From contig NZ_CALUMA010000026.1 of the NCBI RefSeq assembly GCF_944321625.1, positions 1 through 62,920 on the forward strand: a DNA stretch of 62,920 nucleotides. The letters run 5' to 3'. Position numbers and translations under genes: made by a program. The notes beneath the pieces are model-generated. The model saw nothing but the letters and a program-made list of their open reading frames with translations. It made no database searches and was not told where the DNA came from. The DNA is from an uncultured Slackia sp. (GTDB lineage Bacteria > Actinomycetota > Coriobacteriia > Coriobacteriales > Eggerthellaceae). This document shows, piece by piece, positions 1 through 62,920 of the stretch (within the stretch, counting starts at the first letter, position 1; each line of letters starts with the position of its first letter).

Positions 1-274
1 CCTTGGTTTCATCCTGCATGCGGCTCGCGCCGGTGGGGCTCGCGAGGCGCATTCTGCCTTGCTGGATATCGGCGGCACTTCTAGCAAAAGACCGCTTGGG
101 ACGAACAGGGGTTTTCACTGATTTGGCGCGCAAATCCAACCTGACGGGAACCTTTCATCGACGTCACCTTGGGATGACGGTTTGGCCGCAAGCCGCTTGT
201 GAGCGATTCCAGGGCGCATACTGACTGTGGGTGCTCGCGACGAGCGCGGCTCGCGCTCGATCGTCGTAAGGAAT

Positions 275-333
275 CCCGTCATTTTGACGCTTAAATCTTT
301 CGGATGCGCGGATTTTAACGTCAAAAGGACGGG
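275..333. repeat. Long imperfect inverted repeat (hairpin)
   Basis: Arms at 275-289 and 319-333 (CCCGTCATTTTGACG against CGTCAAAAGGACGGG) pair at 14 of 15 positions. A second short stem, AAATC with GATTT, lies inside the loop. The structure sits about 80 bases before the VanZ gene. Bases 1-274 show no convincing gene. It could be a terminator of a gene left of the window, a palindromic extragenic repeat, or the leader of the VanZ gene. There is no T-run after the stem. Confidence 0.5.
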
Positions 334-413
334 ATATGTTGCCCGCCCGATTGGACGGGGAGGGGTCGGGCCCGTAGGACGTAGACGGAATCGGAGTGAA
401 GGAGGAGACGAGC

Positions 414-1427
414 ATGGGGCGCATCGAAACGTTTCTCGGGGGATACAGCGAGAACTTCGCCGTTGCGCTTGCCGCATGGCCGTTCTTCTCGTTCACGCTC
501 ACGCTGCCCATTCTGGCGTATCTCTACCATCGCGACGGGCGACTTAGGTTGACGTCGGTCGTCACGGTGTATCTGGCGGTGCTCTACATGTTGGGTCTGG
601 GCTGCTTCACGCTTTACCCGCTGCCTTCGGGTAACGAGGGACTGGGTATCACCTACGGCATTCCATGGCAGCTGAATCCGCTTGCGTTTGTGGGAGATAT
701 CGCTAAAGATGGCATCCACGCCGTGCTGCAGATTCTGTTCAATGTGGTGTTTTTCGTACCGCTTGGCTTCATCGCGGGGCGCTTTTTGCGCATGGGACTC
801 GTAAAGTCGGCGCTTTTGGGGCTGGCGGTGTCGCTCGCTATCGAGGCCGCTCAGGGCACAGGGCTGTTCGGCATCTATTCATATTCCTTCCGTACGGCAG
901 ACGTGGACGACCTGATCTGGAATACGTCCGGCGCGATTGTCGGGTGGCTTGCGGCTTCTTGGTTTGCTCGCGTTCTGCCGCCGGGCGCGCTTGCGGAGGA
1001 GGACGAGGTCACCGCATCTCCGAGCTTTCTGCGTCGTTTCGTGGCATTCTGGCTGGATATGACACTTGTAGGCGTGGCAACCATGGTGCTATGCGCAATC
1101 ATCTCGTTCGTGGTGTGGAGCGTGTCCGAACTTGCGTGGCTGGCGAACTCGGAGGCATTCAAGGACTCGTGGATGTTCTGGGTGTCGGGCGTGTTGTTCG
1201 TGGTTGTCGAGGGCGTAGTACCATTTGTGCGCAAGGGGCAAACGCCAGGCGGGTCGTTCGTTCGCATGACCTGCGAGACGCGCGAGCGCACGGGCTGGCA
1301 TCGCGTGGCGTTTTTCGTGCTACGCCTGATTGTGCTGGGCTTGGCGCTGCCGTACTTCCCCCTGGCCGTGCCGCTGCTGCTCATCTTCTACGCCATAAAG
1401 CGCTGCATGCCCTATGATTTGATATAA
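414..1427 (+). CDS. VanZ-like / RDD-domain membrane protein
   Basis: This is a 337-residue polytopic membrane protein. The N-terminal half (about residues 15-185) has the VanZ-family pattern of several membrane spans, including the conserved acidic/hydrophobic stretch around AIEAAQG. The C-terminal half (about 200-330) resembles an RDD domain, with spans around WLDMTLVGVATMVL and the final hydrophobic tail. VanZ proteins are linked to low-level teicoplanin or lipoglycopeptide tolerance and RDD domains to transport-like roles. The exact function here is unknown. The ATG at 414 is chosen because a strong GGAGGAG lies just upstream. An in-frame GTG at 396 would overlap that site. The stop overlaps the promoter of the following toxin-antitoxin operon. 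Confidence 0.8.
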   Translation: MGRIETFLGGYSENFAVALAAWPFFSFTLTLPILAYLYHRDGRLRLTSVVTVYLAVLYMLGLGCFTLYPLPSGNEGLGITYGIPWQLNPLAFVGDIAKDGIHAVLQILFNVVFFVPLGFIAGRFLRMGLVKSALLGLAVSLAIEAAQGTGLFGIYSYSFRTADVDDLIWNTSGAIVGWLAASWFARVLPPGALAEEDEVTASPSFLRRFVAFWLDMTLVGVATMVLCAIISFVVWSVSELAWLANSEAFKDSWMFWVSGVLFVVVEGVVPFVRKGQTPGGSFVRMTCETRERTGWHRVAFFVLRLIVLGLALPYFPLAVPLLLIFYAIKRCMPYDLI

Positions 1428-1443
1428 TTGTATACATGTATAC
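1423..1443 (+). promoter_or_regulatory. Toxin-antitoxin promoter -10 and palindromic operator
   Basis: A perfect TATAAT (1423-1428) abuts a perfect 14-base palindrome, GTATACATGTATAC (1430-1443), 24 bases before the antitoxin start. RelB/DinJ antitoxins typically repress their own promoters by binding such palindromes. That this palindrome is the operator is inference from its position. The -10 also overlaps the stop codon of the VanZ gene. Confidence 0.6.
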
Positions 1444-1467
1444 GTCTTACAACGAAAGGACTGCATT

Positions 1468-1746
1468 ATGGCAACGGCGGTGGTGTCGGGCAGGGTGGAC
1501 GAACGCATCAAGATGCAGGCTGATCGCTATATTCATGCGGCGGGGTTGGCAACGGCCGATGTAATTCGAATGGTATGGGAGCATATTGCTCGCACGGGGG
1601 AGGTTCCGCAGGAAGAGCGTTCGGCGCCAGAATTAAACAACTTCGAAGGGTTTATGGAGTTCAGAGCGTCTCTTCCCTCTGCTACATGGCTTGCGACGCT
1701 CACTGATGACCAGATGAAAGATATGATTGCGAGTCGATATGCGTAA
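1468..1746 (+). CDS. RelB/DinJ-type antitoxin
   Basis: The 92-residue product begins with a short beta strand followed by helices (VVSGRVDERIKMQADRYIHAAGLATADVIRMVW), the ribbon-helix-helix pattern of RelB/DinJ antitoxins, in which the N-terminal part binds the operator and the C-terminal tail neutralises the toxin. A GAAAGGA ribosome site precedes the ATG. The gene ends inside the next one: the sequence ATGCGTAA (1739-1746) holds both the PIN start and this stop, so the two are translationally coupled. The partner is a PIN toxin and not a RelE/YafQ fold, which is a mixed but known pairing. Confidence 0.8.
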   Translation: MATAVVSGRVDERIKMQADRYIHAAGLATADVIRMVWEHIARTGEVPQEERSAPELNNFEGFMEFRASLPSATWLATLTDDQMKDMIASRYA

Positions 1747-2167
1747 TTTCAACGACAGAAGGCTGCTGTTCGACACCAACGTTTTGCTGGATGCCGTATG
1801 CAAAGAACGCCCTCAATCCGACGAAGCATGCCAAGTTTTGCGAAGATGTAACGGCGAGGGCGATATGGGCCTTGTAGCATCGGCATCTTTAAAAGATGCA
1901 TACTATGTATTGGAAAGGCAATACGATGAATCTTATGCGCGCACCGCAATTGCCTGGCTCATGAGCCTGCTCGTTATTGCTCCGCTCGGAGCGGAGGAGT
2001 GCGATGTGTCCATTCGCTCTAACGAACCTGATTTCGAAGATGGCCTTATTCGTGCATGCGCCGAGCTCAACGATGTGGACTTTATTTTGACACGAGATGC
2101 CAAGGCGTTTTGCAAATCAAAGGTGCGTTCGGTTACGTGCGCAGAATATCTTGATATTTGTTCATGA
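1739..2167 (+). CDS. PIN-domain ribonuclease toxin
   Basis: The 142-residue PIN domain has the expected acidic metal-binding residues: Asp in LLFDTNVLLDAV near the N-terminus, Glu/Asp in FEDGLIRACAEL near residue 100, and Asp in DFILTRDAKAF near residue 115. PIN toxins are Mg-dependent ribonucleases that cut tRNA, rRNA or mRNA when the antitoxin is lost. The start is the ATG at 1739, overlapping the antitoxin end by 8 bases. An upstream in-frame ATG at 1727 has no better ribosome site. The target is unknown. Confidence 0.8.
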   Translation: MRNFNDRRLLFDTNVLLDAVCKERPQSDEACQVLRRCNGEGDMGLVASASLKDAYYVLERQYDESYARTAIAWLMSLLVIAPLGAEECDVSIRSNEPDFEDGLIRACAELNDVDFILTRDAKAFCKSKVRSVTCAEYLDICS

Positions 2168-2177
2168 TGGAGGAGCT

Positions 2178-2687
2178 ATGCGGCAGATGAGGTTGGCGAA
2201 GCGCGAGGTGAGGGATTTCGAGGCCTTGCGCGCGATCGTGGAGGCGTGCGATGTGGTGCGCATCGGCGCCGTGGACGAAAGTGGCATGTTCATCGTGCCG
2301 GTTAATTTCGGGTATGAATGGGAGGATCGCCCTGACGGTCCTGACGAGCGCCTCAGGCTCACGCTCTACATCCATTCGGCTGCCGAGGGGCGCAAGGCAG
2401 AGAGTTTTTCACGCGGGTGCGACGTGGCCATCGAGATGGATTGCGACGGCGGAACCATCAAGGGCGATTATTCGTGCGCATATTCGCGAGCATATCGGAG
2501 CATCATGGGAATGGGACGCATTCGTCCCATCGAGGATGCGGCGGAAAAGGTGCGCGCCCTTGCGCTCATCATGGAGCATGCGGCTCCGGGAGCACCGTGC
2601 GAGTTCGCGGAGGCGGCCGTCGATCGCGTGGCGGTTTTTCGTGTGGACGTGCGTGAGTTCACGGGCAAGGAGCGCCGTCCCAAGTAA
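2178..2687 (+). CDS. Pyridoxamine 5'-phosphate oxidase-like flavin-binding protein (NimA-like)
   Basis: The 169-residue protein has a split-barrel FMN-binding pattern: MRLAKREV, then an opening helix, CDVVRIGAVDESGMFIVPVNFGYEW, LTLYIHSAAEGRKAESF and GCDVAIEMD. This is the layout of the PNPOx/nitroimidazole-resistance (NimA-like) family common in anaerobes. Such proteins reduce or bind small molecules using FMN; nitroimidazole reduction cannot be concluded from sequence. The ATG at 2178 is preceded by GGAGG at 2169-2173. The gene lies 10 bases after the toxin stop, so it may share that transcript. About 265 bases without a gene follow, containing two copies of GCAGATTCGGA. Confidence 0.8.
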   Translation: MRQMRLAKREVRDFEALRAIVEACDVVRIGAVDESGMFIVPVNFGYEWEDRPDGPDERLRLTLYIHSAAEGRKAESFSRGCDVAIEMDCDGGTIKGDYSCAYSRAYRSIMGMGRIRPIEDAAEKVRALALIMEHAAPGAPCEFAEAAVDRVAVFRVDVREFTGKERRPK

Positions 2688-2952
2688 GCGGTGTCGATGC
2701 TCTTTGTCGGATGGGCGATGACCGTTGAGTTGATGTTTCGGCATCTTGCGGCGCTGCAGATTCGGATGCAGATTCGGAGCCTTTTCAGCGCGTAGTAGAG
2801 CCGCCTCCGAGTTATGCCTGTGCTTATTGGCCGCTCGTTTCGCGCAAAATGGTGCGATGTGTGCGCTGCCGCCTTCCGAAGCGTAATGTGCTAAGAAAAA
2901 GGCTTCGTCAGGCCGAGATGGGCCGGCGATGGGAACAAGGAGGAGTTTCGCG

Positions 2953-3843
2953 ATGAAAACCCTGGTCGTAGGCGATACCCACCTCAAGCAAAAGCAGATT
3001 CTTCCGCGTGTCGATGCGGCTATTGCGGCTCATGATGTACGGCGCGTCGCATTTCTGGGCGACTACTGCGATGACTGGGGTGCCTCCGATTCGTTCGCCT
3101 TGGAATCCCTCCGCACGTTCGCGAGCTGGGTCGGCGAGCGCCGCAACCAAGGCATGACGGTAGACGTGGTGCTGGGCAACCACGACATGCGCTATCTCAT
3201 GGAAGAGGACGGCCCCGGCACGCAGTGGGGCATCATGGAGAAGGTCCACGCGATTCTGGACGGATTGGGAATCGTCATGGCCGCCGAGACGAACGGCTAC
3301 CTGCTCACGCACGCAGGTGTGACCTCATCATGGGCGAATGATAATTTCGACCTGGGCGCATGGGACGCGTCGCACGCTTCGGCGGCCGATGCGGCGCGCC
3401 TGCTCAACGAGATGTTCTCCGACCGCACGCGTTGGCGCGATCTGGATTCATGCGGTGCCGCGCGCGGCGGGTTTGAGGTGGCGGGGCCTCTGTGGGCCGA
3501 TAAGCGCGAGCTGGCGATGGATTTCCTGCCGGGAGTCAACCAGATTGTGGGGCATACGCCGGTGTTCACGTGCGAGTGGTTGAAGCTGTGGCCGCGCCAC
3601 TCGTCTGGCATGCGTATGTGGCACGCGTCGAACGGCCGCGAGGGTGTGCGTGCGGGCGACGATTCGGTGACCCCCATCGTATGGACATGCGATACGTTCT
3701 CGCTTACGAGCATGCTCGCGCCTATCGGCGACGGCAGCATGCTGCTAGTTGATGACGGCGGGGCAGTAGAGGTGGTCGATTACGCCACGCTCGGAGAGGG
3801 CGACTGGCGCGACGACGCGTATGCGTACTATATGACGCGCTAA
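2953..3843 (+). CDS. Calcineurin-like metallophosphoesterase
   Basis: The 296-residue protein contains the five metallophosphoesterase motifs in order: GDTH near the N-terminus, FLGDYCDD (GD-x-D), VVLGNHDM (GNHD), LLTHAGV and VGHTP. These residues bind the two-metal centre that hydrolyses phosphoesters. It resembles cytoplasmic serine/threonine phosphatase-like enzymes and has no signal peptide. The start is the ATG at 2953 behind an AAGGAGG site at 2938-2944. The upstream in-frame start at 2929 lies before that site. The substrate is unknown. Confidence 0.85.
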   Translation: MKTLVVGDTHLKQKQILPRVDAAIAAHDVRRVAFLGDYCDDWGASDSFALESLRTFASWVGERRNQGMTVDVVLGNHDMRYLMEEDGPGTQWGIMEKVHAILDGLGIVMAAETNGYLLTHAGVTSSWANDNFDLGAWDASHASAADAARLLNEMFSDRTRWRDLDSCGAARGGFEVAGPLWADKRELAMDFLPGVNQIVGHTPVFTCEWLKLWPRHSSGMRMWHASNGREGVRAGDDSVTPIVWTCDTFSLTSMLAPIGDGSMLLVDDGGAVEVVDYATLGEGDWRDDAYAYYMTR

Positions 3844-3870
3844 TTAGATGACTGAGTCGGTGCGGAGCAA

Positions 3871-4545
3871 TCAAAGGCGCTTTTTGTGCATGGGATTCAG
3901 ATAATTCTTCTTAAGCGTGCGTGCTCCATTGAAGAATTCTATTTCTGACTTGCTTAATCCGATGGTGGCAAGTTTTGCTTCTGCTAATTCAAGGGTGCAA
4001 ATGAGGTCGGCTGCTTGGAAGAGGCAGTAATCGGATGGGGAGACTTTGCGCACCTCAACTTCGAAGAGGGCATTGAACAGGGTGTTGATGATTGTTGATA
4101 TTTCTTTTTGCCCATTATCATAATATATAATTACTCGGCCAAATTGCTCAAAGAAATTAATGTGCGTTCTGACATAATGCCCCATCTCTCGTGCAATTTG
4201 AGAGACCATTTCGTCATGGCTCGAAAAGTCTGTTTTATTAAATACGAAAGTGTGATAGAGAATGTCGCTCTTTCTCATGAAATTATGCAATGCACGAAAA
4301 AGCTTTTTTCGTTCTACCATGTCAAGGGATTCATAATCTCCTTCTCGACGGACTAGCGGGGCAGAATGGATAGCGTGCTCCGCGGGAAAGCCTCGTTCAA
4401 CTATGTGCTGTTTCAAATAGATGATATTGTCTTCTATGTTTTTGGCCTGATCGTGGAGCACGAGAGTAATGAGATAAAATGGCGCATGACTTTCAAGGGG
4501 GCCAAAATCGCCACTTTCGTCGATGAAAATGCTAAGTTCTCGCAT
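3871..4545 (-). CDS. DUF3800 domain protein
   Basis: The 224-residue protein opens with the DUF3800 signature (LSIFIDESGDFG) and contains a second acidic cluster, IIYYDNGQKE, and a third, CLFQAADLICTLE. DUF3800 proteins have a predicted RNase H-like fold and are often found in defence or mobile contexts; their activity is mostly unproven. The base composition is clearly more AT-rich than in the neighbours, which suggests transfer. Upstream lies a TATAAT box flanked by a palindrome and a leader hairpin (GGCGGGG 4568-4574 with CCCCGCC 4581-4587). The DUF5343-like gene at 4682-5320 lies upstream on the same strand and probably belongs to the same module. Confidence 0.8.
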   Translation of the reverse strand: MRELSIFIDESGDFGPLESHAPFYLITLVLHDQAKNIEDNIIYLKQHIVERGFPAEHAIHSAPLVRREGDYESLDMVERKKLFRALHNFMRKSDILYHTFVFNKTDFSSHDEMVSQIAREMGHYVRTHINFFEQFGRVIIYYDNGQKEISTIINTLFNALFEVEVRKVSPSDYCLFQAADLICTLELAEAKLATIGLSKSEIEFFNGARTLKKNYLNPMHKKRL

Positions 4546-4613
4546 AGCTTGCTCCAGGGAGAGAAAAGGCGGGGAATTATCCCCGCCGAAGGGTGGACCA
4601 GGGTCATGTCGAC

Positions 4614-4654
4614 CAGCCCAGGGCCATATTATAGCATGTTGCAGCCCTGGGCTG
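4614..4654 (-). promoter_or_regulatory. Promoter -10 enclosed by a 10-bp inverted repeat
   Basis: On the minus strand a TATAAT (complement of 4628-4633) lies between perfect 10-base arms CAGCCCAGGG (4614-4623) and CCCTGGGCTG (4645-4654). The arms are 21 bases apart. The position suggests an operator controlling the DUF3800 gene. The binding protein is unknown; the upstream winged-helix-like protein is a candidate. Confidence 0.5.
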
Positions 4655-4681
4655 ATGTGGGTATTCTGATTGTTGCTTGGA

Positions 4682-5320
4682 TTAGTAGAATTCTATTGAC
4701 AATTCATTTGCTTTGGCGATGGCAATGATTCTTTCTATGCGGTCCCGGCTCTCGTTTAGAGAGATGCGAACCGTTGGTCTGTATGAGTCGTTCGATATGC
4801 TGGATGGGGGTGGGGTTGAAGGAGTTTGCTCCACGATGTCCTCCTGTAAGTGGTCGCCACCATTCGTTATGTTGTCTGCATTGTTGTCCTGGGGTGCGAG
4901 AGGCGCATCTTCTGCCATTTCAAGCAGGATGCGGATAGATGTTACAGTTTTTTGTGCAACGCCTTCGTTTTTTCCCGTTTGTTCGGCAAACCATGCAGTG
5001 GAAACGGGGGGTAAATCGCTCCTACGGAATCTTTCGAGAATATTGGGTGGGTATAGCGACGAGAGAGCACCGTTAATTGCATCACGACGAGTCCCCGGGG
5101 TAATCCAACGTTTTCCTTGTGGGGTAAGCCTATTTTGCGCATTGACGAAGCCAAGCGAACGAAGAGAACTGATTTGCTTGCTTATGTTGCTTGGGGAGGG
5201 GTTGCTCGGGCAGTGAGTGCTAAGATATTGGGGCGATAGGATAGCGGTCTGTGATTCTTCGCAGACTCTCATGATTTCCCAAGCTATCTTTGACAAGTAG
5301 AGTGATGGTATTGAACCCAT
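4682..5320 (-). CDS. DUF5343-like winged-helix protein
   Basis: The 212-residue protein has helix-rich N-terminal segments with a likely winged helix (PSNISKQISSLRSLGFVNAQ..LTPQGKRWI) and a second module (NILERFRRSDLPPVSTAWFAEQTG..GVAQKTVTSIRILLEMA) that resembles the DUF5343 family. The middle (about 150-175) is low-complexity and the C-terminus (SLNESRDRIERIIAIAKANELSIEFY) is helical. DUF5343 proteins are often encoded beside other small defence-associated genes. An AGAAAGG site precedes the ATG. It shares strand and low GC with the DUF3800 gene 136 bases downstream. The family assignment is from memory of its pattern and is uncertain. Confidence 0.55.
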   Translation of the reverse strand: MGSIPSLYLSKIAWEIMRVCEESQTAILSPQYLSTHCPSNPSPSNISKQISSLRSLGFVNAQNRLTPQGKRWITPGTRRDAINGALSSLYPPNILERFRRSDLPPVSTAWFAEQTGKNEGVAQKTVTSIRILLEMAEDAPLAPQDNNADNITNGGDHLQEDIVEQTPSTPPPSSISNDSYRPTVRISLNESRDRIERIIAIAKANELSIEFY

Positions 5321-5624
5321 TCCAATTCCTTTCTATCGACAAGAACAGGATAGACGAGCCATCGCGATATGTCCAGAGCAAAAGGAGAGAAAATTAGAGA
5401 ACTATCGAGAAAAATAGAGTTATATAATTCGAGCAGAGCCGCAAGGCCGAGACTGCGCGGCCTCGGATTAAATCGGTTAAGTGGCGTTGCTAAGCTTCGC
5501 CCGGTCTTTCATCGGAATTTCTATTAGGAAGTCTGGCATTTGAGAACCTAAGTGATGAGTGGCTTGCTCCGACAAATGCCGCGCCATACTTTTCTCGGTC
5601 AAACAGAGAATCTGTTCGAACGCT
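5321..5624. other. AT-rich stretch without a gene
   Basis: No supported gene lies here. The first 110 bases are AT-rich and should hold the promoter of the minus-strand DUF5343-like gene. Around 5440-5466 a GC-rich hairpin is possible (AAGGCCGAG with CGGCCTC, offset). The rest leads into the left end of the decayed IS. Confidence 0.4.
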
Positions 5625-6650
5625 CACCTGGGTCTTTGTTTGATGAGGGTTTCTCCGGGTGACGTTTAGGCAGATGGGAATGTTCCGCCATGAGAAAAGC
5701 GGACCCCTATTCGAGGCTCGTCGACGACCTTGCCGACCGCGAGCTCTTCTGTCCGCGGTCCGCCTGTCCGTCGCATAGCGAAGCATCGTCCCGGAGGGAC
5801 GGTTTCGGGCCGCCTGATGCCAGACTCTGGTGCTGCTCTGGCCGCGGCGCCGAGCTCACCTTGCTCACCGGTACGGTTCTCGAGAACAGTAAGAAAACGC
5901 TAGCTACCTGGTTGGGTTTCATTTGCCTGACGCTGTTCGCCGTGTCGCTCGACGCATGTGACGAGATGCGCCGGATCTGCCGTCGGCCGACCCGGGAATG
6001 GCACCGCCGGCTCTTCGCCGTCATCGACGGCTATCAGGACCGCATCGCGCTCAGGGGTAGGGTGTGGTCGACGAGATGTGCGTCAACGACGCCGGGCTCT
6101 CGAAGGGCTACGGACGGGCGCGCAAGTGGGGTCTCTTACGGTAGAAGACCCGCATCGCGGTCGGGGTCGACGCCCGGAGAGGGTCGGTGGCCGTGGTCTG
6201 CGGGCACGGCACACCCTCCTCCGTCCGGATAGGGGGGGCGTAATGTCGAGGAGAGCGCGAAACTCGTTCATGACAAGTGGCGAGCCTATAGCCTTCCGGT
6301 TAGGGAGAACGTCTTCGAGGGCAATAGCCATAAGGCCGACTTTCGCGACCCGTCTACTTGGGGTGGATGCAGCTTGTGAACAGGCCTTGCTCGTGAATCA
6401 GAGCGCCGCCCCTGGCGCTATTGGCATGGACCTGTAGAGCCTGTAGTCCTATTTTAACCTCTACGCCTATCTGCTCCGAGTGAAGCGGGGCGGCGATAGC
6501 TAGCCCAAGATTGCGAGGGTGGTCTGCTATCTGTTGACAATCGGTGCGCGTCCCTGCGGGTCGGCGTAAGCAATCCATCACCCAGGTTCTAGACTGTGCG
6601 ATTAGGGAAACAGTTAAGCCTTCTGTGGGAAACGAAGGCTCAGCCAGGTC
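5625..6650 (+). pseudogene. Decayed IS1595-family transposase and element
   Basis: Fragments of one transposase can be read in changing frames: LTGTVLENSKKTLATWLGF and the following YQDRIALRGRV (from 5690), then after a frameshift near 6060 VVDEMCVNDAGLSKGYGRAR, an in-frame TAG, TRIAVGVDARRGSVAVVCGHG, then KLVHDKWRAYSLPVRENVFEG, and finally NLYAYLLRVKRGGDS near 6460-6510. The order matches the zinc-ribbon, DDE and C-terminal parts of IS1595-type transposases. Several stops and shifts make it non-functional. Candidate imperfect ends are ACCTGGGTCTTTGTTT (about 5626) and the complement of AAACGAAGGCTCAGCCAGGT (about 6630-6649), giving about 1 kb, the usual IS1595 size. The exact ends are uncertain. 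Confidence 0.65.
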
Positions 6651-6665
6651 TTTCTGCTGCTCGGA

Positions 6666-7166
6666 TTAGCTCACTGCCGGTTTTTCGATCTTGGTTTGTC
6701 GTGATAGCTTGCACACGTCGATCCGGGCTTTGGGTGCGGCGTAGCGTTCCAGCTCATCGAGCGTCAGGCCGATGGCGCTGTTGGCGCTGCCGCAGGCGGG
6801 ATATACCACGTCGAAACGACGCAGGCTTTCATCCAGGTATACGTCGCAACAATCGTTGACAGCAAAGGGGCACACGCCGCCCACGGCATGCCCGATGAGC
6901 TCTTCGGCTTCGTCGGCCTTGAGCATCTTCGCCTTGGTGGCAAACTGCGCCTTGAACTTGGGGTTGTCGATGCGTGCGTCGCCCGCCGCCACGATGAGCG
7001 CCACGCGGTCGCCTACGTGGAACGAGAGCGTCTTGGCGATGCGCTCCGGCTCGCATCCAACCGCCTGCGCTGCCAGCTCCACCGTCGCGCTAGACGTTTC
7101 GAACTCCAGAACGCGATCCTCGATGCCCTGCGCGCGGAAGAATTCCTTAACCTTCTCGATTGCCAT
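6666..7166 (-). CDS. YbaK/EbsC-type aminoacyl-tRNA editing protein
   Basis: The 166-residue single-domain protein has the YbaK/ProX deacylase pattern: helix KEFFRAQGIEDRV, then FETSSATVELAAQAVGCEPERIAKTLSF, the lysine-bearing strand, a GDARIDNPKFKAQF segment and the glycine-rich HAVGGVCPFAV loop. Proteins of this group hydrolyse mischarged tRNA (such as Cys- or Ala-tRNAPro) in trans. Which mischarged tRNA this one edits cannot be told. The ATG at 7166 has an AAGGAGA site upstream. The open frame continues far upstream but without coding character, so that extension is not used. It lies next to asnS but on the opposite strand. Confidence 0.85.
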   Translation of the reverse strand: MAIEKVKEFFRAQGIEDRVLEFETSSATVELAAQAVGCEPERIAKTLSFHVGDRVALIVAAGDARIDNPKFKAQFATKAKMLKADEAEELIGHAVGGVCPFAVNDCCDVYLDESLRRFDVVYPACGSANSAIGLTLDELERYAAPKARIDVCKLSRQTKIEKPAVS

Positions 7167-7526
7167 GCGTAATCTCCTTTGCGGTTCGTTCGATTCGTTT
7201 TCAGTGTATATGCTTCGCGAGGGTTTCGCGGCGAAAAGGGACCCATTCGCACGTGCGTGGGGCGTTTTCGGCAGCGCGGCAGGTGCCGATTCGCTGAGGG
7301 CAGGTGATAATTCGCCCGGTTGCTGGTGCCGATTCGCGCAGGGGCGGCCACCCCGCTGAATAAAGAGCAGCGCGCGAACGAGCTCGCGACGGTATTCCGC
7401 AGCAGAGAGCCTGCATTTCGGTTTCATGTTGTATGCCTGCTGCGGTATCATGGCACGCTGTATCGAAGATGACGTTGGGTGCGCCGCCCAAGATGCGGAT
7501 GCGGCGCGCGAGAAAAGGAGCATTCC

Positions 7527-8930
7527 GTGGAAAGAACCAGGATTGCGCAGCTTTTTGCCGATGCCGAATCGCTGGGCGGCACCACTGTTACCGTTGCCGG
7601 TTGGGTGCGCTCGGTGCGCGACATGAAGAATTTCGGCTTCGTCACCGTCAACGACGGCAGCTGCTTTAAGGATCTGCAGGTGGTCATGAGCCGCGATACG
7701 CTGGCGAATTATGACGAAATCGCCCACCAGGTCGCCGGTGCGGCCGTCATTTGCACGGGCGAGGTCAAGCTTACGCCCGATGCGCCGCAGCCCTTCGAGC
7801 TGACCGCCGCGACCATTGAGGTGGCGGGTGCCTCTGCGGGCGACTATCCGCTGCAGAAGAAGCGCACCACGCCGGAGTTCCTGCGCACGCAGCAGCACCT
7901 TCGTCCGCGCACTAACCTGTTCCGCGCGGTGTTCCGCATTCGCTCGGTGGCGGCGCACGCCATCCACACGTTCTTCCAGGATCGCGGCTTCGTGTATGTG
8001 AACACGCCCATCATCACCACGTCCGACTGCGAGGGCGCGGGCGAGATGTTCCACGTGACTACGCTTGACCTGGCGAACGTTCCGAAGAACGACGACGGAA
8101 CCGTGGACTACACGCAGGACTTCTTCGGCAAACCGGCAAGCCTGACTGTATCGGGCCAGCTCAATGCCGAGAATTTTGCGATGGCGTTCGGCGATGTGTA
8201 CACGTTTGGCCCCACGTTCCGCGCGGAGAACTCCAATACGGCGCGCCATGCGGCCGAGTTCTGGATGATTGAGCCTGAGATTGCCTTCGCCGATCTCGAG
8301 GACGATATGAACCTCGCCGAGGACATGCTCAAGTTCGTCATTCGCTACGTGATGGAAAAGTGCCCCGACGAGCTCAATATGCTCAATAAGTTCGTGGACA
8401 AGGGCCTGCTCGATCGCCTCACGCATGTGGCGAGCTCCGATTTCGCGCGCGTGACCTATACCGAGGCCATTGAGATTCTGGAGGCGGCGGTCGCTAAGGG
8501 GCAGAAGTTCGAGTTCCCGGTGAGCTGGGGCATCGATCTGCAGACCGAGCATGAGCGCTACCTCACCGAGCAGCACTTCAAGAAGCCTACGTTCGTGACC
8601 GACTACCCGGTGGAGATCAAGGCCTTCTATATGCGCCTGAACGATGACGGCAAGACGGTTGCCGCGGCTGACTGCCTGGTGCCCGGCATCGGCGAGATCG
8701 TGGGCGGCAGCCAGCGCGAGGAGCGCTTGGACGTCCTTGAACGCCGCATCTCTGAGCTGGGGATGGATCCCGAGCAGTACAAGTACTACTGCGATCTGCG
8801 TCGTTTCGGCACCTGCAAGCATGCGGGCTTCGGTCTGGGCTTCGAGCGCCTGGTGATGTACCTGACCGGCGTGAGCAACATCCGCGACGTCATCCCGCAT
8901 CCCCGCACCGTGGGCAACGCAGAGTTCTAA
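7527..8930 (+). CDS. asnS: Asparaginyl-tRNA synthetase
   Basis: The 467-residue class IIb synthetase has the usual family length. An N-terminal OB-fold anticodon-binding domain ([26 protein letters not shown]) is followed by the catalytic core with motif 1 ([17 protein letters not shown]), motif 2 ([25 protein letters not shown]) and motif 3 ([15 protein letters not shown]). The [18 protein letters not shown] signature favours AsnRS over AspRS or LysRS. The enzyme charges tRNAAsn with asparagine in the cytoplasm. The start is a GTG at 7527 behind AAAAGGAG. An upstream in-frame ATG at 7479 would add an unconserved tail. Confidence 0.95.
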
Positions 8931-8980
8931 GGGTTCCGCCGCCCTGCGAGTAACGAAACTAACAACATAAAGATAAAAAG

Positions 8981-9006
8981 GAAGGGCCCTGTGGGGCCCT
9001 TCTCTA
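8981..9006. terminator. Bidirectional Rho-independent terminator
   Basis: The stem GAAGGGCCC with GGGCCCTTC and a very short loop is followed by TCTCTAT on the plus strand. On the minus strand the run following the stem is CTTTTTATCTTT. It lies between asnS and the convergent PurF-like gene and probably ends both transcripts. Confidence 0.8.
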
Positions 9007-9031
9007 TGACGTATTTCGCGCGTGTTGGCTT

Positions 9032-10456
9032 TTACTCCTTGCCGTCCCAGCAGTAGGTGCACACCTTCGTGGGATCGATGCCTATGGCCTCGAGCAGGCC
9101 GGGAAGGCTCTGGTAGCCGAGCGAGTCGAAGCCCATCTGCTCGCAGATGCTTTTGAGCAGGCATTTGCCGCGCTCGGTGGAGCTGTCGGCGTATTCGTCG
9201 ATATGCTTCACGCCCTCTTCGCCTTCAAGCTCGTCGATCACGCGACGCGCGATGAGGTCCATGTCCGACTTGCCGCGCGAGAAGCTCAGGTACTTGCAGC
9301 TGAACATGATGGGCGGGCAGGCGGAGCGCATGTGCACCTCTTTGGCGCCGGCGTCATAGAGGAAATCCACCGTTTCGCGCAGCTGCGTGCCGCGCACGAT
9401 GGAGTCATCCACCAAAAGCAGCTTTTTGCCGTCGATGAGCTCGGGCACGGGAATCTGCTTCATCTTGGCAACGCGATTGCGCACCTCCTGGTTGGCGGGC
9501 ATGAACGAACGCGGCCAGGTGGGTGTGTATTTGATGAACGGGCGGCCGAACGGCTGGCCGGATTCGGTGGCGTAGCCAATGCCATGAGGCAGGCCGGAGT
9601 CGGGCACGCCGGCCACGTAGTCCACCTGCGGAAGCGTGCCGGCCTCCGCCTCGTCGCGCGCCATGATGGCGCCGTTACGGTAGCGCATGACTTCGACGTT
9701 CACGCCTTCGTAATTGGAGTTGGGGTAGCCGTAGTACACCCAGAGGAACGCGCAGATCTTCATGTCGTCGCCGGCGGGGGCGATGGTCTCGTAGCCGTCG
9801 GGCTTCACGCGCACGATCTCCGCGGGGCCGAGCTCGTATTCGTCATCGTAGCCCAGCTTGTGGTATGCGAAGCTCTCGAACGCCACGCAATGGCCCTCGT
9901 CGTTCTTGCCGATGAGCACAGGCAAGCGGCCCATCTTGTCGCGTGCGGCAATAATGTCGCCCTCGGCGGTCATGATGAGCAGCGTGAGCGATCCGTCGAT
10001 GGCATCCTGGGCGTATTTGATGCCCGAGACGAAATCGTCCTTCTGCGTGATCAGCGCGGCGATGAGCTCGGTGTCGTTCACCTTGCCTGATCCCATGGCC
10101 ATGAACTGGCGCTTGCCGCCCTCGAAGCAGGAGTCAATCAGCTCATTGGCGTTGTTGATGGCGCTTACCGTGGTGATGGCGAAGGTGCCCAGATGCGAGC
10201 GCACCAGCAGAGGCTGGGGGTCGGTGTCGCTGATGCAGCCGATGCCCGCGTTGCCGTGGAAGCCGTTCAGGTCGTCTTCGAACTTAGTGCGAAACGGCGT
10301 GTTCTCGATGGAGTGAATCTCGCGCTGGAAGGTTCCGTTTCCTCCGCAGAACACCATGCCTGCGTTCTTCGTGCCCAGGTGGGAGTGATAGTCCACGCCA
10401 AAGAACACGTCCAGAACCACGTCGCGTTTTGACGTAGCGCCAAAAAATCCGCCCAT
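9032..10456 (-). CDS. Amidophosphoribosyltransferase-like protein lacking the catalytic cysteine
   Basis: The 474-residue protein is collinear with PurF: an N-terminal Ntn-type glutaminase-like domain and a C-terminal type I phosphoribosyltransferase with an intact PRPP loop (KKLLLVDDSIVRGTQ), followed by the CTYCWDGKE tail. PurF makes 5-phosphoribosylamine from PRPP and glutamine in purine synthesis. Here the invariant start MCG is MGG, so the nucleophilic Cys is absent, and the HRGQEGAG and GHTRY motifs are also changed (HLGTKNAG; GIGCISDTDPQP). The glutaminase half is therefore probably inactive. I recall similar MGGFFG proteins in other gut anaerobes, so this is a subfamily and not a sequencing error. 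An ammonia-dependent PurF or a different phosphoribosyltransferase are both possible. Confidence 0.8.
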   Translation of the reverse strand: MGGFFGATSKRDVVLDVFFGVDYHSHLGTKNAGMVFCGGNGTFQREIHSIENTPFRTKFEDDLNGFHGNAGIGCISDTDPQPLLVRSHLGTFAITTVSAINNANELIDSCFEGGKRQFMAMGSGKVNDTELIAALITQKDDFVSGIKYAQDAIDGSLTLLIMTAEGDIIAARDKMGRLPVLIGKNDEGHCVAFESFAYHKLGYDDEYELGPAEIVRVKPDGYETIAPAGDDMKICAFLWVYYGYPNSNYEGVNVEVMRYRNGAIMARDEAEAGTLPQVDYVAGVPDSGLPHGIGYATESGQPFGRPFIKYTPTWPRSFMPANQEVRNRVAKMKQIPVPELIDGKKLLLVDDSIVRGTQLRETVDFLYDAGAKEVHMRSACPPIMFSCKYLSFSRGKSDMDLIARRVIDELEGEEGVKHIDEYADSSTERGKCLLKSICEQMGFDSLGYQSLPGLLEAIGIDPTKVCTYCWDGKE

Positions 10457-10710
10457 ATTGACCCCTTTTGTCGTTTGCCGTCGGCATTAGCCGAAAAAAT
10501 AAAGTATACGGCTTAGCGCGCCTTTCGTGCGCTGGGCTCGTCAGAAAGTTTTACTCTGTCGCTATTTTCCACGAACGCGTGGATGAAACGGTGGCGAAGG
10601 GGCCAAGGTATTTGAACGGGGATCAAGAACATAATGAAGCTGATAGCTGCCCCGTCAGCGCTGCGCGAAAACGGGACGCATCGGTCTCTCGCGCGGGAAG
10701 AGGCGCATCG

Positions 10711-11121
10711 CTACCCGTTGTTATTATTATTGTTGTTATTGTTATTGTTTGTGTACAGGCCAAAGTCGCCGCTGTCTTCGCCATCGTCGTACGTGGCCGT
10801 ATCGCTCCCTGCGGTTGTGGTGTTGCTCACGCTACGGTAGGTTTTGGGCTGCTCGCCCGGGGCGCTTACGATTTGGGCGAAATCGCATGTGAGGGTGATG
10901 GAGTCGAAATCGTTGCGGATGGGGGAGATGGGCATGGTGAGGGCTACCGCCCCCGCTCCTGTTACGAACATGAGGAACTGACGGTTGGTGCAGATATAGT
11001 TGCGTTTGTTCTGCATCAAGAAATCCGTCATTTTGCGTGCGGTGTCGCTGTTGATGCCGTGCACGTACGATTGCAGCGCCATGCAGCGCTTCATTGTTTT
11101 GCGTCGTTTGAAGAATGCCAT
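10711..11121 (-). CDS. Small poly-asparagine-tailed protein, candidate radical SAM substrate
   Basis: I do not recognise this 136-residue protein. Its N-terminus is strongly basic (MAFFKRRKTMKRCMALQSY), followed by a helical part (ARKMTDFLMQNKRNYICTNRQF), one hydrophobic glycine-containing stretch (LMFVTGAGAVALTMPIS), a beta-like middle (DSITLTCDFAQIVSAP), a Ser/Thr/Asp-rich linker (TAGSDTATYDDGEDSGDFG), and a C-terminal run of eleven Asn plus Gly. It starts 10 bases after the radical SAM gene stops, with GGAGGAG in that gap, so the two form an operon. The layout of leader-like body plus low-complexity tail fits a RiPP precursor. A membrane-anchored partner protein is the alternative. Confidence 0.65.
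   Translation of the reverse strand: MAFFKRRKTMKRCMALQSYVHGINSDTARKMTDFLMQNKRNYICTNRQFLMFVTGAGAVALTMPISPIRNDFDSITLTCDFAQIVSAPGEQPKTYRSVSNTTTAGSDTATYDDGEDSGDFGLYTNNNNNNNNNNNG
10717..10749 (-). repeat. AAY trinucleotide tract encoding eleven asparagines
   Basis: Eleven consecutive Asn codons read from the minus strand: six AAC and five AAT, in irregular order. Mixed codons mean that it is not a pure microsatellite, so the amino acid run itself may be selected. Unit gain or loss would change tail length without a frameshift. Confidence 0.9.
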
Positions 11122-11131
11122 GCTCTCCTCC

Positions 11132-12967
11132 TTATACCTGTGGCCGGGCGCCGTAAGCGGGGCAAGCGTCGATTTCTTCCCCTGGGTCGTCCTTATCATC
11201 GTCGCAGGTGAACTCAATGTTTTGAAACGGCAGATTAATGGTTTGGATGTGGTAATACGCGTTGTCGCGGTGTTTCGCGTAATGCCTGTCGCGCAGTGCG
11301 GAGGTGGTGGCGAACAGGTTGTTCGGGCGTTCGCGCGAGAATTCATCCCAGTAGGCGGCAAGCAGCGGCCCCAGCTCGAAGCGGTAGCAGTCGGGGTCGT
11401 CGGACGGGCGCGACGCCAGGGTGTCGAAAAATACCTGGTGGGTTGCCACGTGGCGCTGCTTGGTGCGCCCCTCGTCGCCGTAGGTCACGGTGTTGCCCGA
11501 AAGCAGCATGAGGTAGAGCGCATTGTTCACGGGCCATCGGCACGCTGCTTCCATGATGTCCTTTCGGATATACAGGGCGACATCGCTGTTCTTCGAGAGC
11601 GCGATAATCGTACGCTCGGGGCGTAGCACCTGGGATTTCATGGCGAACGATGCGCCATCGGCGACAAGGCGGAATGCCTCGTCGTCGAACACGCCTTCGA
11701 GCGCCGGGTCCTGTGCGACAATCTCGCGCAACGAGGGCATTCTGTCGGTGAGCGCGGGACGCTCGATGGTGAGGAGCGATGCCGTTTGGGCGGGGCGCAT
11801 CGCGGCTGCGTATCGGTAGGCGTCAGAGCGCGGGTTGCGGCTGGGCGGGTAGAGGTGTGGGTGGTCATGGTAGATTGCCTGCTGGAGCTTGCAGGTGTAG
11901 GAAGCGCCGCTTTTGTACAGGCGTTTTACGAAGGGGCATCCGGTTTTGCACAGGTACAAATAGGGGCATGCAACGCACTCCTCGGGGATGGGGGCAGCGT
12001 TGTGGGCGGCGAAAATCTTCGTACGTGCCGTTTGCAGAACGTCTTCGACGGAGTCTTTGAGCAGGTTGCCGTAATGGAATTCCTCGTGCCCCTGTCCGCG
12101 TACGCATGACCATACGTCTCCCGAGGCATCGGCGAGCATAAACTTATCGCCGCAGTTATCGCATCCCGTGCAATAGGCGGGAGTAAACTCGGCAAACCAT
12201 GCGCCGTTCACCCCGTCATTCAGATCGGTGCCGTCGAATTCTTCATGCATGCGGCGGTAAAACGCCACCTGTTCTTCATGGGTGAGCGGAGTGAGGGGGC
12301 AGCGTTCGTCGGCGAACCCAATCATGAAGTTGAAGTCATTCATGTCCAGACAGGTGTGCTCGTGGAGGTAGCGGACGTCTTTCACAATCTCGTCTATGCG
12401 CTCGAAATGCTCGTGGAAGATTGTTGCCGACGCTTTCTTGCGGTTGGGAAGGCCCTCCAGCAGTTTCAGGTTGTCCAGGATGCGCTGCAGGGTGGGTTGA
12501 TTGCCGGCGGTGCGACGGAATTGTTCGTGCAGCGAGAAAGGCAGGTCAAGGCTTCCGCTCATCGATACGTTGTAGCGCTCAATTGCTTCTATGTGGCGGT
12601 CGATGGCGTAAAGATTCGTTTTGATGTGGGGCCTACCCGCCTTGAAACCCGCCTCCGTGATAATCCGGCCGTTCTCGCGGTAATACGCATCGATATAGGA
12701 GACGAGGCTGGCGAAGTCCTCGCGCGGCAGGCAGGTGACCTCGCCGCCGTGCAGGCTGAGCGTGAAGGGCACTACGTTCGCCTCGCGAAGTTTGGTTACG
12801 ATGGCATCGAGCGTTTCCGAGGGATTCGCGAACGATCGCGTTGCCGGACCGCTGTCGTGCTCGAGGTAACAATAGCCACAGCGCAGGTTGCATTCTTGCG
12901 TGGGAACATAGAGCAGATGGACGAACCGAGGAATGGAGCCCCGCATGTCACGTTCGATGTCTTGCAT
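11132..12967 (-). CDS. Radical SAM/SPASM peptide maturase-like protein
   Basis: The 611-residue protein has the radical SAM cluster CNLRCGYC (Cys26, Cys30, Cys33) and SLHGGEVT as the SAM-binding glycine motif. A SPASM domain follows with CTGCDNCGDKF, WSCVRGQGHE, CVACPYLYLCKTGCP and YTCKL, which can ligate two more Fe-S clusters. Such enzymes modify peptides or mature sulfatases. No sulfatase is nearby, and the adjacent gene encodes a small poly-Asn protein. About 230 residues after the SPASM domain form an extra C-terminal domain that I do not recognise (rich in aromatic and His residues, ending in an acidic TCDDDKDDPGEE patch). GGGAGGC precedes the ATG at 12967. The reaction catalysed is unknown. 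Confidence 0.85.
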   Translation of the reverse strand: MQDIERDMRGSIPRFVHLLYVPTQECNLRCGYCYLEHDSGPATRSFANPSETLDAIVTKLREANVVPFTLSLHGGEVTCLPREDFASLVSYIDAYYRENGRIITEAGFKAGRPHIKTNLYAIDRHIEAIERYNVSMSGSLDLPFSLHEQFRRTAGNQPTLQRILDNLKLLEGLPNRKKASATIFHEHFERIDEIVKDVRYLHEHTCLDMNDFNFMIGFADERCPLTPLTHEEQVAFYRRMHEEFDGTDLNDGVNGAWFAEFTPAYCTGCDNCGDKFMLADASGDVWSCVRGQGHEEFHYGNLLKDSVEDVLQTARTKIFAAHNAAPIPEECVACPYLYLCKTGCPFVKRLYKSGASYTCKLQQAIYHDHPHLYPPSRNPRSDAYRYAAAMRPAQTASLLTIERPALTDRMPSLREIVAQDPALEGVFDDEAFRLVADGASFAMKSQVLRPERTIIALSKNSDVALYIRKDIMEAACRWPVNNALYLMLLSGNTVTYGDEGRTKQRHVATHQVFFDTLASRPSDDPDCYRFELGPLLAAYWDEFSRERPNNLFATTSALRDRHYAKHRDNAYYHIQTINLPFQNIEFTCDDDKDDPGEEIDACPAYGARPQV

Positions 12968-13095
12968 GCGCCGCCTCCCTGGCTAGGATGGGAACGCATC
13001 CAAGTATAGGGCGCGCGCATGGCGAAGCGCGAAGGCCTTGCGCTGTTTGACGAGAATTTTGCTTGCTAGGAGGCGGCTCGGGTGTTTTCTCGCGA

Positions 13096-14274
13096 TTACT
13101 GCTCCGGGCTCACGTAACTCTGGTCGATGGTGATTTTGCAGATGGCTTGCGGGTGTTCGGCGGAAACAAGCGTCGAGATGCGTCCGCGCAGCTCCTCGTC
13201 GCTCATGTCGAAATCGGCCGGTTTCACGCAGTCGAAGATCACGTTGGTGTGCGTGGGGCCGGGCACGGTGCGCAGGTCGTGAATGGAGAGGCGCGCGTCT
13301 ATCGTCTTCACTAGGGCGTTGATCTGGTTGCGCAGGTCTTTCACCTCGGGGTCGTCGGTCACGATGGGGTCGTAGTGCAGCGTGACGATGAGTCCGTCGT
13401 TCTCCTTGAAATCCTGTTCGATGTTGTCGATGAGGTCGTGGCTCTCCATGGGGTCCGCCTCGGCGGCCATCTCCACGTGGGCGCTTGCGAACTGGCGGCC
13501 CGGGCCGTAGTCGTGCACCATCAGGTCGTGCGTGCCCAGCACGCCGGGGTAGCTCAGGATTTTGCTCTGGATGTGGCTCACCAGTGCGGGGTCGGGTGCC
13601 TGACCGAGCAGCGGGTTCACGGTGTCGCGCACCAGCAACGCGCCGCTGTACACGATGAACGCACCCACAGCGATGCCCACGATGCCGTCCAGGTCGACGT
13701 CCGTCAGGTGCGAGATGATGGCGCACACCAGCACGACGCCCGTGGAAATCACGTCGTTGCGGGAATCCACCGCGGTGGCTTCGAGCGTGGTGGACGAAAT
13801 GCGGCGCCCAATGGTGCGGTTGAACACCGACATCCAGAGCTTCACCAGGATGGAGAGCACCAGCACGGCTACCACGGCCAGGCTGAACTCGGTGGCGATG
13901 GGGTTGAGCACCTTGTCGAGCGAGGTCTGGATGAGCTCCACGCCGATGATCACGATGACCACGGCAACGGCAAGACCGGAGAGGTATTCGTAGCGCCCGT
14001 GACCGTAGGGGTGGCCGGGGTCGGCCGGCTTGCTTGCCAGCTTGAAGCCCAGCAGGCTGATCACGTTGCTCGCCGCGTCGGAGAGGTTGTTCAAGGCATC
14101 GGCAATGATGGACACCGAACCGGCAATCAGGCCGATGGCTCCCTTGCCCAGGCACAGAGCGATATTGCAGATGATGCCAACGATGCCCGCGAACTGCCCG
14201 TATCGTGTACGCACCGCGGGGTCTTCCGCATCCTCGTACCCTTTGACGAAGTGTCGCACCAGCCATTCGGTCAC
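13096..14274 (-). CDS. Cation diffusion facilitator family transporter
   Basis: The 392-residue protein has six predicted membrane spans and then a cytoplasmic domain. Membrane metal-site residues are visible in SVSIIADALNNLSDAASNVI (first site, Asp) and in TALEATAVDSRNDVIST-type sequence (here TTLEATAVDSRNDVIST). The PGHPYGHGRYEYLS segment is the usual family loop. CDF proteins export Zn2+, Mn2+, Fe2+ or similar ions in exchange for protons. Here the cytoplasmic domain is unusually long (about 180 residues against about 90), with repeated-looking beta-alpha units around VHDYGPGRQFASAHVEM and VPGPTHTNVIFDCV. The start is taken at a GTG (14274) behind GAGGAGC. Confidence 0.88.
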   Translation of the reverse strand: MTEWLVRHFVKGYEDAEDPAVRTRYGQFAGIVGIICNIALCLGKGAIGLIAGSVSIIADALNNLSDAASNVISLLGFKLASKPADPGHPYGHGRYEYLSGLAVAVVIVIIGVELIQTSLDKVLNPIATEFSLAVVAVLVLSILVKLWMSVFNRTIGRRISSTTLEATAVDSRNDVISTGVVLVCAIISHLTDVDLDGIVGIAVGAFIVYSGALLVRDTVNPLLGQAPDPALVSHIQSKILSYPGVLGTHDLMVHDYGPGRQFASAHVEMAAEADPMESHDLIDNIEQDFKENDGLIVTLHYDPIVTDDPEVKDLRNQINALVKTIDARLSIHDLRTVPGPTHTNVIFDCVKPADFDMSDEELRGRISTLVSAEHPQAICKITIDQSYVSPEQ

Positions 14275-14794
14275 GCTTTTTGCTCCTCTCGCGAAATAAG
14301 TGCTGTCGTTTTTCGGGCACCGATGCAATGTGCGATGTGCCGTTATCCTCCAAACGCAAGGATGATGCGCGGTGTGTCATCGCTCTCAAAGCGGTAAAGT
14401 GCCCGAAGCTGCATGCTAGCCTGGGGCGCAACTCTGTTTGGAGTCTGACGCAAGTGTAGTCGTTTAGGGCGAGTCATGCTCGAAATAAAGGGCGCGTGCA
14501 AGATAAATGCGATTTCGTGGACGGTATTTCGATTTTCCCGGTTGGAAGAGAGGTATTGAACTGTTGCCCGAGAAGCAGTATTGCATCGAAAACATTGACG
14601 ACCTGGGGATATGGGAGATGCTCTCGATTATCGTATGCCGGATTTCTTTACCGGGGAGCGCAAAACGAGGGGGAGTGCCGTGTATTCGCCGGGAAAATCG
14701 CAAAAACGTCCACGAAATCGGTTCTCGCTGTCCGAAGGGACTGTCAAAGCGTAGGTGGATGGTGCCTGGAACGTATCGTGGATGACGCTCGGAG
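14275..14794. other. Gene-poor stretch, possible degraded reading frame
   Basis: No convincing gene lies here. Bases 14507-14640 on the plus strand can be read as RGRYFDFPGWKRGIELLPEK followed by more protein-like sequence, but there is no clear ribosome site, and after 14640 the frame loses coding character. It may be a gene remnant. Composition is lower in GC than the flanks. Confidence 0.3.
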
Positions 14795-15319
14795 TCACAT
14801 CGTGACCGTATGCAGCGGCTTGTACCGGGCGCCTTCGGGGGTGAGCTCGCTTTTGTACACGGTGACGCGCAGGGCCTCGTCGTCATGCGGGAAGGGGAGG
14901 GCGGGCAGCGCGGTGCGCGAGAGCCGGGCACGACGGGCGAGCGTGATATGGGGCTTGAACCCTTTCTTGTCGAATGCGATGCCGCGGACGTCGAGCTGTT
15001 CGCGTATGCGGGAAGCGAGCGCCATGAGCTCGGGCGCTTCGGCGAGCCCCATCCACAGCGTGGCGTCGTTCTTGCGACCGAACGTGCCCAATCCGCTGCA
15101 CGAGAGCCTGATGGGAGCGGTATCGTTACAAGCAGCTTCGGTTGCCGCGATGGCAAGCTGGAGGTCGCGTTCGTCGATGTCGCCCAAAAACGCCAGCGTC
15201 AGATGATAACTCTCCGGCTTCATGAAACGCCCCTCGACGTGGTCGCGCAACGCACGGGCGAGTGCGGCGGTCTCATCCGCGAAATCCTCGGGCAAATCGA
15301 GCGCTATGAACGTTCTCAT
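14795..15319 (-). CDS. thpR: RNA 2',3'-cyclic phosphodiesterase / 2'-5' RNA ligase
   Basis: The 174-residue protein carries the two HxTx motifs of the 2H phosphoesterase superfamily: YHLTLAFLGD near residue 42 and FKPHITLARR near residue 128. This arrangement and the MRTFIALDLP opening match ThpR/LigT. The enzyme opens 2',3'-cyclic phosphates on RNA and in vitro joins tRNA halves by a 2'-5' bond. The ATG at 15319 has AAGGAGC upstream. It is divergent from the Ski2-like helicase, with 73 bases between the starts, so the two RNA genes may share a regulatory region. Confidence 0.88.
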   Translation of the reverse strand: MRTFIALDLPEDFADETAALARALRDHVEGRFMKPESYHLTLAFLGDIDERDLQLAIAATEAACNDTAPIRLSCSGLGTFGRKNDATLWMGLAEAPELMALASRIREQLDVRGIAFDKKGFKPHITLARRARLSRTALPALPFPHDDEALRVTVYKSELTPEGARYKPLHTVTM

Positions 15320-15392
15320 GACGGCTCCTTTCGTCGTCGCTTTGCAGGATATAATACGGCAGATCAGAGATTGCAAGAGAGAGCAGGATGCC

Positions 15393-18017
15393 GTGCAGAA
15401 CCACGAGGTCGAGGTCGAAACAAGCGACGAAATCATTGCGAAATCTGGCGCGAACGCCTATGGCGCGCTGGGGAAGCTCGCGCCGAGCTGGTGGGAGCCC
15501 GAGGACGGAAGCGAGCCCGAGCCCTGGCGCACGGCCGATGAGGCGTTCGAGCAGTTCCTCGAATGGACGGTGGGGCTGGGGCTTGAGCTGTGGCCCCATC
15601 AGGAGGACGCGCTCATGGATCTGGCAGCTGGCAACCACGTGATTCTGGGCACGCCCACAGGGTCGGGCAAATCCATGGTGGCGCTGGGCATGCACTTCAT
15701 GGCTATGTGCACCGGGCGCACGTCGTATTACACCGCCCCCATCAAAGCGCTGGTCAGCGAGAAGTTCTTCAATCTCGTGAACCTGCTCGGTCGCGAGAAC
15801 GTGGGCATGATCACAGGCGACGTGCACATCAACACCAAGGCCCCCGTCATCTGCTGTACGCAGGAGATTCTGGCGAATCAGGCGCTGCGCGAAGGCGAGG
15901 ACGCCGATATCGGATGCGTGGCGGTGGACGAGTTCCACTTCTATGGTGAATCCGATCGCGGCTGGGCGTGGCAGGTGCCGCTGCTCACGCTTCCCCAGAC
16001 GCAGTTCTTGCTGATGAGCGCCACGTTGGGCGACGTGACTCAGATCGCGCAGTCGCTGGAGCGTCAGAGCGGACGCGCGGTAGATGTGGTGGCGGATGCC
16101 CCGCGCCCCGTGCCGCTCGCGTTCGAATACGTGAAAACGCCAGTGGAATCTACCGTCGAGCTGGCGCTGCGTGAGGGTAAGGCGCCCATCTACATTGTGC
16201 ATTTCTCGCAGGACGCCGCCATCGCCACCGCGCAGGCGCTCGCCAGCTACGGCGTGGCCACCAAGGAGCAACGCGAGGCGGTGAAGGCCGCCGCCAAGGG
16301 CACCCGCTTCACCACGGGATTCGGCAAAATCCTGCAACGCCTTTTGGGATGCGGCGTGGGCGTGCACCACGCGGGCATGCTGCCACGGTACCGCCTGCTG
16401 GTGGAAAAGCTCGCTCAGCAGGGGCTCTTGCCGGTAATCTGTGGAACCGACACGCTGGGCGTGGGCATCAACGTGCCCATCCATACGGTGCTGTTCACGG
16501 CGCTCACCAAGTACGACGGCGTGCGCCAGCGCCGCCTGCGAGCGCGCGAATTCCATCAGATTGCCGGTCGCGCCGGGCGCTCGGGCTTCGACACCGAGGG
16601 CCTGGTAATCGCCGAGGCGCCCGAACACGAAATCGAGAACGAGAAGGCGCGTCTCAAGGCCGCGGGCGACGAGAAAAAGCTGCGCAAGCTCAAGAAAAAG
16701 AAGGCTCCGGAGGGGTTCGTCAACTGGAGCGAGCAGACTTTCGATCGTCTGCGCGAGGCGCCGCCCGAGACACTTGTGCCGCACATGCGCATCACGCATT
16801 CGATGGTGCTCTCGCTAGTATCGCAGGGCGGCGATGCGTGGGCGCGCACCCAAAAGCTCATCGCCGATTCATCGCAGTCCGACGAGCAGAAGGTCGCGCT
16901 CACTCAGCGCGCTTCGGAGGTGTTCTCCACGCTCATCGATGCGGGCGTGGTGGAGCGCCACGAGTTGGAGGACGGTTCGGTCGAGTATGCCAACACGGTT
17001 GATTTGCCTGAGGATTTTGCGCTTGACCAGCCGCTTTCGCCGTTCCTGCTGGCGGCGCTCGATCTGCTGGAACCCGAGGACCCCAACTATGCCTTGGATG
17101 TGATCTCGCTTGTCGAGGCCACGCTGGAAGACCCGCGTCAGGTGCTGCGCGCCCAAGAGCGTGCGGCTCGCGAGCGCGCCGTGGCCGAGATGAAGGCCGA
17201 GGGCGTCGAATACGAGGAGCGCATGGAGCGCTTGGCCGACGTGACGTATCCGAAGCCCCTGGAGGACGTGATAACGTTCGCTTTTGGCAAATACTGCGAA
17301 ACGGTGCCGTGGGCGCGCGACTATGAGCCGAGCCCTAAGTCTATTCTGCGCGACATGGTGGAGACGGCCTCCGACTTCAAGACGTACGTGAACCGCTACA
17401 AGATCGCGCGCTCGGAGGGGCTGCTTCTGCGCTACCTGTCGGATGCGTTCCGCGTGTTGGACCGCACCATTCCCGAATCGCGTCGCGATGAGCGCCTGGA
17501 GGACATCACCGCATGGCTGGATTTCGTGGTGCACTCGATCGACTCCAGCTTGGTGGACGAATGGGAAAACGCCGGCTCGGAGGATGCCGAAAACGCCGCC
17601 GCTCCCGATGCCGCTCAGTCCGTGGTGCGCGACCGTCGTGGACTCACCGTGCTGGTGCGCAACGCGCTGTTCCGTCGCGTGAGGCTGGCGGCGCTGGGCA
17701 AGCTGGAAGATCTGGGCGATTTGGATGCCGACCTGGGATATCCGGAGCGCCGCTGGCAACAGCTTCTGGATGCGTTCTACGAGCAGCATGAGGAGATCAT
17801 GCTTGACGGCGACGCGCGTTCGATGGCCTATCTGGTCATCGATGAGTCCGACGAGGAAAGCGCGCACGTGTGGCACGTGGCGCAAACGTTCAAGGATTCC
17901 GACGACGACCGTGATTTCATGATTCGTGCCGACGTGGATTTGGATGCGACGCAGGAAAGCGGCGAGGCGACGTTTGCGAACTACCACGTGGGATTCGCGG
18001 AAGACGTGCTGGGATAG
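15393..18017 (+). CDS. Ski2-like DEAD/DEAH-box RNA helicase with DUF3516-type C-terminus
   Basis: The 874-residue superfamily 2 helicase has Walker A GTPTGSGKS (86-94), APIKALVSEKF, DEFH (179-182), LMSATLG, the RecA2 motifs VGVHHAGMLPRYR, GTDTLGVGINVP and FHQIAGRAGRSGFD, and then a long helical C-terminal region typical of actinobacterial Ski2-like proteins (DUF3516). These unwind RNA and are thought to act in RNA decay or ribosome biology. The GTG at 15393 is the most likely start. The frame is open further upstream, but that part lies over the divergent gene's promoter. A lysine-rich linker (KKLRKLKKKKAPEGF) follows the helicase core. The downstream YdcF gene starts 37 bases after the stop. 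Confidence 0.87.
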   Translation: MQNHEVEVETSDEIIAKSGANAYGALGKLAPSWWEPEDGSEPEPWRTADEAFEQFLEWTVGLGLELWPHQEDALMDLAAGNHVILGTPTGSGKSMVALGMHFMAMCTGRTSYYTAPIKALVSEKFFNLVNLLGRENVGMITGDVHINTKAPVICCTQEILANQALREGEDADIGCVAVDEFHFYGESDRGWAWQVPLLTLPQTQFLLMSATLGDVTQIAQSLERQSGRAVDVVADAPRPVPLAFEYVKTPVESTVELALREGKAPIYIVHFSQDAAIATAQALASYGVATKEQREAVKAAAKGTRFTTGFGKILQRLLGCGVGVHHAGMLPRYRLLVEKLAQQGLLPVICGTDTLGVGINVPIHTVLFTALTKYDGVRQRRLRAREFHQIAGRAGRSGFDTEGLVIAEAPEHEIENEKARLKAAGDEKKLRKLKKKKAPEGFVNWSEQTFDRLREAPPETLVPHMRITHSMVLSLVSQGGDAWARTQKLIADSSQSDEQKVALTQRASEVFSTLIDAGVVERHELEDGSVEYANTVDLPEDFALDQPLSPFLLAALDLLEPEDPNYALDVISLVEATLEDPRQVLRAQERAARERAVAEMKAEGVEYEERMERLADVTYPKPLEDVITFAFGKYCETVPWARDYEPSPKSILRDMVETASDFKTYVNRYKIARSEGLLLRYLSDAFRVLDRTIPESRRDERLEDITAWLDFVVHSIDSSLVDEWENAGSEDAENAAAPDAAQSVVRDRRGLTVLVRNALFRRVRLAALGKLEDLGDLDADLGYPERRWQQLLDAFYEQHEEIMLDGDARSMAYLVIDESDEESAHVWHVAQTFKDSDDDRDFMIRADVDLDATQESGEATFANYHVGFAEDVLG

Positions 18018-18054
18018 GTTCGCCATTTGAGAAGCGAGTGAAGAGGAGTGCGAT

Positions 18055-18795
18055 ATGGCGGAATTGATCTTGACGATACTCGGCATCGCGTGCGTCGTGT
18101 ACGGTTTCTGCATCCTCGCCGTTGGCTCGGGCACGATGTTTTTCGCCGTGTGGTTTGGCATTGCGGCGCTGTTCTTCGCGGTTGCGGCCGGCATTCATTT
18201 CGAGTGGATTGAGAGGGTTCCCGCGGCGGCGAAGTGGGCGGGCGCCGTCGCGCTCGCTGCGGTCGTGGCTGTGTGCGCGGTGGAAACGGCGTTCATTGCC
18301 GGCAGCTTCAACGCGGTGGGCAAGCCCGGGCTGGATTACATTATCGTGCTGGGCGCCCAGGTCAAAGAGGAGGGGCCGAGCATCGTGCTGCGCTACCGGC
18401 TGGATGCCGCTGCCGATTACCTGCGAGAGAACCCCGAGACCCAATGCATCGTGACGGGCGGGCAAGGGGCGAACGAGCCGTTCACCGAAGCAGAGGGCAT
18501 GCGCGACTATCTGGTGAATATCGGCATAGACGAGTCGCGCATCATCCTTGAACCGCGCGCCCTGAACACGCAGCAGAACATCGCCTACAGCATGACGCTC
18601 ATGGATTCGCCGGATGCCTCGGTTGGCGTTGTGACCAACAATTTCCACGTGTTCCGCGGCGTTAGCCTTGCGAAGAAGCAGGGGCTAACCGATACGTGCG
18701 GTATCGCCGCGCCGTCCAACCCGCTTTACTTGCCCAACAACATCTTGCGCGAATACTTTGGCATCACGAAAGACTTTCTGGCGGGGAATCTCTAG
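18055..18795 (+). CDS. YdcF family (DUF218) membrane protein
   Basis: The 246-residue protein has three N-terminal membrane spans (residues about 3-80) followed by a DUF218 domain: YIIVLGAQVKEEGPSIVLRYRL, CIVTGGQGANEP, TEAEGMRDYLVNIGI, LEPRALNTQQNIAYS and VVTNNFHVFRG. The family includes ElyC/SanA/YdcF, linked to envelope or lipid-carrier metabolism. The exact substrate is unknown. The soluble domain would face one side of the membrane after the spans. GAAGAGGAG lies before the ATG. It is probably cotranscribed with the helicase gene. Confidence 0.85.
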   Translation: MAELILTILGIACVVYGFCILAVGSGTMFFAVWFGIAALFFAVAAGIHFEWIERVPAAAKWAGAVALAAVVAVCAVETAFIAGSFNAVGKPGLDYIIVLGAQVKEEGPSIVLRYRLDAAADYLRENPETQCIVTGGQGANEPFTEAEGMRDYLVNIGIDESRIILEPRALNTQQNIAYSMTLMDSPDASVGVVTNNFHVFRGVSLAKKQGLTDTCGIAAPSNPLYLPNNILREYFGITKDFLAGNL

Positions 18796-18843
18796 CAGTC
18801 GGGTGGAAAACCTCGCGCTGTGCGCATGTTTAACGGTAAGACG

Positions 18844-18882
18844 GTGGCCCCGAGCGACACAAGGGAAGTCGCTCGGGGCCAC
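18844..18882. terminator. 15-bp perfect hairpin between convergent genes
   Basis: GTGGCCCCGAGCGAC (18844-18858) pairs perfectly with GTCGCTCGGGGCCAC (18868-18882) around a 9-base loop. It lies between the convergent YdcF and HIRAN genes. There is no clear T-run, so it is either a weak bidirectional terminator or an RNA-stabilising stem. Confidence 0.6.
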
Positions 18883-19034
18883 GTTGTGAATAGGAATTCT
18901 TAAGGGCTTTGGTTGACATGCAAGAAAGGCGAATGCGAAGCGCGGGCACCCGGAGAGGATAACCGGAAAGGAAAGGAGAGAAAGGGACGACCGGCTGCCG
19001 CCCTCCATCCGCCTTTCTTGCGTCTGGGGATGGG

Positions 19035-19367
19035 CTATTCGGTGCGTGCGTCTTTGACGAACACGCCGATGCGGACTTGCTCCCAAGGATCGGCGTCGGG
19101 CTTCACCTGGAGTACGCGCGCCTCCAAGATGCTGCCGTGGCCGTAGAAGGCAAGTAGCGAAAGCAGGCTGTTCTGGCTTGCGGGCACGTAGCCCAGTTTC
19201 ACGCTCTGGCGGAACAGCGCGACCGCTTCGGGGTCGTACGGATTTTCAGGCTCGGCGACAAGGTCGATCTGCATGCCGGGCTTGAGTTCGCTCAGGACCA
19301 GCGCGCCGTCCCAATGCTGGAAACCGGCGATGAAGAATGCGTCGATGCGGCGAGACGGCTCGTACAT
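19035..19367 (-). CDS. HIRAN domain protein
   Basis: The 110-residue protein is a stand-alone HIRAN domain: FFIAGFQHWDGALVLSELKPGMQIDLVAEPENPYDPEAVALF, then KLGYVPASQNSLLSLLAFYGHG and a final beta strand with ARVLQVKPDADPWEQVRIGVFV. HIRAN domains bind single-stranded DNA 3' ends or damaged DNA, and in bacteria stand-alone copies have unclear roles. The AEPENPYDPEAV core is the family hallmark. It is divergent from the WYL regulator with about 120 bases between them. Confidence 0.85.
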   Translation of the reverse strand: MYEPSRRIDAFFIAGFQHWDGALVLSELKPGMQIDLVAEPENPYDPEAVALFRQSVKLGYVPASQNSLLSLLAFYGHGSILEARVLQVKPDADPWEQVRIGVFVKDARTE

Positions 19368-19486
19368 GGTTCCTCGATTCCTTGGATTGCTTTCGATGGT
19401 TGCAGAATACGCTTCTTTTCAGATTCGAATGTCCCTTTTGTGGTACAGTGGGCAAGAAAGTTTTTGTGAATCCGAAGGGGGGCGTC

Positions 19487-20476
19487 ATGGCTGCGAATAA
19501 CAAGCAGAAGCTCAAGCTGCTGGCCATCATGCGCATGCTGCAGGACGAGACCGATTCCGAGCGCGGTCTCACCATGCGCGACATCATCGAGCGCCTTGAG
19601 GCTCAGGGCATCGAGGCGGAGCGCAAAAGCATCTATCGCGACATCGAGACGCTGCGCGAATTCGGGTTCGACATCGCCACCTACCAGCGCTCTCCCGTGC
19701 AGTACGCCATCGCGCGACGCGATTTCTCAATCTCGGAGCTCATGCTGATGGTGGACGCCGTGGAATCGAGCCGCTTCCTTACACGGCGGCAGTGCGACGT
19801 CCTGGTGCGCAACATCAAGCTCCTGGCGAGCGATCGCGAACGCGCTCTGCTCGACAAGCGTATTCATGTGGCAGGCCGCGTGAAATCCAAGAACGATTCG
19901 GTATTCAGCAACGTGGACATCATCCATGAGGCGCTGCGCCTGCGCCGCAAGGTGTCGTTCCTCTATTTCAAGCTTGGCCCTGACGGCAAGCGCCAAATTC
20001 AGCACAACGGCGATCCCTACGTTCTTACGCCGGTGAAGGTGGTGTATGCGGGAGGCTTCTACTACGTCACCATGTACAGCGATAGCCATGAGGGGTTCGC
20101 CGACTATCGCATAGACCGCATGCATCGGATCAAGGTGACCGACGAGCCGGCGACGCGCAACGAGCGCATCACGCGCCACGCGTTCGACGATGCCGAGTAC
20201 CAGAACTTCGGGCGCTTCGGCGGCGATGCGGTGAATGTGGCGCTGGATGTGGCGGCGGACAAGGCGGATATCGTGTTCGATCGCTTCGGCGACGCCGTGC
20301 AGATGGGGCCTGTCGATGCGCAGACGGGCCGCGTCCAGGCGTTCGTGATCGTGCGCAAAAGCGAGCAGTTCTTCGGGTGGGTCGCCGGTTTAGGCGGCAC
20401 CGTGAAGATAGCCGAACCGCAGGGGCTGGTCGACGAATACCGCGCGTATCTTCAGAAGCTTATCGACCAGCTGTGA
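19487..20476 (+). CDS. WYL-domain transcriptional regulator
   Basis: The 329-residue protein has an N-terminal winged helix (LLAIMRMLQDETDSERGLTMRDIIERL..SIYRDIETLREFGFDI) and a WYL domain (IIHEALRLRRKVSFLYFKLGPDGKR..YVLTPVKVVYAGGFYYVTMYSD..FADYRIDRMHRIKV). WYL regulators respond to ligands, often nucleic acids or nucleotides, and many control defence or DNA-damage genes. The ATG at 19487 is used because the upstream frame is not coding-like; GAAGGGGGG precedes it. The 3' end overlaps the convergent gene by 17 bases. Confidence 0.85.
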   Translation: MAANNKQKLKLLAIMRMLQDETDSERGLTMRDIIERLEAQGIEAERKSIYRDIETLREFGFDIATYQRSPVQYAIARRDFSISELMLMVDAVESSRFLTRRQCDVLVRNIKLLASDRERALLDKRIHVAGRVKSKNDSVFSNVDIIHEALRLRRKVSFLYFKLGPDGKRQIQHNGDPYVLTPVKVVYAGGFYYVTMYSDSHEGFADYRIDRMHRIKVTDEPATRNERITRHAFDDAEYQNFGRFGGDAVNVALDVAADKADIVFDRFGDAVQMGPVDAQTGRVQAFVIVRKSEQFFGWVAGLGGTVKIAEPQGLVDEYRAYLQKLIDQL

Positions 20477-21017
20477 GGAACGGCGCTTCCGGCGGATCTT
20501 GAGGGGCGGGCAAGGTGCATTGCGGGGCAAGCCGCGCCACGAGCGAGCCGTCGTCGAGGATGCTTACTTTCAGAATGGCCTTCGTGTCGAGTGTCAGTTC
20601 AAGAGATTGACTCTTCGCCATTGGCGTGCTGGGACCTGAAATGCTGGGCTCTGGATTTGCCGTAGCCTTGTCGACCTGTGAACCAACCGCTTCGGACAGC
20701 GCGGGAAACCTGATGAACTCATGCGTCACGAATCTCTTGCCCTCGTCTGCCGCATAGAGGGAGAGCGGCGCTTCGCGGCGCACTTCATGCTGAGAGGCTT
20801 CATCGTTCGCTTGCGGTGCGCTTGCAGCCCAGCCAAGCTGCCCGTCGTCGTCGATGCCCACGATAAAATCGGCGGATTCCATACGGATGGTGATGGGCGC
20901 GTGAATGTTCCACGCGCGGTTCTCTTCGTCCCAGACGCGCAGGATATCCGCTATCCATTCGCCTTCGATGCCGGCAAGCGCCGCGCTCTTCGAGGTGGAG
21001 GTTTGCTCTTGGCTCAT
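20460..21017 (-). CDS. Uncharacterised 185-residue protein
   Basis: I do not recognise this protein. The N-terminal part (residues 15-60) is beta-rich: GEWIADILRVWDEENRAWNIHAPITIRMESADFIVGIDDDGQLGW. A central helix follows (EVRREAPLSLYAADEGKRFVTHEFIRF), and after a Pro/Ser linker the C-terminus has ELTLDTKAILKVSILDDGSLVARL. There is no signal peptide or membrane span. GGAGGCTCC-type sequence upstream of the ATG fits a ribosome site (complement of 21018-21030). It overlaps the WYL regulator end by 17 bases, on the opposite strand. Confidence 0.65.
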   Translation of the reverse strand: MSQEQTSTSKSAALAGIEGEWIADILRVWDEENRAWNIHAPITIRMESADFIVGIDDDGQLGWAASAPQANDEASQHEVRREAPLSLYAADEGKRFVTHEFIRFPALSEAVGSQVDKATANPEPSISGPSTPMAKSQSLELTLDTKAILKVSILDDGSLVARLAPQCTLPAPQDPPEAPFLTAGR

Positions 21018-21217
21018 GGAGGCTCCTTGCTGCGTCCGAGGCGCCCGGGCATGGCGTGTCGGCCGGTTTCTTGAATGATTTGCGAACTTGCGTACGATAC
21101 TATCGGCATCGTCCATCTGCCATGGGCTGTTTCTGGGACATGCAAGAAAAAATCCCGGAGTATCATGGGCAAGCAAGCATAGGTTGATTCAGTACGGCTC
21201 TTTTGAAAGGTGCGCTT

Positions 21218-22069
21218 ATGAATCGTTCGAATCCCGCATCGAAGTCCAATCTTCGTGCTGCCGTATACGGCGCTGCCGTCGGCGATGCACTGGGCGTGCC
21301 CTTTGAATTCCGGGTGCGTGATACCTTCGAGTGCGTCGACATGGTGGGGCACGGCTCGCACAATAGGCCGGCAGGCACGTTTTCTGACGATACGTCGATG
21401 CTGCTTGCCACCTGCGACAGCATTCGCGCGAAACGCGGCGGCATAGACTGCGATGATATGCGCAAGCGATTCGGAGATTGGCTCTATCGGGGCAGCTACA
21501 CGCCGGACGGCGTGGTGTTCGATGTGGGAAATACCGTGTCCACGGCGCTTGCCGAGGGGGAGGGGTGCAAGGGCGAGCGCTCCAACGGCAACGGGTCGCT
21601 CATGCGCATCATCCCGCTGGCGTTCGCGCGTGCGTCCGACGAGGATATCGAAGGCGTTTCCGCCATCACGCATGCCCATGCTCTCTCGAAGCGTTCGTGC
21701 GTCGTATTCGTGCGCATCGCCCGCGACCTGATGGCGCGCAAAGAGGCGACGGATGCGATCTATGACGCATTCGTCGATGAGGCCGATCCTCTGCTGGCGA
21801 ATCTTTCCGATGTCTACGCATGGAAGCGTGAGGATGTTGAATCGAGCGGTTACGTGCTCCATACGTTGGGGGCATCGCTCTGGTGTCTTGCTAACACTGA
21901 GAGCTACGCCGAATGCGTGCTTGCGGCGGTGAACCTTGGAAGCGACACTGACACCACGGCATGCGTCGCAGGGGCTTTGGCGGGAATCGTGTACGGCATG
22001 GAAGGCATTCCCAAGGAATGGGTGGAAACGCTTCGCGGCAAAGACGTGATTGAGCGCTGCTTGTTCTAG
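21218..22069 (+). CDS. ADP-ribosylglycohydrolase family protein
   Basis: The 283-residue protein matches the ADP-ribosylglycohydrolase/DraG fold: AAVYGAAVGDALGVPFEF at the start, TFSDDTSMLLAT (the metal-binding Thr-Asp-Asp), NGNGSLMRIIPLA in the middle, and GSDTDTTACVAGALAG (second metal site) near residue 245. These enzymes remove ADP-ribose from proteins, nucleic acids or small molecules with two Mg2+ ions. The metal residues are intact. The start at 21218 has GAAAGG upstream. A stem just after the stop (AGCGGG 22068-22073 with CCCGCT 22085-22090) may terminate transcription. Confidence 0.88.
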   Translation: MNRSNPASKSNLRAAVYGAAVGDALGVPFEFRVRDTFECVDMVGHGSHNRPAGTFSDDTSMLLATCDSIRAKRGGIDCDDMRKRFGDWLYRGSYTPDGVVFDVGNTVSTALAEGEGCKGERSNGNGSLMRIIPLAFARASDEDIEGVSAITHAHALSKRSCVVFVRIARDLMARKEATDAIYDAFVDEADPLLANLSDVYAWKREDVESSGYVLHTLGASLWCLANTESYAECVLAAVNLGSDTDTTACVAGALAGIVYGMEGIPKEWVETLRGKDVIERCLF

Positions 22070-22301
22070 CGGGCGAAAGCAAAACCCGCTTCAGGTTTTC
22101 CGCGTGAAAGTCGTTTCCAGGATTTTCTGCATGGTATTAGCCGGATGCTTTTAAGAACCGGCGCAAGAACCGGCAAACGGCTGCGGCATTTCGCTTCCCC
22201 ATCATGCCATCGGCCGAATTTGACCGGCGAGCGGCATGGGGTTTTGCGTCGCTGGCGTACTATAAGCCTGTATGTCCAAACTGATTCGCCAGGAGATTCC
22301 C

Positions 22302-23720
22302 ATGTTTGAATTTCGCGAACTGACACCCGAGCTGATCGAGCAGCTTATCGCCATCGTCGGCGAGGACAATTGCCTTACCGGCGAGAACATCGGCGAGGAT
22401 TACACGCGCGATGAGATGCCCATCTACGGCACGCATACGCCCGACGCGGTGTGCCTGCCCGCCTCCACCGAAGAGGTCGCGGCCATCATGAAGCTGTGCA
22501 ACGATAACTGCATCCCCGTCACGGTGCGCGGCGCCGGAACGGGCCTGGTAGGCGGGTGCGTCGCACGGGATGGCGGCCTGGTGTTGTGCACCATGCGCAT
22601 GGATAAGATTCTCGAATACGACGAGCGCAACTTTACCGTGCGCGTGCAGCCCGGCGTGCGCCTGTGCGATCTGGCGGAAGACGCTACAAAACACGGTTTC
22701 ATGTATCCGCCCGATCCCGGCGAGAAGACCGCTTCGGTGGGCGGCAACGTGAGCACCAACGCCGGCGGCATGCGTGCCGTGAAGTACGGCACTACGCGCG
22801 ATTACGTGCTGGCCATGACCGTGGTGCTTCCCAGCGGCGAGGTGCTCGAGCTCGGCCCCGCCGTCACCAAGACGAGCTCCGGCTACAGTCTGCTGCATCT
22901 GATGATCGGCTCCGAGGGCACGCTTGGCATCATCTGCGAACTCACCCTCAAACTGATCCCCGATCCGCAGGCCGATACCTCGTTCATTCTTCCCTTCGCC
23001 GATATCAAGACGGCCATCAGCTCGGTGCCGTCCATCAAGCTGGCCGGTCTGAGCCCGCAGTCGATTGAGTTCATGGAGCGCGACATCGTGGATTCTTCGG
23101 CCGATTTCACCGGCAACCACGTGTTTCCTACGGTGGTGCAGGGCCAGGAGGCGGGTGCCTATATCCTGGTTACGCTCGACGGTAACGATGAAGATGAAAT
23201 CTTCCAGCGCGCCGAGATTCTGGCGGGCGTGGCCGACGAGGCGGGTGCCTTCGACGTGCTGGTGGTGGACACGCCCTCTGAGAAGGATGCCGTGTGGGCC
23301 GCTCGCAGCGCGTTTCTGACTGTCATAGAGTCCGAGGCCGACCTGTGCGACGAGATGGACGTGGTGGTGCCTGTGGACAGCATCGCCGAGTTCTTGGAAT
23401 TCGTGCATGACCGAGGGGAGGAAAACGGCGTGCGCATCCGCTCGTTCGGCCATGCGGGCGACGGCAACCTGCATATCTACTGCGTGGGCAACGATGTCGA
23501 TCGCGACGATTTCCTTGCGCGCACGGAGAAGATCATGGATGCAGCCTATGCCAAGTGCGCCGAGCTCGGCGGCCAGGTATCGGGCGAACACGGAATCGGG
23601 TACGCCAAGAAGCGTTATCTGCGCGAGTCGGCGGGCGATACCGCCATCGCGCTCATGGACGGCATCAAGCGCGTGTTCGATCCCAAGGGCATCCTGAATC
23701 CTGGCAAGGTGTGCCGCTAA
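22302..23720 (+). CDS. FAD-binding oxidase, GlcD / D-lactate dehydrogenase type
   Basis: The 472-residue protein has the FAD_binding_4 domain (PASTEEVAAIMKLCNDNCIPVTVRGAGTGLVGGCV; PPDPGEKTASVGGNVSTNAGGMRAVKYG) and an FAD-oxidase C-terminal domain with the metal-binding His motifs (SFGHAGDGNLHIYCVGND and GEHGIGYAKKRYL). This is the GlcD/lactate-dehydrogenase layout. The enzyme oxidises a D-2-hydroxy acid (glycolate, D-lactate or 2-hydroxyglutarate). No Fe-S partner (GlcF) or electron-transfer flavoprotein is adjacent, so the electron acceptor is unclear. The ATG at 22302 is preferred (AGGAGATT upstream) over the one at 22272. Confidence 0.9.
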   Translation: MFEFRELTPELIEQLIAIVGEDNCLTGENIGEDYTRDEMPIYGTHTPDAVCLPASTEEVAAIMKLCNDNCIPVTVRGAGTGLVGGCVARDGGLVLCTMRMDKILEYDERNFTVRVQPGVRLCDLAEDATKHGFMYPPDPGEKTASVGGNVSTNAGGMRAVKYGTTRDYVLAMTVVLPSGEVLELGPAVTKTSSGYSLLHLMIGSEGTLGIICELTLKLIPDPQADTSFILPFADIKTAISSVPSIKLAGLSPQSIEFMERDIVDSSADFTGNHVFPTVVQGQEAGAYILVTLDGNDEDEIFQRAEILAGVADEAGAFDVLVVDTPSEKDAVWAARSAFLTVIESEADLCDEMDVVVPVDSIAEFLEFVHDRGEENGVRIRSFGHAGDGNLHIYCVGNDVDRDDFLARTEKIMDAAYAKCAELGGQVSGEHGIGYAKKRYLRESAGDTAIALMDGIKRVFDPKGILNPGKVCR

Positions 23721-23927
23721 GGAGTCGCGCAGTATCGTCACGCCCGCTACATGGGCGCTGGCATAGCGGGCGCCGTGGCCTGACGACTGACGGGGTCCCT
23801 GTCGCCTTCTGCCGCCGGATGCGGCACGTGGGCGGCGGCGAGCGGCGGTTCGGGCGCGGCGCTGATAGAATTTGGTAAACACCTGAGGCGTTTGCCTTGG
23901 GACAAGCGACGAAGATAGGAGTTGCAT

Positions 23928-24506
23928 ATGTCCAAGAAGGTTCTTCTGTTCTGCGGCGATTTCACCGAGGATTACGAGACCATGGTCCCGTTCCAGGCAC
24001 TGTCTATGCTGGGCTATCAGGTGGACGCCGTGTGCCCCGACAAGAAGGCTGGCGAGACCGTGGCCACCGCCGTCCATGACTTCCTCGGCGAGCAGACCTA
24101 CACCGAGCTGCGCGGCCATAACTTCGCGCTGACCGCCGATTTCGACGCGGTGAAGACTGAGGATTACGAGGGCCTGTTCATCACGGGCGGTCGTGCCCCC
24201 GAGTACATTCGCCTGAACCCCCGCGTTCTCGAGATCACCCGCGAGTTCTTCGCCGCCGGCAAGCCCGTCGCCGCCATCTGCCACGGCCCGCAGGTCCTGG
24301 CCGCTGCCGGTGTGCTCGAAGGCTACAAGGCAACCGCCTATCCCGCCGTCGGCCCCGATGTGACCAACGCGGGCGGCACCTATGTTGAGGTGGGCATGGA
24401 TGAGGCCGTGGTCGATCGCAACCTGGTCACCGCTCCCGCATGGCCGGCCGACACTGCCATCTGCCGCGAGTTCGCCAAGCTGATGGGTGCCACCTGGGAG
24501 ATCTAG
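23928..24506 (+). CDS. DJ-1/PfpI family protein
   Basis: The 192-residue protein belongs to the class I glutamine amidotransferase-like fold: [25 protein letters not shown] opens it, with the conserved Glu near residue 14, and [18 protein letters not shown] forms the nucleophile elbow with the reactive Cys and adjacent His. This matches the PfpI/YhbO subgroup, reported as stress proteins with deglycase, chaperone or hydratase claims. The biochemical role is debated. GATAGGAG precedes the ATG at 23928. The codon use is very GC3-rich and regular, as in highly expressed genes. The gene is followed by a clear terminator. Confidence 0.9.
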
Positions 24507-24549
24507 TTCTGTAGGCGTGCCGTGCAAACGCCGGTTTGCACGCGCTTTG

Positions 24550-24594
24550 CTCCCCGGCTCTGGATGCGTAAGCATTCGGACCGGGGAGTTTTTG
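24550..24594 (+). terminator. Rho-independent terminator after the DJ-1/PfpI gene
   Basis: CTCCCCGG (24550-24557) pairs with CCGGGGAG (24581-24588). The loop holds a second small stem (ATGC with GCAT), and TTTTTGT follows at once. Confidence 0.85.
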
Positions 24595-24670
24595 TATGCC
24601 GCGGCGATGGGCTCGGCATCGCGATGCGGCGCGAAAGTGGCTTATGGGACAAAACAGGCACGCAAGAGAA

Positions 24671-24711
24671 CGGGCGCTTGCCGTTTCGCGTTTTGCGACG
24701 GCAAGCGCCCG
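24671..24711. terminator. Bidirectional hairpin between convergent genes
   Basis: CGGGCGCTTGCCG (24671-24683) pairs perfectly with CGGCAAGCGCCCG (24699-24711). It is followed by TTTGCTC on the plus strand and by TTCTCTTGC on the minus strand. It separates the DJ-1/PfpI gene from the proline iminopeptidase gene. Confidence 0.75.
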
Positions 24712-24757
24712 TTTGCTCAGCGGCATGAAGCCTTATGACCGCACTTGTTCTCCTGGC

Positions 24758-25657
24758 CTAGTCGAAGCGGCTGATGAAACCTTCAACTGCCTGCAGGCAT
24801 TCCTCGGGGTGCGTGGCGTTGGCGATGTGCGGGGCGCCCTGGATGAGCGTCCACTCGCAGTCGGGAATCAGGTCCACGCCTTCCTTGATGGTGTAGGGCG
24901 TGCCCTCGTCGTCGGTGCCGGAGAGCGCCATGCAGGGAATCTTGATGCTCTTCACGCCTTCGCGGATGTCCCAGTCGCGCATCTTGCCGGTGACCACGAA
25001 CTCGCTTGCGCCCTGCATGATCATGTAGCATTCGCCCACGCCGGCGCACGACTCCTTCACCATCTGCGGGTAATTCGGGTCGTTCTCGGAGAAGCCCACC
25101 ACGTGGCGCTTGTAATACTCGTCAGCCGCGGCCTTGGCCTCGGGCGTATCGTAGTTGCCGGTGCGCTCTGCCTCGGCCAGCGCGTCCTGCATGTCCTGCG
25201 GCATGTATTTGAGCAGGCGGTTCGCTTCGTCCAGCCAGGTCTGGATGCGCACGGGCGAGCTGTTGATGACGAACGAGTTCACGCCCGTGTCGTCCTTCAT
25301 CATGCAGAGCATGCCCAGCATGCCGCCCCACGAATTGCCGAACAGGTGGATGTCATCAAGCCCCAGTGCCTCCCGCACGGTGTAGAACTCGTTCACCCAG
25401 AGGTCGTAGGTGTAGAAATCGTCTTCCTGGTGAGGAATCATGGATTTGCCGCAGCCGATCTGGTCGTAGAAGATGACGCGGCGCCCCACGCGGTCGGCCA
25501 GCTCGCCATAGGTGAGCAGGTAGTTGTGGCAATCGCCCGGGCCGCCGTGCAGCACCAGCAGCGGCTTTTTGGCGGGATCGGGGTTTTCGGGCTCAAAAAT
25601 CTTGCAGTAGGTCTTAAAGCCCAGGTAGTCGACGTAGGTTTCCTTGATGTTAGCCAT
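24758..25657 (-). CDS. Proline iminopeptidase-family alpha/beta hydrolase
   Basis: The 299-residue alpha/beta hydrolase has the family oxyanion motif VLHGGPGDCHNYLL, FYDQIGCGKS, the nucleophile elbow GNSWGGML (Ser), the acid in SGTDDEGTPY and the His in APHIANATH. The HGGPG and GQSWGG-type elbow place it with proline iminopeptidases (peptidase family S33), which release N-terminal proline or other residues from short peptides. Tricorn-interacting factor or amino-acid amidase are close alternatives. The start is taken at 25657 (MANIKETYVDYLGF). An in-frame ATG 12 bases upstream is possible. Confidence 0.87.
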   Translation of the reverse strand: MANIKETYVDYLGFKTYCKIFEPENPDPAKKPLLVLHGGPGDCHNYLLTYGELADRVGRRVIFYDQIGCGKSMIPHQEDDFYTYDLWVNEFYTVREALGLDDIHLFGNSWGGMLGMLCMMKDDTGVNSFVINSSPVRIQTWLDEANRLLKYMPQDMQDALAEAERTGNYDTPEAKAAADEYYKRHVVGFSENDPNYPQMVKESCAGVGECYMIMQGASEFVVTGKMRDWDIREGVKSIKIPCMALSGTDDEGTPYTIKEGVDLIPDCEWTLIQGAPHIANATHPEECLQAVEGFISRFD

Positions 25658-26167
25658 AGGGCCTCCCATCTGTCGTCGGGGTGCCGGCGCGACGTAGGGT
25701 GCGAAGCGCGCCAGCCTTTGTTGCCATCCATGGTAGAACATGCGGGGTCTGAGGAGGAGGAGAAATCGGGCAGTTTCAAAGGCGGTAACGTTCAACCTTG
25801 GCCATGGGACGAAGTCAGCTCTGTGCATATGCGCACGGGGATGGTTTGAGCGTGTGACATGAGGGCCATGGAGGACAACGGGGCGCTCTGTTTGCCGTTC
25901 GCCGGAGGCGTGAAACATTGCGGAAACATAAAATGCCTGATAACAGCCTATATCGCCCGTTCATCTAACAGGGCATGCGCGACGCTTTGGTATTTGCTAC
26001 CTTTTATATAGCAAAGGATATCCGAGTCGCAATCGGGCGAGGTGGACCGCCTTGCCAATTTGCAGGTAGCAAGACGAGCGCGCGTTCGGGATGCGCTCGC
26101 CGCTATAGGTGATAGGCGCGCGCGGCAGCGTCGCGCATGTCGTTATGAAGAGTGAGGAGCGTATCGC
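25658..26167. other. 510-base divergent intergenic region with a short inverted repeat
   Basis: No gene is supported. Near the SDR side, TTTGCTA (25993-25999) and TAGCAAA (26009-26015) form a perfect 7-base inverted repeat around an AT-rich centre (CCTTTTATA). It could be an operator or part of a promoter for the SDR gene. The region near 25930-25960 (TGCCTGATAACAGCCTATAT) is AT-rich and may be part of a promoter. Confidence 0.4.
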
Positions 26168-26941
26168 ATGAAGAACTACTTCGATTTGAGCGGGCAGGTC
26201 GCCATCGTCACGGGGTGCTCGGGCGGTTTGGGCGTGCAGATGGCAAAGGCGCTGGCAAGCCAGGGCGCCACGATCGTTCCCATCGCGCGCCGTCAGGAGA
26301 AGATCGATGCGGTAGCTGCCGAGATCGCCCAGGAATTCGGCGTTCCGACGTTCGCCGTGCGCTGCGACGTGACCGATACCCAGATGGTGGAGGATATGGT
26401 CGATAAAGTCATGGACAAGTTCGGCCGCATCGACATCCTGATCAACAACGCCGGCACGGGTGCCGTCGCTCCCGCCGAAGACATCACCGACGAGCAGTTC
26501 AGCCACGAGATGGACATCGACCTGTTTGGCACGTTCAAGGTGGCCCGCGCGGTTGCCAAGAAGGCCATGATTCCTGCCGGCTACGGTCGCATCATCAACA
26601 TCGCCTCCATGTATGGTCTGGTGGGCAACAAGGTGGCGGGCTCCTCGCCGTACCATGCGGCCAAGGGCGGCGTGGTCAACCTCACCCGCGCGCTTGCCGC
26701 CGAGTGGACGGTCAAGGGCATCAACGTCAATGCCATCTGCCCCGGCTATTTCTACACGCCGCTCACCAAGGAGACGCTGGACAGCGAGTTCTTCCAGGCC
26801 AACGCCCGCACCATGATTCCCGCTGAGCGCTACGGCAACGAGGGCGAGCTGGATACCGCGGTCCTGTTCCTGGCATCGCCCGCTTCTTCCTACGTCACGG
26901 GCATCATGGTTCCCGTCGACGGCGGCTATACGTGCATGTAA
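26168..26941 (+). CDS. Short-chain dehydrogenase/reductase
   Basis: The 257-residue classical SDR has the NAD(P)-binding TGCSGGLG motif near residue 17, NNAG (INNAGTGAV), the catalytic Ser in NIASMYG and YHAAK as the Tyr-Lys pair, with PVDGGYTCM at the C-terminus. The closest pattern is gluconate 5-dehydrogenase / 3-oxoacyl-ACP reductase-like enzymes. The substrate cannot be assigned. Gut Coriobacteria also use such SDRs as hydroxysteroid dehydrogenases, so that is one possibility. GTGAGGAGCG lies before the ATG. Codon use suggests high expression, and a strong terminator follows. Confidence 0.88.
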   Translation: MKNYFDLSGQVAIVTGCSGGLGVQMAKALASQGATIVPIARRQEKIDAVAAEIAQEFGVPTFAVRCDVTDTQMVEDMVDKVMDKFGRIDILINNAGTGAVAPAEDITDEQFSHEMDIDLFGTFKVARAVAKKAMIPAGYGRIINIASMYGLVGNKVAGSSPYHAAKGGVVNLTRALAAEWTVKGINVNAICPGYFYTPLTKETLDSEFFQANARTMIPAERYGNEGELDTAVLFLASPASSYVTGIMVPVDGGYTCM

Positions 26942-27006
26942 TCATCGCGGAGCCGCCGAGCGTCGCCGTACGCTCGGGGCTCGCCTGATGGCAAACCTCC
27001 TTTGGA

Positions 27007-27039
27007 CTCCCGGCGCGCGCTCATCGCCGGGAGCTTTTG
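27007..27039 (+). terminator. Rho-independent terminator after the SDR gene
   Basis: CTCCCGGCG (27007-27015) pairs with CGCCGGGAG (27025-27033), followed by CTTTTGC. Confidence 0.8.
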
Positions 27040-27164
27040 CATGCCAGGGGCGTTAACGGGGGGCGACGTAAATGATAGGGGGTGTCAGTGCGGCGCGTCT
27101 TTTGTTACTGATTGCTGTGATGCCTTGGATTTTCGCCATTCGCTTTTTCACGCTAAAGCGTGTC

Positions 27165-27192
27165 TTGACAAACGCTTTTCGGCATTTACAAT
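27165..27192 (+). promoter_or_regulatory. Sigma-70-type promoter of the glycine riboswitch transcript
   Basis: A perfect TTGACA (27165-27170) is followed after 16 bases by TACAAT (27187-27192). The start of transcription would be near 27199, about 60 bases before the riboswitch aptamer. Confidence 0.7.
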
Positions 27193-27254
27193 ATCGACCA
27201 CATATTTGCGTTTCCCCGTTGAAGCGTCCTGGATTGCGCAAGGCAAGACTGGAT

Positions 27255-27350
27255 GTGGATGGGGCCTCTGGAGAATCCCGGGCAAGCCGGGTGCCGAAGG
27301 GGCAAGATGCGAGATTCGCATCGAAACTCTCAGGCCAAAGGACAGAGCAA
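27255..27350 (+). promoter_or_regulatory. Glycine riboswitch (single aptamer)
   Basis: The conserved aptamer strings are present in order: CTCTGGAGAATCCCGGG, GCCGAAGGGGCAAG, the variable P3b-like arm (GATGCGAGATTCGCATC), GAAACTCTCAGGCCAAAGGACAGAG. This is the classical gcvT-type glycine aptamer. Only one aptamer is seen. A 7-bp stem (GACGCCT 27351-27357 with AGGCGTC 27365-27371) follows directly and is followed by a pyrimidine-rich stretch, possibly part of the expression platform. It precedes a glycine/alanine symporter gene. Single-aptamer versions in front of transporters are often off-switches. Confidence 0.93.
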
Positions 27351-27494
27351 GACGCCTCCTACTTAGGCGTCGCGCACTTCTTCCTTCTGGAAAACTTCAG
27401 AACGCCTGCAAATTCCATGTGACGCGTATGCGTTGCCGGATGCGCAGGATACGCAGCTCAAAGGAAACGTCTGAAGCTAAGAAGGAGGATCATC

Positions 27495-29006
27495 TTGGAC
27501 GCTTTCAATCAGCTGCTCACCACCATCGACAGCCTTATCTGGGGTCCGCCCCTCATCGCCCTGATTCTTGTGGGCGGTATCTTCCTCACCATCCGTCTGC
27601 GCGGCCTGCAGTTCAAGTGGCTTCCCAAAGCGCTGAAGTACACGTTCAGCAACGAGAAGGACGGCCGCGGCGAGATCTCCAGCTTCCAGGCCATGTGTAC
27701 CGCCATGTCCGCCACGGTGGGCACGGGTAACATCGTGGGCATCGCCACCGCCGTGGTGACCGGCGGCCCGGGCGCGCTGTTCTGGATGTGGATGGCGGCG
27801 CTGTTCGGCATGGCCACCAAGTTCTCCGAGGGCCTGCTTGCCGTGAAGTACCGCACCATGGATGACGCGGGCCACGTGCTGGGCGGTCCGTTCTATTACA
27901 TTGAGAACGGCATGGGCCAGAAGTGGAAGTGGCTCGCCAAGGTGTTCGCGTTCTTCGGCATGTGCGTTGGTCTGTTTGGCATCGGTACGTTCACGCAGGT
28001 CAACTCCATCTCCAGCGCCGTGAACGGGTTCTTCGACCCCAACAACGCCTACCTGGTCACTGTTCCGCTGATCGGAGTGCAGGTTTCCGTCGCGACCATC
28101 ATCGGCGGCCTGATTGTCGCCATCTGCGCGGGGCTGGTTATCATCGGCGGTGTGAAGCGCATCGCCACGGTGTCCGAGCGCGTGGTCCCCGCTATGGTCG
28201 TGGTGTTTTTGGTGTTCTCGTTCGCGCTGATCATCTACAACATCGATAAGATTCCTGCCGCTATCGTGACCATCGTGAGCAGCGCGTTTGGCCTGCAGGC
28301 ATTCGGCGGCGGCATGCTGGGCGCCATCCTGATCGCCATGCAGATGGGCCTGGCGCGCGGCATCTTCGCTAACGAGGCCGGTCTGGGTTCTGCTCCTATC
28401 GCGGCGGCTGCCGCTCAGACCAAAGAGCCCGCGCGTCAGGGCCTGGTGTCCATGACGCAGACGTTCATCGACTCCATGATCATCTGCTCGATGACCGGCT
28501 TGGCGCTTGTGCTTACCGACACGTATGAGATCGGTCTTGAAGGCGCGGCCGTTACCACGGCGGCGTTCCAGGCGGGTCTGCCGTTCTTGCCGGGCGAAGT
28601 CGTGTCGTTCGTGCTCATGGTGTGCCTGGCGCTGTTCGGCTTCACCACCATCTTGGGTTGGAGCTATTACGGCGAGCGCTGCCTCGAGTACTTCAGCAAC
28701 CGCAGCAAGCGGGGCGTGAAGGCGTATCGCTGGCTGTACATCCTGTGCATCTTCATCGGCCCTTACATGACCGTTTCGGCCGTGTGGACCATCGCCGACA
28801 TCTTCAACGCGTGCATGGCCGTGCCCAATATGATTGCGCTGTTCGCGCTGTCGGGCGTGGTGGCCAAGGAGGCGCGCGACTACTTCAAGCGCCTGAACGC
28901 TGCGGACGGCGTCGAGGAGAACATGGAGGCTCGCGGCGACGACTCCGAGGACTGGAAGACCCCCAAGGCCGAGGCCATGGCAAAGGTCAAAGAGCTGGGG
29001 ATGTAG
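27495..29006 (+). CDS. Sodium:alanine/glycine symporter (AGCS family)
   Basis: The 503-residue protein has 10-11 predicted membrane spans and AGCS-family segments: [77 protein letters not shown] and [15 protein letters not shown]. The family imports alanine or glycine with Na+. The glycine riboswitch just upstream points to glycine as the regulated, and probably transported, amino acid. The start codon is a TTG at 27495, supported by AAGGAGG (27482-27488) at ideal spacing and by [20 protein letters not shown] matching the usual family start. A terminator follows. Confidence 0.93.
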
Positions 29007-29082
29007 CGGAGTGCTGGGCAGGCAAGCGGTCTGGCCCTGCGGGCGTTTCGTTTGTGTTGGTGCGTAAAAGATCGCGTTTTTC

Positions 29083-29109
29083 AGCGGGGCCTTCGGGCTC
29101 CGCTTTTTG
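29083..29109 (+). terminator. Rho-independent terminator after the AGCS gene
   Basis: AGCGGGGCC pairs with GGCTCCGCT (one G-T pair) around TTCG, a stable tetraloop, followed by TTTTTGT. Confidence 0.85.
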
Positions 29110-29695
29110 TTTGGCCATTTGCTTGCCTTTTGGATCTGGCGATGATGGGTCACGCCCCTCTGTGCTTGAAAAAGCCTTATATGCATGAATCGGGCCTGCC
29201 GTTGTTGAGAAACGCCTTATATGCGCACGACGTTTCCCTTGTAAAGCCTGCCTGACGTTTTCGCACGCTTGCAGGAATGCGAAAACGCCTGATCATTGTT
29301 GCTATGCCACGCAATTTCCGAGTGGAACGCCTTCAGGCGGAGTGCATTTAAAGCGTTTTTCAGCATTAGGTTAGCCAAAAGGTACATATAAGGAGTGTTT
29401 CAGCACGAAGCCGGCCAGAATAGACTGTGGCAGAATGTCGGGCTCGCGGCGGGGCGCCCGGCGCAACGATTATGTTTTCCATTGTGGTCGAAATACGCGC
29501 AATGTCTATCCGATACCGTGCCGCGTCTCCCATGGCGGCGCGCTAAGAGCTCAAAGGCAGGCATGGTGGCTGCATTGTGTTGCTGCGAGCTGCAGAAATT
29601 GGATGGCATGTTTCCCCTCGGCCATCAAGCGCGGTGAGGCATGGAGGATTGGCGAGCGGAACGGTGGCGTGGGGCGTTGGGGAAGAGTCGGGCTC
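29110..29695. repeat. Gene-free region with a repeated GCCTTATATGC motif
   Basis: No gene is supported in these 586 bases. The 11-base motif GCCTTATATGC occurs at 29174-29184 and 29214-29224, exactly 40 bases apart, each after a TGA(A/G)AAA-type stretch. Weaker relatives (AAACGCCTGAT near 29284, AACGCCTTCA near 29328) follow. These may be protein-binding sites or remnants of a repeat. The region lies between the ends of two convergent genes, so a promoter role is not obvious. Confidence 0.45.
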
Positions 29696-30631
29696 TCATT
29701 TTGTCGAGCTTCGTTGCTTCTTCTTAAGGAATCTGTCGCCCATCTGGGGCAGCGTTTCATTTGCTGCGATGGCGATGAAGATGACGACGAAGCCGATGAT
29801 GAGGCGTGCGGTAAGAACCTCGCCGTAGAGCGCGACGCTAAAGATGACGCCGAATACCGATTCGAGGCTCAAGAATAGCGATGCTTGAGCAGGCGGCACG
29901 TGCGCCAGGGCGATGTTCTGTGTGCCGAAGCAGAAGATGCTGGCGAAGAGTACGAGAAACACGAGCTGGGCCACAACGCTGGGCGTGAACGCGGCAAGCG
30001 TCGGCGCGGTTTCGAACGCGGCGCCCACCAGAAGGCCGCAGGCGCCTTCGGTGAGAAATTGGAGCACGGTGAGCGTGAGTACGTCGCCGAGCTGCGAGAA
30101 CTTGGACACGAACACGATGTGCACGGCGAACATCACGGCGCCGATCAGCGTGAGCCCTTCTCCGATGCCCAACGTCAGCCCAGAATCGGAGCTGCTCACC
30201 GAGACCAGCCAGATGCCCACGAGGGCGAACAGGGCTGTGGTCACGTTGATGAGCGTGGGGCGGCGGCGCGCGACAATCCACCAGATGAACGGCACGATTA
30301 CGCAGTACGTGGCGGTGAGGAACGCATTGATGCCGGGCGTGGTATGCTGGAGGCCAATGGTCTGAAAAAGAAAGGCCGTGAAATCGAAGATTCCCAGTAG
30401 CACGCCCATGCTCACCACCTTGCGCGAGATGAAGCGCGCCACGTGCTTGCGCAGCGCGATGAGCAGGATGACTCCAGCCGAGAAAAAGCGAATGCCTATC
30501 AGCCACGCAGGTTCAATGGAGCCTACGACGTCTTTCATCATAATGAAGGTGGATCCCCAAATGGCGGTCACGATGATGAGGAGCAGCTTATATGTAGACG
30601 CCGGAATAGCGTCGAAGTCAATGCGCGACAC
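29696..30631 (-). CDS. EamA/DMT-family transporter
   Basis: The 311-residue protein has ten predicted membrane spans in two EamA repeats: IIVTAIWGSTFIMMKDVV begins repeat one, and GLTLIGAVMFAVHIVFVSKFSQ begins repeat two, ending with ASLFLSLESVFGVIFSVALYGEVLTARLIIGFVVIF. The family exports amino acids, metabolites or drugs; the substrate is unknown. The start is a GTG at 30631 with GGGAGG upstream. The C-terminal tail is lysine/arginine-rich (KKKQRSSTK), placing it in the cytoplasm. Confidence 0.88.
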   Translation of the reverse strand: MSRIDFDAIPASTYKLLLIIVTAIWGSTFIMMKDVVGSIEPAWLIGIRFFSAGVILLIALRKHVARFISRKVVSMGVLLGIFDFTAFLFQTIGLQHTTPGINAFLTATYCVIVPFIWWIVARRRPTLINVTTALFALVGIWLVSVSSSDSGLTLGIGEGLTLIGAVMFAVHIVFVSKFSQLGDVLTLTVLQFLTEGACGLLVGAAFETAPTLAAFTPSVVAQLVFLVLFASIFCFGTQNIALAHVPPAQASLFLSLESVFGVIFSVALYGEVLTARLIIGFVVIFIAIAANETLPQMGDRFLKKKQRSSTK

Positions 30632-30820
30632 GGCGGGTCACCTCCCTTGATGGCGTAGTGCTTGTTCACATGCGAGCGATGGGTTGCGCACGGCTCACAT
30701 ACATTCCGCGCCCTAGACCGCTACAGCGAGGGCGCGGGGTAATGGCATCACGCCATGGTAGAGCAAGAATGCCAGGGGTTCAATGGGCGATGAACTGCGG
30801 GCGGTGTACGGCGGCTTTTG

Positions 30821-30892
30821 CTATTTGTTAAGACCGCATATCACGGCAAGCATCGTGAACGGAGCAAGTATCAGGTTCAGCAGGCAGCCCAT
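30821..30892 (-). CDS. 23-residue hydrophobic peptide
   Basis: This short frame has an excellent ribosome site, AAGGAGG, eight bases before the ATG at 30892, and ends with TAG at 30821. The peptide starts MGCLLNLILAPFTML and finishes with a short polar tail ending in Asn-Lys. It is one hydrophobic membrane-length segment with two cysteines. It lies alone in a 390-base gap between the EamA transporter and an esterase. It could be a small membrane regulator, a type I-toxin-like peptide, or a leader. No homologue is recalled. The strength of the ribosome site is the main reason to call it. Confidence 0.5.
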   Translation of the reverse strand: MGCLLNLILAPFTMLAVICGLNK

Positions 30893-31021
30893 GAAAGATT
30901 CCTCCTTGTGTCGTGGTTGGGGTTGCTGCTGTGGATTGTGGCAGATTGCGTTGTGCCGCTTGTCCCAATAATGGGTCTATCGTGTGTTGCATAGAATCAT
31001 TTAAAGCCGAGGATGAATGAG

Positions 31022-31774
31022 TTACGAATCCGTAAGGAATGCGTCTAATGCTCCAAGCGCTGCTTTGAAGCGCTCGGGAATGTGTTGCATGTGGTTGCCG
31101 GGACCGACTACCGTGTCCACTTGGCAACCGGCGTCGCGGAGCAGGTCGGCGCTCGCGTGCATGTTGTCTTCGACGCAACGGAATAGAGGCAAGCCTGACT
31201 TGCATTCCTTTTTGCCGACGGAGAGAAACGCGTATCTCTCGTGTCCATCGAATCGATTGACGTCGGCAGGTTTGGAGGGCGCGCACCCCGTTTTTTCGCG
31301 GATATAGTCCATCCAGCCTTGATACCACAGCGAACCCGAAATGCTTGCGCACGCATCGAAACGAGTGTCGTTTACGAATGCGTAAAGCGCGAACAGGCCT
31401 CCCAGCGAATATCCGCAGATGGCACGCTTGATTGTTCTGCTTCCTTTGCGGGGGAGGGGCGAATGAGGGCTTTCGACGTCGGGAGCGATGCCCAGCCCTG
31501 CTTCGATGGCGGGGATCGTGCGACAGGTCAGTTCCTCAAGCGTCTCGCTCCCATGCCCGCCGAACCAAGGCTCATCGTCGTAAAATACCGGCGCTGGCCA
31601 TGGCGTGAGCGTATCATTCCAGTTGGCGATTGGAATGGAAGCCACTGCTGAAGAAAGGCCTTCTGCTATCGAGGCAATATCAAACGGATGCTCCACCGAG
31701 TCGACTACGTAGATGATTGACGGCGACCCGTCGCCACGGTTAAGAATTCGATATGTTGGGGAGGGGCACGACAT
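31022..31774 (-). CDS. Alpha/beta-hydrolase esterase (IroE/BesA-like)
   Basis: The 250-residue protein resembles the esterase family that includes siderophore esterases: PSIIYVVDSVE near the start, the nucleophile elbow ICGYSLGGLFALYAF (Ser near residue 122), SISGSLWYQGWMDYI, and the His in GPGNHMQHIPERF near residue 230. It probably hydrolyses an ester; with no siderophore genes nearby, the substrate is open. The gene begins 19 bases after the LOG gene on the same strand, so the two are likely cotranscribed. There is no signal peptide. Confidence 0.75.
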   Translation of the reverse strand: MSCPSPTYRILNRGDGSPSIIYVVDSVEHPFDIASIAEGLSSAVASIPIANWNDTLTPWPAPVFYDDEPWFGGHGSETLEELTCRTIPAIEAGLGIAPDVESPHSPLPRKGSRTIKRAICGYSLGGLFALYAFVNDTRFDACASISGSLWYQGWMDYIREKTGCAPSKPADVNRFDGHERYAFLSVGKKECKSGLPLFRCVEDNMHASADLLRDAGCQVDTVVGPGNHMQHIPERFKAALGALDAFLTDS

Positions 31775-31793
31775 TGCGCTTCTGCTTCCGGGG

Positions 31794-32381
31794 CTACTGC
31801 GCGATCATTTCCGGTGCGGTGGCAAGGTGTTGGGCGGGGTTCTTCTGCGACTCGTCCAGCATGCCGGCGAACTCTTCCACGCTTTCCGGGAAGTGGATGC
31901 GGTCGATATCGACCTGCGAGAGAAATCCCTGGTCAAACATGCTCCGAAGCAGGTCACGCAGCGGGTTGTAGAAGCCGTCGATGTTCATGAGGAAGCATTC
32001 GTCCGGTCCAAGCCCCAGCCTGATGCGCGAAAAGATTTCCGAAATCTCCTCCAGAGTGCCCACACCACCCGGAATGGCGACGAACGTATCGGCGAGCTCA
32101 ATCATCTTCGCCTTGCGCTGCGTCATATCGTCGGTCACGTAGAGGTGCGTGAGGTCATGCTGCGCCACGCCGGCTTCGATGAAGAAGCGTGGTTCCACGC
32201 CGTACACCTTGCCGCCTGCGTCCAGCGCAGCGCGCGAAACCACGCCCATCAGCCCGATGGAGCTGCCGCCATAGACCAGTGTATGGCCATTGCGAGCAAT
32301 CCATTCGCCCAGTTCACGGGCGCATTCGGTGAAATGCGGGTTCTTAGCGGAGCTCGACCCGCAGTACACGGCTATGTTCAT
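31794..32381 (-). CDS. LOG family protein (TIGR00730-type Rossmann fold)
   Basis: The 195-residue protein has the family motifs: MNIAVYCGSSSAKNPHF, LVYGGSSIGLMGVVSRAAL, and the PGGVGTLEEISEIFSRIRLG signature (PGGxGTxxE) near residue 110. LOG proteins are cytokinin-activating 5'-monophosphate phosphoribohydrolases in plants and purine nucleotide N-glycosidases in several bacteria. The catalytic Arg/Glu residues of PGGVGTLEE are kept. The start is taken at 32381. The frame extends upstream without coding character. It is the first gene of a two-gene unit with the esterase. Confidence 0.9.
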   Translation of the reverse strand: MNIAVYCGSSSAKNPHFTECARELGEWIARNGHTLVYGGSSIGLMGVVSRAALDAGGKVYGVEPRFFIEAGVAQHDLTHLYVTDDMTQRKAKMIELADTFVAIPGGVGTLEEISEIFSRIRLGLGPDECFLMNIDGFYNPLRDLLRSMFDQGFLSQVDIDRIHFPESVEEFAGMLDESQKNPAQHLATAPEMIAQ

Positions 32382-32514
32382 GGGGTACCCCCATCTGATA
32401 ACGACTCGATGACAAACGCCCATTCTATCGCAACGTCCGGTTGTTTCCGTCGTGTGCCATGCGTAAAGTAGTTAAGCGGAAAGGGCAATCCTGCAATTTC
32501 GATGGGAGGACAAT

Positions 32515-33192
32515 ATGGGCGTCATGGACACTATTCGCGCGCGTCATTCGGTGCGCGATTACGAGGACACGCCGATTGAGGGCAATAAATTGTATATGCT
32601 CAAGAACCTGGTGGCCGACGTGGCGGTTTGCAGTGGGTTGGATATTCAGTTGGTGACCGACAATCCCGAGGCGTTCAACATCGTTGCTCGTTTTGGGATC
32701 GTTCGCGGAGCGAGCACCCACATTGCATTTCTGGCGAAGGGGTCGGAGGCGGACGAGGCCATTGGTTACTGGGGGCAGCGTATCGCACTTGCGGCGCAGG
32801 AGATGGGGCTCAACACCTGTTGGGTCGCCATCATGGCGCGCAAGAAATCCAAAGCGAAACTTACGGATGGCAAGAAGGTGCGTCTGGGGATGGCGATTGG
32901 CTACGGCAAAACTCAGGGGAAGCCGCGCAAGACGAAATCCGTCTCAGAACTGAGCGTTATAGAGAGCGCACCGGCTCCTGCATGGTTTGGTGCCGCCATG
33001 GAAGCCGCGCAGCTCGCGCCCACCGCCATGAACAATCAAAACTTCCGCATCACGCTGCGAGCCGGCGGCAGAACGGTCAAGGCCGAGGCTACCAAAACGG
33101 GCGGTTGGAATTCGGTTGATTTGGGTATCGTCAAGCGCAACTTCGAAGAGGCGGCCAACGAGTGTAAAGCCGATTGGCGGTGGGAGTCGTAA
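32515..33192 (+). CDS. Nitroreductase-family protein
   Basis: The 225-residue protein opens with MDTIRARHSVRDYEDTPIEGNKL, the FMN-binding RxSxRxY-like start of nitroreductases, and has GYWGQRIALAAQEMGLNTCWVA, MAIGYGKTQGKPRK and APTAMNNQNFRITL (the second FMN-contact region) further on. The order suggests the subgroup with two half-domains (TM1586-like). It probably binds FMN; the substrate is unknown. GGGAGGACAAT precedes the ATG. Confidence 0.82.
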   Translation: MGVMDTIRARHSVRDYEDTPIEGNKLYMLKNLVADVAVCSGLDIQLVTDNPEAFNIVARFGIVRGASTHIAFLAKGSEADEAIGYWGQRIALAAQEMGLNTCWVAIMARKKSKAKLTDGKKVRLGMAIGYGKTQGKPRKTKSVSELSVIESAPAPAWFGAAMEAAQLAPTAMNNQNFRITLRAGGRTVKAEATKTGGWNSVDLGIVKRNFEEAANECKADWRWES

Positions 33193-33387
33193 TTGCTCAT
33201 ACGCCGTCGATTTCGAATGGCGTATCTTGCTGCGTGAACGTTCGAGCTTTTCTGATGCGGCGACAGCAGAAACCTGCCAGGGCAAGTGCGATACAATTCT
33301 TCGTGAGAAAGAGCGGAGCCATCGGGGTAATTCCGGTGCCGTTGGGCGTTGCGGCTTCGGTGCACGGTGCAGGCGGATGGAGGCGTT

Positions 33388-33693
33388 ATGGGCAAGAGCA
33401 GGAAGCCTTCGGCGAATATGAAGAAGGTTGCTGCGTTTAAGTCGCAGCTGGGCGAGGGCGGTCTTGGCGGCTTGGATGACATTTTCGCACGCGAAGAAGA
33501 GCGGAGCGAGCAGCAGGCGATGGAGCACGACGAGGCGCTCTACGAGAAGGCATGTGCGTCAAAGAACCGCTATTCGAGTCATGCCGATGCAGAAGAGGCC
33601 ATCCGTTTGTGCGCCGAGCACGGGACGCGTGGTCTGCGTAGCTACAAGTGCCGTTACTGCGGCGGCTGGCATCTGACGTCGAAGCCGCAGTAG
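33388..33693 (+). CDS. Small CxxC protein
   Basis: The 101-residue protein has a basic N-terminus (MGKSRKPSANMKKVAAFKSQL), an acidic middle (DDIFAREEERSEQQAMEHDEALYEKACAS), and a C-terminal part with SHADAEEAIRLCAEHGTRGLRSYKCRYCGGWHLTSKP. The final CxxCxxWHLTS pattern is seen in short phage and actinobacterial proteins and may be a zinc-binding or nucleic-acid-binding finger (two Cys, His). Function is unknown. GGATGGAGG precedes the ATG at 33388. Confidence 0.65.
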   Translation: MGKSRKPSANMKKVAAFKSQLGEGGLGGLDDIFAREEERSEQQAMEHDEALYEKACASKNRYSSHADAEEAIRLCAEHGTRGLRSYKCRYCGGWHLTSKPQ

Positions 33694-33772
33694 ACGCAAG
33701 AATGCAGCGCAGCATGGCCGGCCGGGTTTGGACCCATCGACGGCAACCGTTGTCGCCGACGCACGGGCGGCG

Positions 33773-34552
33773 TTAGCCCCGCGGCGGAACGATGACGTCA
33801 TAGCGCACCGCTTTGCCCGCAAGCGAATAGCTGGGCTTCACGTTCGCCAGATAGGGGCCCTTGGGCGGGCGTTTCACCACGATTTTGCGAGGCTTCGCGG
33901 CAAGCGCGGCATGCAGCATCGCGTCAGGGTCCTCGCAGGGCTGCTCCAAGTGGTGGAGCAGCTGAAATTTCTTTTTGACTGCGGCGCTTTTTGTGCGCGC
34001 GGGAAACATCGGATCCAGGTATACCACGTCAGGCTGCCGCAACGCGCCGCCGGCGTGCGCGCCGTCATCGACCGAACCCATGCCATTGAGCGCAGCCACG
34101 CTGTCGCCCTCGATAAAACACATGCGCGCGATGGCGTCGGCGAGCTCGGGGACGGACGCCGCTCGGCGCAGGGCATCGCGCAAAAGCGCCGCGATGACGG
34201 GGTTGCGTTCGAACAGCAGCACACGGAACCCTGCGGCGGCAAGCAGCAGCGAATCCTGGCCGAATCCAGCGGTAGCGTCCACCGCCAAAGGCTCTTCTGC
34301 TCCCTTTATCTTGGCGGCGCGCACCAGAAGCTCCTGCTGAAGGCGACCTTGCTTGATGCGGGGAATCATCTCGCTGAAATCGGCGCGCAGCGTCATGCCG
34401 TCGCCCGCAAGCGTCAGGCCGGCATCAGTTTCGAGCAGATCAAGGCCGTCCGGGAGGGCTGCGGCGGGCGCGCTTTCGGAGAAGGTCAGCCCCTCCTGCA
34501 CGTGCCCGCTGCAGGCAGATTCACTTTGCAGAATCGCAGTCTCGTTGCTCAT
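33773..34552 (-). CDS. RsmJ-like class I SAM-dependent methyltransferase
   Basis: The 259-residue protein has the RsmJ layout: LADFSEMIPRIKQGRLQQELLVRAAKIKG-type segment, SAM motif I LAVDATAGFGQDSLLLAAAGF, FERNPVIAALLRDAL, motif IV DVVYLDPMFP (catalytic loop), and VVKRPPKGPYLA near the C-terminus. RsmJ methylates G1516 of 16S rRNA (N2). The start ATG at 34552 overlaps the alcohol dehydrogenase stop as ATGA, so its translation is coupled to that gene, although the two functions are unrelated. The first 40 residues are low-complexity and probably not part of the fold. Confidence 0.8.
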   Translation of the reverse strand: MSNETAILQSESACSGHVQEGLTFSESAPAAALPDGLDLLETDAGLTLAGDGMTLRADFSEMIPRIKQGRLQQELLVRAAKIKGAEEPLAVDATAGFGQDSLLLAAAGFRVLLFERNPVIAALLRDALRRAASVPELADAIARMCFIEGDSVAALNGMGSVDDGAHAGGALRQPDVVYLDPMFPARTKSAAVKKKFQLLHHLEQPCEDPDAMLHAALAAKPRKIVVKRPPKGPYLANVKPSYSLAGKAVRYDVIVPPRG

Positions 34553-35601
34553 CGATCCTCCCAGGGCGTGATGACCGCCTTGAGGCAATCGTCCTCGTGC
34601 GCCTCAAACGCGCGGTACGCCTCGAGGATGTCGTTGAGCGGGTAGCGCTTCGAAATGAGGCAGCCTGTGTCGAGCTTGCCCGCCTCGATGAGCGCCATCA
34701 CTTCGTCTAGCCCGCTTGCATCCACGCCGCCGGTCTTGAACGTGAGGTTCTTGCCGTACATGCGGGGCAGGGGCAGAATCTGGTCTTGCTCGTACATGGC
34801 GGAAACCACCACGACGGCGTTGGGACGTGCGATGCGCCACGCCATCTCGAATGTGGTGCTCCCGCCTGCCGCCTCAATCACGGCATCAGCGCCGCCGTGG
34901 CGCGTGAGGGCCTGAACCGCCAGCTCGATGGTGTCGAGGGGCGCGTCGCCGTTGATGAGGCGATCGGCGAGGCGCAGCTTATTGGCAAGCTCTGCGCGTG
35001 CCGGGTCGCGTTCGATGAGGATGATGCAGCCTGGATCGTAGAGGCGTGCGCACATCATGGTGGCGATGCCCACGGGTCCTCCGCCAATGACGGCAACCGT
35101 GCCGCCCGGTTCGATTTCGGCGATTTTTGCACTCCACCAACCGGTAGCGAGGATATCGCCCAAAAAGAGCGCGTCCTCGTCGCTCACGGAATCGGGGATA
35201 GGCGTGCAAGCGCTAGCGGCAAAAGGCACGCGCACGAACTCGGCCTGGCAGCCGTCGATGCGACATCCCAACTCCCAGCCGCCGTGCACACAGTTGTTCA
35301 CCCAACCGTGCTTGCAGAAATAGCACGTGCCGCAAAACGTCTCACAGTTCACGGCCACGCGATCGCCGGGGGCAAGACCTGCCACGTCGCCTCCGACCTC
35401 CTCGATGATGCCTACGAACTCGTGCCCCAGAACGGTGTCGGGAAGCGCGCGGGGCACGGCGCCGCGCATGATGTGCAGGTCGCTCGTGCAGATAGTAGAG
35501 CGCGTTACGCGCACGATGGCATCGGCCGCTTCCTCGATGTGCGGCATCGGCCGCTCCTGCAGCGAGATGTTGCCGTATCCGTCATGTACCAGCGCCTTCA
35601 T
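34549..35601 (-). CDS. Zinc-dependent alcohol dehydrogenase (MDR family)
   Basis: The 350-residue protein has the MDR pattern: STICTSDLHIMRG (catalytic-zinc Cys), GHEFVGIIEEVGGDV (GHE), a structural zinc loop CGTCYFCKHGWVNNC, GDILATGWW, and the NAD(P) motif VAVIGGGPVGIATM. Similar enzymes act on secondary alcohols (isopropanol, threonine, butanediol). The exact substrate is unknown. The start at 35601 has GGAGGC upstream, and an in-frame ATG four codons earlier is possible. The 3' end overlaps the RsmJ-like gene by 4 bases. Confidence 0.9.
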   Translation of the reverse strand: MKALVHDGYGNISLQERPMPHIEEAADAIVRVTRSTICTSDLHIMRGAVPRALPDTVLGHEFVGIIEEVGGDVAGLAPGDRVAVNCETFCGTCYFCKHGWVNNCVHGGWELGCRIDGCQAEFVRVPFAASACTPIPDSVSDEDALFLGDILATGWWSAKIAEIEPGGTVAVIGGGPVGIATMMCARLYDPGCIILIERDPARAELANKLRLADRLINGDAPLDTIELAVQALTRHGGADAVIEAAGGSTTFEMAWRIARPNAVVVVSAMYEQDQILPLPRMYGKNLTFKTGGVDASGLDEVMALIEAGKLDTGCLISKRYPLNDILEAYRAFEAHEDDCLKAVITPWEDR

Positions 35602-35728
35602 GCGTGCCTCCATCTGTTTCGATTAACTGGGGCAATCTTAGCGGGGGAGCGTGATGGCGGCAAGCGGGGCGATGGCGGGGAGTGCAGGGTTTAGGCGCTC
35701 CGGGCGGGTGCGAGGTTGGCGCAGGGGT

Positions 35729-36262
35729 CTAGCGCTCCACTGCGATCTGGCAGCTTGCCATGGTGGCGAGGGCGGCCTCGTGCGCCTCGGGCGTCACACC
35801 GGCGCAGCAGCGCGCGTCCACGCTGATGGGAACCTCGGGCATGAAGCCCTTGAGCATAAGCGCATTGGACACCACGCAGATGTCGGTGCACAGCCCCACG
35901 AGCTCGATGCTCTCGATGGGTTCCTGTGCGTTCTCGCGTGCCAGATCCTGCGCGAGCTCCACCGAGCAGAACGTGACCTTGCGGTAGGCGGGCAGGTCGT
36001 GTTCGGCGCGGATGCTCTCAAGCGCTTCGGCGAGTTGCCACCCGTGCGTTCCCTCTATGCAGTGCTCCACCGGCAGGTTGCGCCCTTCCTGCGTTTGCAG
36101 ATAGTCAGCCTGGTGCGTGTCCAGTGTGAACACCACGCGCCCGGGAAAGTCCTGCACCTTGCGCACCACGGCATCGACGATGGCCTGCGCCTCGGGCGTG
36201 CCCAGCGCGCCGTCGATGAAGTCGTTTTGCATGTCTACCACGATGAGGTATTTGCTGCCCAT
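35729..36262 (-). CDS. Nicotinamidase-like cysteine hydrolase
   Basis: The 177-residue isochorismatase-fold protein shows the catalytic Asp in LIVVDMQNDFIDGALGTPEA, the metal-binding Asp-His of TLDTHQADY, PVEHCIEGTHGWQL, and the catalytic Cys in ELVGLCTDICVVSNAL. PVEHCIEGTHGW closely follows the PVHCVQGTPGA pattern of nicotinamidases, so nicotinamide to nicotinate (NAD salvage) is the best guess. Other amide or isochorismate hydrolases cannot be ruled out. GAAAGGAAAGAGG precedes the ATG at 36262. Confidence 0.82.
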   Translation of the reverse strand: MGSKYLIVVDMQNDFIDGALGTPEAQAIVDAVVRKVQDFPGRVVFTLDTHQADYLQTQEGRNLPVEHCIEGTHGWQLAEALESIRAEHDLPAYRKVTFCSVELAQDLARENAQEPIESIELVGLCTDICVVSNALMLKGFMPEVPISVDARCCAGVTPEAHEAALATMASCQIAVER

Positions 36263-36420
36263 GTAAGCCTCTTTCCTTTCGGCGGAACGATTGTCCGTCG
36301 CATTCGACTTGCTCCGGTTTTTGTTGGGCTTCATTGTGCATGATGCACGTGTCGTTGCCGTTTCAGAATGGTGGGGATGCACAAAAATGCAGCATAGGGG
36401 ACGGTAATTGGCGTATACGT

Positions 36421-36452
36421 GAATGGGACGCCGGCAGCGCGGCGCCCCATTC
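36421..36452. terminator. Hairpin downstream of the FAD reductase gene
   Basis: GAATGGG (36421-36427) pairs with CCCATTC (36446-36452), with an inner stem CGCC/GGCG. It lies 69 bases after the minus-strand FAD reductase stop. It has no strong T-run. Confidence 0.45.
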
Positions 36453-36520
36453 AAGGGAGGGGAGGGTATGGATTCGCCGACGGCGCGGATGCCGGGCGAA
36501 TGCGCTTCGTAAGGAACGTG

Positions 36521-38269
36521 TTACAAGTTGGCGACCTGCCTGCCGCACAGCATGCCGAAGGTCACGCAGCGGCCCGCGTTAAGACCGGCGGCAAGGTTCG
36601 GGTAAGTGCCATTGTAGTAATTGCCCGAGTCGTTGCCGATGACATACAGGCCCTCAATCGGCTGGTTCTCGGCGTCGAGCGCCTGGAACTTCGTGTTGAT
36701 CTTGATGCCGTCGAGCGTGCACAGCACCATGCCGGAAAGCTTGCAGGCGTAGTACGGAGGATTGCGCAGCTCGGACAGGCGCCACGCCTCTTTGCCGTAC
36801 TGGGTGTCTTCCTGGGCATCATAGAGGGCATTGTAATCCTCGACGGTCTTCAGGAACGTCTCCTTATCGATGCCAAACGCGTCGGCAATCTCCTCGAGGG
36901 TGTCGGCTTTGATGATCAGGCCGCTCTCCACCATCTCGTCGATGATTGCTGTGGTTCCGTCCACGCCTTCGGGGTCCATCTGGTTGGTGCCTTCGCGCTT
37001 GATCAGCGTCGAGCAGCCAATGGTACGGAAGCGGTCGATATCCTCAGGCCAGTTGGAATCCCAGATGTTGAACCAGGCGCGCTGAGAGCTCTTCTGCGCC
37101 AGCGCGTGCGGCAGGAAGTCGTACGGCGAGGATTCGTTGGTGATGCGCTCGCCCTCGATGTCCACCTTGAGGAAGGGCTGCGTCGCCATGTGGAAGTACG
37201 CGAAATCCATGTCGAAGGGACTACCGGGCAGCTGGTCGGGACGCATGAGGCCGCGGTCGAAGACCATGCAGGTGGGGTTGACATCCTTGACGGCGCCCGC
37301 CCACAGGCACGCCTTGATGCCCGTGCCCTGGGCGTTGAAGTTGGCGAAAGGAACCACCCCGCACAGGCTCTTGGCGGAATCGGCCTGCAGCGCCATGAAC
37401 ATGTCGGCGTTGTTAGCGTAGCCGCCGGTCGCTACAATGACACCCTTGGAAGCGTTGATGCGGATGTATTCGCCGTCGGCGTTGGATGCGTAGGCGCCCA
37501 CCACCTTGTCGCCGTCCTTGATCAGGCATTCGAGGCCGGTCTGGTACCTGAGCTCGGCGCCGTCTTGGGCGAGGAAGTTCCCCTCGATAATCTTGTAGGT
37601 CACACCCTCGGCGCTTGCCTCATCTTTGCCGGCTTTGCCGTTATCGAGCATGGCGCCATGACCGGTAGGCCAGCACTTGTAGCGGGTCTCATGGGGCGGC
37701 ATGAGCCATTCGAGGTCGATCTTGCACTGGTCAACGCCGTCGCACAGGTCGCAGTACCAGTCAACAGCTTCGGCGGAATTGTCGGCCCACAGGCGATGCA
37801 GGTCGAACGAAGAGTTATTCAGCGAATAGTGCACCAGGTCGTTGCAGATTTCCAGGGGGTCGATGTCAACGCCGGCCTCCTTCTGCTTCTTGGAGCCCAC
37901 GGCGCCGATGGCGGATCCGCGCAGACCAGTGCCCACCTCGTATTTCTCGATGAGAAGGGTTTTGGCGCCTTCCATGGCGGCGAAGTTGGCCGCTACCAAG
38001 CCGGAGCATCCGGCGCCAACCACCAACACCTCGGTGTCGACGGTTTCGACGCAGTCCTCGTCGGTGATAGCAGGCGCCTCACCCAGCCATGCGGGGGTGT
38101 CGCTCGTGGCGGCGGTTGCTTCGGTCGTACCCTCCGCAGGGGCGTCGCTCGTTTCCTCGGAGCTCGAGCTGGTCGAGGGCGAGCAGCCTGCCAATCCCAT
38201 GGTGGCTGCAGCGCCTGCGACAAGCGCTCCTGTGAGGAAGTTGCGACGAGTCAGTTCGGTCTTGCTCAT
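36521..38269 (-). CDS. Exported FAD-dependent oxidoreductase (FrdA/UrdA-like reductase)
   Basis: The 582-residue protein starts with a Tat signal (TRRNFLTGALVAGAAATMGLAGC). The twin arginine and a lipobox-like LAGC suggest that it is exported folded and lipid-anchored. The mature part has the FAD-binding VLVVGAGCSGLVAANFAAMEG motif and ends with GLYVIGNDSGNYYNGTYPN, NAGRCVTFG, typical of the flavocytochrome c/fumarate reductase/urocanate reductase/3-ketosteroid dehydrogenase superfamily. No cytochrome domain is present. Eggerthellaceae encode dozens of such paralogues, each reducing a specific organic electron acceptor. The acceptor here is unknown. It diverges from a LuxR regulator, the standard arrangement for these pairs. 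Confidence 0.9.
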   Translation of the reverse strand: MSKTELTRRNFLTGALVAGAAATMGLAGCSPSTSSSSEETSDAPAEGTTEATAATSDTPAWLGEAPAITDEDCVETVDTEVLVVGAGCSGLVAANFAAMEGAKTLLIEKYEVGTGLRGSAIGAVGSKKQKEAGVDIDPLEICNDLVHYSLNNSSFDLHRLWADNSAEAVDWYCDLCDGVDQCKIDLEWLMPPHETRYKCWPTGHGAMLDNGKAGKDEASAEGVTYKIIEGNFLAQDGAELRYQTGLECLIKDGDKVVGAYASNADGEYIRINASKGVIVATGGYANNADMFMALQADSAKSLCGVVPFANFNAQGTGIKACLWAGAVKDVNPTCMVFDRGLMRPDQLPGSPFDMDFAYFHMATQPFLKVDIEGERITNESSPYDFLPHALAQKSSQRAWFNIWDSNWPEDIDRFRTIGCSTLIKREGTNQMDPEGVDGTTAIIDEMVESGLIIKADTLEEIADAFGIDKETFLKTVEDYNALYDAQEDTQYGKEAWRLSELRNPPYYACKLSGMVLCTLDGIKINTKFQALDAENQPIEGLYVIGNDSGNYYNGTYPNLAAGLNAGRCVTFGMLCGRQVANL

Positions 38270-38408
38270 CCTTGTCTCCTTTCATTGCGAAAGGCGCCTC
38301 CCTCGCGTCTTTCGCATAGTCCCCGGATGTCGTCCGGCGGGGTTTCGCCCTCACCGGTATCGACTCCACTACTGTGCGTCTTTTTGCGCGCATGCGCCAT
38401 CGTGTTAA

Positions 38409-38458
38409 CACGTGAATTCTCGTTTTGCCAGATCAAAAGCATCCCCTGTTTCACGTGA
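38409..38458. promoter_or_regulatory. Two CACGTGA boxes in the divergent intergenic region
   Basis: CACGTGA occurs at 38409-38415 (in TTAACACGTGAATT) and again at 38452-38458 (in TTTCACGTGAGTT). The second includes the perfect palindrome TCACGTGA. They are 43 bases apart, about four helical turns, between the reductase gene and the LuxR gene that probably controls it. Binding by that LuxR protein is inference. Confidence 0.45.
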
Positions 38459-38523
38459 GTTGCTTATGGGGATGTATCAAACTAGAATGGCGCTGCAGAG
38501 GGGTTATGCGGTCGGAGGGAAAT

Positions 38524-39966
38524 ATGCTTGCTTGGGTTCGTTCGCTCGATTCGTTTCTGGAAAGGGCGAGGATTAGGTATTTCGGCCTTGGCCTACTGCT
38601 TGCCTGGGTATATTGCTCCTGGTTTTCTCATGGCATCTTTTCGGCCGATAATTCTGTGGCGGCCTTCACTACGCTGCGTACTTCGCTTTTGTTTTCGGCG
38701 GTGGGTTTGCTGGCGATTGTGTTTCGTCCACATAAAGAGATTCCGCTGAAGCCTCAATCTGTCTTTGCGTCTGCCGCGGTTGTTTCGGCGGCGACTCTTC
38801 TGTTCTTCATCGTTCCGTCGGGGCCGCTGCTTTTAGCGGTCAGCGCGATGGGCGGATTGGCTTCGGCATTGCTATGGGTCGCTTGGGGTGAGCTATTTTG
38901 TCGCATCGATCAGGAGACGGCAGAGTCATGCATTCCTTCGTCACTCGCGGTCTTCGTGCTCGCGGCATTGGTGGTGTACCTCTTGCCTTCGCCCGTATCG
39001 GGAGTGGTGTCGGCTCTGCTGCCGCTTGTTTCATGCATGATGCTCTTGCTTGGTGAAAACGCTCAACAAGAGGAATATGTGTTCCCCACGCCAAAGGAGC
39101 CATTCTCGCGCGTTGTCCTTCCTCTTTCCCGACTTGCGCTCTGCTCTATGGCGTGCAGCATCGCGACGGGTTTTGTGGTCACGGGGTTTCCTATGATGCA
39201 ATTCACGGTGGAAGTGCAGGATTTCATCGTGTTCTATATCGCCGGAGGAATTTTGACGGGAGCTATCGCCATATTCGCTATTGCCCATACCAGGAGGATG
39301 AATTTCTCGTTTCTCTATGAGTGGGCGATTCCGCTTATCGTGTTTTCCTTATCGTTTTGCGCGTTGAGGACTCCGCTCTCCAACATGTGCGCGGCGGTTC
39401 TTGCCTGTTCGGCGGCGCTATGCGTCGAAGTGCTGTTCTATGCGATTTTCGCCCGCATCACTGCGCACAGGCTCTGCTTGCCAAGTGAGACATTCGGCAT
39501 CTTTAGGGCGGTGGTCCAGCTGGGCTTTCTGCTGGGAGGTTTGCTGAATGTCTGGGCGACGCGGTCTGGTGCGGACGTGGTTGCTGTCTGTCTCTTTCTG
39601 ATTTGTGCCTGTGTGGTTATGCTTCCGCTGTTCCTGCATTTGCAGGGGAGGTTCGACGAATTTAAGGGCGGAGGCGAATTCGCCGTCGACGGAGTTGCCA
39701 TCGGCGACCAGGAGGAGACATCGGCGTACGGGCGTCAGGACGCTATGGACGAAATAGCCAAGGAATTCAAGCTTTCGGCACGCGAGGCTGAGGTGTTGCA
39801 GTATTTGGGTAGGGGCAGGTCGGTTCCCTATATGCGAGAAGCCATGATGATTTCCAAGAGCACTATCGAGACCCATATCAAGCACATTTATGCCAAGACC
39901 AATGTGCATTCCAAACAGGAGTTGTTGGATTTAATCGAGGCGCGCCTCGAGGAACACGCTCAGTGA
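38524..39966 (+). CDS. Membrane-integrated LuxR-family transcriptional regulator
   Basis: The 480-residue protein has about 12 predicted membrane spans (residues 15-390) followed by a cytoplasmic linker and a LuxR-type helix-turn-helix (FKLSAREAEVLQYLGRGRSVPYMREAMMISKSTIETHIKHIYAKTNVHSKQEL). This layout, with a transporter-like sensor fused to a DNA-binding tail, is characteristic of Eggerthellaceae regulators located next to FAD-dependent reductases. It probably senses the acceptor of the divergent reductase. The ATG at 38524 (GGAGGGAAAT upstream) is used. The frame is open 99 bases further upstream but lies across the probable promoter. Confidence 0.88.
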   Translation: MLAWVRSLDSFLERARIRYFGLGLLLAWVYCSWFSHGIFSADNSVAAFTTLRTSLLFSAVGLLAIVFRPHKEIPLKPQSVFASAAVVSAATLLFFIVPSGPLLLAVSAMGGLASALLWVAWGELFCRIDQETAESCIPSSLAVFVLAALVVYLLPSPVSGVVSALLPLVSCMMLLLGENAQQEEYVFPTPKEPFSRVVLPLSRLALCSMACSIATGFVVTGFPMMQFTVEVQDFIVFYIAGGILTGAIAIFAIAHTRRMNFSFLYEWAIPLIVFSLSFCALRTPLSNMCAAVLACSAALCVEVLFYAIFARITAHRLCLPSETFGIFRAVVQLGFLLGGLLNVWATRSGADVVAVCLFLICACVVMLPLFLHLQGRFDEFKGGGEFAVDGVAIGDQEETSAYGRQDAMDEIAKEFKLSAREAEVLQYLGRGRSVPYMREAMMISKSTIETHIKHIYAKTNVHSKQELLDLIEARLEEHAQ

Positions 39967-40013
39967 GATGTCGGACGTTAGGGTTGGGCGCGTTCGAAAT
40001 CGACATGATGTTG

Positions 40014-40041
40014 AGGGCCGAGCATGATGCTCGGCCCTTTG
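40014..40041. terminator. Bidirectional terminator between the LuxR and surface-protein genes
   Basis: AGGGCCGAGCAT (40014-40025) and ATGCTCGGCCCT (40027-40038) are perfect 12-base arms, followed by TTGTGC on the plus strand and by CAACATCA on the minus strand. The real loop probably takes in the inner AT pairs. Confidence 0.75.
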
Positions 40042-40063
40042 TGCTTCACGGGTCCAGAGAAGG

Positions 40064-43000
40064 CTACTTTCGGGAAGATGTGCGCTTGAATGCGGCGATT
40101 GCGATGACTATTCCGGTGACAAGTGTGACGATAGCGGAGAATGTGACGAGAGGCGCTGCAAGGTCGTTCGTCGCGGCAATGGTTTTGTCGTTCGATGCGG
40201 CGTTATCCGTGCCGTTCGATTCATGGGAGGGGTTACCGGGGCCGTTGGGAGTTTGGTTCGGCGTTTCTGCGGTGTCTCCTGGGTTCGTGTTGGGGTGATT
40301 GGAGCTTCCCGGCGTTTCTTGATTGCCGGGGTCTTCGGGCCGTTCGGGGTTGTCGGGCGTGTCGGGATCATCAGGTTGATCAGGGTCGCTTGGCTGGTTG
40401 GGATTGTCCGGCGTGTCCGGATTATCTGGTTCTCCTGGATTATCGGGCACGTCGGGGTTGTTGTCGTCCCCGGGGTCTTCGGGGTTGTCCGGGTTATCAG
40501 GCTCGCCGGGGTCGTCTGGAACATCGGGCTCATCCTTCGGCGCGTAGGCGAGTTCCAGGACGCCGTTGTTGCCTAGACGCGCGCGGAGGAGCGGCTTGCC
40601 CAAAGCGGTGTAATCGCTCAAAGAAAGCTGCTTGGTAAACGGGGCGGATTCGGTTGCGTTGGGGTCCTTGGCATAGTCCTCCACGAGCGCCGACAAACCG
40701 AACTTCGGCGTATGGGCGAGCGCGCAGTATTGCCCGGAATCGTCAGGTGCGAAATACTGCGAAGTCTCGTCCGCGTTGGCGCCTATCGTATAGGGGATGT
40801 AGGCTGTTGATTCGTGTGCGGGCGCCGAAGAATCAGGCGTGAGCCCCGAGGCTTCGAAATACGCATCCTCGTAATAGTAGGTGGAATTCGCCTGGGGCGC
40901 CGATGTGAGCGGGTCGAGCTGATCGGCCGTGGGTTGCGCGCCTTCCGCAACCATCTGTCCTGGTTTGAGCTGGAATAACGGCGTGTCACGCAGGAACGAA
41001 TAGTAGCCATTCGTGCTTGCCGTGATGGTCGACATGACGGATTCGGGCGTTATCCCCTCCGCTCCGCCGTCCTTGAACGCAGCTTCGTAGAGACGCAGTT
41101 CGCCCGATTCATCGACCGCTTCGTCTCCTAATGCGGCCTTGATTTCATCGGGCGCAACCTCCTCGCCCGCCATGACGCGTTGCGCAATCTGGGCGGCGTC
41201 TTCACGCGGGCCTACTTCGAACACGAGCTTTATGGGGGAAAGCTGTGCCGCGTCATCGCTCAGCTCCATGGCCACACTGCCGTCGGTGCGCTGCGTGATA
41301 TAACATTTCAGCGCCGGGATGCTCTGTGCAGGAATGGAAAGCAAAAGCTCCTGGTTTCCTGTTTCCAGATTCGTTTCGACCATGACCACGAAGTCATAAA
41401 GCGGCACATCGGCGCCGGTGTATTGGTTCTGCAGGTTGCCGATGTAGAAGTACGTCTGGCATACGGCGGTCGCTCCTGCGGATTGCGCTGCCTCGATTTT
41501 CGTGCGGGTGGCGTCGTCGGCCTTCTCGCGCCAATGGCCCGATTCGACGGCGGAAAGCTCAGCCTTCGAAGCGAATGTGTACCCTTGAGAATCGCTGGGC
41601 ACCATGGCGTGGTCGTCGTCCACGTACCAAGCGGCGAAGTTCGAAAAATCGGTTTTGTTCGAATAGGCGATCTGTCCGTCGGTGAACGCGTCGTAGAGCA
41701 GGTTGTATGCGCCCCATCCCAGGTTGTAACGGGAGTTAAGCGAATACATGAGGTATTGGACCTCGTGGTATGCCTCGATATCCCACGGGTCTGCGAAGCT
41801 TGTCGCCACGGCGGCGGCAGCAAGGGATCCGTCCAGGAGGCGTCCCTGGAATTCGATGCCGCTTACGCGCTTCACGTTCATGTACTGGCCCAGGTTGTCC
41901 TGGATATGGAATCGCTCGGCTGGGTCGATGCTGGCGGAGGGCGAGAAATTCACCGGCGAGTTGTATTCGATGTCCAGCATGCGATCGACCGCGGCGTTGA
42001 ACGAGTCGGGGAGGGCTCCCGCGTCCGTCGCGGCGAAGTATTCGGTGGCGCCGTGGAACGCGTAATCGTTGTCAGGGCTGAGCAGGCTTTTCATCGGGTT
42101 AGGGAACGTGATGTCACGCGCCTGCAGGTCGCTTTTGCCGGCGGAATAAAGCGAGAGCGTGACGGAGGCTTCGCCTGCTTCAGCCGCCTGGGCGTAGGCG
42201 GCGCGCGCCTCGCTGATGTTGTCGCACAGGTTGGTTCCCAGCGCCTCTCCCGTGCCTTCGATTTCGTCGTTCGTCTGCTCCTGGGCTGTTTGGAGCACGT
42301 ATTGCCCCATCGCCTGGGCGTCAAGGCCCACTGTGTAGAGGCTCAGAGAGGCACCGGATGCCGCGTACGCCTGGTTCACTCGGTTGATTTCGTACTGCAT
42401 CGTGAGCAGCGTGGCAAGCGCCACGTCGGTGCCGTATCCGATGTTGTACCCGGTGGGAAGCGACCCCAGAAAACCGCCGTCACCCTGCGCCTCGCCCTTG
42501 TAGACGGGCGGCTCTGCGATGTTCACGTTGGCTGCCGTGGCGACCTCGGTGCCCATCACCACGAGTTCGGGCGCGCGCGGGTTGTCGGCCGTGGCCTGGC
42601 TGCCAGCGTCAGAAAGTGTGTCGCCTGCGAGTGCGATGGCACGCTGGAGGTATGCGTGGCCGCCGAACTTGCCGTCTGCTGTTGCCGTGTCTGACGTGTC
42701 GGGCGTTGCGACGATGTGGAACCCGGGCTTTCCTCCCACCGATTTCGAGAACGTGATGTAGTCGCCCGCATCGTTCGGTGTGTAGGTGTCCAGCTGCATG
42801 AGCACGGTGGCGTCGATGGAATAGCCGATCACGGCGATGCGCGTGGGCTCAGCGGGCCCCATGTCGTCGGAATTCTCGTCCATGAGTCGGCCGATTGCTT
42901 CGTTGAGGGCGGTAGCAAGGTATTCGCCATAGGGCTTGCCGTTGTAGGTGTAGGAGCCGAGCGTCGAATTGAGGCTTATCACGAACACCACGTCGTGCGG

Positions 43001-43504
43001 CGCCGTTTGTTCGGTGCGTATGGCGGCGGCGGATGAGATGGCGGAGAGCCCCACGAGGAAGTCAAGATCGGGGTCGGCGAGCGTTGGGTCTACGATGCCC
43101 GCTGCCTGGGCATCGGCGGATGTGGCGTAGACCGATTTGTCTACCCAGATGCGTCCGACGTCCTGCGTGGACACGCGGAATCCGTCTTCGCTTGCGGGGT
43201 CGCTGAACATGTTCTTCCAGGTCGCTGAAGTGTCGGGGTCGGCGATTTTGGACAGATGGGGCGCGGCGGCTGAGGACGACGCATCGGTCGCCGGAGGGGT
43301 TTCGCTCTCGTTGGATGAGTCGATGGCGCTTTCGGATGATGAGTTTGCGGCGTCTGGTTCGGGTGCCGCAAACGCCGGAAGAGCGGCGAGCGGCGACAAT
43401 GGCAGCAACGCGAACGTCATCGCCATAATCGCCAGAAAGATGCCTGGCATGCTGTTGGGCCTGTTGGAGCAGTGACGTTTGGCGTCCAAGGAAATGCGGT
43501 TCAT
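40064..43504 (-). CDS. Large surface protein with VWA-like domain and Asp/Pro/Asn-rich stalk
   Basis: The 1146-residue secreted protein has a signal peptide (hydrophobic to about residue 47, ALPAFAAP), a Ser-rich spacer, then a VWA-like region opening with TAPHDVVFVISLNSTLGSY near residue 170. The usual MIDAS DxSxS is degenerate here (SxNxT). Long beta-rich regions follow, then a stalk (about 990-1075) of DNP/DDP/EPDNP repeats, and a C-terminal membrane segment with basic end (AAFKRTSSRK). Just before the membrane segment is IAATN (1109-1113) instead of LPXTG. It probably extends from the cell wall; the ligand is unknown. No pilin or sortase gene lies next to it. Confidence 0.8.
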   Translation of the reverse strand: MNRISLDAKRHCSNRPNSMPGIFLAIMAMTFALLPLSPLAALPAFAAPEPDAANSSSESAIDSSNESETPPATDASSSAAAPHLSKIADPDTSATWKNMFSDPASEDGFRVSTQDVGRIWVDKSVYATSADAQAAGIVDPTLADPDLDFLVGLSAISSAAAIRTEQTAPHDVVFVISLNSTLGSYTYNGKPYGEYLATALNEAIGRLMDENSDDMGPAEPTRIAVIGYSIDATVLMQLDTYTPNDAGDYITFSKSVGGKPGFHIVATPDTSDTATADGKFGGHAYLQRAIALAGDTLSDAGSQATADNPRAPELVVMGTEVATAANVNIAEPPVYKGEAQGDGGFLGSLPTGYNIGYGTDVALATLLTMQYEINRVNQAYAASGASLSLYTVGLDAQAMGQYVLQTAQEQTNDEIEGTGEALGTNLCDNISEARAAYAQAAEAGEASVTLSLYSAGKSDLQARDITFPNPMKSLLSPDNDYAFHGATEYFAATDAGALPDSFNAAVDRMLDIEYNSPVNFSPSASIDPAERFHIQDNLGQYMNVKRVSGIEFQGRLLDGSLAAAAVATSFADPWDIEAYHEVQYLMYSLNSRYNLGWGAYNLLYDAFTDGQIAYSNKTDFSNFAAWYVDDDHAMVPSDSQGYTFASKAELSAVESGHWREKADDATRTKIEAAQSAGATAVCQTYFYIGNLQNQYTGADVPLYDFVVMVETNLETGNQELLLSIPAQSIPALKCYITQRTDGSVAMELSDDAAQLSPIKLVFEVGPREDAAQIAQRVMAGEEVAPDEIKAALGDEAVDESGELRLYEAAFKDGGAEGITPESVMSTITASTNGYYSFLRDTPLFQLKPGQMVAEGAQPTADQLDPLTSAPQANSTYYYEDAYFEASGLTPDSSAPAHESTAYIPYTIGANADETSQYFAPDDSGQYCALAHTPKFGLSALVEDYAKDPNATESAPFTKQLSLSDYTALGKPLLRARLGNNGVLELAYAPKDEPDVPDDPGEPDNPDNPEDPGDDNNPDVPDNPGEPDNPDTPDNPNQPSDPDQPDDPDTPDNPERPEDPGNQETPGSSNHPNTNPGDTAETPNQTPNGPGNPSHESNGTDNAASNDKTIAATNDLAAPLVTFSAIVTLVTGIVIAIAAFKRTSSRK
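40300..40545 (-). repeat. Low-complexity Asp-Pro-Asn coding repeat
   Basis: The minus strand encodes many irregular copies of PDNPGEPDNP-like units as a degenerate 12-18 base repeat. It forms the surface-protein stalk and is likely variable in length between strains. Confidence 0.75.
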
Positions 43505-43761
43505 GATGCCTCGATTCCGGGCGGCCGCTTACTTTTCGGAAATACATCTAGGCGCGCCCTGTAATCGAATAAGTGTAGGTCACGACCTCGGGTTTTCGGC
43601 AAGAGCGAAATGGTCCTGCGAGGGCGGCGCGCATTGCGGTATGGTGAGCGCTTAGGTCCTTTGCTCGCTTGGTGCGTTCCGCGCAAAACGATTCTTGATG
43701 CGCGGCATTACTCCCGGGCGTGTGATTTCACCGATTTCGCCAAGCATGGCTGCTGATTGCG

Positions 43762-43959
43762 ATGGCGCTGGTCATCCTCGTGCGGTGGGAGCTTGCCGCC
43801 ATTCGCCACCCCGAGCGTTTCGACGAGCGCACCAATGCGCGTCTTACGTGCGCCCAGTGCGAGGACAAGCTGTGCTATCTGCGTAAGCCGCTGGCAGCCA
43901 AGGTACCCCGCGCCGACCTGCGCGAACTCTTGGCCGCCGATGAGGATAGGGAACGGTAG
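43762..43959 (+). CDS. Possible small protein with an N-terminal hydrophobic segment and CxxC motif
   Basis: The frame encodes 65 residues: MALVILVRWELAAIRHPE, then FDERTNARLTCAQCEDKLCYLRKP and an acidic end. The CxxC and nearby Cys could bind a metal. The frame continues hydrophobically upstream (AWLLIA) without a start codon, and there is no clear ribosome site, so the start is in doubt. It may be a remnant of a small membrane protein. No homologue is recalled. Confidence 0.35.
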   Translation: MALVILVRWELAAIRHPERFDERTNARLTCAQCEDKLCYLRKPLAAKVPRADLRELLAADEDRER

Positions 43960-43984
43960 CGCGCCGCCTTCGCCGTCGAGGGGG

Positions 43985-44107
43985 CTACTTCGCATCAGCG
44001 CTTCGGAGCACCTTTTCCATCGGGCGGCCTTTGGCAAGTTCGTCCACGAGTTTGTCCAGGATGCGGATGTCGCGCATGAGCGGATTCTCGATGTCCTCCA
44101 TGCGCAC
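43985..44107 (-). CDS. Possible 40-residue protein downstream of tex
   Basis: A short frame following the tex stop by 40 bases. GAGGG lies 7 bases before a GTG (44107), and an ATG follows two codons later (44101). The peptide reads as two amphipathic helices ([38 protein letters not shown]), more protein-like than the other frames over it. It is probably cotranscribed with tex. Function is unknown. Confidence 0.4.
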
Positions 44108-44147
44108 GCTTTTCCCTCGGATGCCATGCTTGCCACCTTTCTCTCAA

Positions 44148-46295
44148 CTATCTCCCTTTTACCATAGAGAGCGAGATTTTGCCGCGGTCGCGATCGATGC
44201 CAGTGATCCATACGGTCACGGTGTCGCCCACGCTCACCACCTCACTGGGGTGCTTCACGAAGCGGTCGGCCATCTTGGACACATGCACCAGGCCGTCCTG
44301 CTTCACGCCGATATCCACGAACGCGCCGAAATCCACCACGTTGCGCACGGTGCCGGTGAGCTCCATGCCTTCGCGCAGGTCGTCGAGGCTTTTGACCGAG
44401 CGGCTGAACACCACCTCGGGTGCGTCGTCGCGCGGGTCGCGTCCGGGCTTTTCCAGCTCGGCAATGATGTCGCGCAGGGTGGGAGCACCGCATCCCAGCT
44501 GTGCGGCCATCGTCTCCACGTTGCCCACGCGCTTCGCTATATCGGGGATGCCGCCCTGCGCGAGCACGGAAGGCTTGAGCCCCAAGCGTTCTAGCAGGCG
44601 TTTCGCCACATCGTAGCTTTCGGGGTGCACGCTGGTGGCGTCGAGCGGGTTGGTTCCGCCGGCGATGCGCAGGAAGCCCGCGCAGTTGGTGAACGCCTTG
44701 GGGCCAAGCTTGGGCACCTTCTTAAGTTGGGCGCGGCTGGCGAAGGGTCCGTGTTCTTCGCGATAGGCCACGATGTTGCGCGCTACGGTGGGCGTGATGC
44801 CCGATACGTAGCTCAACAGGCTCGCGCTCGCGGTGTTGAGGTCCACGCCCACGCTGTTCACGGCATCTTCCACCACCACGGCAAGCGCCCGGCCCAGCTC
44901 GGCCTGGTCGAGGTCGTGCTGGTACTGGCCCACGCCGATGGAGGCGGGCGGAATTTTCACCAGCTCAGAAAGCGGGTCCTGCAGGCGGCGGCCCAGGCTC
45001 ATGGCGCCGCGCGTGGTGACGTCCAGATCGGGGTATTCCTCGCTTGCCAGCTTGGAAGCTGAATACACCGAGGCACCGGCTTCGTTCACGATGGTGTAGC
45101 GCACGTCGGGCGCGCTCTCGGCGATGAAGTCAGACACCACCTCTTCGGTTTCGCGGCTGGCGGTGCCGTTGCCTATGACGATGGTGTTGATGCGGTGCTT
45201 GCGCACCAAGGCGGCCAGCGTGCGTTTGGTGCCCGCGGTGTCGGAGCGCGGCGGGGTGGGGTAGACGGTGGTGTAATCCAGCAGCTTGCCGGTTTCGTCC
45301 AGCACAGCCACCTTGCAACCCGTGCGGTATCCGGGGTCCAACGCGATCACACGGGCGCCGCGCACGGGGCGCTGCAACAGCAGGCTCTTGGTGTTTTTGG
45401 CGAACACGGCGATTGCGTCTTCCTGGGCGCGGCGGGTGAGCTCGGCGCGCAGCTCGCGTTCGAGCGAGGGCGCCATCAGGCGCTTGTATCCGTCGGCCAT
45501 GGCCGCATCCAACGCATCGGCGAAGATGCCGTGGCGGCGCGGCATGCGGCGGGAGAGGCGGGCGATGGCGGCGTCCTGGTCAACCCGCACATGCACGCGC
45601 AGCTTGCCCTCCTTCTCGCCGCGGTTGATAGCGAGCACGCGGTGGTTGGGGATGCGGCGCGTGGGCTCTGAGAAGTCGTAGTAGGGCTCGTAGACGGTTT
45701 TCTCGGAAGCGTCGGTGGCATCCACGGCGAGGTCGGCGGTCTTGCGGGTGAATGCGCGCAGGTCGGCGGTACTCTCGGGGTCTTCGGCGATCGTTTCGGC
45801 CACAATGTCCTGAGCGCCTTGAAGGGCGGCCTCCGGCGTGGCGAAGCCGGCGTCGGCGTTCACGTAGCGGGAGGCCATGGCAAGCGGGTCGCCCTTGGCG
45901 GTGGATTGCAGAAGGATGAGGTTAGCCAGGGGTTCAAGGCCCGCGTCACGCGCCTTGGACGCGCGGGTGGCTCGCTTCTTCTTGAAGGGCTTGTAGAGGT
46001 CTTCCACGCGTTGCATGATTGTGGCGTCCTCGATGGCGGCGCGTAGGTCGGACGTGAGCTTACCCTGCTCGTCGATGGCGCGGATGACCTCCTGCTTGCG
46101 GGTTTCCAAGTTGCGCAGGTAGGTCAGGCGCTCGTCGAGCGTGCGCAGCGTGGCGTCATCCATGCCGCCGGTCGCCTCCTTGCGGTAGCGCGCGATGAAC
46201 GGAATGGTTGCCCCGCCGTCGATCAGGTCGATGACGGTTTGGATGCGTGCGGCAGGCAGATTAAGCTCGCGTGCGAGCGCGGTGATGATGTCCAA
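44148..46295 (-). CDS. tex: Tex-family RNA-binding transcription accessory protein
   Basis: The 715-residue protein has all Tex parts in order: N-terminal helices (LARELNLPAARIQTVIDLIDGGATIPFIARYRKEATGG), the YqgF/RNase H-like fold (GARVIALDPGYRTGCKVAVLDETGKLLDYTTVYPTPP), the helix-hairpin-helix domain (DLNTASASLLSYVSGITPTVARNIVAYREEHGPF) and a C-terminal S1 domain (GMELTGTVRNVVDFGAFVDIGVKQDGLVH). Tex is related to eukaryotic Spt6 and acts on transcription and stress tolerance. The start is a TTG at 46295 with AAGGAG upstream. The ATG of the longer open frame lies beyond the ribosome site and would add 22 unconserved residues. Confidence 0.93.
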   Translation of the reverse strand: MDIITALARELNLPAARIQTVIDLIDGGATIPFIARYRKEATGGMDDATLRTLDERLTYLRNLETRKQEVIRAIDEQGKLTSDLRAAIEDATIMQRVEDLYKPFKKKRATRASKARDAGLEPLANLILLQSTAKGDPLAMASRYVNADAGFATPEAALQGAQDIVAETIAEDPESTADLRAFTRKTADLAVDATDASEKTVYEPYYDFSEPTRRIPNHRVLAINRGEKEGKLRVHVRVDQDAAIARLSRRMPRRHGIFADALDAAMADGYKRLMAPSLERELRAELTRRAQEDAIAVFAKNTKSLLLQRPVRGARVIALDPGYRTGCKVAVLDETGKLLDYTTVYPTPPRSDTAGTKRTLAALVRKHRINTIVIGNGTASRETEEVVSDFIAESAPDVRYTIVNEAGASVYSASKLASEEYPDLDVTTRGAMSLGRRLQDPLSELVKIPPASIGVGQYQHDLDQAELGRALAVVVEDAVNSVGVDLNTASASLLSYVSGITPTVARNIVAYREEHGPFASRAQLKKVPKLGPKAFTNCAGFLRIAGGTNPLDATSVHPESYDVAKRLLERLGLKPSVLAQGGIPDIAKRVGNVETMAAQLGCGAPTLRDIIAELEKPGRDPRDDAPEVVFSRSVKSLDDLREGMELTGTVRNVVDFGAFVDIGVKQDGLVHVSKMADRFVKHPSEVVSVGDTVTVWITGIDRDRGKISLSMVKGR

Positions 46296-46344
46296 TGGTG
46301 CTCCTTGGTTGGTGGTGCTCAATAAGACGGAGTGGGCTTGGAGC

Positions 46345-46884
46345 TTAGCAGATGCCCTCATCGAGATTGGCCAGGTTCAGCAATTGGCGCAGATCCTCTG
46401 CGAACGCATCGACGGGCCTTACGTAGTCGGCACGCGTGGCACAGTGGCAGAATCTGGTGTTGGCGATGGTGCTGAGCTCTGCCTGGAACATGGCATCACG
46501 GTCTAGGTCGCGCTCGACGCAGAACCAGATGTCGTCAACCACGCGGTTGAGGCCAGCGACGGGTTTACGGCCGTGCGTCTTGGTGAATACGGGCACGCCA
46601 GCGGCATCCAGATACGCGCAGCGCAAGGGCTCAGAAACCCCGGCGGTTTCCATTGCCTGGTCAATCACCTGGGGCACGATGGCATCAAGCTTCTTCCAGT
46701 CGGCGCCAGTCATGCAACGGATGCCTGCGAACCGATTGGCGGCATTGACCACCACGAGCAGCTTTCGTCCGTTCACGTCGGCGCGGTGGATGTCCCAACA
46801 GAAAAGCAGGCGCGGGTCTTCTCCGTACGGCGGCTGCTTCCAACGGAGGAATTTCTGCAACGGTATGGTGACTCCGATTTCCAT
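46345..46884 (-). CDS. DUF6933-like protein
   Basis: The 179-residue protein has a WDIHRADVNGRKLLVVVNAANRFAGIRCMTG core (a strand pair in which a short Asn-Ala-Asn loop is followed by a hydrophobic strand), resembling the DUF6933 family. Its C-terminus has FAEDLRQLLNLANLDEGIC. There is no known activity. Its relatives are often encoded near toxin-antitoxin or mobile genes. The start is set at 46884. The gap to the upstream AlbA gene on the same strand is 43 bases, so both may be cotranscribed. Confidence 0.55.
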   Translation of the reverse strand: MEIGVTIPLQKFLRWKQPPYGEDPRLLFCWDIHRADVNGRKLLVVVNAANRFAGIRCMTGADWKKLDAIVPQVIDQAMETAGVSEPLRCAYLDAAGVPVFTKTHGRKPVAGLNRVVDDIWFCVERDLDRDAMFQAELSTIANTRFCHCATRADYVRPVDAFAEDLRQLLNLANLDEGIC

Positions 46885-46927
46885 AAGATCCCTTTGACTT
46901 CGCCTGCTGTCCATTTGGTGCAAATCG

Positions 46928-48178
46928 CTAATTACGCGTATATTTCACCGATCTACCGGCTCCAATTTTCTCGATTATTCCTTTGGCAATGAGGCCATTG
47001 AGGACGCTGATTGTTTTATCCTTGGAAATCCCCGACGCCTCGGAGATTTCCGCACGCGTCATGATGAGCCCTTTGTGCAGAACGCCAAGTGCATTCGCTT
47101 CGTCAGGCGTTATGCGTATGCTGTTTTCGACAGGCAACGTGACCGTGATGGATGCGGGGCGAACGGAGAACGTGGGCGAAACGGTGTAATTCGCATATTC
47201 CTTAAGGATGCGCGGGATACCCGTCCCAAAACGTTCAATATAGCCAAGGCGAAAGAATACATTTGCGAGAATGGGGTTGCGTGCGATTGATGGCCCGCCT
47301 GCGAGATATTCCTCTTCGGTTATTCCGTCCGGCAAACTACCTGGGGACATGATTTCAATACGGTCGTCGAACATGCTGATTTTGATATGTGCGTTTACGT
47401 CCCAGCATCGGTGGACCAGGGCGTTCGCCAGCGCTTCTCTAAAGGCTTCGTGGGGGATCAGAGATTTCTTAATGCGCTTTGTGCCGACGATTTCCTCGAA
47501 GGCATAATACTCGTCGAAGAGCGAAAGGGTTTGCTCCATCTGAGCGAGGATAGAGACATGCTCAAAGGTGCGCCTTGAGCGAATGATGTTGATGCTCTCA
47601 CCGAATCGTGCGATGTCGACTCCCGGGAAATGATTGAAGTCGGCAAGAAGTTCAGCAGCATTATTGAACTCATTCGCAGAATTCATGAGTTCGAGGGAAA
47701 TGAGCGCGTTTCTATCGAGGCGCTCTAGCCCCAGCTCATGGGAGAGCGTGTCTTGGAAAAGCTCGAATGTCAAGTTCTGGAATTTAGATTTCAAGGCGTC
47801 AAAACTTGTGTTTTCTCCCGCGAGAATGAGGCGATTTCGCTCGATGCTGCTCACTTCGACGGTGGACGTGTCTGCCCTTTTGTAGGCTTTACCGTTGTAG
47901 AGGTAAGGTTTGTCTTCTCCTTCTTGAACGGTAAGCGTAACTACGCGGTTTTCCTCATCGATTTCCAACGAGAAATGCGGGACAGGTTTAAGGGAGTCAT
48001 TGATGGCATTTTCTATCCTCAAGCAAGCATCCTCGGGATTGTCTATTCCAAGGATCGCCCCGCTGTCGTCCACACCAAAGACTATTGTGCCTGTGCCGTA
48101 ATTCGCAAAGGCGCTGACGGTTTTAAGATATGTTTTAGAAAGCCCTTGTTTGAATTCCAACGTTGCGGATTCTCGCAT
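46928..48178 (-). CDS. AlbA/Schlafen-type ATP-binding protein
   Basis: The 416-residue protein has an AlbA_2/Schlafen-like N-terminal domain (residues 1-120: LEFKQGLSKTYLKTVSAFANYGTGTIVFGVDDSGAILGID) and a GHKL-like ATP-binding module (FREALANALVHRCWDVNAHIKISMFDDRIEIMSPGSLPDG, near 240-285). A winged helix follows at the C-terminus (GLIMTRAEISEASGISKDKTISVLNGLIAKGIIEKIGAGRSVKY). Such proteins act as regulators, and some as defence effectors. The gene is more AT-rich than its neighbours. Two palindromes cover its promoter. The likely self-repression is discussed at 48212. Confidence 0.82.
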   Translation of the reverse strand: MRESATLEFKQGLSKTYLKTVSAFANYGTGTIVFGVDDSGAILGIDNPEDACLRIENAINDSLKPVPHFSLEIDEENRVVTLTVQEGEDKPYLYNGKAYKRADTSTVEVSSIERNRLILAGENTSFDALKSKFQNLTFELFQDTLSHELGLERLDRNALISLELMNSANEFNNAAELLADFNHFPGVDIARFGESINIIRSRRTFEHVSILAQMEQTLSLFDEYYAFEEIVGTKRIKKSLIPHEAFREALANALVHRCWDVNAHIKISMFDDRIEIMSPGSLPDGITEEEYLAGGPSIARNPILANVFFRLGYIERFGTGIPRILKEYANYTVSPTFSVRPASITVTLPVENSIRITPDEANALGVLHKGLIMTRAEISEASGISKDKTISVLNGLIAKGIIEKIGAGRSVKYTRN

Positions 48179-48211
48179 AAAGAAGTTCCTCTCCTCGAAT
48201 TGACGCGACGA

Positions 48212-48268
48212 TTATACAACGAAAAAATTTTTCGTTGGAAAAATACGCGACGAAAAAGTTATTTGTCG
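48212..48268 (-). promoter_or_regulatory. Promoter with two related 21-bp palindromic operators
   Basis: On the minus strand a perfect TATAAT (complement of 48212-48217) precedes the AlbA/Schlafen gene. Directly upstream, 48218-48238 is a perfect palindrome with arms CAACGAAAAA and TTTTTCGTTG around one base. A second imperfect copy, 48248-48268, has arms CGACGAAAAA and TTATTTGTCG. The centres are 30 bases apart, about three helical turns. Copy one lies between -10 and -35. Repression is inferred; the gene's own winged helix is the likely binder. Confidence 0.7.
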
Positions 48269-48504
48269 GCAACGATTATCTTCGATTGCGCAGAGATTTG
48301 TCCGGTATTGCAGCGAGCCGCTTTTTAACGATGTTCGCTTTGGTATCGTGCGTTATCCAGAAGGCATGTTGCGTTTCATAAAGCAAGGCTCGAGCTTTTT
48401 GGGAGGAAGTGCACGTCGAGGTGAGGATGCAGACGGAATCTTGGCTTTCGATGCGGAGCATGGGCTAAACTGATGCCGGTGGAAGTTGAAGGCGAAAGGG
48501 CTAG

Positions 48505-49452
48505 ATGCGCATTCCTGACGAAAGAATTCATCCTGAGCTGCGCTCATTCGGACGCATGGCTCGCAGATTTCCGGTTTCGTACGGGCCGGTGATGTTGCGT
48601 CTTGCCGCGGCAGCGATGAAAGTGGCGGATGCAATGCGCATATGGCCAGGGAAAAGTCCCAGACCGAAGCGTGTGTCTATTCGCCGTGCGGATGGCAGCA
48701 GCTTCTCCGTGTCGGTTTTCGAATCCGAGGGCGGCGCAGCAGATGGGGCGCCTGCGGTGTTGTGGATTCACGGCGGGGGATTCGCCTTAGGCGCGCCGCT
48801 TCAAGATTTCATGTTCATCGATCGGTTCGTGGCCGAAGGATGCGTGGTGGTGTCGCCGATGTATCGCGTGTCGGTTGATGAACCGTACCCGGCGGCGTTT
48901 GACGATTGCTACAACACGCTTTTATGGATGCAAGACAATTGTACGAATGCGGACGGATCGTCACGCCCGATTGCCGTGGGCGGCGATAGCGCGGGAGGCA
49001 ACCTGTGCGCCGCCGTGTGTTTAAGGGCGCGCGACGAGAGGAGCGTGTCTGTGCGTTTCCAGATGCCGTTGTATCCCATGCTTGATGATCGGCCCACGTC
49101 CTCGTCGCGTGACAACAATGCGCCCGTATGGAACAGCGAGGCGAACGAGAGCGCGTGGCGCATGTACCTGGGCGAGTTGTATGGGGTAGAGGATGTGCCC
49201 ATATACGCGGCACCGGCACGGGCGAAGAATCTGTCGGGTCTGCCGCCATGCTGCACCTATGTAGGCGATATCGAGCCGTTCCATGACGAGACGGTTGCGT
49301 ATGTGGGGCGTTTACGGGCGGCGGGTGTACCGGTTGATTTCCGTGAGTTTGAGGGGTGCTTCCACGGGTTCGATATCGTGTGTCCGAAAAGCACACCGGC
49401 TCGCGAAGCTGCAGAGTTTTTGATGACGAGCTTTCGCCGGTGGATGGGATAG
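48505..49452 (+). CDS. Alpha/beta hydrolase, HSL-like esterase
   Basis: The 315-residue protein belongs to the hormone-sensitive lipase-like esterases: the oxyanion HGGGFALGAPL motif (VLWIHGGGFALG), the nucleophile elbow VGGDSAGGNLCAAV, the Asp in YVGDIEPFHDETVAY and the His in FEGCFHGFD. It should cleave short-chain esters or related bonds in the cytoplasm. It has no signal peptide. The ATG at 48505 follows a GGCGAAAGGG ribosome site. Confidence 0.88.
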   Translation: MRIPDERIHPELRSFGRMARRFPVSYGPVMLRLAAAAMKVADAMRIWPGKSPRPKRVSIRRADGSSFSVSVFESEGGAADGAPAVLWIHGGGFALGAPLQDFMFIDRFVAEGCVVVSPMYRVSVDEPYPAAFDDCYNTLLWMQDNCTNADGSSRPIAVGGDSAGGNLCAAVCLRARDERSVSVRFQMPLYPMLDDRPTSSSRDNNAPVWNSEANESAWRMYLGELYGVEDVPIYAAPARAKNLSGLPPCCTYVGDIEPFHDETVAYVGRLRAAGVPVDFREFEGCFHGFDIVCPKSTPAREAAEFLMTSFRRWMG

Positions 49453-49514
49453 GGCGAGAAGGTCCGCGGGATTGTGTGCTGCAATTGGGAAACAAGAAGA
49501 GTGAAGAGGCGGAT

Positions 49515-49937
49515 ATGCAGGCATCGGATTCGATTTTGGAAAGACAGAATAGAAGCAGAGATGCAAAGGATGCTGCAGATGGGTTCTCTGCTCTGGACGT
49601 GCTATACGAGGACTATCTCGCTTCGGACGACAAAACCTTAATCGTTGATGGGAATGTATTCCATAAGATCATATTCAAAGACACTTTGCATATCCCGGAC
49701 TGCGCGAGAATGATAACGTCTGTTATTGTCAGCAAGCATATTGGTGGCGGTAAAACAGGAGATTGGTATGAAGACGAGCGGGGTAATCGGTTTGAGTGTC
49801 GAGGGCGCGAAATGATGTCATATCGGGGAAGGGAGATTCCTGAATGGTATCTCGAAACCTTGTCGCTCTGCTTTGAGGACGTTGAAAGCTTTTCAATTGG
49901 TTCGTTCTTGAGGTGCGTGGAAGGGGAGGAGCAATAA
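49515..49937 (+). CDS. Uncharacterised 140-residue protein
   Basis: I do not recognise this protein. It is a mostly hydrophilic sequence with SALDVLYEDYLASDDKTLIVDGNVFHKIIFKDTLHIPDCARMIT near the start and DWYEDERGNRFECRGREMMSYRGREIPEWYLETLSLCFEDVE towards the end. There are no membrane spans. It has more AT than the gene before it. GAAGAGGCGG lies before the ATG. The stop overlaps a terminator stem. Confidence 0.6.
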   Translation: MQASDSILERQNRSRDAKDAADGFSALDVLYEDYLASDDKTLIVDGNVFHKIIFKDTLHIPDCARMITSVIVSKHIGGGKTGDWYEDERGNRFECRGREMMSYRGREIPEWYLETLSLCFEDVESFSIGSFLRCVEGEEQ

Positions 49938-49980
49938 GCTGCGCACCGTGCAGGTGCCATCACGGAGCGCAGCTTATTGC
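49931..49980. terminator. 14-bp hairpin between convergent genes
   Basis: GCAATAAGCTGCGC (49931-49944) pairs perfectly with GCGCAGCTTATTGC (49967-49980). The first arm contains the TAA stop of the preceding gene. It lies before the convergent EcsC gene. It lacks a T-run, so it could terminate or protect 3' ends. Confidence 0.6.
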
Positions 49981-50001
49981 ATGTAAATACCCAGCTTTCG
50001 G

Positions 50002-50952
50002 CTACTCGCGTTTTTCGTCGATAGGATGATTGCTTTCTGCCGTATCGTCGACATTCTCCGTATTGGCGCCCATCATGTTCAAATTTGCCTCCGCTTCGGC
50101 GCTTAAATTGTTGTCTTCGACAATATTGTTCGTGGAGGCATCGATAAAGTATTTATATGCCGTATCCGCAATAACTTTAGTAGTGCCAAAGTCGAATGCT
50201 CCTCCGATGACAGCACCTACGATTGGAACGAGTTTTCCCAGGTTAACGATGCCGGTTTGCCCGAACTTTGTGATAAGGCGGAATCCCACCTTCTGATTTA
50301 TTTTTACGAGAACTTCTCCTGGGATTTTCTTGATAGCCCCCATCGCGATTTTTTGGCCGACTTTTAATCCTGCTTCTTTGAGGAGATCAGTTGCCGAAGT
50401 GCCAGCCAAGCAAGCGTATATAAGGGTTTGGACCTGGTCGGTTCTAACGTCATATCCTCCGATTGCGGCAACTCCTGCAATCATTCTTAACTGAACATAC
50501 AGCACATTTGCGATATTTGCCGGAATAGCCGCAATCGTGATGGGCAGCGCAAAGAAGCCTGCCGCGCCGGAAAGGGCACCGGATGTGGTGCACTTTATGA
50601 GCTGGTTCTTGATGAGTTCCTGGGCGGCCTTTTCTGGGGTTTTGTAACGTGAGGTGTAGTCCGAAACGTAGTCCTCTAGAGAGCGGCTAATGCCCGGAAC
50701 GCCATTCAGCGCCTTGTCATAACAAACTCCGAGAAGTTCCTGTATTTGTTCAGGTGAGATTTCGACTTTGCCTACATTTTGTGCCGCACCAGCCGCTGCT
50801 TTTCCTGCGTTTCGCGCGGCGTCTGCGGCGGATGCTGCGCCATCTCGAGCGGCGCGTCCGGCATCCTGAACTCCTTGAGCTACTGCTTTCGCTCCGTTGC
50901 TTGCTGCATTCTGAATTGTTTCGCCTATATTCTGTAGAGGATTGCTTGACAT
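50002..50952 (-). CDS. EcsC family protein
   Basis: The 316-residue protein has an Ala-rich N-terminal helix (AASNGAKAVAQGVQDAGRAARDGAASAAD; a coiled-coil/LEA-like repeat), then the EcsC core: LLGVCYDKALNGVPGISRSLEDYVSDY, AQELIKNQLIKCTTSGALSGAAGFFALPITIAAIPANIANVLYVQLRMIAGVAAIGGYD, and VPIVGAVIGGAFDFGTTKVIADTAYKYF. EcsC domains are membrane-associated with unknown biochemical function, and also occur in polymorphic-toxin-like settings. GAAAGGAGC precedes the ATG. It is the last gene of the cluster with the paralogous membrane protein 36 bases upstream. Confidence 0.85.
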   Translation of the reverse strand: MSSNPLQNIGETIQNAASNGAKAVAQGVQDAGRAARDGAASAADAARNAGKAAAGAAQNVGKVEISPEQIQELLGVCYDKALNGVPGISRSLEDYVSDYTSRYKTPEKAAQELIKNQLIKCTTSGALSGAAGFFALPITIAAIPANIANVLYVQLRMIAGVAAIGGYDVRTDQVQTLIYACLAGTSATDLLKEAGLKVGQKIAMGAIKKIPGEVLVKINQKVGFRLITKFGQTGIVNLGKLVPIVGAVIGGAFDFGTTKVIADTAYKYFIDASTNNIVEDNNLSAEAEANLNMMGANTENVDDTAESNHPIDEKRE

Positions 50953-50988
50953 GAACGTGCTCCTTTCTGGGCTTTTGCAAAGGCAATG

Positions 50989-52098
50989 TTAGTCGAAATT
51001 CTGCTCTTTATCCTCTGAAACGTTTCTAACGGCGTCAGATACTCTTCTGCTTTCATTGATTACGCCAATCTGTAGCTGGTCCTCTTTGTAGTGGCCATCG
51101 ACGACGTATATGGCGACCTCTTTCTTCTCTTCGACGAATTTATCTACCCATGTGAGTCCGTCGGAGTTGATTGCTTGAGCTGTGCAGTGATTGCCTATGA
51201 GGAAGGCAACCAGCAGCAAAGCGGGGCCAACGGCAGCAACCATTACGTAATACTTTTGTATTGGGATATTACTGCTCACGTTTTCCTCCGTGCAAAGCGG
51301 CACGACGATTCGTTTCATTTCACTGAGCTCCAGGCTGCAAAAGCTCAGCAGATTGGCAACGGCATAAAACGAAGAACAGATGAGAATCCCGCGAATGATG
51401 AGGTAGGAGACAAATGAAAAGGTCTGCGCTTCGGATAGCGCATATACCGTCAGGCCGTTAACGAACCCTGTCAGTTTCTCTGTTTCGAAAATAATTGCCG
51501 TTGGGGAGTTGCTATAGGGCTGCCATGCTTCTGAAAACGCCTCCTCGACGCTATTGCAGGTTTCTTGTGGGAATACGGCAGAAAGGCCGATATAGACTAG
51601 TACGAGCAGTCCGGTGATAATCCCCCTGCTCCAATTGATGACGCTAGCGGTTCTGAATAATGGCGTGTACTGCTTCCCGTATTTTTTCTCGATGCATAAA
51701 TAAATGACGACGTATGCGATGACTGCCGCTGCTACCAGCCCCCATTCGAAGCCGTCCCATTTTGGCGCTTCGAGAATTAACGTTGCCATGCTTGCGGCGG
51801 ACAGGAAGAATCCGCCGACTACGGCAATCCACCGGCCTTCGTTGCGCCTATAAAACATTTCGCCCTCTTGGAATTTGTACCGTTTAAGGGTTTTTCGAAT
51901 GATAGCGCGATAGGCGATACCGACTGCGCCGATGAAGCTCAATACTATCCAGAAAAGAGCAAACGGAACAGGCTCAAGGGTTGGTGCTGTCTGAATGCCC
52001 GCATAAAACAATCCGAGGACAACAATTGCCTTGATGAGATAGGGTGTCCAGCGTTTTATGAAGGCCTTGACCAAGGGTGTTTGAGCGGTATTAGGCAT
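50989..52098 (-). CDS. Multi-span membrane protein, paralogue A
   Basis: The 369-residue protein has about eight predicted membrane spans and no family that I recognise. It is clearly homologous over its whole N-terminal 300 residues to the protein at 52607-54424: both have the IKAIVVLGLF start, KRYKFQEGEMFYRRNEGRW against KRSKYTEGGLMYRFNEGRV, and ALFWIVLSFIGAVGIAY against ALFWAALSAVSALGMAY. The C-terminal part (KFVEEKKEVAIYVVDGHYKEDQLQ) matches the AVAVLDGKYYDYQQVEDL segment of the paralogue and then stops, without its coiled-coil and glycine-zipper tail. GC content is much lower than in the paralogue. Confidence 0.7.
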   Translation of the reverse strand: MPNTAQTPLVKAFIKRWTPYLIKAIVVLGLFYAGIQTAPTLEPVPFALFWIVLSFIGAVGIAYRAIIRKTLKRYKFQEGEMFYRRNEGRWIAVVGGFFLSAASMATLILEAPKWDGFEWGLVAAAVIAYVVIYLCIEKKYGKQYTPLFRTASVINWSRGIITGLLVLVYIGLSAVFPQETCNSVEEAFSEAWQPYSNSPTAIIFETEKLTGFVNGLTVYALSEAQTFSFVSYLIIRGILICSSFYAVANLLSFCSLELSEMKRIVVPLCTEENVSSNIPIQKYYVMVAAVGPALLLVAFLIGNHCTAQAINSDGLTWVDKFVEEKKEVAIYVVDGHYKEDQLQIGVINESRRVSDAVRNVSEDKEQNFD

Positions 52099-52297
52099 GG
52101 GCGTCCTTTTGTTTTGTTTATCGTTCCAGTTGAAACGCTGACTAGCTTGTCGCTGGCAGCGGATATGCATTTGCCGTTGGCGGTGGAGAGATGATAGCAC
52201 TGAAGAGTCTTGAGGAATTCGGTTGGCAACTGAATCATTTGAACAATTCTGACGTTAGAATTTCGATAATTGATGAATGCGCTAGGAAGGGGGAATC

Positions 52298-52552
52298 ATG
52301 AGGCATGTGTTCAAAGCGAAGAAATTTGGCTGGGGAGACGACAAGACTGAGGGCGTCTGGTTTGACGCAGATGAGTTCACGAAAGAGGAAGCTGAAGCGG
52401 AATTTAAGCCTTATAAGGGGATTACTCAGCGTGGCTATGACTACACAGGATATGAGTTTAATGGGGAGAAGTACCATCACTTCACTTATCTGGGAGAATT
52501 TGAGGATGACGAGATGCCAACCAGCGACGCTGATCTATGGAGAAGAAAGTAG
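52298..52552 (+). CDS. Small acidic/aromatic protein, 84 residues
   Basis: The protein is hydrophilic and aromatic-rich (KAKKFGWGDDKTEGVWFDADEF, GYDYTGYEFNGEKYHHFTYLGEF). It is not recognised. It lies on the plus strand between the two minus-strand paralogues. GAAGGGGGA precedes the ATG. Composition is AT-rich like paralogue A, so the two may have arrived together. Confidence 0.55.
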   Translation: MRHVFKAKKFGWGDDKTEGVWFDADEFTKEEAEAEFKPYKGITQRGYDYTGYEFNGEKYHHFTYLGEFEDDEMPTSDADLWRRK

Positions 52553-52606
52553 ATGCTTTCAGAGCAAGGACGAGGTGAGGGGATTGAGCCAGATTTAGCC
52601 GACCCT

Positions 52607-54424
52607 CTATTCCACCAACGCCAAGGTAGCTGCGCGTTCCTCTTCGATTGCGTCCACGATCTCTTGCTTGTAGGTGTCCCTGTTCTGCATCTCGTCGAAT
52701 GCCAGCATGGCGGCATCCACGCCTACGCCGAGCGCCGTACCTGCGGCTATGCCAGCGATGGTGCCCAGCGGGCCAGCGAGCGTTCCTACGGCTCCACCGG
52801 CAGCTGCGCCCGCGGCGCGCGAGCCCAGGGCGGTGGTTATCTTGCTCACGAACTTGTTGAAGAACGGCTTGGTGACCGCCTTCGTCATCACGCCCGCCGC
52901 CAATCCGGCGCCCGCGCTCACGCCCAGGCGCACGTTGGCGTCCATCAGCTTCTGCGTGGGCTCCATGGGTTTGGAGAGGAAGTCCGTACTCAGTGTGGCC
53001 TTCGTCTCCATCAACCATTCGGGCACGCCGGTGATCTCGGTGCCTTCGAGCGCCGCCTCCGCTTCGGCTTTGATCTGCTCCGCCTGCTCGGTGAACGCGC
53101 TCAGTTCTTCCTCAATCGCGGAATCGTCGATACCGGCCTCGATCTTGGTCGTGAATTGTTCGCTCACGAACTCTTCCGCCGAGCCCGTGACCATTTTCAC
53201 CAAGCGCTCGTAGTCGGCCGGCAGGCTGTAATACCAGTCCAGGTAGCTATCCACGTTCTCGAGGCGCTTGTCGTACGACTCGTTGATCAGCGGCACCAGC
53301 TTCTCCTGCGCTTCCTGCGAAAGCGCGGCAGACTTCTCCTCGGTCTGCGCGATCAGGTCTTCCACCTGCTGATAGTCGTAGTATTTCCCGTCCAGCACGG
53401 CCACCGCCACGCTGGCCTGGCTGCGCACGAAGCTTTCCGCCGCCGTAAACTCGCTGGTGCTGGCAATCTGGTTCATCTTGGCGTTGGCGCCCACGAACGC
53501 CACCACAAGTACGACCGGCAGTACACCCGCGATAACGGCATAGCGCTTGACCACGGAGGAATGCGCCCCCTGCGCCTCGCGTGCATCCAGGCGGGCGAAC
53601 ACGCGTTTCAGCTCCTCGAACTCAAGTGCGCAGGTGCCCAGCAGGTTGGCGATGCCAAAGAACGCCGACGCCACCAGCACGATGCGAATGGCCACGTACA
53701 CGGGGAAGAACGCGCCCGCCGCCTCGGAGGCTCCGTATGCCGTAAGCCCGTCGACGAACGAGTTAAGGATGCCCACTTCGGACATGATGATCGAGGGCGA
53801 CCCCTCAAAAGGCTGCTGCGCTGCCGCGAACGCCTCAGTGGCGTTGGCGAAGTGGGTCGCGGGCTGGGTGAGCACGATGGCGGCATAGGCCGCGCACAGC
53901 AACAGGCCTACGATCCATCCGCTCCACTTAACGGCGCTCGCCGCCTGGTACGGCGCCGCGTATTCCTTCTGCATGCGTTTGCTGATGAGCGAGAACGCCA
54001 CGGCATATACGGGAATCGCCGCCACGACGAGCCCCCAGATGCCAAGGCCCCACTTGGGGGCTTCCAGGATGAGGCCCGCCGCGCACACGGCCGACAGCAC
54101 GAACGCCGCGATAAGGCTGAACACGCGGCCCTCATTGAAGCGATACATGAGGCCGCCTTCGGTGTACTTGGAACGCTTGTGGGTCTTCTTGATGACGAGT
54201 GCGTACGCCATGCCCAACGCCGAAACCGCGCTCAATGCTGCCCAGAACAGCGCTACGCACGCCGCGGGCATGTGGGGAGCAAGCTGCGTCAGCAGGCAGA
54301 ACAGTCCCACCACAACGATGGCCTTGATAAAGTAAAGTGCCCAGCGTCGGACGCGCGGGTTCTGCAGCGCGTCGCGCACGCCTTCGGGGGCATTGGCGAG
54401 GATGTCTTGAATGGTGGCGGGCAT
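52607..54424 (-). CDS. Multi-span membrane protein with coiled-coil and glycine-zipper tail, paralogue B
   Basis: The 605-residue protein has about eight N-terminal membrane spans, homologous to paralogue A. After the last span, a long helical soluble region (about 315-480: VEDLIAQTEEKSAALSQEAQEKLVPLI, EEELSAFTEQAEQIKAEAEAAL) is followed by a glycine-zipper-like segment (about 520-570: GSRAAGAAAGGAVGTLAGPLGTIAGIAAGTALGVG) and a short acidic helix end. The tail looks like a membrane-inserting or pore module of the EcsC/colicin-like kind, by appearance only. The high GC resembles core genes. The function of the family is unknown. Confidence 0.72.
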   Translation of the reverse strand: MPATIQDILANAPEGVRDALQNPRVRRWALYFIKAIVVVGLFCLLTQLAPHMPAACVALFWAALSAVSALGMAYALVIKKTHKRSKYTEGGLMYRFNEGRVFSLIAAFVLSAVCAAGLILEAPKWGLGIWGLVVAAIPVYAVAFSLISKRMQKEYAAPYQAASAVKWSGWIVGLLLCAAYAAIVLTQPATHFANATEAFAAAQQPFEGSPSIIMSEVGILNSFVDGLTAYGASEAAGAFFPVYVAIRIVLVASAFFGIANLLGTCALEFEELKRVFARLDAREAQGAHSSVVKRYAVIAGVLPVVLVVAFVGANAKMNQIASTSEFTAAESFVRSQASVAVAVLDGKYYDYQQVEDLIAQTEEKSAALSQEAQEKLVPLINESYDKRLENVDSYLDWYYSLPADYERLVKMVTGSAEEFVSEQFTTKIEAGIDDSAIEEELSAFTEQAEQIKAEAEAALEGTEITGVPEWLMETKATLSTDFLSKPMEPTQKLMDANVRLGVSAGAGLAAGVMTKAVTKPFFNKFVSKITTALGSRAAGAAAGGAVGTLAGPLGTIAGIAAGTALGVGVDAAMLAFDEMQNRDTYKQEIVDAIEEERAATLALVE

Positions 54425-54672
54425 GGGTTGCCTTTCTTATGGAGTAACGAGCCGGGGTGTCCTCTTTTTTCTCTTGCGATTATCGTCCAAATCGGACCGA
54501 TGCGACTACTGAAAAAAGTTCAAGCAAGAAATACTCTCTATCCGGGGGTTGCTGTTTTGGTGCAGCTGGCTCGCTTGATGCAGAAAGTTGTTTAGGCATG
54601 GAAGACATGTGTCTTCGCTGGACAAGGGCCGCGCCCGATGCTGCCTCCGCTTTTATGCGATTTGCTAGCCGC

Positions 54673-55305
54673 CTAGATGCGGGGCTGGATCTGGGCAAGC
54701 TTATCTATCAGTTTGCGATAGATGCGGTCGCGAATCCACGGTTCGGTGGACAGGCGAATGGCATCTTCGAGAGGTGCCCATTTCACTCCGCTGTTCTCAT
54801 CAGGCTTGATGCGCGTTGCTTCTTCGGGGTCGGCTACCGCGAGATAGGTCACGTTAAGGTGCAGATGCGAACTCACGTATTGCCCATGTTTTTCATGGCC
54901 GTCCACGGTGAGTACTTCGAGAGAGAAGATGTCTCCCGGGCCGCACGGCACGATGCGCGCATGACGCACGCCGGTTTCTTCCTCGAGCTCGCACAATGCC
55001 ACTGCCCTTAGATTGCGTTCGCCATCGGCATGGCCGCCAATCCAGCTCCATGAGTCGTAGATGTTGTGGTACACCAGCAGCGTTTGCGCGTATGCGGGGT
55101 CAACTACCCAAATCGAGCAGGCCATATGCGCTTGGGCGCTGCGGTTGAAGCAATCCTGATCGGTTTCCAGAGCTCGCAGAATGACTTGTTTGTCGGCCGC
55201 TTCCTGTTCGTTGAAGGGCTCGAAAGCGACGATGGCATCGCGCAGCTTTGCCACTTCTTCCTCGCTTGCGTCGTGCTGCATGTCGTTATCATTGGTGCGA
55301 ATCAT
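54673..55305 (-). CDS. NUDIX hydrolase
   Basis: The 210-residue protein carries the Nudix box in the form GGHADGERNLRAVALCELEEETGV (GX5EX7REUXEEXGU; here the Arg-Glu is replaced by Cys-Glu, the rest fits), preceded by LLVYHNIYDSWSWIGGHADG and followed by beta strands with a DIFSLEVLTVDGHEKHGQYVSSHLHLNVTYL pattern. An N-terminal helical part (residues 1-60) is additional. It hydrolyses a nucleoside diphosphate-linked compound; the substrate is unknown. GAGGAGAAGCC precedes the ATG. Confidence 0.85.
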   Translation of the reverse strand: MIRTNDNDMQHDASEEEVAKLRDAIVAFEPFNEQEAADKQVILRALETDQDCFNRSAQAHMACSIWVVDPAYAQTLLVYHNIYDSWSWIGGHADGERNLRAVALCELEEETGVRHARIVPCGPGDIFSLEVLTVDGHEKHGQYVSSHLHLNVTYLAVADPEEATRIKPDENSGVKWAPLEDAIRLSTEPWIRDRIYRKLIDKLAQIQPRI

Positions 55306-55503
55306 GGCTTCTCCTCCTGCGCTGCATGTTCGGCATAATATCGCACCACGACAAGTTATGCGGGCATCGTATTTCAGAATGCGACGTAGCGTATTCCGAA
55401 TGCAGCGTATAAAGCGCGCGCATTGCCGAAAGGGCTCTGTGCCGTCAAAAAGAAAGGAGCGCCGGGCTTCCAGCGCTCCTCGATGGTGCCGTTTGCGATG
55501 GGC

Positions 55504-55872
55504 TTACAACTCGATGCGGCCGAACTTCGCGAGAATCTCGGTCGCGGCGGTGCAGGCGGGGCAGTCGCACCACTTGGCACCCGCTTCCTTGCGCTCAAGC
55601 TGGGCGGCAAGCCCGGCAGCTGCGGCCTCCTCGCCGAGCATCTCCTTGGCGAGGCCTTCCAGGAAAGCGATCACGCCCTCGATGGTGTTCGGGCGCCCCT
55701 CGAGGAAATCGACCAGCTTCGCGGTGGCTGCCTCCACGGCGGCGTCGCTCGAATCGGCGGCGACGGCCTCTTTCCAGGCAAGGGCGGCATCCTTGGTCGC
55801 CTGCTTGGCGCTATCGGCGGTCGCAAGGACGTCGGCGCGCTCTGCCACGAAATCGAACAGTTCTTTGTCCAT
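55504..55872 (-). CDS. Uncharacterised 122-residue protein with C-terminal CxCxxC motif
   Basis: The protein is helical and Ala-rich (RADVLATADSAKQATKDAALAWKEAVAADS, AAVEAATAKLVDFLEG, GVIAFLEGLAKEMLGEEAAAAGLAAQL) and ends with GAKWCDCPACTAATEILAKFGRIEL. The Cys pattern (CDCPAC) could bind a metal or take part in thiol chemistry. No function is known. GAAAGGAGC precedes the ATG. Highly regular GC3-rich codons suggest good expression. Confidence 0.65.
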   Translation of the reverse strand: MDKELFDFVAERADVLATADSAKQATKDAALAWKEAVAADSSDAAVEAATAKLVDFLEGRPNTIEGVIAFLEGLAKEMLGEEAAAAGLAAQLERKEAGAKWCDCPACTAATEILAKFGRIEL

Positions 55873-55973
55873 GGTGGGCTCCTTTCGCTCAGTGCACTGT
55901 GGGTTCCACTATAGCGCAAGAACGGTTTGTGGGGTGGCAGGGCGAAGGGGCGGCGCCGGGAAGCTTGTCGATG

Positions 55974-56057
55974 CTACAGACCCATCTCCGCCTTGAGCTT
56001 CGCAAGCTCGGCATCCACCGATTCGGTGTTGCCGGCCTCGGCGTACTTCTTCTCAAG
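55974..56057 (-). pseudogene. 3' remnant of a PspA/IM30-like gene
   Basis: The minus strand reads LEKKYAEAGNTESVDAELAK and then ends with KAEMGL and a TAG at 55974-55976, the typical C-terminus of PspA/IM30-family phage-shock proteins. The frame breaks down at about 56057, only 22 bases before the end of the MFS gene. So only the last ~28 codons survive. The rest was probably lost by a deletion or by the arrival of the bile salt hydrolase/MFS pair. Confidence 0.55.
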
Positions 56058-56078
56058 GCCTAGCGGGCGAAGGTGAAA

Positions 56079-57758
56079 TCAAGAGAGGTCTTTCTCTCCC
56101 TTTTCGTCCTTCTCGCCATCGCTTTCTTGCTCGCTCCTCTTTGGCGAGGTTATTTTGATCCATGGGGTGGTGGCAAGGCCCAGCAAAACGATGACGGCTC
56201 CGGCGACGTATGCCAAGCGCACAGAGTTGTAGCGTGCCTTTTCCTCGATGGAAACAAGCTGGGCGCGTTCGGCGTCGCTCATCTGGATGCCGGCAATCTG
56301 CTGCTCGAACACCTCGTTGCTGCCAAGGTCTATGGTGAGCGTGGAAATCTGGTCGCTGACCTGCGGCGAGATCGATGTGTCATCCGCGGCGTTCGCGCGA
56401 ATGGCGTTGGTGATGCCCAGCAGAAGGATTGCTCCCAGAAGCGCCACGCCCATTGCCTGGCCCACGTTGCGCATGGTGCTTTGGATGCCGCCGGACTGGG
56501 AGGCGTCGCGCTCGGGAAGCGCCAGGGCCACCACATTGCTCGCGTGGGACGACACGGCTCCGGCGCCGACGCCTGCCATAAACGCGCCAAGGTAGACGGC
56601 TACGGCGTTCGAGCCGTCTGAGGTGACGGATGCCGCCATGATGATGAGCGCCGCCGCCATGGCAAGGTAGCCGAACTGAAGCACGTGGCGCGGGTTCGCC
56701 TTGGGCAGGAGCTTGGGTATGCCGAGCGCCAGGGCGAAGGTGGGCACACCGGTCACGATGGAAATCACTCCGACCTCGATGGGCGTCCAGCCGGACACAA
56801 GCTGCAGGTACGGTGCCATCAGGATGGACTGCGCGCCCATGAAGAAGAACATGAGGGCGTTCGCCACAAGGCCGGCAAGCACCTGCGGCGTTTTCAGGAA
56901 CGATCGCGGAAGCAGCGCCACGCCGTTCTTCGTCTCGATGCGCTTTTCGATTGGCACGAGCGCGATGAGAACAAGCAGCCCCACAAGCGCGATGGGAAGC
57001 GCGGGGGAGATGCCGAAGATGGTGAACGGGCAGCCCGAGAGCGGCTCGATGAGGCCCCAGGACGAGATGCTCGAGATGCTCACGAGGAACAGGAACAGGC
57101 CGGATGCCGCGAGAGCCACGCCCACGCCGTCGAACCGAAGCTTCTCGTCGGTCTGGTTGATGGCGGGCAAAAGGAACGACGCCAAAAACAGGATGAGGAA
57201 GTACGCCGCCAGAACGAGGAACGTCACATGCATGCCGGCGGCCTCAAGCACCACGCCCAGCACCAGCGGCAGCAGCGCCGAAAGGCCGGAGGCGGCGCCG
57301 ATGCAGCCGAAGGCGACCATCCTGTTGGAGCCGTGGTAGAGCAGCGGGATAAGCCCCAGCACGGAGGGAATCATGAAGCTGGCGCCGAATCCCACCAGAA
57401 CGCGCCCCACCCAGATGAACACGGTCATGTTGGGCGCGCACGCAAGCGCCACTTCGCCCGCGGCGCACAGCAGAATGCCGATGCGGAACGTCCTCTTCCA
57501 TCCGATGGTTGTTCCCATGAGGCCGCCGGCAATCATGAACGCGCCTCCCACCAGGGGATACACCATATTGGCGAGCTGGATTTCCGAGGTGGTTGCGTGG
57601 AGCTCCTGCGTGAGCGCCGTCGCAGACAGCGAGAGCGCGCCGTTGTCTCCGGTCGCGCCCATCTGCGCGAGGATGAGGATGATTATCGGGATGACGAGGA
57701 ACTTCTCTTTGCCCGCAAGGGACGCATCCCCCTGCTTCGTCTTGGCCGTCGACGCCAT
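56079..57758 (-). CDS. MFS transporter, DHA2 (EmrB/QacA) type
   Basis: The 559-residue protein has about 14 membrane spans in the drug:proton antiporter pattern (VYPLVGGAFMIAGGLMGTTIGWKRTFRIGILL has motif A-like spacing and GRVLVGFGASFMIPSVLGLIPLL is motif B/C-like). The C-terminus is a charged cytoplasmic tail (KRSEQESDGEKDEKGEKD). It probably exports a lipophilic or charged compound. It starts 82 bases after the bile salt hydrolase gene on the same strand, so the two form an operon and bile acids are an attractive but unproven substrate. AAGAAGG precedes the start. Confidence 0.85.
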   Translation of the reverse strand: MASTAKTKQGDASLAGKEKFLVIPIIILILAQMGATGDNGALSLSATALTQELHATTSEIQLANMVYPLVGGAFMIAGGLMGTTIGWKRTFRIGILLCAAGEVALACAPNMTVFIWVGRVLVGFGASFMIPSVLGLIPLLYHGSNRMVAFGCIGAASGLSALLPLVLGVVLEAAGMHVTFLVLAAYFLILFLASFLLPAINQTDEKLRFDGVGVALAASGLFLFLVSISSISSWGLIEPLSGCPFTIFGISPALPIALVGLLVLIALVPIEKRIETKNGVALLPRSFLKTPQVLAGLVANALMFFFMGAQSILMAPYLQLVSGWTPIEVGVISIVTGVPTFALALGIPKLLPKANPRHVLQFGYLAMAAALIIMAASVTSDGSNAVAVYLGAFMAGVGAGAVSSHASNVVALALPERDASQSGGIQSTMRNVGQAMGVALLGAILLLGITNAIRANAADDTSISPQVSDQISTLTIDLGSNEVFEQQIAGIQMSDAERAQLVSIEEKARYNSVRLAYVAGAVIVLLGLATTPWIKITSPKRSEQESDGEKDEKGEKDLS

Positions 57759-57840
57759 GGAGGCCTTCTTTCTTTGGGTTCGGTTGTGCTGTGGGCGCGG
57801 TTTCGCTTCTATGGTCGCGGGGCGTGGTCCGTGGCCGCCT

Positions 57841-58806
57841 CTATGCGACGGGCGGGATGAAGACGGGCTCGGCTGCGGTGAGGTCGACGGACGACAGCGG
57901 GTACGAGTAGATATGCGGGTTGTCGTACGTCGCGTGGTAGTAGGTCATGGTCGACGGCGAGAAACAGCTGGTGTAGAGGGTTTTCTCGTAGGCGCCGCCG
58001 GCGGTTTTGGCGCAGCCGTCGGGAACGGCGACAGAGCCGAGCGTGCGGAACAAGCGCGTCACGTTGGACGCTTCGTCGTCCTGGACGGGGTAGTGGCTGT
58101 TCACGAAGGCCGCCTTGACGAAGCGGGCGGGGCCGCTGTAATCGCCGGGAATGCCCTGCATGCCCATGCCCGATCCGAACGGGGCGAGCGCCATGGTTCC
58201 CCACGTGGCATCGGCAGGGTCTTCGTCGTTGAGCGTGAGGTAATTGCGCAGGTTGGTGCGCTGCCATCCGAAGTCGGGCTCGTTCGTGAGCACGTCGGCG
58301 TCGTTTTCCCATACGTGCAGGCCGTCGGCCATGCATTCCACCACGATGCTGCCGGTCGCATCGCCGATGAGCCAGTGGAGATTGGCCACGGGGAGGTATT
58401 CGTTGACGGGCTTGGCCACCACGGTGGTTGCCTTGAGCGCCTGGCGTACCTCGTCTAGGTCGGAGAAATTGCGCGCGATCCAGAACGGGAACTCATAGGC
58501 GGCAACGTTGATGGAGTCCGCCTTTGGCTCGGTGGCATAGTGCGCGCTCTGGGGGAAGTTGAGGCCCGCGACGGCGAGCCCGGCATCGTTGCCGCAATCG
58601 AAATACAGCGGGATGCTCGCGACGACGATGCCCATTCCCATAACCGTGTGGCCGGTTGCGAGGTCATCGGGGCGCTCGAACGCCGCCGGAACGTTGGCGG
58701 CAGAGGGCGTGGCCACAACGCGCTCGCCGTAGCCCTGGGTCCAATCGAGATTGCGTCCGAAGTACATCTTGCCGTTGGAGTCGACAAAGCGAATGCCCGT
58801 GCACAT
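57841..58806 (-). CDS. Bile salt hydrolase / linear amide C-N hydrolase
   Basis: The 321-residue Ntn-hydrolase has the choloylglycine-hydrolase residues: nucleophile Cys2 (MCTGIRF), Arg18 and Asp21 (GRNLDW), Asn in GLNFPQSAHY (near 83), Asn in LTNEPDFGWQRTNLRNY (near 174) and Arg in GPARFVKAA (near 227). The amidase deconjugates glycine or taurine bile acids, or cleaves penicillin V or N-acyl homoserine lactones in relatives. The Asn and Arg placement and the NLRNY motif favour BSH. It is cytoplasmic and self-processed by Met removal. GAAGGAGAACC precedes the ATG. The MFS gene follows in the same operon. Confidence 0.88.
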   Translation of the reverse strand: MCTGIRFVDSNGKMYFGRNLDWTQGYGERVVATPSAANVPAAFERPDDLATGHTVMGMGIVVASIPLYFDCGNDAGLAVAGLNFPQSAHYATEPKADSINVAAYEFPFWIARNFSDLDEVRQALKATTVVAKPVNEYLPVANLHWLIGDATGSIVVECMADGLHVWENDADVLTNEPDFGWQRTNLRNYLTLNDEDPADATWGTMALAPFGSGMGMQGIPGDYSGPARFVKAAFVNSHYPVQDDEASNVTRLFRTLGSVAVPDGCAKTAGGAYEKTLYTSCFSPSTMTYYHATYDNPHIYSYPLSSVDLTAAEPVFIPPVA

Positions 58807-59088
58807 AGGTTCTCCTTCTCGCCCGGGTCTGCGTGCCCAGGCATAGCTAGAATTGCGTTCGTCGCATCCGGAGAAGCCAAAAGCGCCCTCGAGCGTTGTC
58901 TGCAGCTGCGGGTGAGACCTGTCAGGCGGTGATTATAGCCCCGCCGAAGAGCGCGCCCGAGCACTTTCTTCGTAACAGTATGGTGACTATTCTTATCAGG
59001 GTGAAATGCGGGAAACTTAGGCGGTGAACTGGTGATTTGCGATTGGCAAGCACGACGTCGGGTCATGGGTTTGAGCGAAATAAACACT

Positions 59089-59652
59089 TCAGTTCTTTGG
59101 GTCAATCAGAAGCTTTTTCTCAATGTAGCCTTTTTCAATCCAAAGATCGAAGATGTTCCTGTCTTCACCTACTGCTCGTGCGTATTCCTCCGGCTCATTA
59201 TCCCTGAGCCAGATTCGCTTCTTCTCTATTTCCGCGCGAACGTGAGATGTATCGTAATTCGAATATCTCTCCGCCGCTAGAACGATATCGATGATGTCGT
59301 TGCCACAGATGCAGATGTCGTAATTTACGTAGTCGGTGAACCCCCACTCGTTCGTCTCAGTTTCGAGCTTTTCCTTGTAAGAAATATAAATATAGTCATC
59401 TTTGAAAAGGTGGTTGACCTTGGCCCATCTGTATCCGATATCAACAATGCCGGATGTCTTGAGAAAGCCCGTCATGTACCAAATCGATCTACTGCGGATT
59501 TTGATGTAGTCTTCAGGAAGATCTTCCGGTCTAATTTTTGTCGGATATCTTCCTTTCGAATACAGAAAAGGGTTACTTGTGTCGAGCGTTTCGCGCCATC
59601 GTTTGCCAAATTTTCCGCATGTGTACAATTCTGATGTAATAAGTTTTGCCAT
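59089..59652 (-). CDS. Uncharacterised AT-rich 187-residue protein
   Basis: I do not recognise this protein. It has SELYTCGKFGKRWRETLDTSNPFLYSKG near the start, a middle with FKDDYIYISYKEKLETETNEWGFTDYVNYDICICGNDIIDIVLAAERY, and a helical end (VRAEIEKKRIWLRDNEPEEYARAVGEDRNIFDLWIEKG). It is rich in Tyr, Asp and Ile and clearly more AT-rich than its neighbours, suggesting recent transfer. GAAGGAAATAAC precedes the ATG. The gene lies 240 bases before the guaA-like attachment region. Confidence 0.6.
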   Translation of the reverse strand: MAKLITSELYTCGKFGKRWRETLDTSNPFLYSKGRYPTKIRPEDLPEDYIKIRSRSIWYMTGFLKTSGIVDIGYRWAKVNHLFKDDYIYISYKEKLETETNEWGFTDYVNYDICICGNDIIDIVLAAERYSNYDTSHVRAEIEKKRIWLRDNEPEEYARAVGEDRNIFDLWIEKGYIEKKLLIDPKN

Positions 59653-59886
59653 GTTATTTCCTTCGTCATATCAAAGGTTTTAAATTCTGACTACAATGGT
59701 TCGCGTTATGCGGTTAGCAAGGCTTACCGTGTTCACGCCCTACGTTCGTGAGGCGTCCATGCCGTGAGTTTAAAGGCGACTCCATCGGTTTATGTGACGA
59801 TACTTTCGTTCAAAATGCTTTTCAATAGTCGTATCAGTCCGATTTGCTTAGCTCGATGAATTGATGCCATTTGTGCAATGAAGAAA

Positions 59887-59920
59887 AACGCCCTGAATCG
59901 TAATTGAAATAGGGCGTTTG
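59887..59920 (-). terminator. Minus-strand Rho-independent terminator
   Basis: Arms AAACGCCCT (complement of AGGGCGTTT, 59912-59920) and AGGGCGTTT (complement of AAACGCCCT, 59887-59895) are followed on the minus strand by TTTTTCTTC. It follows the guaA-like VEWE stop (59953-59955) on the same strand, as a native gene terminator would. Confidence 0.75.
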
Positions 59921-59952
59921 AACTGGTGTTTTATCTAAAGCGGATAAATCCG

Positions 59953-59965
59953 TTTACTCCCACTC
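59953..59965 (-). other. Candidate attachment core, left copy (guaA 3' end-like)
   Basis: TTTACTCCCACTC reads on the minus strand as the C-terminus Glu-Trp-Glu plus TAA, matching the universally conserved IEWE end of GMP synthetase (E. coli GuaA ends PPATIEWE). The codons before it (TPAAVEWE) also fit. The 3' end of guaA is a known integration site of genomic islands. A terminator follows 30 bases downstream. Confidence 0.5.
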
Positions 59966-60194
59966 GACTGCTGCAGGCGTGCATGGCGTGGTGCCCCGTG
60001 CCGTATCGTCCATGTCGTGGTAGCTCGTGTTGAATCGTCCGAATCAAATCAGAATCAAGGGTTGACTCGAAAGGGCGGGGAATAGTTGCGGAATCGCCCG
60101 TTTCCAGGCATTTCGCGCGCTACGATTCCCTGATTCGCACTTGGGAATCGTAGCGGATGGCTCGGAAAGCCGTTGATTCACGTGGGTCATGCAT

Positions 60195-60569
60195 TCAAAT
60201 CTCTTGCTGAACTCGCTTAGGCAGTTTCGCGAAAACGAGTTCGTAGCCCATGTCGCAGGGGTCGAGGACGAGACTCTCGGGAAGACTGGCGCCCAGATCG
60301 ACCGAGACCCACGTGCACCCGTCGGAATAGCAGCCCGGGAGCACCGCATCGGGATATTCGGCGCGCAGCTCGAGGATGCGGTTGGGATCGCACTTGAGCG
60401 AGGGCAGGTGGCGCCCCGCGTAGGGCTGCTTGGCGTCGGGCTTGGCCATGAGCTTGCGGGCGAACTGTTTGCCGCCAACCCAGCAGACCGTCCAGCCCCA
60501 TTTCTCATGAAACGCTTTGCTTGCTCCAGAGTAAGAGAGGAGCCGTTCGTCGATCGTCGCGAAACCCAT
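60195..60569 (-). CDS. YjbR/MmcQ-type DNA-binding-like protein
   Basis: The 124-residue protein has the MmcQ/YjbR pattern: FHEKWGWTVCWVGGKQFARKLM (strands with a GGK turn), LPSLKCDPNRILELRAEYPDAVLPGCYSDGCTWVSVDLGASLP (the CDP..A..L..AYP..YH pattern of the fold). The domain has a CyaY-like fold and its activity is unknown. The ATG at 60569 lies 20 bases after the ATPase stop on the same strand, so the genes are probably cotranscribed. The ribosome site is weak (GAGAAG). Confidence 0.75.
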   Translation of the reverse strand: MGFATIDERLLSYSGASKAFHEKWGWTVCWVGGKQFARKLMAKPDAKQPYAGRHLPSLKCDPNRILELRAEYPDAVLPGCYSDGCTWVSVDLGASLPESLVLDPCDMGYELVFAKLPKRVQQEI

Positions 60570-60588
60570 GCTCGCGAATGCTTCTCTC

Positions 60589-61797
60589 CTATATCGCCCA
60601 GACGGGGACCGCCTGCACGCTCCTCGTCCCGTCGTACGGCTCCGGCGTCCGGCAGACGACGTGCCCGAAGCCCACCTCATAGTCTTCCATGCCTTCTAAG
60701 CAGCTGAAGTTCTTTACTGCATCCGCTTTGATCGTGGCAGCTGTTTTGATTTCCACGGGATGCAGTACGTGACCTTCTTGGATAACAAGGTCGATCTCTC
60801 GCTTCTTTGCGTCGCGGTAGAACCACACGTCTCTCAGGTTGGCGCCGGCGTTCATGTAACTCTTCAACACCTCGGAGACGACAAACGTTTCGAATACGTG
60901 TCCCGCCACTGCCCCGTTGCGCAGCTGGTCGGGGGTGGTCCACCGCGTGAGGTGGCAAACCAGCCCCGTGTCCATGAAGTAGAGTTTGGGCGTTTTCGTC
61001 AAGCTCTTTCCAATGTTGGGCCAGAAGGGCTCAACGATTCGAATAATATTTGATGCTTGAAGGACGGAAAGCCATGCTTTCACGGTTTTATGGTCGGCAT
61101 CGATCGCGTTGCCGATATCTGAAGCATTGAATAGCTGGCCCGATCTTGCGGCGCAAGCTACCATGAAACTATAGAACTTGGCTTCGTCTTTGACATTGAC
61201 GAGATCGCGTACGTCTCTCTCCAGATAAGCGGAGACGTAATCAGAATAGAACGAATCCCAACTGAGCGATTTGTCTTGCAGTTCCGGCATCGATCCTCTA
61301 TGAATGATTTCCCAGATGTCAATATCGGATGGTTTCTCGCATGATTCGATTTGATCAGGGATGTACGGATGTGGTTCGGCGGCGCTGTCGATTAGTTCCC
61401 TGAGACTTAAAGAAGGAAGCTCGATGATTCGTATTCTTCCTGCCAGCGATTCACTGACGCCTTTCATGAGATGATATGTTTGAGAGCCGGATAGTACGAT
61501 ACGGCCCTTTTCGTCAGATTGGTCAACGATCCATTTGATAGGGGAGAAAAGCTCGGGCACGCGTTGGACTTCGTCGATAATCAACGGCAGGCTCTTCGAT
61601 TCGAAGAACAGGACGGCATCCTGCTTTGCGGAAAGGTAGTCGCGGGGATTCTCCATCGAGATGTAGTCGAAGGAGCCGCCCAGGTGCTCCTTGAGAACCG
61701 TTGTCTTGCCAACTTGACGAGCGCCGGTCACAAGCACCACTTTACCCTGCTTCAATAGCTTATCGAGTGTCGATTCGATTTCGCGTTTTACATACAT
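60589..61797 (-). CDS. AAA ATPase with DUF4143 (AAA_14) domain
   Basis: The 402-residue protein has Walker A VTGARQVGKTT (24-33), Walker B LPLIIDEVQRVPELF, sensor SGSQTYHLMKGVSESLAGR, and the DUF4143 region with VSAYLERDVRDLVN, HKTVKAWLSVLQASNIIRIVEPF, LYFMDTGLVCHLTRW and the PD-(D/E)xK-like KKREIDLVIQEG..LHPVEIKTA. Members are common in gut bacteria, often in mobile regions, and their function is unclear. The start at 61797 lies just after a GGAAGGGAGG site inside a hairpin. The gene lies between two guaA-like repeats. Confidence 0.88.
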   Translation of the reverse strand: MYVKREIESTLDKLLKQGKVVLVTGARQVGKTTVLKEHLGGSFDYISMENPRDYLSAKQDAVLFFESKSLPLIIDEVQRVPELFSPIKWIVDQSDEKGRIVLSGSQTYHLMKGVSESLAGRIRIIELPSLSLRELIDSAAEPHPYIPDQIESCEKPSDIDIWEIIHRGSMPELQDKSLSWDSFYSDYVSAYLERDVRDLVNVKDEAKFYSFMVACAARSGQLFNASDIGNAIDADHKTVKAWLSVLQASNIIRIVEPFWPNIGKSLTKTPKLYFMDTGLVCHLTRWTTPDQLRNGAVAGHVFETFVVSEVLKSYMNAGANLRDVWFYRDAKKREIDLVIQEGHVLHPVEIKTAATIKADAVKNFSCLEGMEDYEVGFGHVVCRTPEPYDGTRSVQAVPVWAI

Positions 61798-61800
61798 AAA

Positions 61801-61876
61801 ATGGCCTCCCTTCCGAGAGGCCATTATCTCATGCTATAGAATTATGGTCAAATTTGGGAATACAATTCCCAAATTT
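61801..61876 (-). promoter_or_regulatory. ATPase promoter with palindromic operator and ribosome-site hairpin
   Basis: A perfect 12-base inverted repeat, AAATTTGGGAAT (61850-61861) and ATTCCCAAATTT (61865-61876), with a 3-base loop, ends in the -35 region of a good minus-strand promoter (TTGACC, 17 bases, GATAAT). In the transcript, ATGGCCTC and GAGGCCAT (61801-61808 with 61817-61824) form an 8-bp stem that holds the GGAAGGGAGG ribosome site in its loop and stem. This may control translation. Confidence 0.6.
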
Positions 61877-61887
61877 TACTCCCACTC
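61875..61887 (-). other. Candidate attachment core, right copy
   Basis: The same 13 bases, TTTACTCCCACTC, recur here in the same orientation, reading TEWE plus stop on the minus strand, but with only ten codons of open frame before it (ILITEWE). Together with the left copy it brackets a 1.9-kb segment holding the YjbR and ATPase genes. It overlaps the end of the ATPase operator palindrome by two bases. Confidence 0.5.
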
Positions 61888-62215
61888 AGTAATTAGAATT
61901 TGTACAGGGGCACTCTATCGTCTCTGTAGTGTCTCAGTGTCTATCCTGTCCACAGATTCACCCCGAAATCCATGTCTGCGTTGAACTCAAAATGAACTCA
62001 ACGCGTTTTTATCGTTCAGGGGCTTGCCGACGGAAGTATGCACAAAGGCCAATTCCGCAAGCGACCGCCAGTTAGTCATTTTATCAAACGGGCCGTCAAG
62101 CCACAGGCGTCGCCCGCACCGCGATGAAGCCCTTCCTCGAATCCAGCATAAAAGGGCCCGTTGTGGGGGCAACCGTTTGCCGTTTCGCAGGGATTGCCCC
62201 CATAACCGCCGAAAT
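61888..62215. other. Gene-free stretch right of the attachment copy
   Basis: No supported gene. A direct repeat TGAACTCAA (61982 and 61992) lies near 61990. On the minus strand 61990-62090 can be read as FDKMTNWRSLAELAFVHTS followed by further coding-like sequence up to a TGA, which may be the end of a broken gene; there is no start. Confidence 0.35.
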
Positions 62216-62478
62216 CTACCTTCCGGTGAACCCGCGCTTCCAGTCGAGGTACTCCTCCTCGGAGATCTCCCCCGAGTCCCTCCGCGCGCGCATCGCCGCC
62301 CACGCCCTGACCGCCACGTCGAGCTTCTGGGCGCCGGGCGCGGCGGGGTCGACGACGACCCGGGCGCCGGCGGCGTCCGCCACCGGCCTCGCGCCGAAGC
62401 CCTCCTCGAGCCTGAAGAGGACCTCGAGCGCGTCGCGCGCCGTCTCGACCCCGTAGTCGGTGAGGGCGGCCGGGTTGA
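62216..62478 (-). pseudogene. Gene 3' part cut by the IS3-family element
   Basis: The minus strand encodes a C-terminal fragment: NPAALTDYGVETARDALEVL, RPVADAAGARVVVDPAAPGAQKLDVAVRAW, and a SHOCT-like end (MRARRDSGEISEEEYLDWKRGF). It lacks a natural start. Upstream, the reading frame runs into the repeated TGAATC bases of the element end and becomes FRFRFRF. It is probably a gene interrupted by the insertion. Function is unknown. Confidence 0.5.
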
Positions 62479-62575
62479 ATCTGAATCTGAATCTGCCCCG
62501 AATCCGTTGACAGGTCGAGTCCCGTTTCGGCACCATTGCCGTTGCGGGGGAACGGAGGCGGATCATGGGAAAACC

Positions 62576-62851
62576 GTGCCGAAGTACATGGCGGAGTTCA
62601 AGCGGCGCGCCGTGCAGCTGTACAACGAGAGGGGAACCACCTACGCGGAGGTCGCGCGCGAGATCGGCGTCGACCCGTCGAGCCTCGCCGACTGGGTCAG
62701 AAGGGCCTCGGCCGCGGCGCCCGACGCCGAGGCGGACCCCTTCCAGATGGCCGAGGACCTGCGGCGGCTCAGGCGCGAGAACGAGCGGCTCAAAAGGGAG
62801 AACGAGATACTTTTAAAAGCGAGCGCCTCCTTCGCCAGCAGGCAGCTGTAG
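62576..62851 (+). CDS. IS3-family transposase OrfA
   Basis: The 91-residue helix-turn-helix protein (YMAEFKRRAVQLYNERGTTYAEVAREIGVDPSSLADWVRRA) ends in a leucine-zipper-like tail (LRRLRRENERLKRENEILLKAS). The start is a GTG (62576). A slip heptamer T TTA AAA at 62812-62818 followed by G lies near its end, where -1 frameshifting would make the OrfAB transposase. The tail matches other IS3 OrfA proteins. Confidence 0.85.
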   Translation: MPKYMAEFKRRAVQLYNERGTTYAEVAREIGVDPSSLADWVRRASAAAPDAEADPFQMAEDLRRLRRENERLKRENEILLKASASFASRQL

Positions 62852-62853
62852 GC

Positions 62854-62920
62854 GCCGAGGCGAAGGAGGCGAGGTTCGCTTTCATCCTGCTCAGCGAGGG
62901 GCGCTGGAGCGTGTCGGAGA
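62854..62920 (+). CDS. IS3-family transposase OrfB (partial)
   Basis: In the -1 frame relative to OrfA, the sequence reads AEAKEARFAFILLSEGRWSVSE up to the window end. This fits the start of the IS3 OrfB catalytic part (a lysine/arginine-rich helix, then F.LL..G.WSVSE). It lacks its own start codon, so it is expected to be made by frameshifting. Confidence 0.6.

What the first reader, a model, noticed from the sequence alone, without database searches (positions are those of the whole stretch)
10711..12967. Radical SAM/SPASM maturase plus a poly-asparagine-tailed small protein
A 611-residue radical SAM/SPASM protein with intact cluster motifs is followed 10 bases later by a small protein that ends in eleven Asn and a Gly. 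This two-gene unit has the shape of a RiPP pathway in which the maturase modifies the tail. I recall no described RiPP class with a poly-Asn core and no exporter or protease is next to it. Possible chemistry (cross-links, epimerisation, oxidation) cannot be told from sequence.
Basis: partly seen in the sequence, partly recalled or inferred. Interest (0 to 1): 0.78.

Follow-up and report, generated by a model that had tools for sequence, protein, structure and literature searches.

The report
Enzyme for a C-terminal asparagine tail
A gut bacterium carries a dedicated radical enzyme next to a small protein ending in a run of asparagines; the same pairing recurs in gut bacteria of several phyla, and in Campylobacter phages the run sits on the tail-fibre tip, which points to an undescribed modification of asparagine tails.

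Summary
Among 80 rSAM relatives in gut Bacilli, Clostridia, Bacteroidales, Eggerthellaceae and two code-25 (TGA=Gly) contigs, the adjacent small protein carries the C-terminal Asn run, or its start, in all 76 loci not cut off by a contig end. Its leader is weakly conserved. The Asn codons are scrambled (AAC/AAT), so selection acts on the protein. Enzyme and small protein occur in the same 3 of 296 Coriobacteriia and together in 9 of 193 Bacilli. Most other loci add a membrane LRR protein and a membrane zinc-ribbon protein; the window has neither. A full-length homologue in Campylobacter Mu-like phages follows tail-fibre genes whose otherwise different products end in NNNNY, GNNF, GNNS or NNNNN. 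The Asn tail is therefore the best candidate substrate, probably kept on its carrier rather than released as a classic RiPP. The chemistry is unknown: no core Cys, no general aromatic partner, no spare invariant Cys for epimerisation. No family library or searched paper describes it.

The parts
11132..12967 (-). radical SAM/SPASM maturase, 611 aa
12869..12892 (-). CxxxCxxC radical SAM cluster motif (C26, C30, C33)
   Evidence: invariant in the gut alignment of 69 sequences and in an alignment with phage homologues
11891..12172 (-). SPASM region, eight cluster cysteines (residues 266-359)
11198..11845 (-). extra C-terminal domain (about residues 375-590), invariant polar residues, no family found
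   Evidence: shared with the phage homologues
11127..11131 (-). Shine-Dalgarno GGAGG between the two genes
10711..11121 (-). carrier/substrate protein, 136 aa, ends in N11-G
10858..11121 (-). folded carrier domain of the small protein (residues 1-88, HHEEEEE)
   Evidence: AlphaFold2, 10-residue block means 84-98; no PDB fold match
10714..10749 (-). C-terminal oligo-Asn tail plus terminal Gly
   Evidence: conserved in relatives

Best explanation
A dedicated radical SAM/SPASM maturase acts repeatedly on a C-terminal run of asparagines displayed on a folded carrier domain through a flexible Gly/Ser (here Asp-rich) linker. Shown: the pair is obligate, the tail is kept at protein level across phyla, and a phage branch of the same enzyme family pairs with short Asn tails on otherwise unrelated tail fibres. 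Inferred: the enzyme recognises and modifies the Asn run itself; the 5'-deoxyadenosyl radical removes H from Asn C-alpha or C-beta, and the two fully ligated auxiliary clusters take the second electron, giving a repeated two-electron oxidation (intra-tail cross-link or dehydro-Asn, about -2 Da per event). The modified tail stays on its carrier as a rigid or sticky tip (fibre tip in phages; membrane-associated LRR/zinc-ribbon complex in most gut hosts). The chemistry and the use are guesses; the choice of substrate is well supported.
For: The tail is present in all 76 informative loci of 80 found by rSAM similarity alone, while the whole carrier alignment has only 28% mean column identity. Scrambled AAC/AAT codons at 22-64% G+C. 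Co-occurrence 3/3 of 296 Coriobacteriia and 9 rSAM genomes all within 10 carrier genomes of 193, the tenth having its rSAM cut by the contig edge. In seven genomes checked, one rSAM copy each. Among 30 listed loci with (AAY)9, only operon members have the run at the C-terminus of a real-sized protein. Tail kept after transfer into a code-25 lineage. Full-length phage homologue next to fibres ending NNNNY, GNNF, GNNS or NNNNN: 11 of 11 distinct upstream proteins against 1 of 109 other ORFs in those loci. The closest NCBIfam models are peptide/protein-modifying SPASM maturases; best fold anSME, Z 27.2. All 11 invariant Cys are accounted for as cluster ligands.
Against: No modification has been measured anywhere. 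A more distant phage homologue (L196, 38% identity to the Campylobacter type) has no Asn tail on the upstream ORF. In phages the run is only 2-5 Asn. A and D genes are absent next to the window, and D was not found in three Eggerthellaceae genomes, so the membrane context is not general. The tail could be bound but not modified.
Confidence: 0.72

Rival explanations
1. Epimerisation: the enzyme turns alternate or all L-Asn into D-Asn, giving a beta-helical tail as in the Asn-rich polytheonamides.
For: Long uniform core; PoyD makes about 18 epimerisations in a precursor (PMC8326336); mass-silent chemistry would fit a homopolymer.
Against: Known peptide epimerases rely on a dedicated H-donor Cys; here all 11 invariant Cys align with cluster ligands and the only near-invariant extra one (C269) is missing in L002 and L170. 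Proteusin epimerases have no SPASM clusters.
Confidence: 0.2
2. Classic secreted RiPP: the tail is modified, cut off and exported as a bioactive peptide by unlinked proteases/transporters.
For: Two-gene maturase/precursor layout; SPASM relatives mostly make RiPPs.
Against: No linked peptidase or exporter conserved in about 80 loci; folded 88-residue leader plus flexible linker; phage version puts the tail on a structural fibre.
Confidence: 0.12
3. The Asn tail is an unmodified docking tag that brings the enzyme to another target, such as the LRR protein or the fibre body.
For: A tag would also be conserved; the phage run is short; the conserved C-terminal enzyme domain could be a tag reader.
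Against: Runs up to 20 Asn and weak conservation of everything else in the carrier; A and D are missing in Eggerthellaceae although the pair persists; fibre bodies differ.
Confidence: 0.15
4. Inert spacer or DNA-level repeat (as in the poly-Asn linker of MBP fusion vectors), unrelated to the enzyme.
For: The carrier profile's PDB matches are mostly MBP-fusion spacers; poly-Asn runs occur in AT-rich genomes.
Against: Terminal position, mixed codons, co-occurrence with the enzyme and retention over phyla.
Confidence: 0.03

Closest known systems
PHROG phrog_1802 (radical SAM domain-containing protein of phages, function unknown)
   Same: Full-length profile match of the window enzyme (E 1.2e-30) and of the Campylobacter phage enzyme (E 6.4e-142)
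   Different: A catalogue entry without function, substrate or tail described; its other members could not be listed here
Anaerobic sulfatase-maturating enzyme (anSME, PDB 4k36-4k39)
   Same: Best fold over residues 14-374 (Z 27.2, rmsd 3.5, 335 aligned); same auxiliary-cluster Cys layout
   Different: The residue after the SPASM Cys (D in anSME 'YPCD') is Val (YSCVRGQ) in this family; extra C-terminal domain; no sulfatase seen nearby
TvgB / poly-cyclopropylglycine RiPP (PMC9062424)
   Same: SPASM rSAM acting many times on a repetitive core (-2 Da each)
   Different: TVGG repeats, Val chemistry; Asn has no comparable methyl pair
Proteusins / PoyD-type epimerases
   Same: Large leader; polytheonamide has an Asn-rich core (own knowledge)
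   Different: No SPASM, conserved donor Cys, nitrile-hydratase-like leader
Cyclophane, ranthipeptide and darobactin/dynobactin maturases (GrrM, YhhB, AmcB, PapB, DarE, DynA)
   Same: Nearest NCBIfam SPASM families
   Different: All below curated cut-offs for the window enzyme; the substrates need aromatic or Cys residues that most of these tails lack

Membership tests
radical SAM / SPASM maturases | CxxxCxxC cluster motif | tested here: met
   C26, C30, C33 invariant; Pfam PF04055 above cut-off
radical SAM / SPASM maturases | SPASM Cys set for two auxiliary clusters | tested here: met
   C266, C272, C288, C331, C334, C340, C344, C359 invariant; TIGR04085 above cut-off
anaerobic sulfatase maturase | Asp following the auxiliary-cluster Cys (catalytic in anSME, own knowledge) | tested here: not met
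   aligned residue is Val289 in YSCVRGQ
anaerobic sulfatase maturase | NCBIfam TIGR03942 cut-off | tested here: not met
   82.8 against 349.45 bits
proteusin/epipeptide epimerases | dedicated conserved Cys H donor | tested here: not met
   11 invariant Cys all align with cluster ligands
sacti-/ranthipeptides | Cys in the modified core | tested here: not met
   only 1 of 64 tails has a Cys in the last 40 residues
three-residue cyclophanes (triceptides) | aromatic-X-X motif in the core | tested here: inconclusive
   the window has Y123-T124-N125, but 42 of 64 tails have no aromatic from 6 residues before the run onwards
RiPP pathway | precursor gene co-conserved with a modifying enzyme | tested here: met
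RiPP pathway | linked leader peptidase/exporter | tested here: not met
   no such conserved neighbour in 80 loci
RiPP pathway | RRE (leader-binding domain) | tested here: inconclusive
   no N-terminal extension; C-terminal domain unassigned
RiPP pathway | post-translational modification of the core | not testable with these tools
   needs mass spectrometry
phrog_1802 | full-length profile match | tested here: met
   residues 21-593 on 49-556 of 556, E 1.2e-30

The most novel reading that the evidence does not exclude
A new kind of radical post-translational modification: a C-terminal oligo-asparagine run, carried by small folded proteins in gut bacteria and by the tips of Campylobacter phage tail fibres, is converted by one enzyme family into a modified terminal polymer that stays on the protein and mediates surface contact.
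Probability: 0.35. Interest if true: 0.92.

Novelty: new variant of a known kind. Interest (0 to 1): 0.8.

Why it matters
I found no described radical SAM chemistry on homopolymeric asparagine. A gene pair kept in several phyla of gut bacteria, apparently moved intact into a lineage with another genetic code, and mirrored on phage tail fibres makes a precise, cheap prediction: the last few to twenty residues carry a modification. If true it adds a substrate class to rSAM biology and shows that phages can dress the ends of their fibres by radical chemistry, directly testable by mass spectrometry of virions.

Tried and rejected
Microsatellite origin: rejected by mixed codons and terminal position. 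Widespread small protein without the enzyme: not seen; the one apparent case (G431) is a contig edge with the last 75 rSAM residues present. Weak carrier-profile hits in G361 and G479 (E 2e-4 and 7e-4) have no rSAM; the G361 ORFs show no Asn tail; G479 was not pursued. PDB fold match for the carrier domain: none better than Z 3.8. Fold of the C-terminal enzyme domain: the whole-model search barely tests it; profile searches gave one weak PDB hit (SSO6904, E 0.006-0.016), not believed. Vector contamination from poly-Asn MBP linkers: rejected, genomic contexts differ. IMG/VR scan with the gut-only alignment found nothing; the phage branch came from the plasmid and phage collections. Rfam: nothing. 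Terminator scan no better than shuffles, promoter hits weak and inside genes. Literature searches for poly-Asn with radical SAM or RiPP: no relevant paper. L187 and L188, anSME-like relatives in human-gut viral records, show no Asn tail among their ORFs.

Full report
Observation. Both genes lie on the minus strand: rSAM 11132..12967 (611 aa) and the small protein 10711..11121 (136 aa, MAFFKRRK...GLYT-N11-G), 10 bases apart with an AAGGAGG ribosome site overlapping the rSAM stop. The run uses both Asn codons and is the only (AAY)8 tract in the 2.40 Mb genome. The genome holds one copy of the enzyme.

Relatives found by enzyme similarity only. A genome scan with the rSAM protein gave 80 loci, 44-57% identical, from MAGs and isolates (mostly gut and rumen, as far as the record titles tell) labelled Bacilli, Clostridia, Lachnospiraceae, Oscillospiraceae, Erysipelotrichaceae, Bacteroidales and Eggerthellaceae. 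The adjacent downstream ORF (105-158 aa) ends in a mostly Gly/Ser-rich linker, an Asn run and as a rule at most one further residue (R 24, none 15, G 9, H 8, S 4, A 4 among 64 complete ones). Longest runs in these 64 are 5-20, mostly 12-16. I count 76 loci in which the run or its beginning is visible; in four (L036, L055, L059, L081) the contig ends before it; none has an intact small protein without a run. In L041 the run is one frame off after the linker, while a second contig of the same MAG (L042) is in frame. The genes often overlap by 4-8 bases. The carrier as a whole is poorly conserved (mean column identity 28%), and the tail holds nearly all of its conserved columns.

Selection on protein. 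Where tallied, AAC and AAT alternate irregularly within the run in loci of 22-64% G+C. In 193 genomes of one AT-rich order, 39 have an (AAY)9 tract; among the 30 loci returned, the only runs at a protein C-terminus with at most one residue after were members of this family (L125, L126, L135, L145, L147), apart from a 14-residue open frame (L139); the others are internal or pure AAT repeats.

Co-occurrence. Coriobacteriia: enzyme in 3 of 296 genomes, carrier domain in the same 3 (chance about 2e-7), each with an N9-N13 tail followed by Gly. Order of L018: enzyme 9 of 193, carrier 10, containing all 9; in the tenth the contig starts inside the enzyme gene. Distribution is patchy: 2 of 398 genomes in a phylum sample around a Lachnospiraceae genome, one being the centre genome itself. 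Seven genomes checked have one enzyme copy each.

Context. In most non-Eggerthellaceae loci the pair sits in an apparent operon: A (about 70 loci) a protein with predicted membrane segments and a C-terminal BspA-type LRR; rSAM; carrier; D (43 loci) a roughly 338-aa protein with two predicted membrane helices and two zinc ribbons, 54% mean identity. D tracks the pair: 8 of 9 D-positive genomes in the order have the carrier, and the ninth holds a decayed copy without enzyme or carrier. The window has neither A nor D next door; D was not found in three Eggerthellaceae genomes (that search had no positive genome) and only generic LRR matches were found. The minimal conserved unit is enzyme plus tailed carrier.

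Transfer. L047 and L056 contain in-frame TGA, at Gly positions in 15 of 16 cases in the enzyme, and read through under code 25, neighbouring genes included; their A-rSAM-carrier operon is nested among Bacilli in the tree and keeps N17 and N16 tails. The tail survived an apparent inter-phylum transfer and a change of code. That these contigs are Absconditabacteria/Gracilibacteria is inferred from the code only.

Phage branch. The window enzyme matches, over residues 18-587, a radical SAM protein in Campylobacter phages (C. coli record NZ_CP082878, phage CAM-P21, about a dozen IMG/VR contigs). The alignment keeps all 11 cluster Cys and the C-terminal domain, and both match phrog_1802. The gene two upstream is a tail fibre (PF12571 in several) or a different protein in the same position (L169, L171, L172). 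All end alike: SGSTNNNNY, SNSTNNNNY, SGATNNNNY, LGSSNNNNY, YSTGNNF, SSGNNF, TSMGNNF, TSMGNNS, YSCNNNNN. In these loci 11 of 11 distinct upstream proteins end in N2+ with at most one residue after, against 1 of 109 other ORFs; these phages are related, so the counts are not independent. The same terminal signature on unrelated carriers is the strongest sign that the enzyme recognises the tail, and that the tail stays on its carrier. A more distant phage homologue (L196) lacks an Asn tail on the upstream ORF, so the rule may not hold for the whole superfamily.

Enzyme. The AlphaFold2 model (pLDDT 89) matches anSME best (Z 27.2, 335 residues, rmsd 3.5), then ChlB, CteB and SuiB. All 11 invariant Cys align with cluster ligands (ligand assignment in anSME from own knowledge). 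The Asp that follows the cluster Cys in anSME is Val here, so formylglycine-type chemistry is unlikely. The C-terminal domain (375-590) has no family match and carries invariant N, T, R, H, Y, K residues; an Asn-reading role is a guess. For the window enzyme, of the NCBIfam models shown only the generic SPASM domain model passes its cut-off.

Carrier. Residues 1-88 are predicted as a compact HHEEEEE domain; linker and tail are disordered. No PDB match, no NCBIfam family, and only weak, probably low-complexity Pfam hits.

Mechanism. Shown: obligate pairing, protein-level tail conservation, an intact enzyme, and pairing with fibre ends in phages. Inferred: the tail is the substrate. Chemistry: thioethers are excluded for lack of core Cys; cyclophanes cannot be general (42 of 64 tails lack a nearby aromatic), though the window has Y-T-N; epimerisation lacks the donor Cys expected from PoyD and EpeE (PMC8326336). 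I favour repeated two-electron oxidation (cross-link or dehydro-Asn), by analogy with the repeated -2 Da chemistry of TvgB (PMC9062424), with modest confidence.

Verdict. A real, dedicated enzyme-substrate pair with an undescribed substrate type; a new variant of a known kind (SPASM maturase plus precursor), with a path to something categorically new if the modified tail functions on the carrier.

Noticed in passing
L047 and L056 (whole loci): Two metagenome contigs read TGA as Gly (code 25) in rSAM, LRR gene, carrier and neighbouring genes, and carry the operon nested among Bacilli: an apparent transfer into a recoded lineage.
   Followed up: partly
L161-L172, L180, L183: Campylobacter Mu-like phage tail-fibre proteins with variable bodies share an Asn-run C-terminus and sit just before a conserved 210/211-aa gene (phrog_10241) and the rSAM gene.
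   Followed up: yes
L196:4749-7806: Phage homologue of the enzyme with a Cys-rich upstream ORF; after its TAA stop the same frame continues to ...TTNCTNNSNH. Unexplained.
   Followed up: partly
G309:C53:5417-6131 (L121, L122): Decayed copy of the zinc-ribbon membrane gene D in a genome without enzyme or carrier: remnant of a lost operon.
   Followed up: no
L020, L027, L029, L042, L044, L063, L064, G461, G367: Many assemblies break inside the Asn tract, which may mean tract-length variation within populations.
   Followed up: no
window:7479-8930: An asparaginyl-tRNA synthetase-like gene (judged from sequence) lies about 1.8 kb from the pair; no such gene stands out among conserved neighbours elsewhere, so probably coincidence.
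   Followed up: no
L086:3804-4340: In one Eggerthellaceae relative a 178-aa predicted membrane protein without Pfam family follows the carrier; the same is seen in L002.
   Followed up: no
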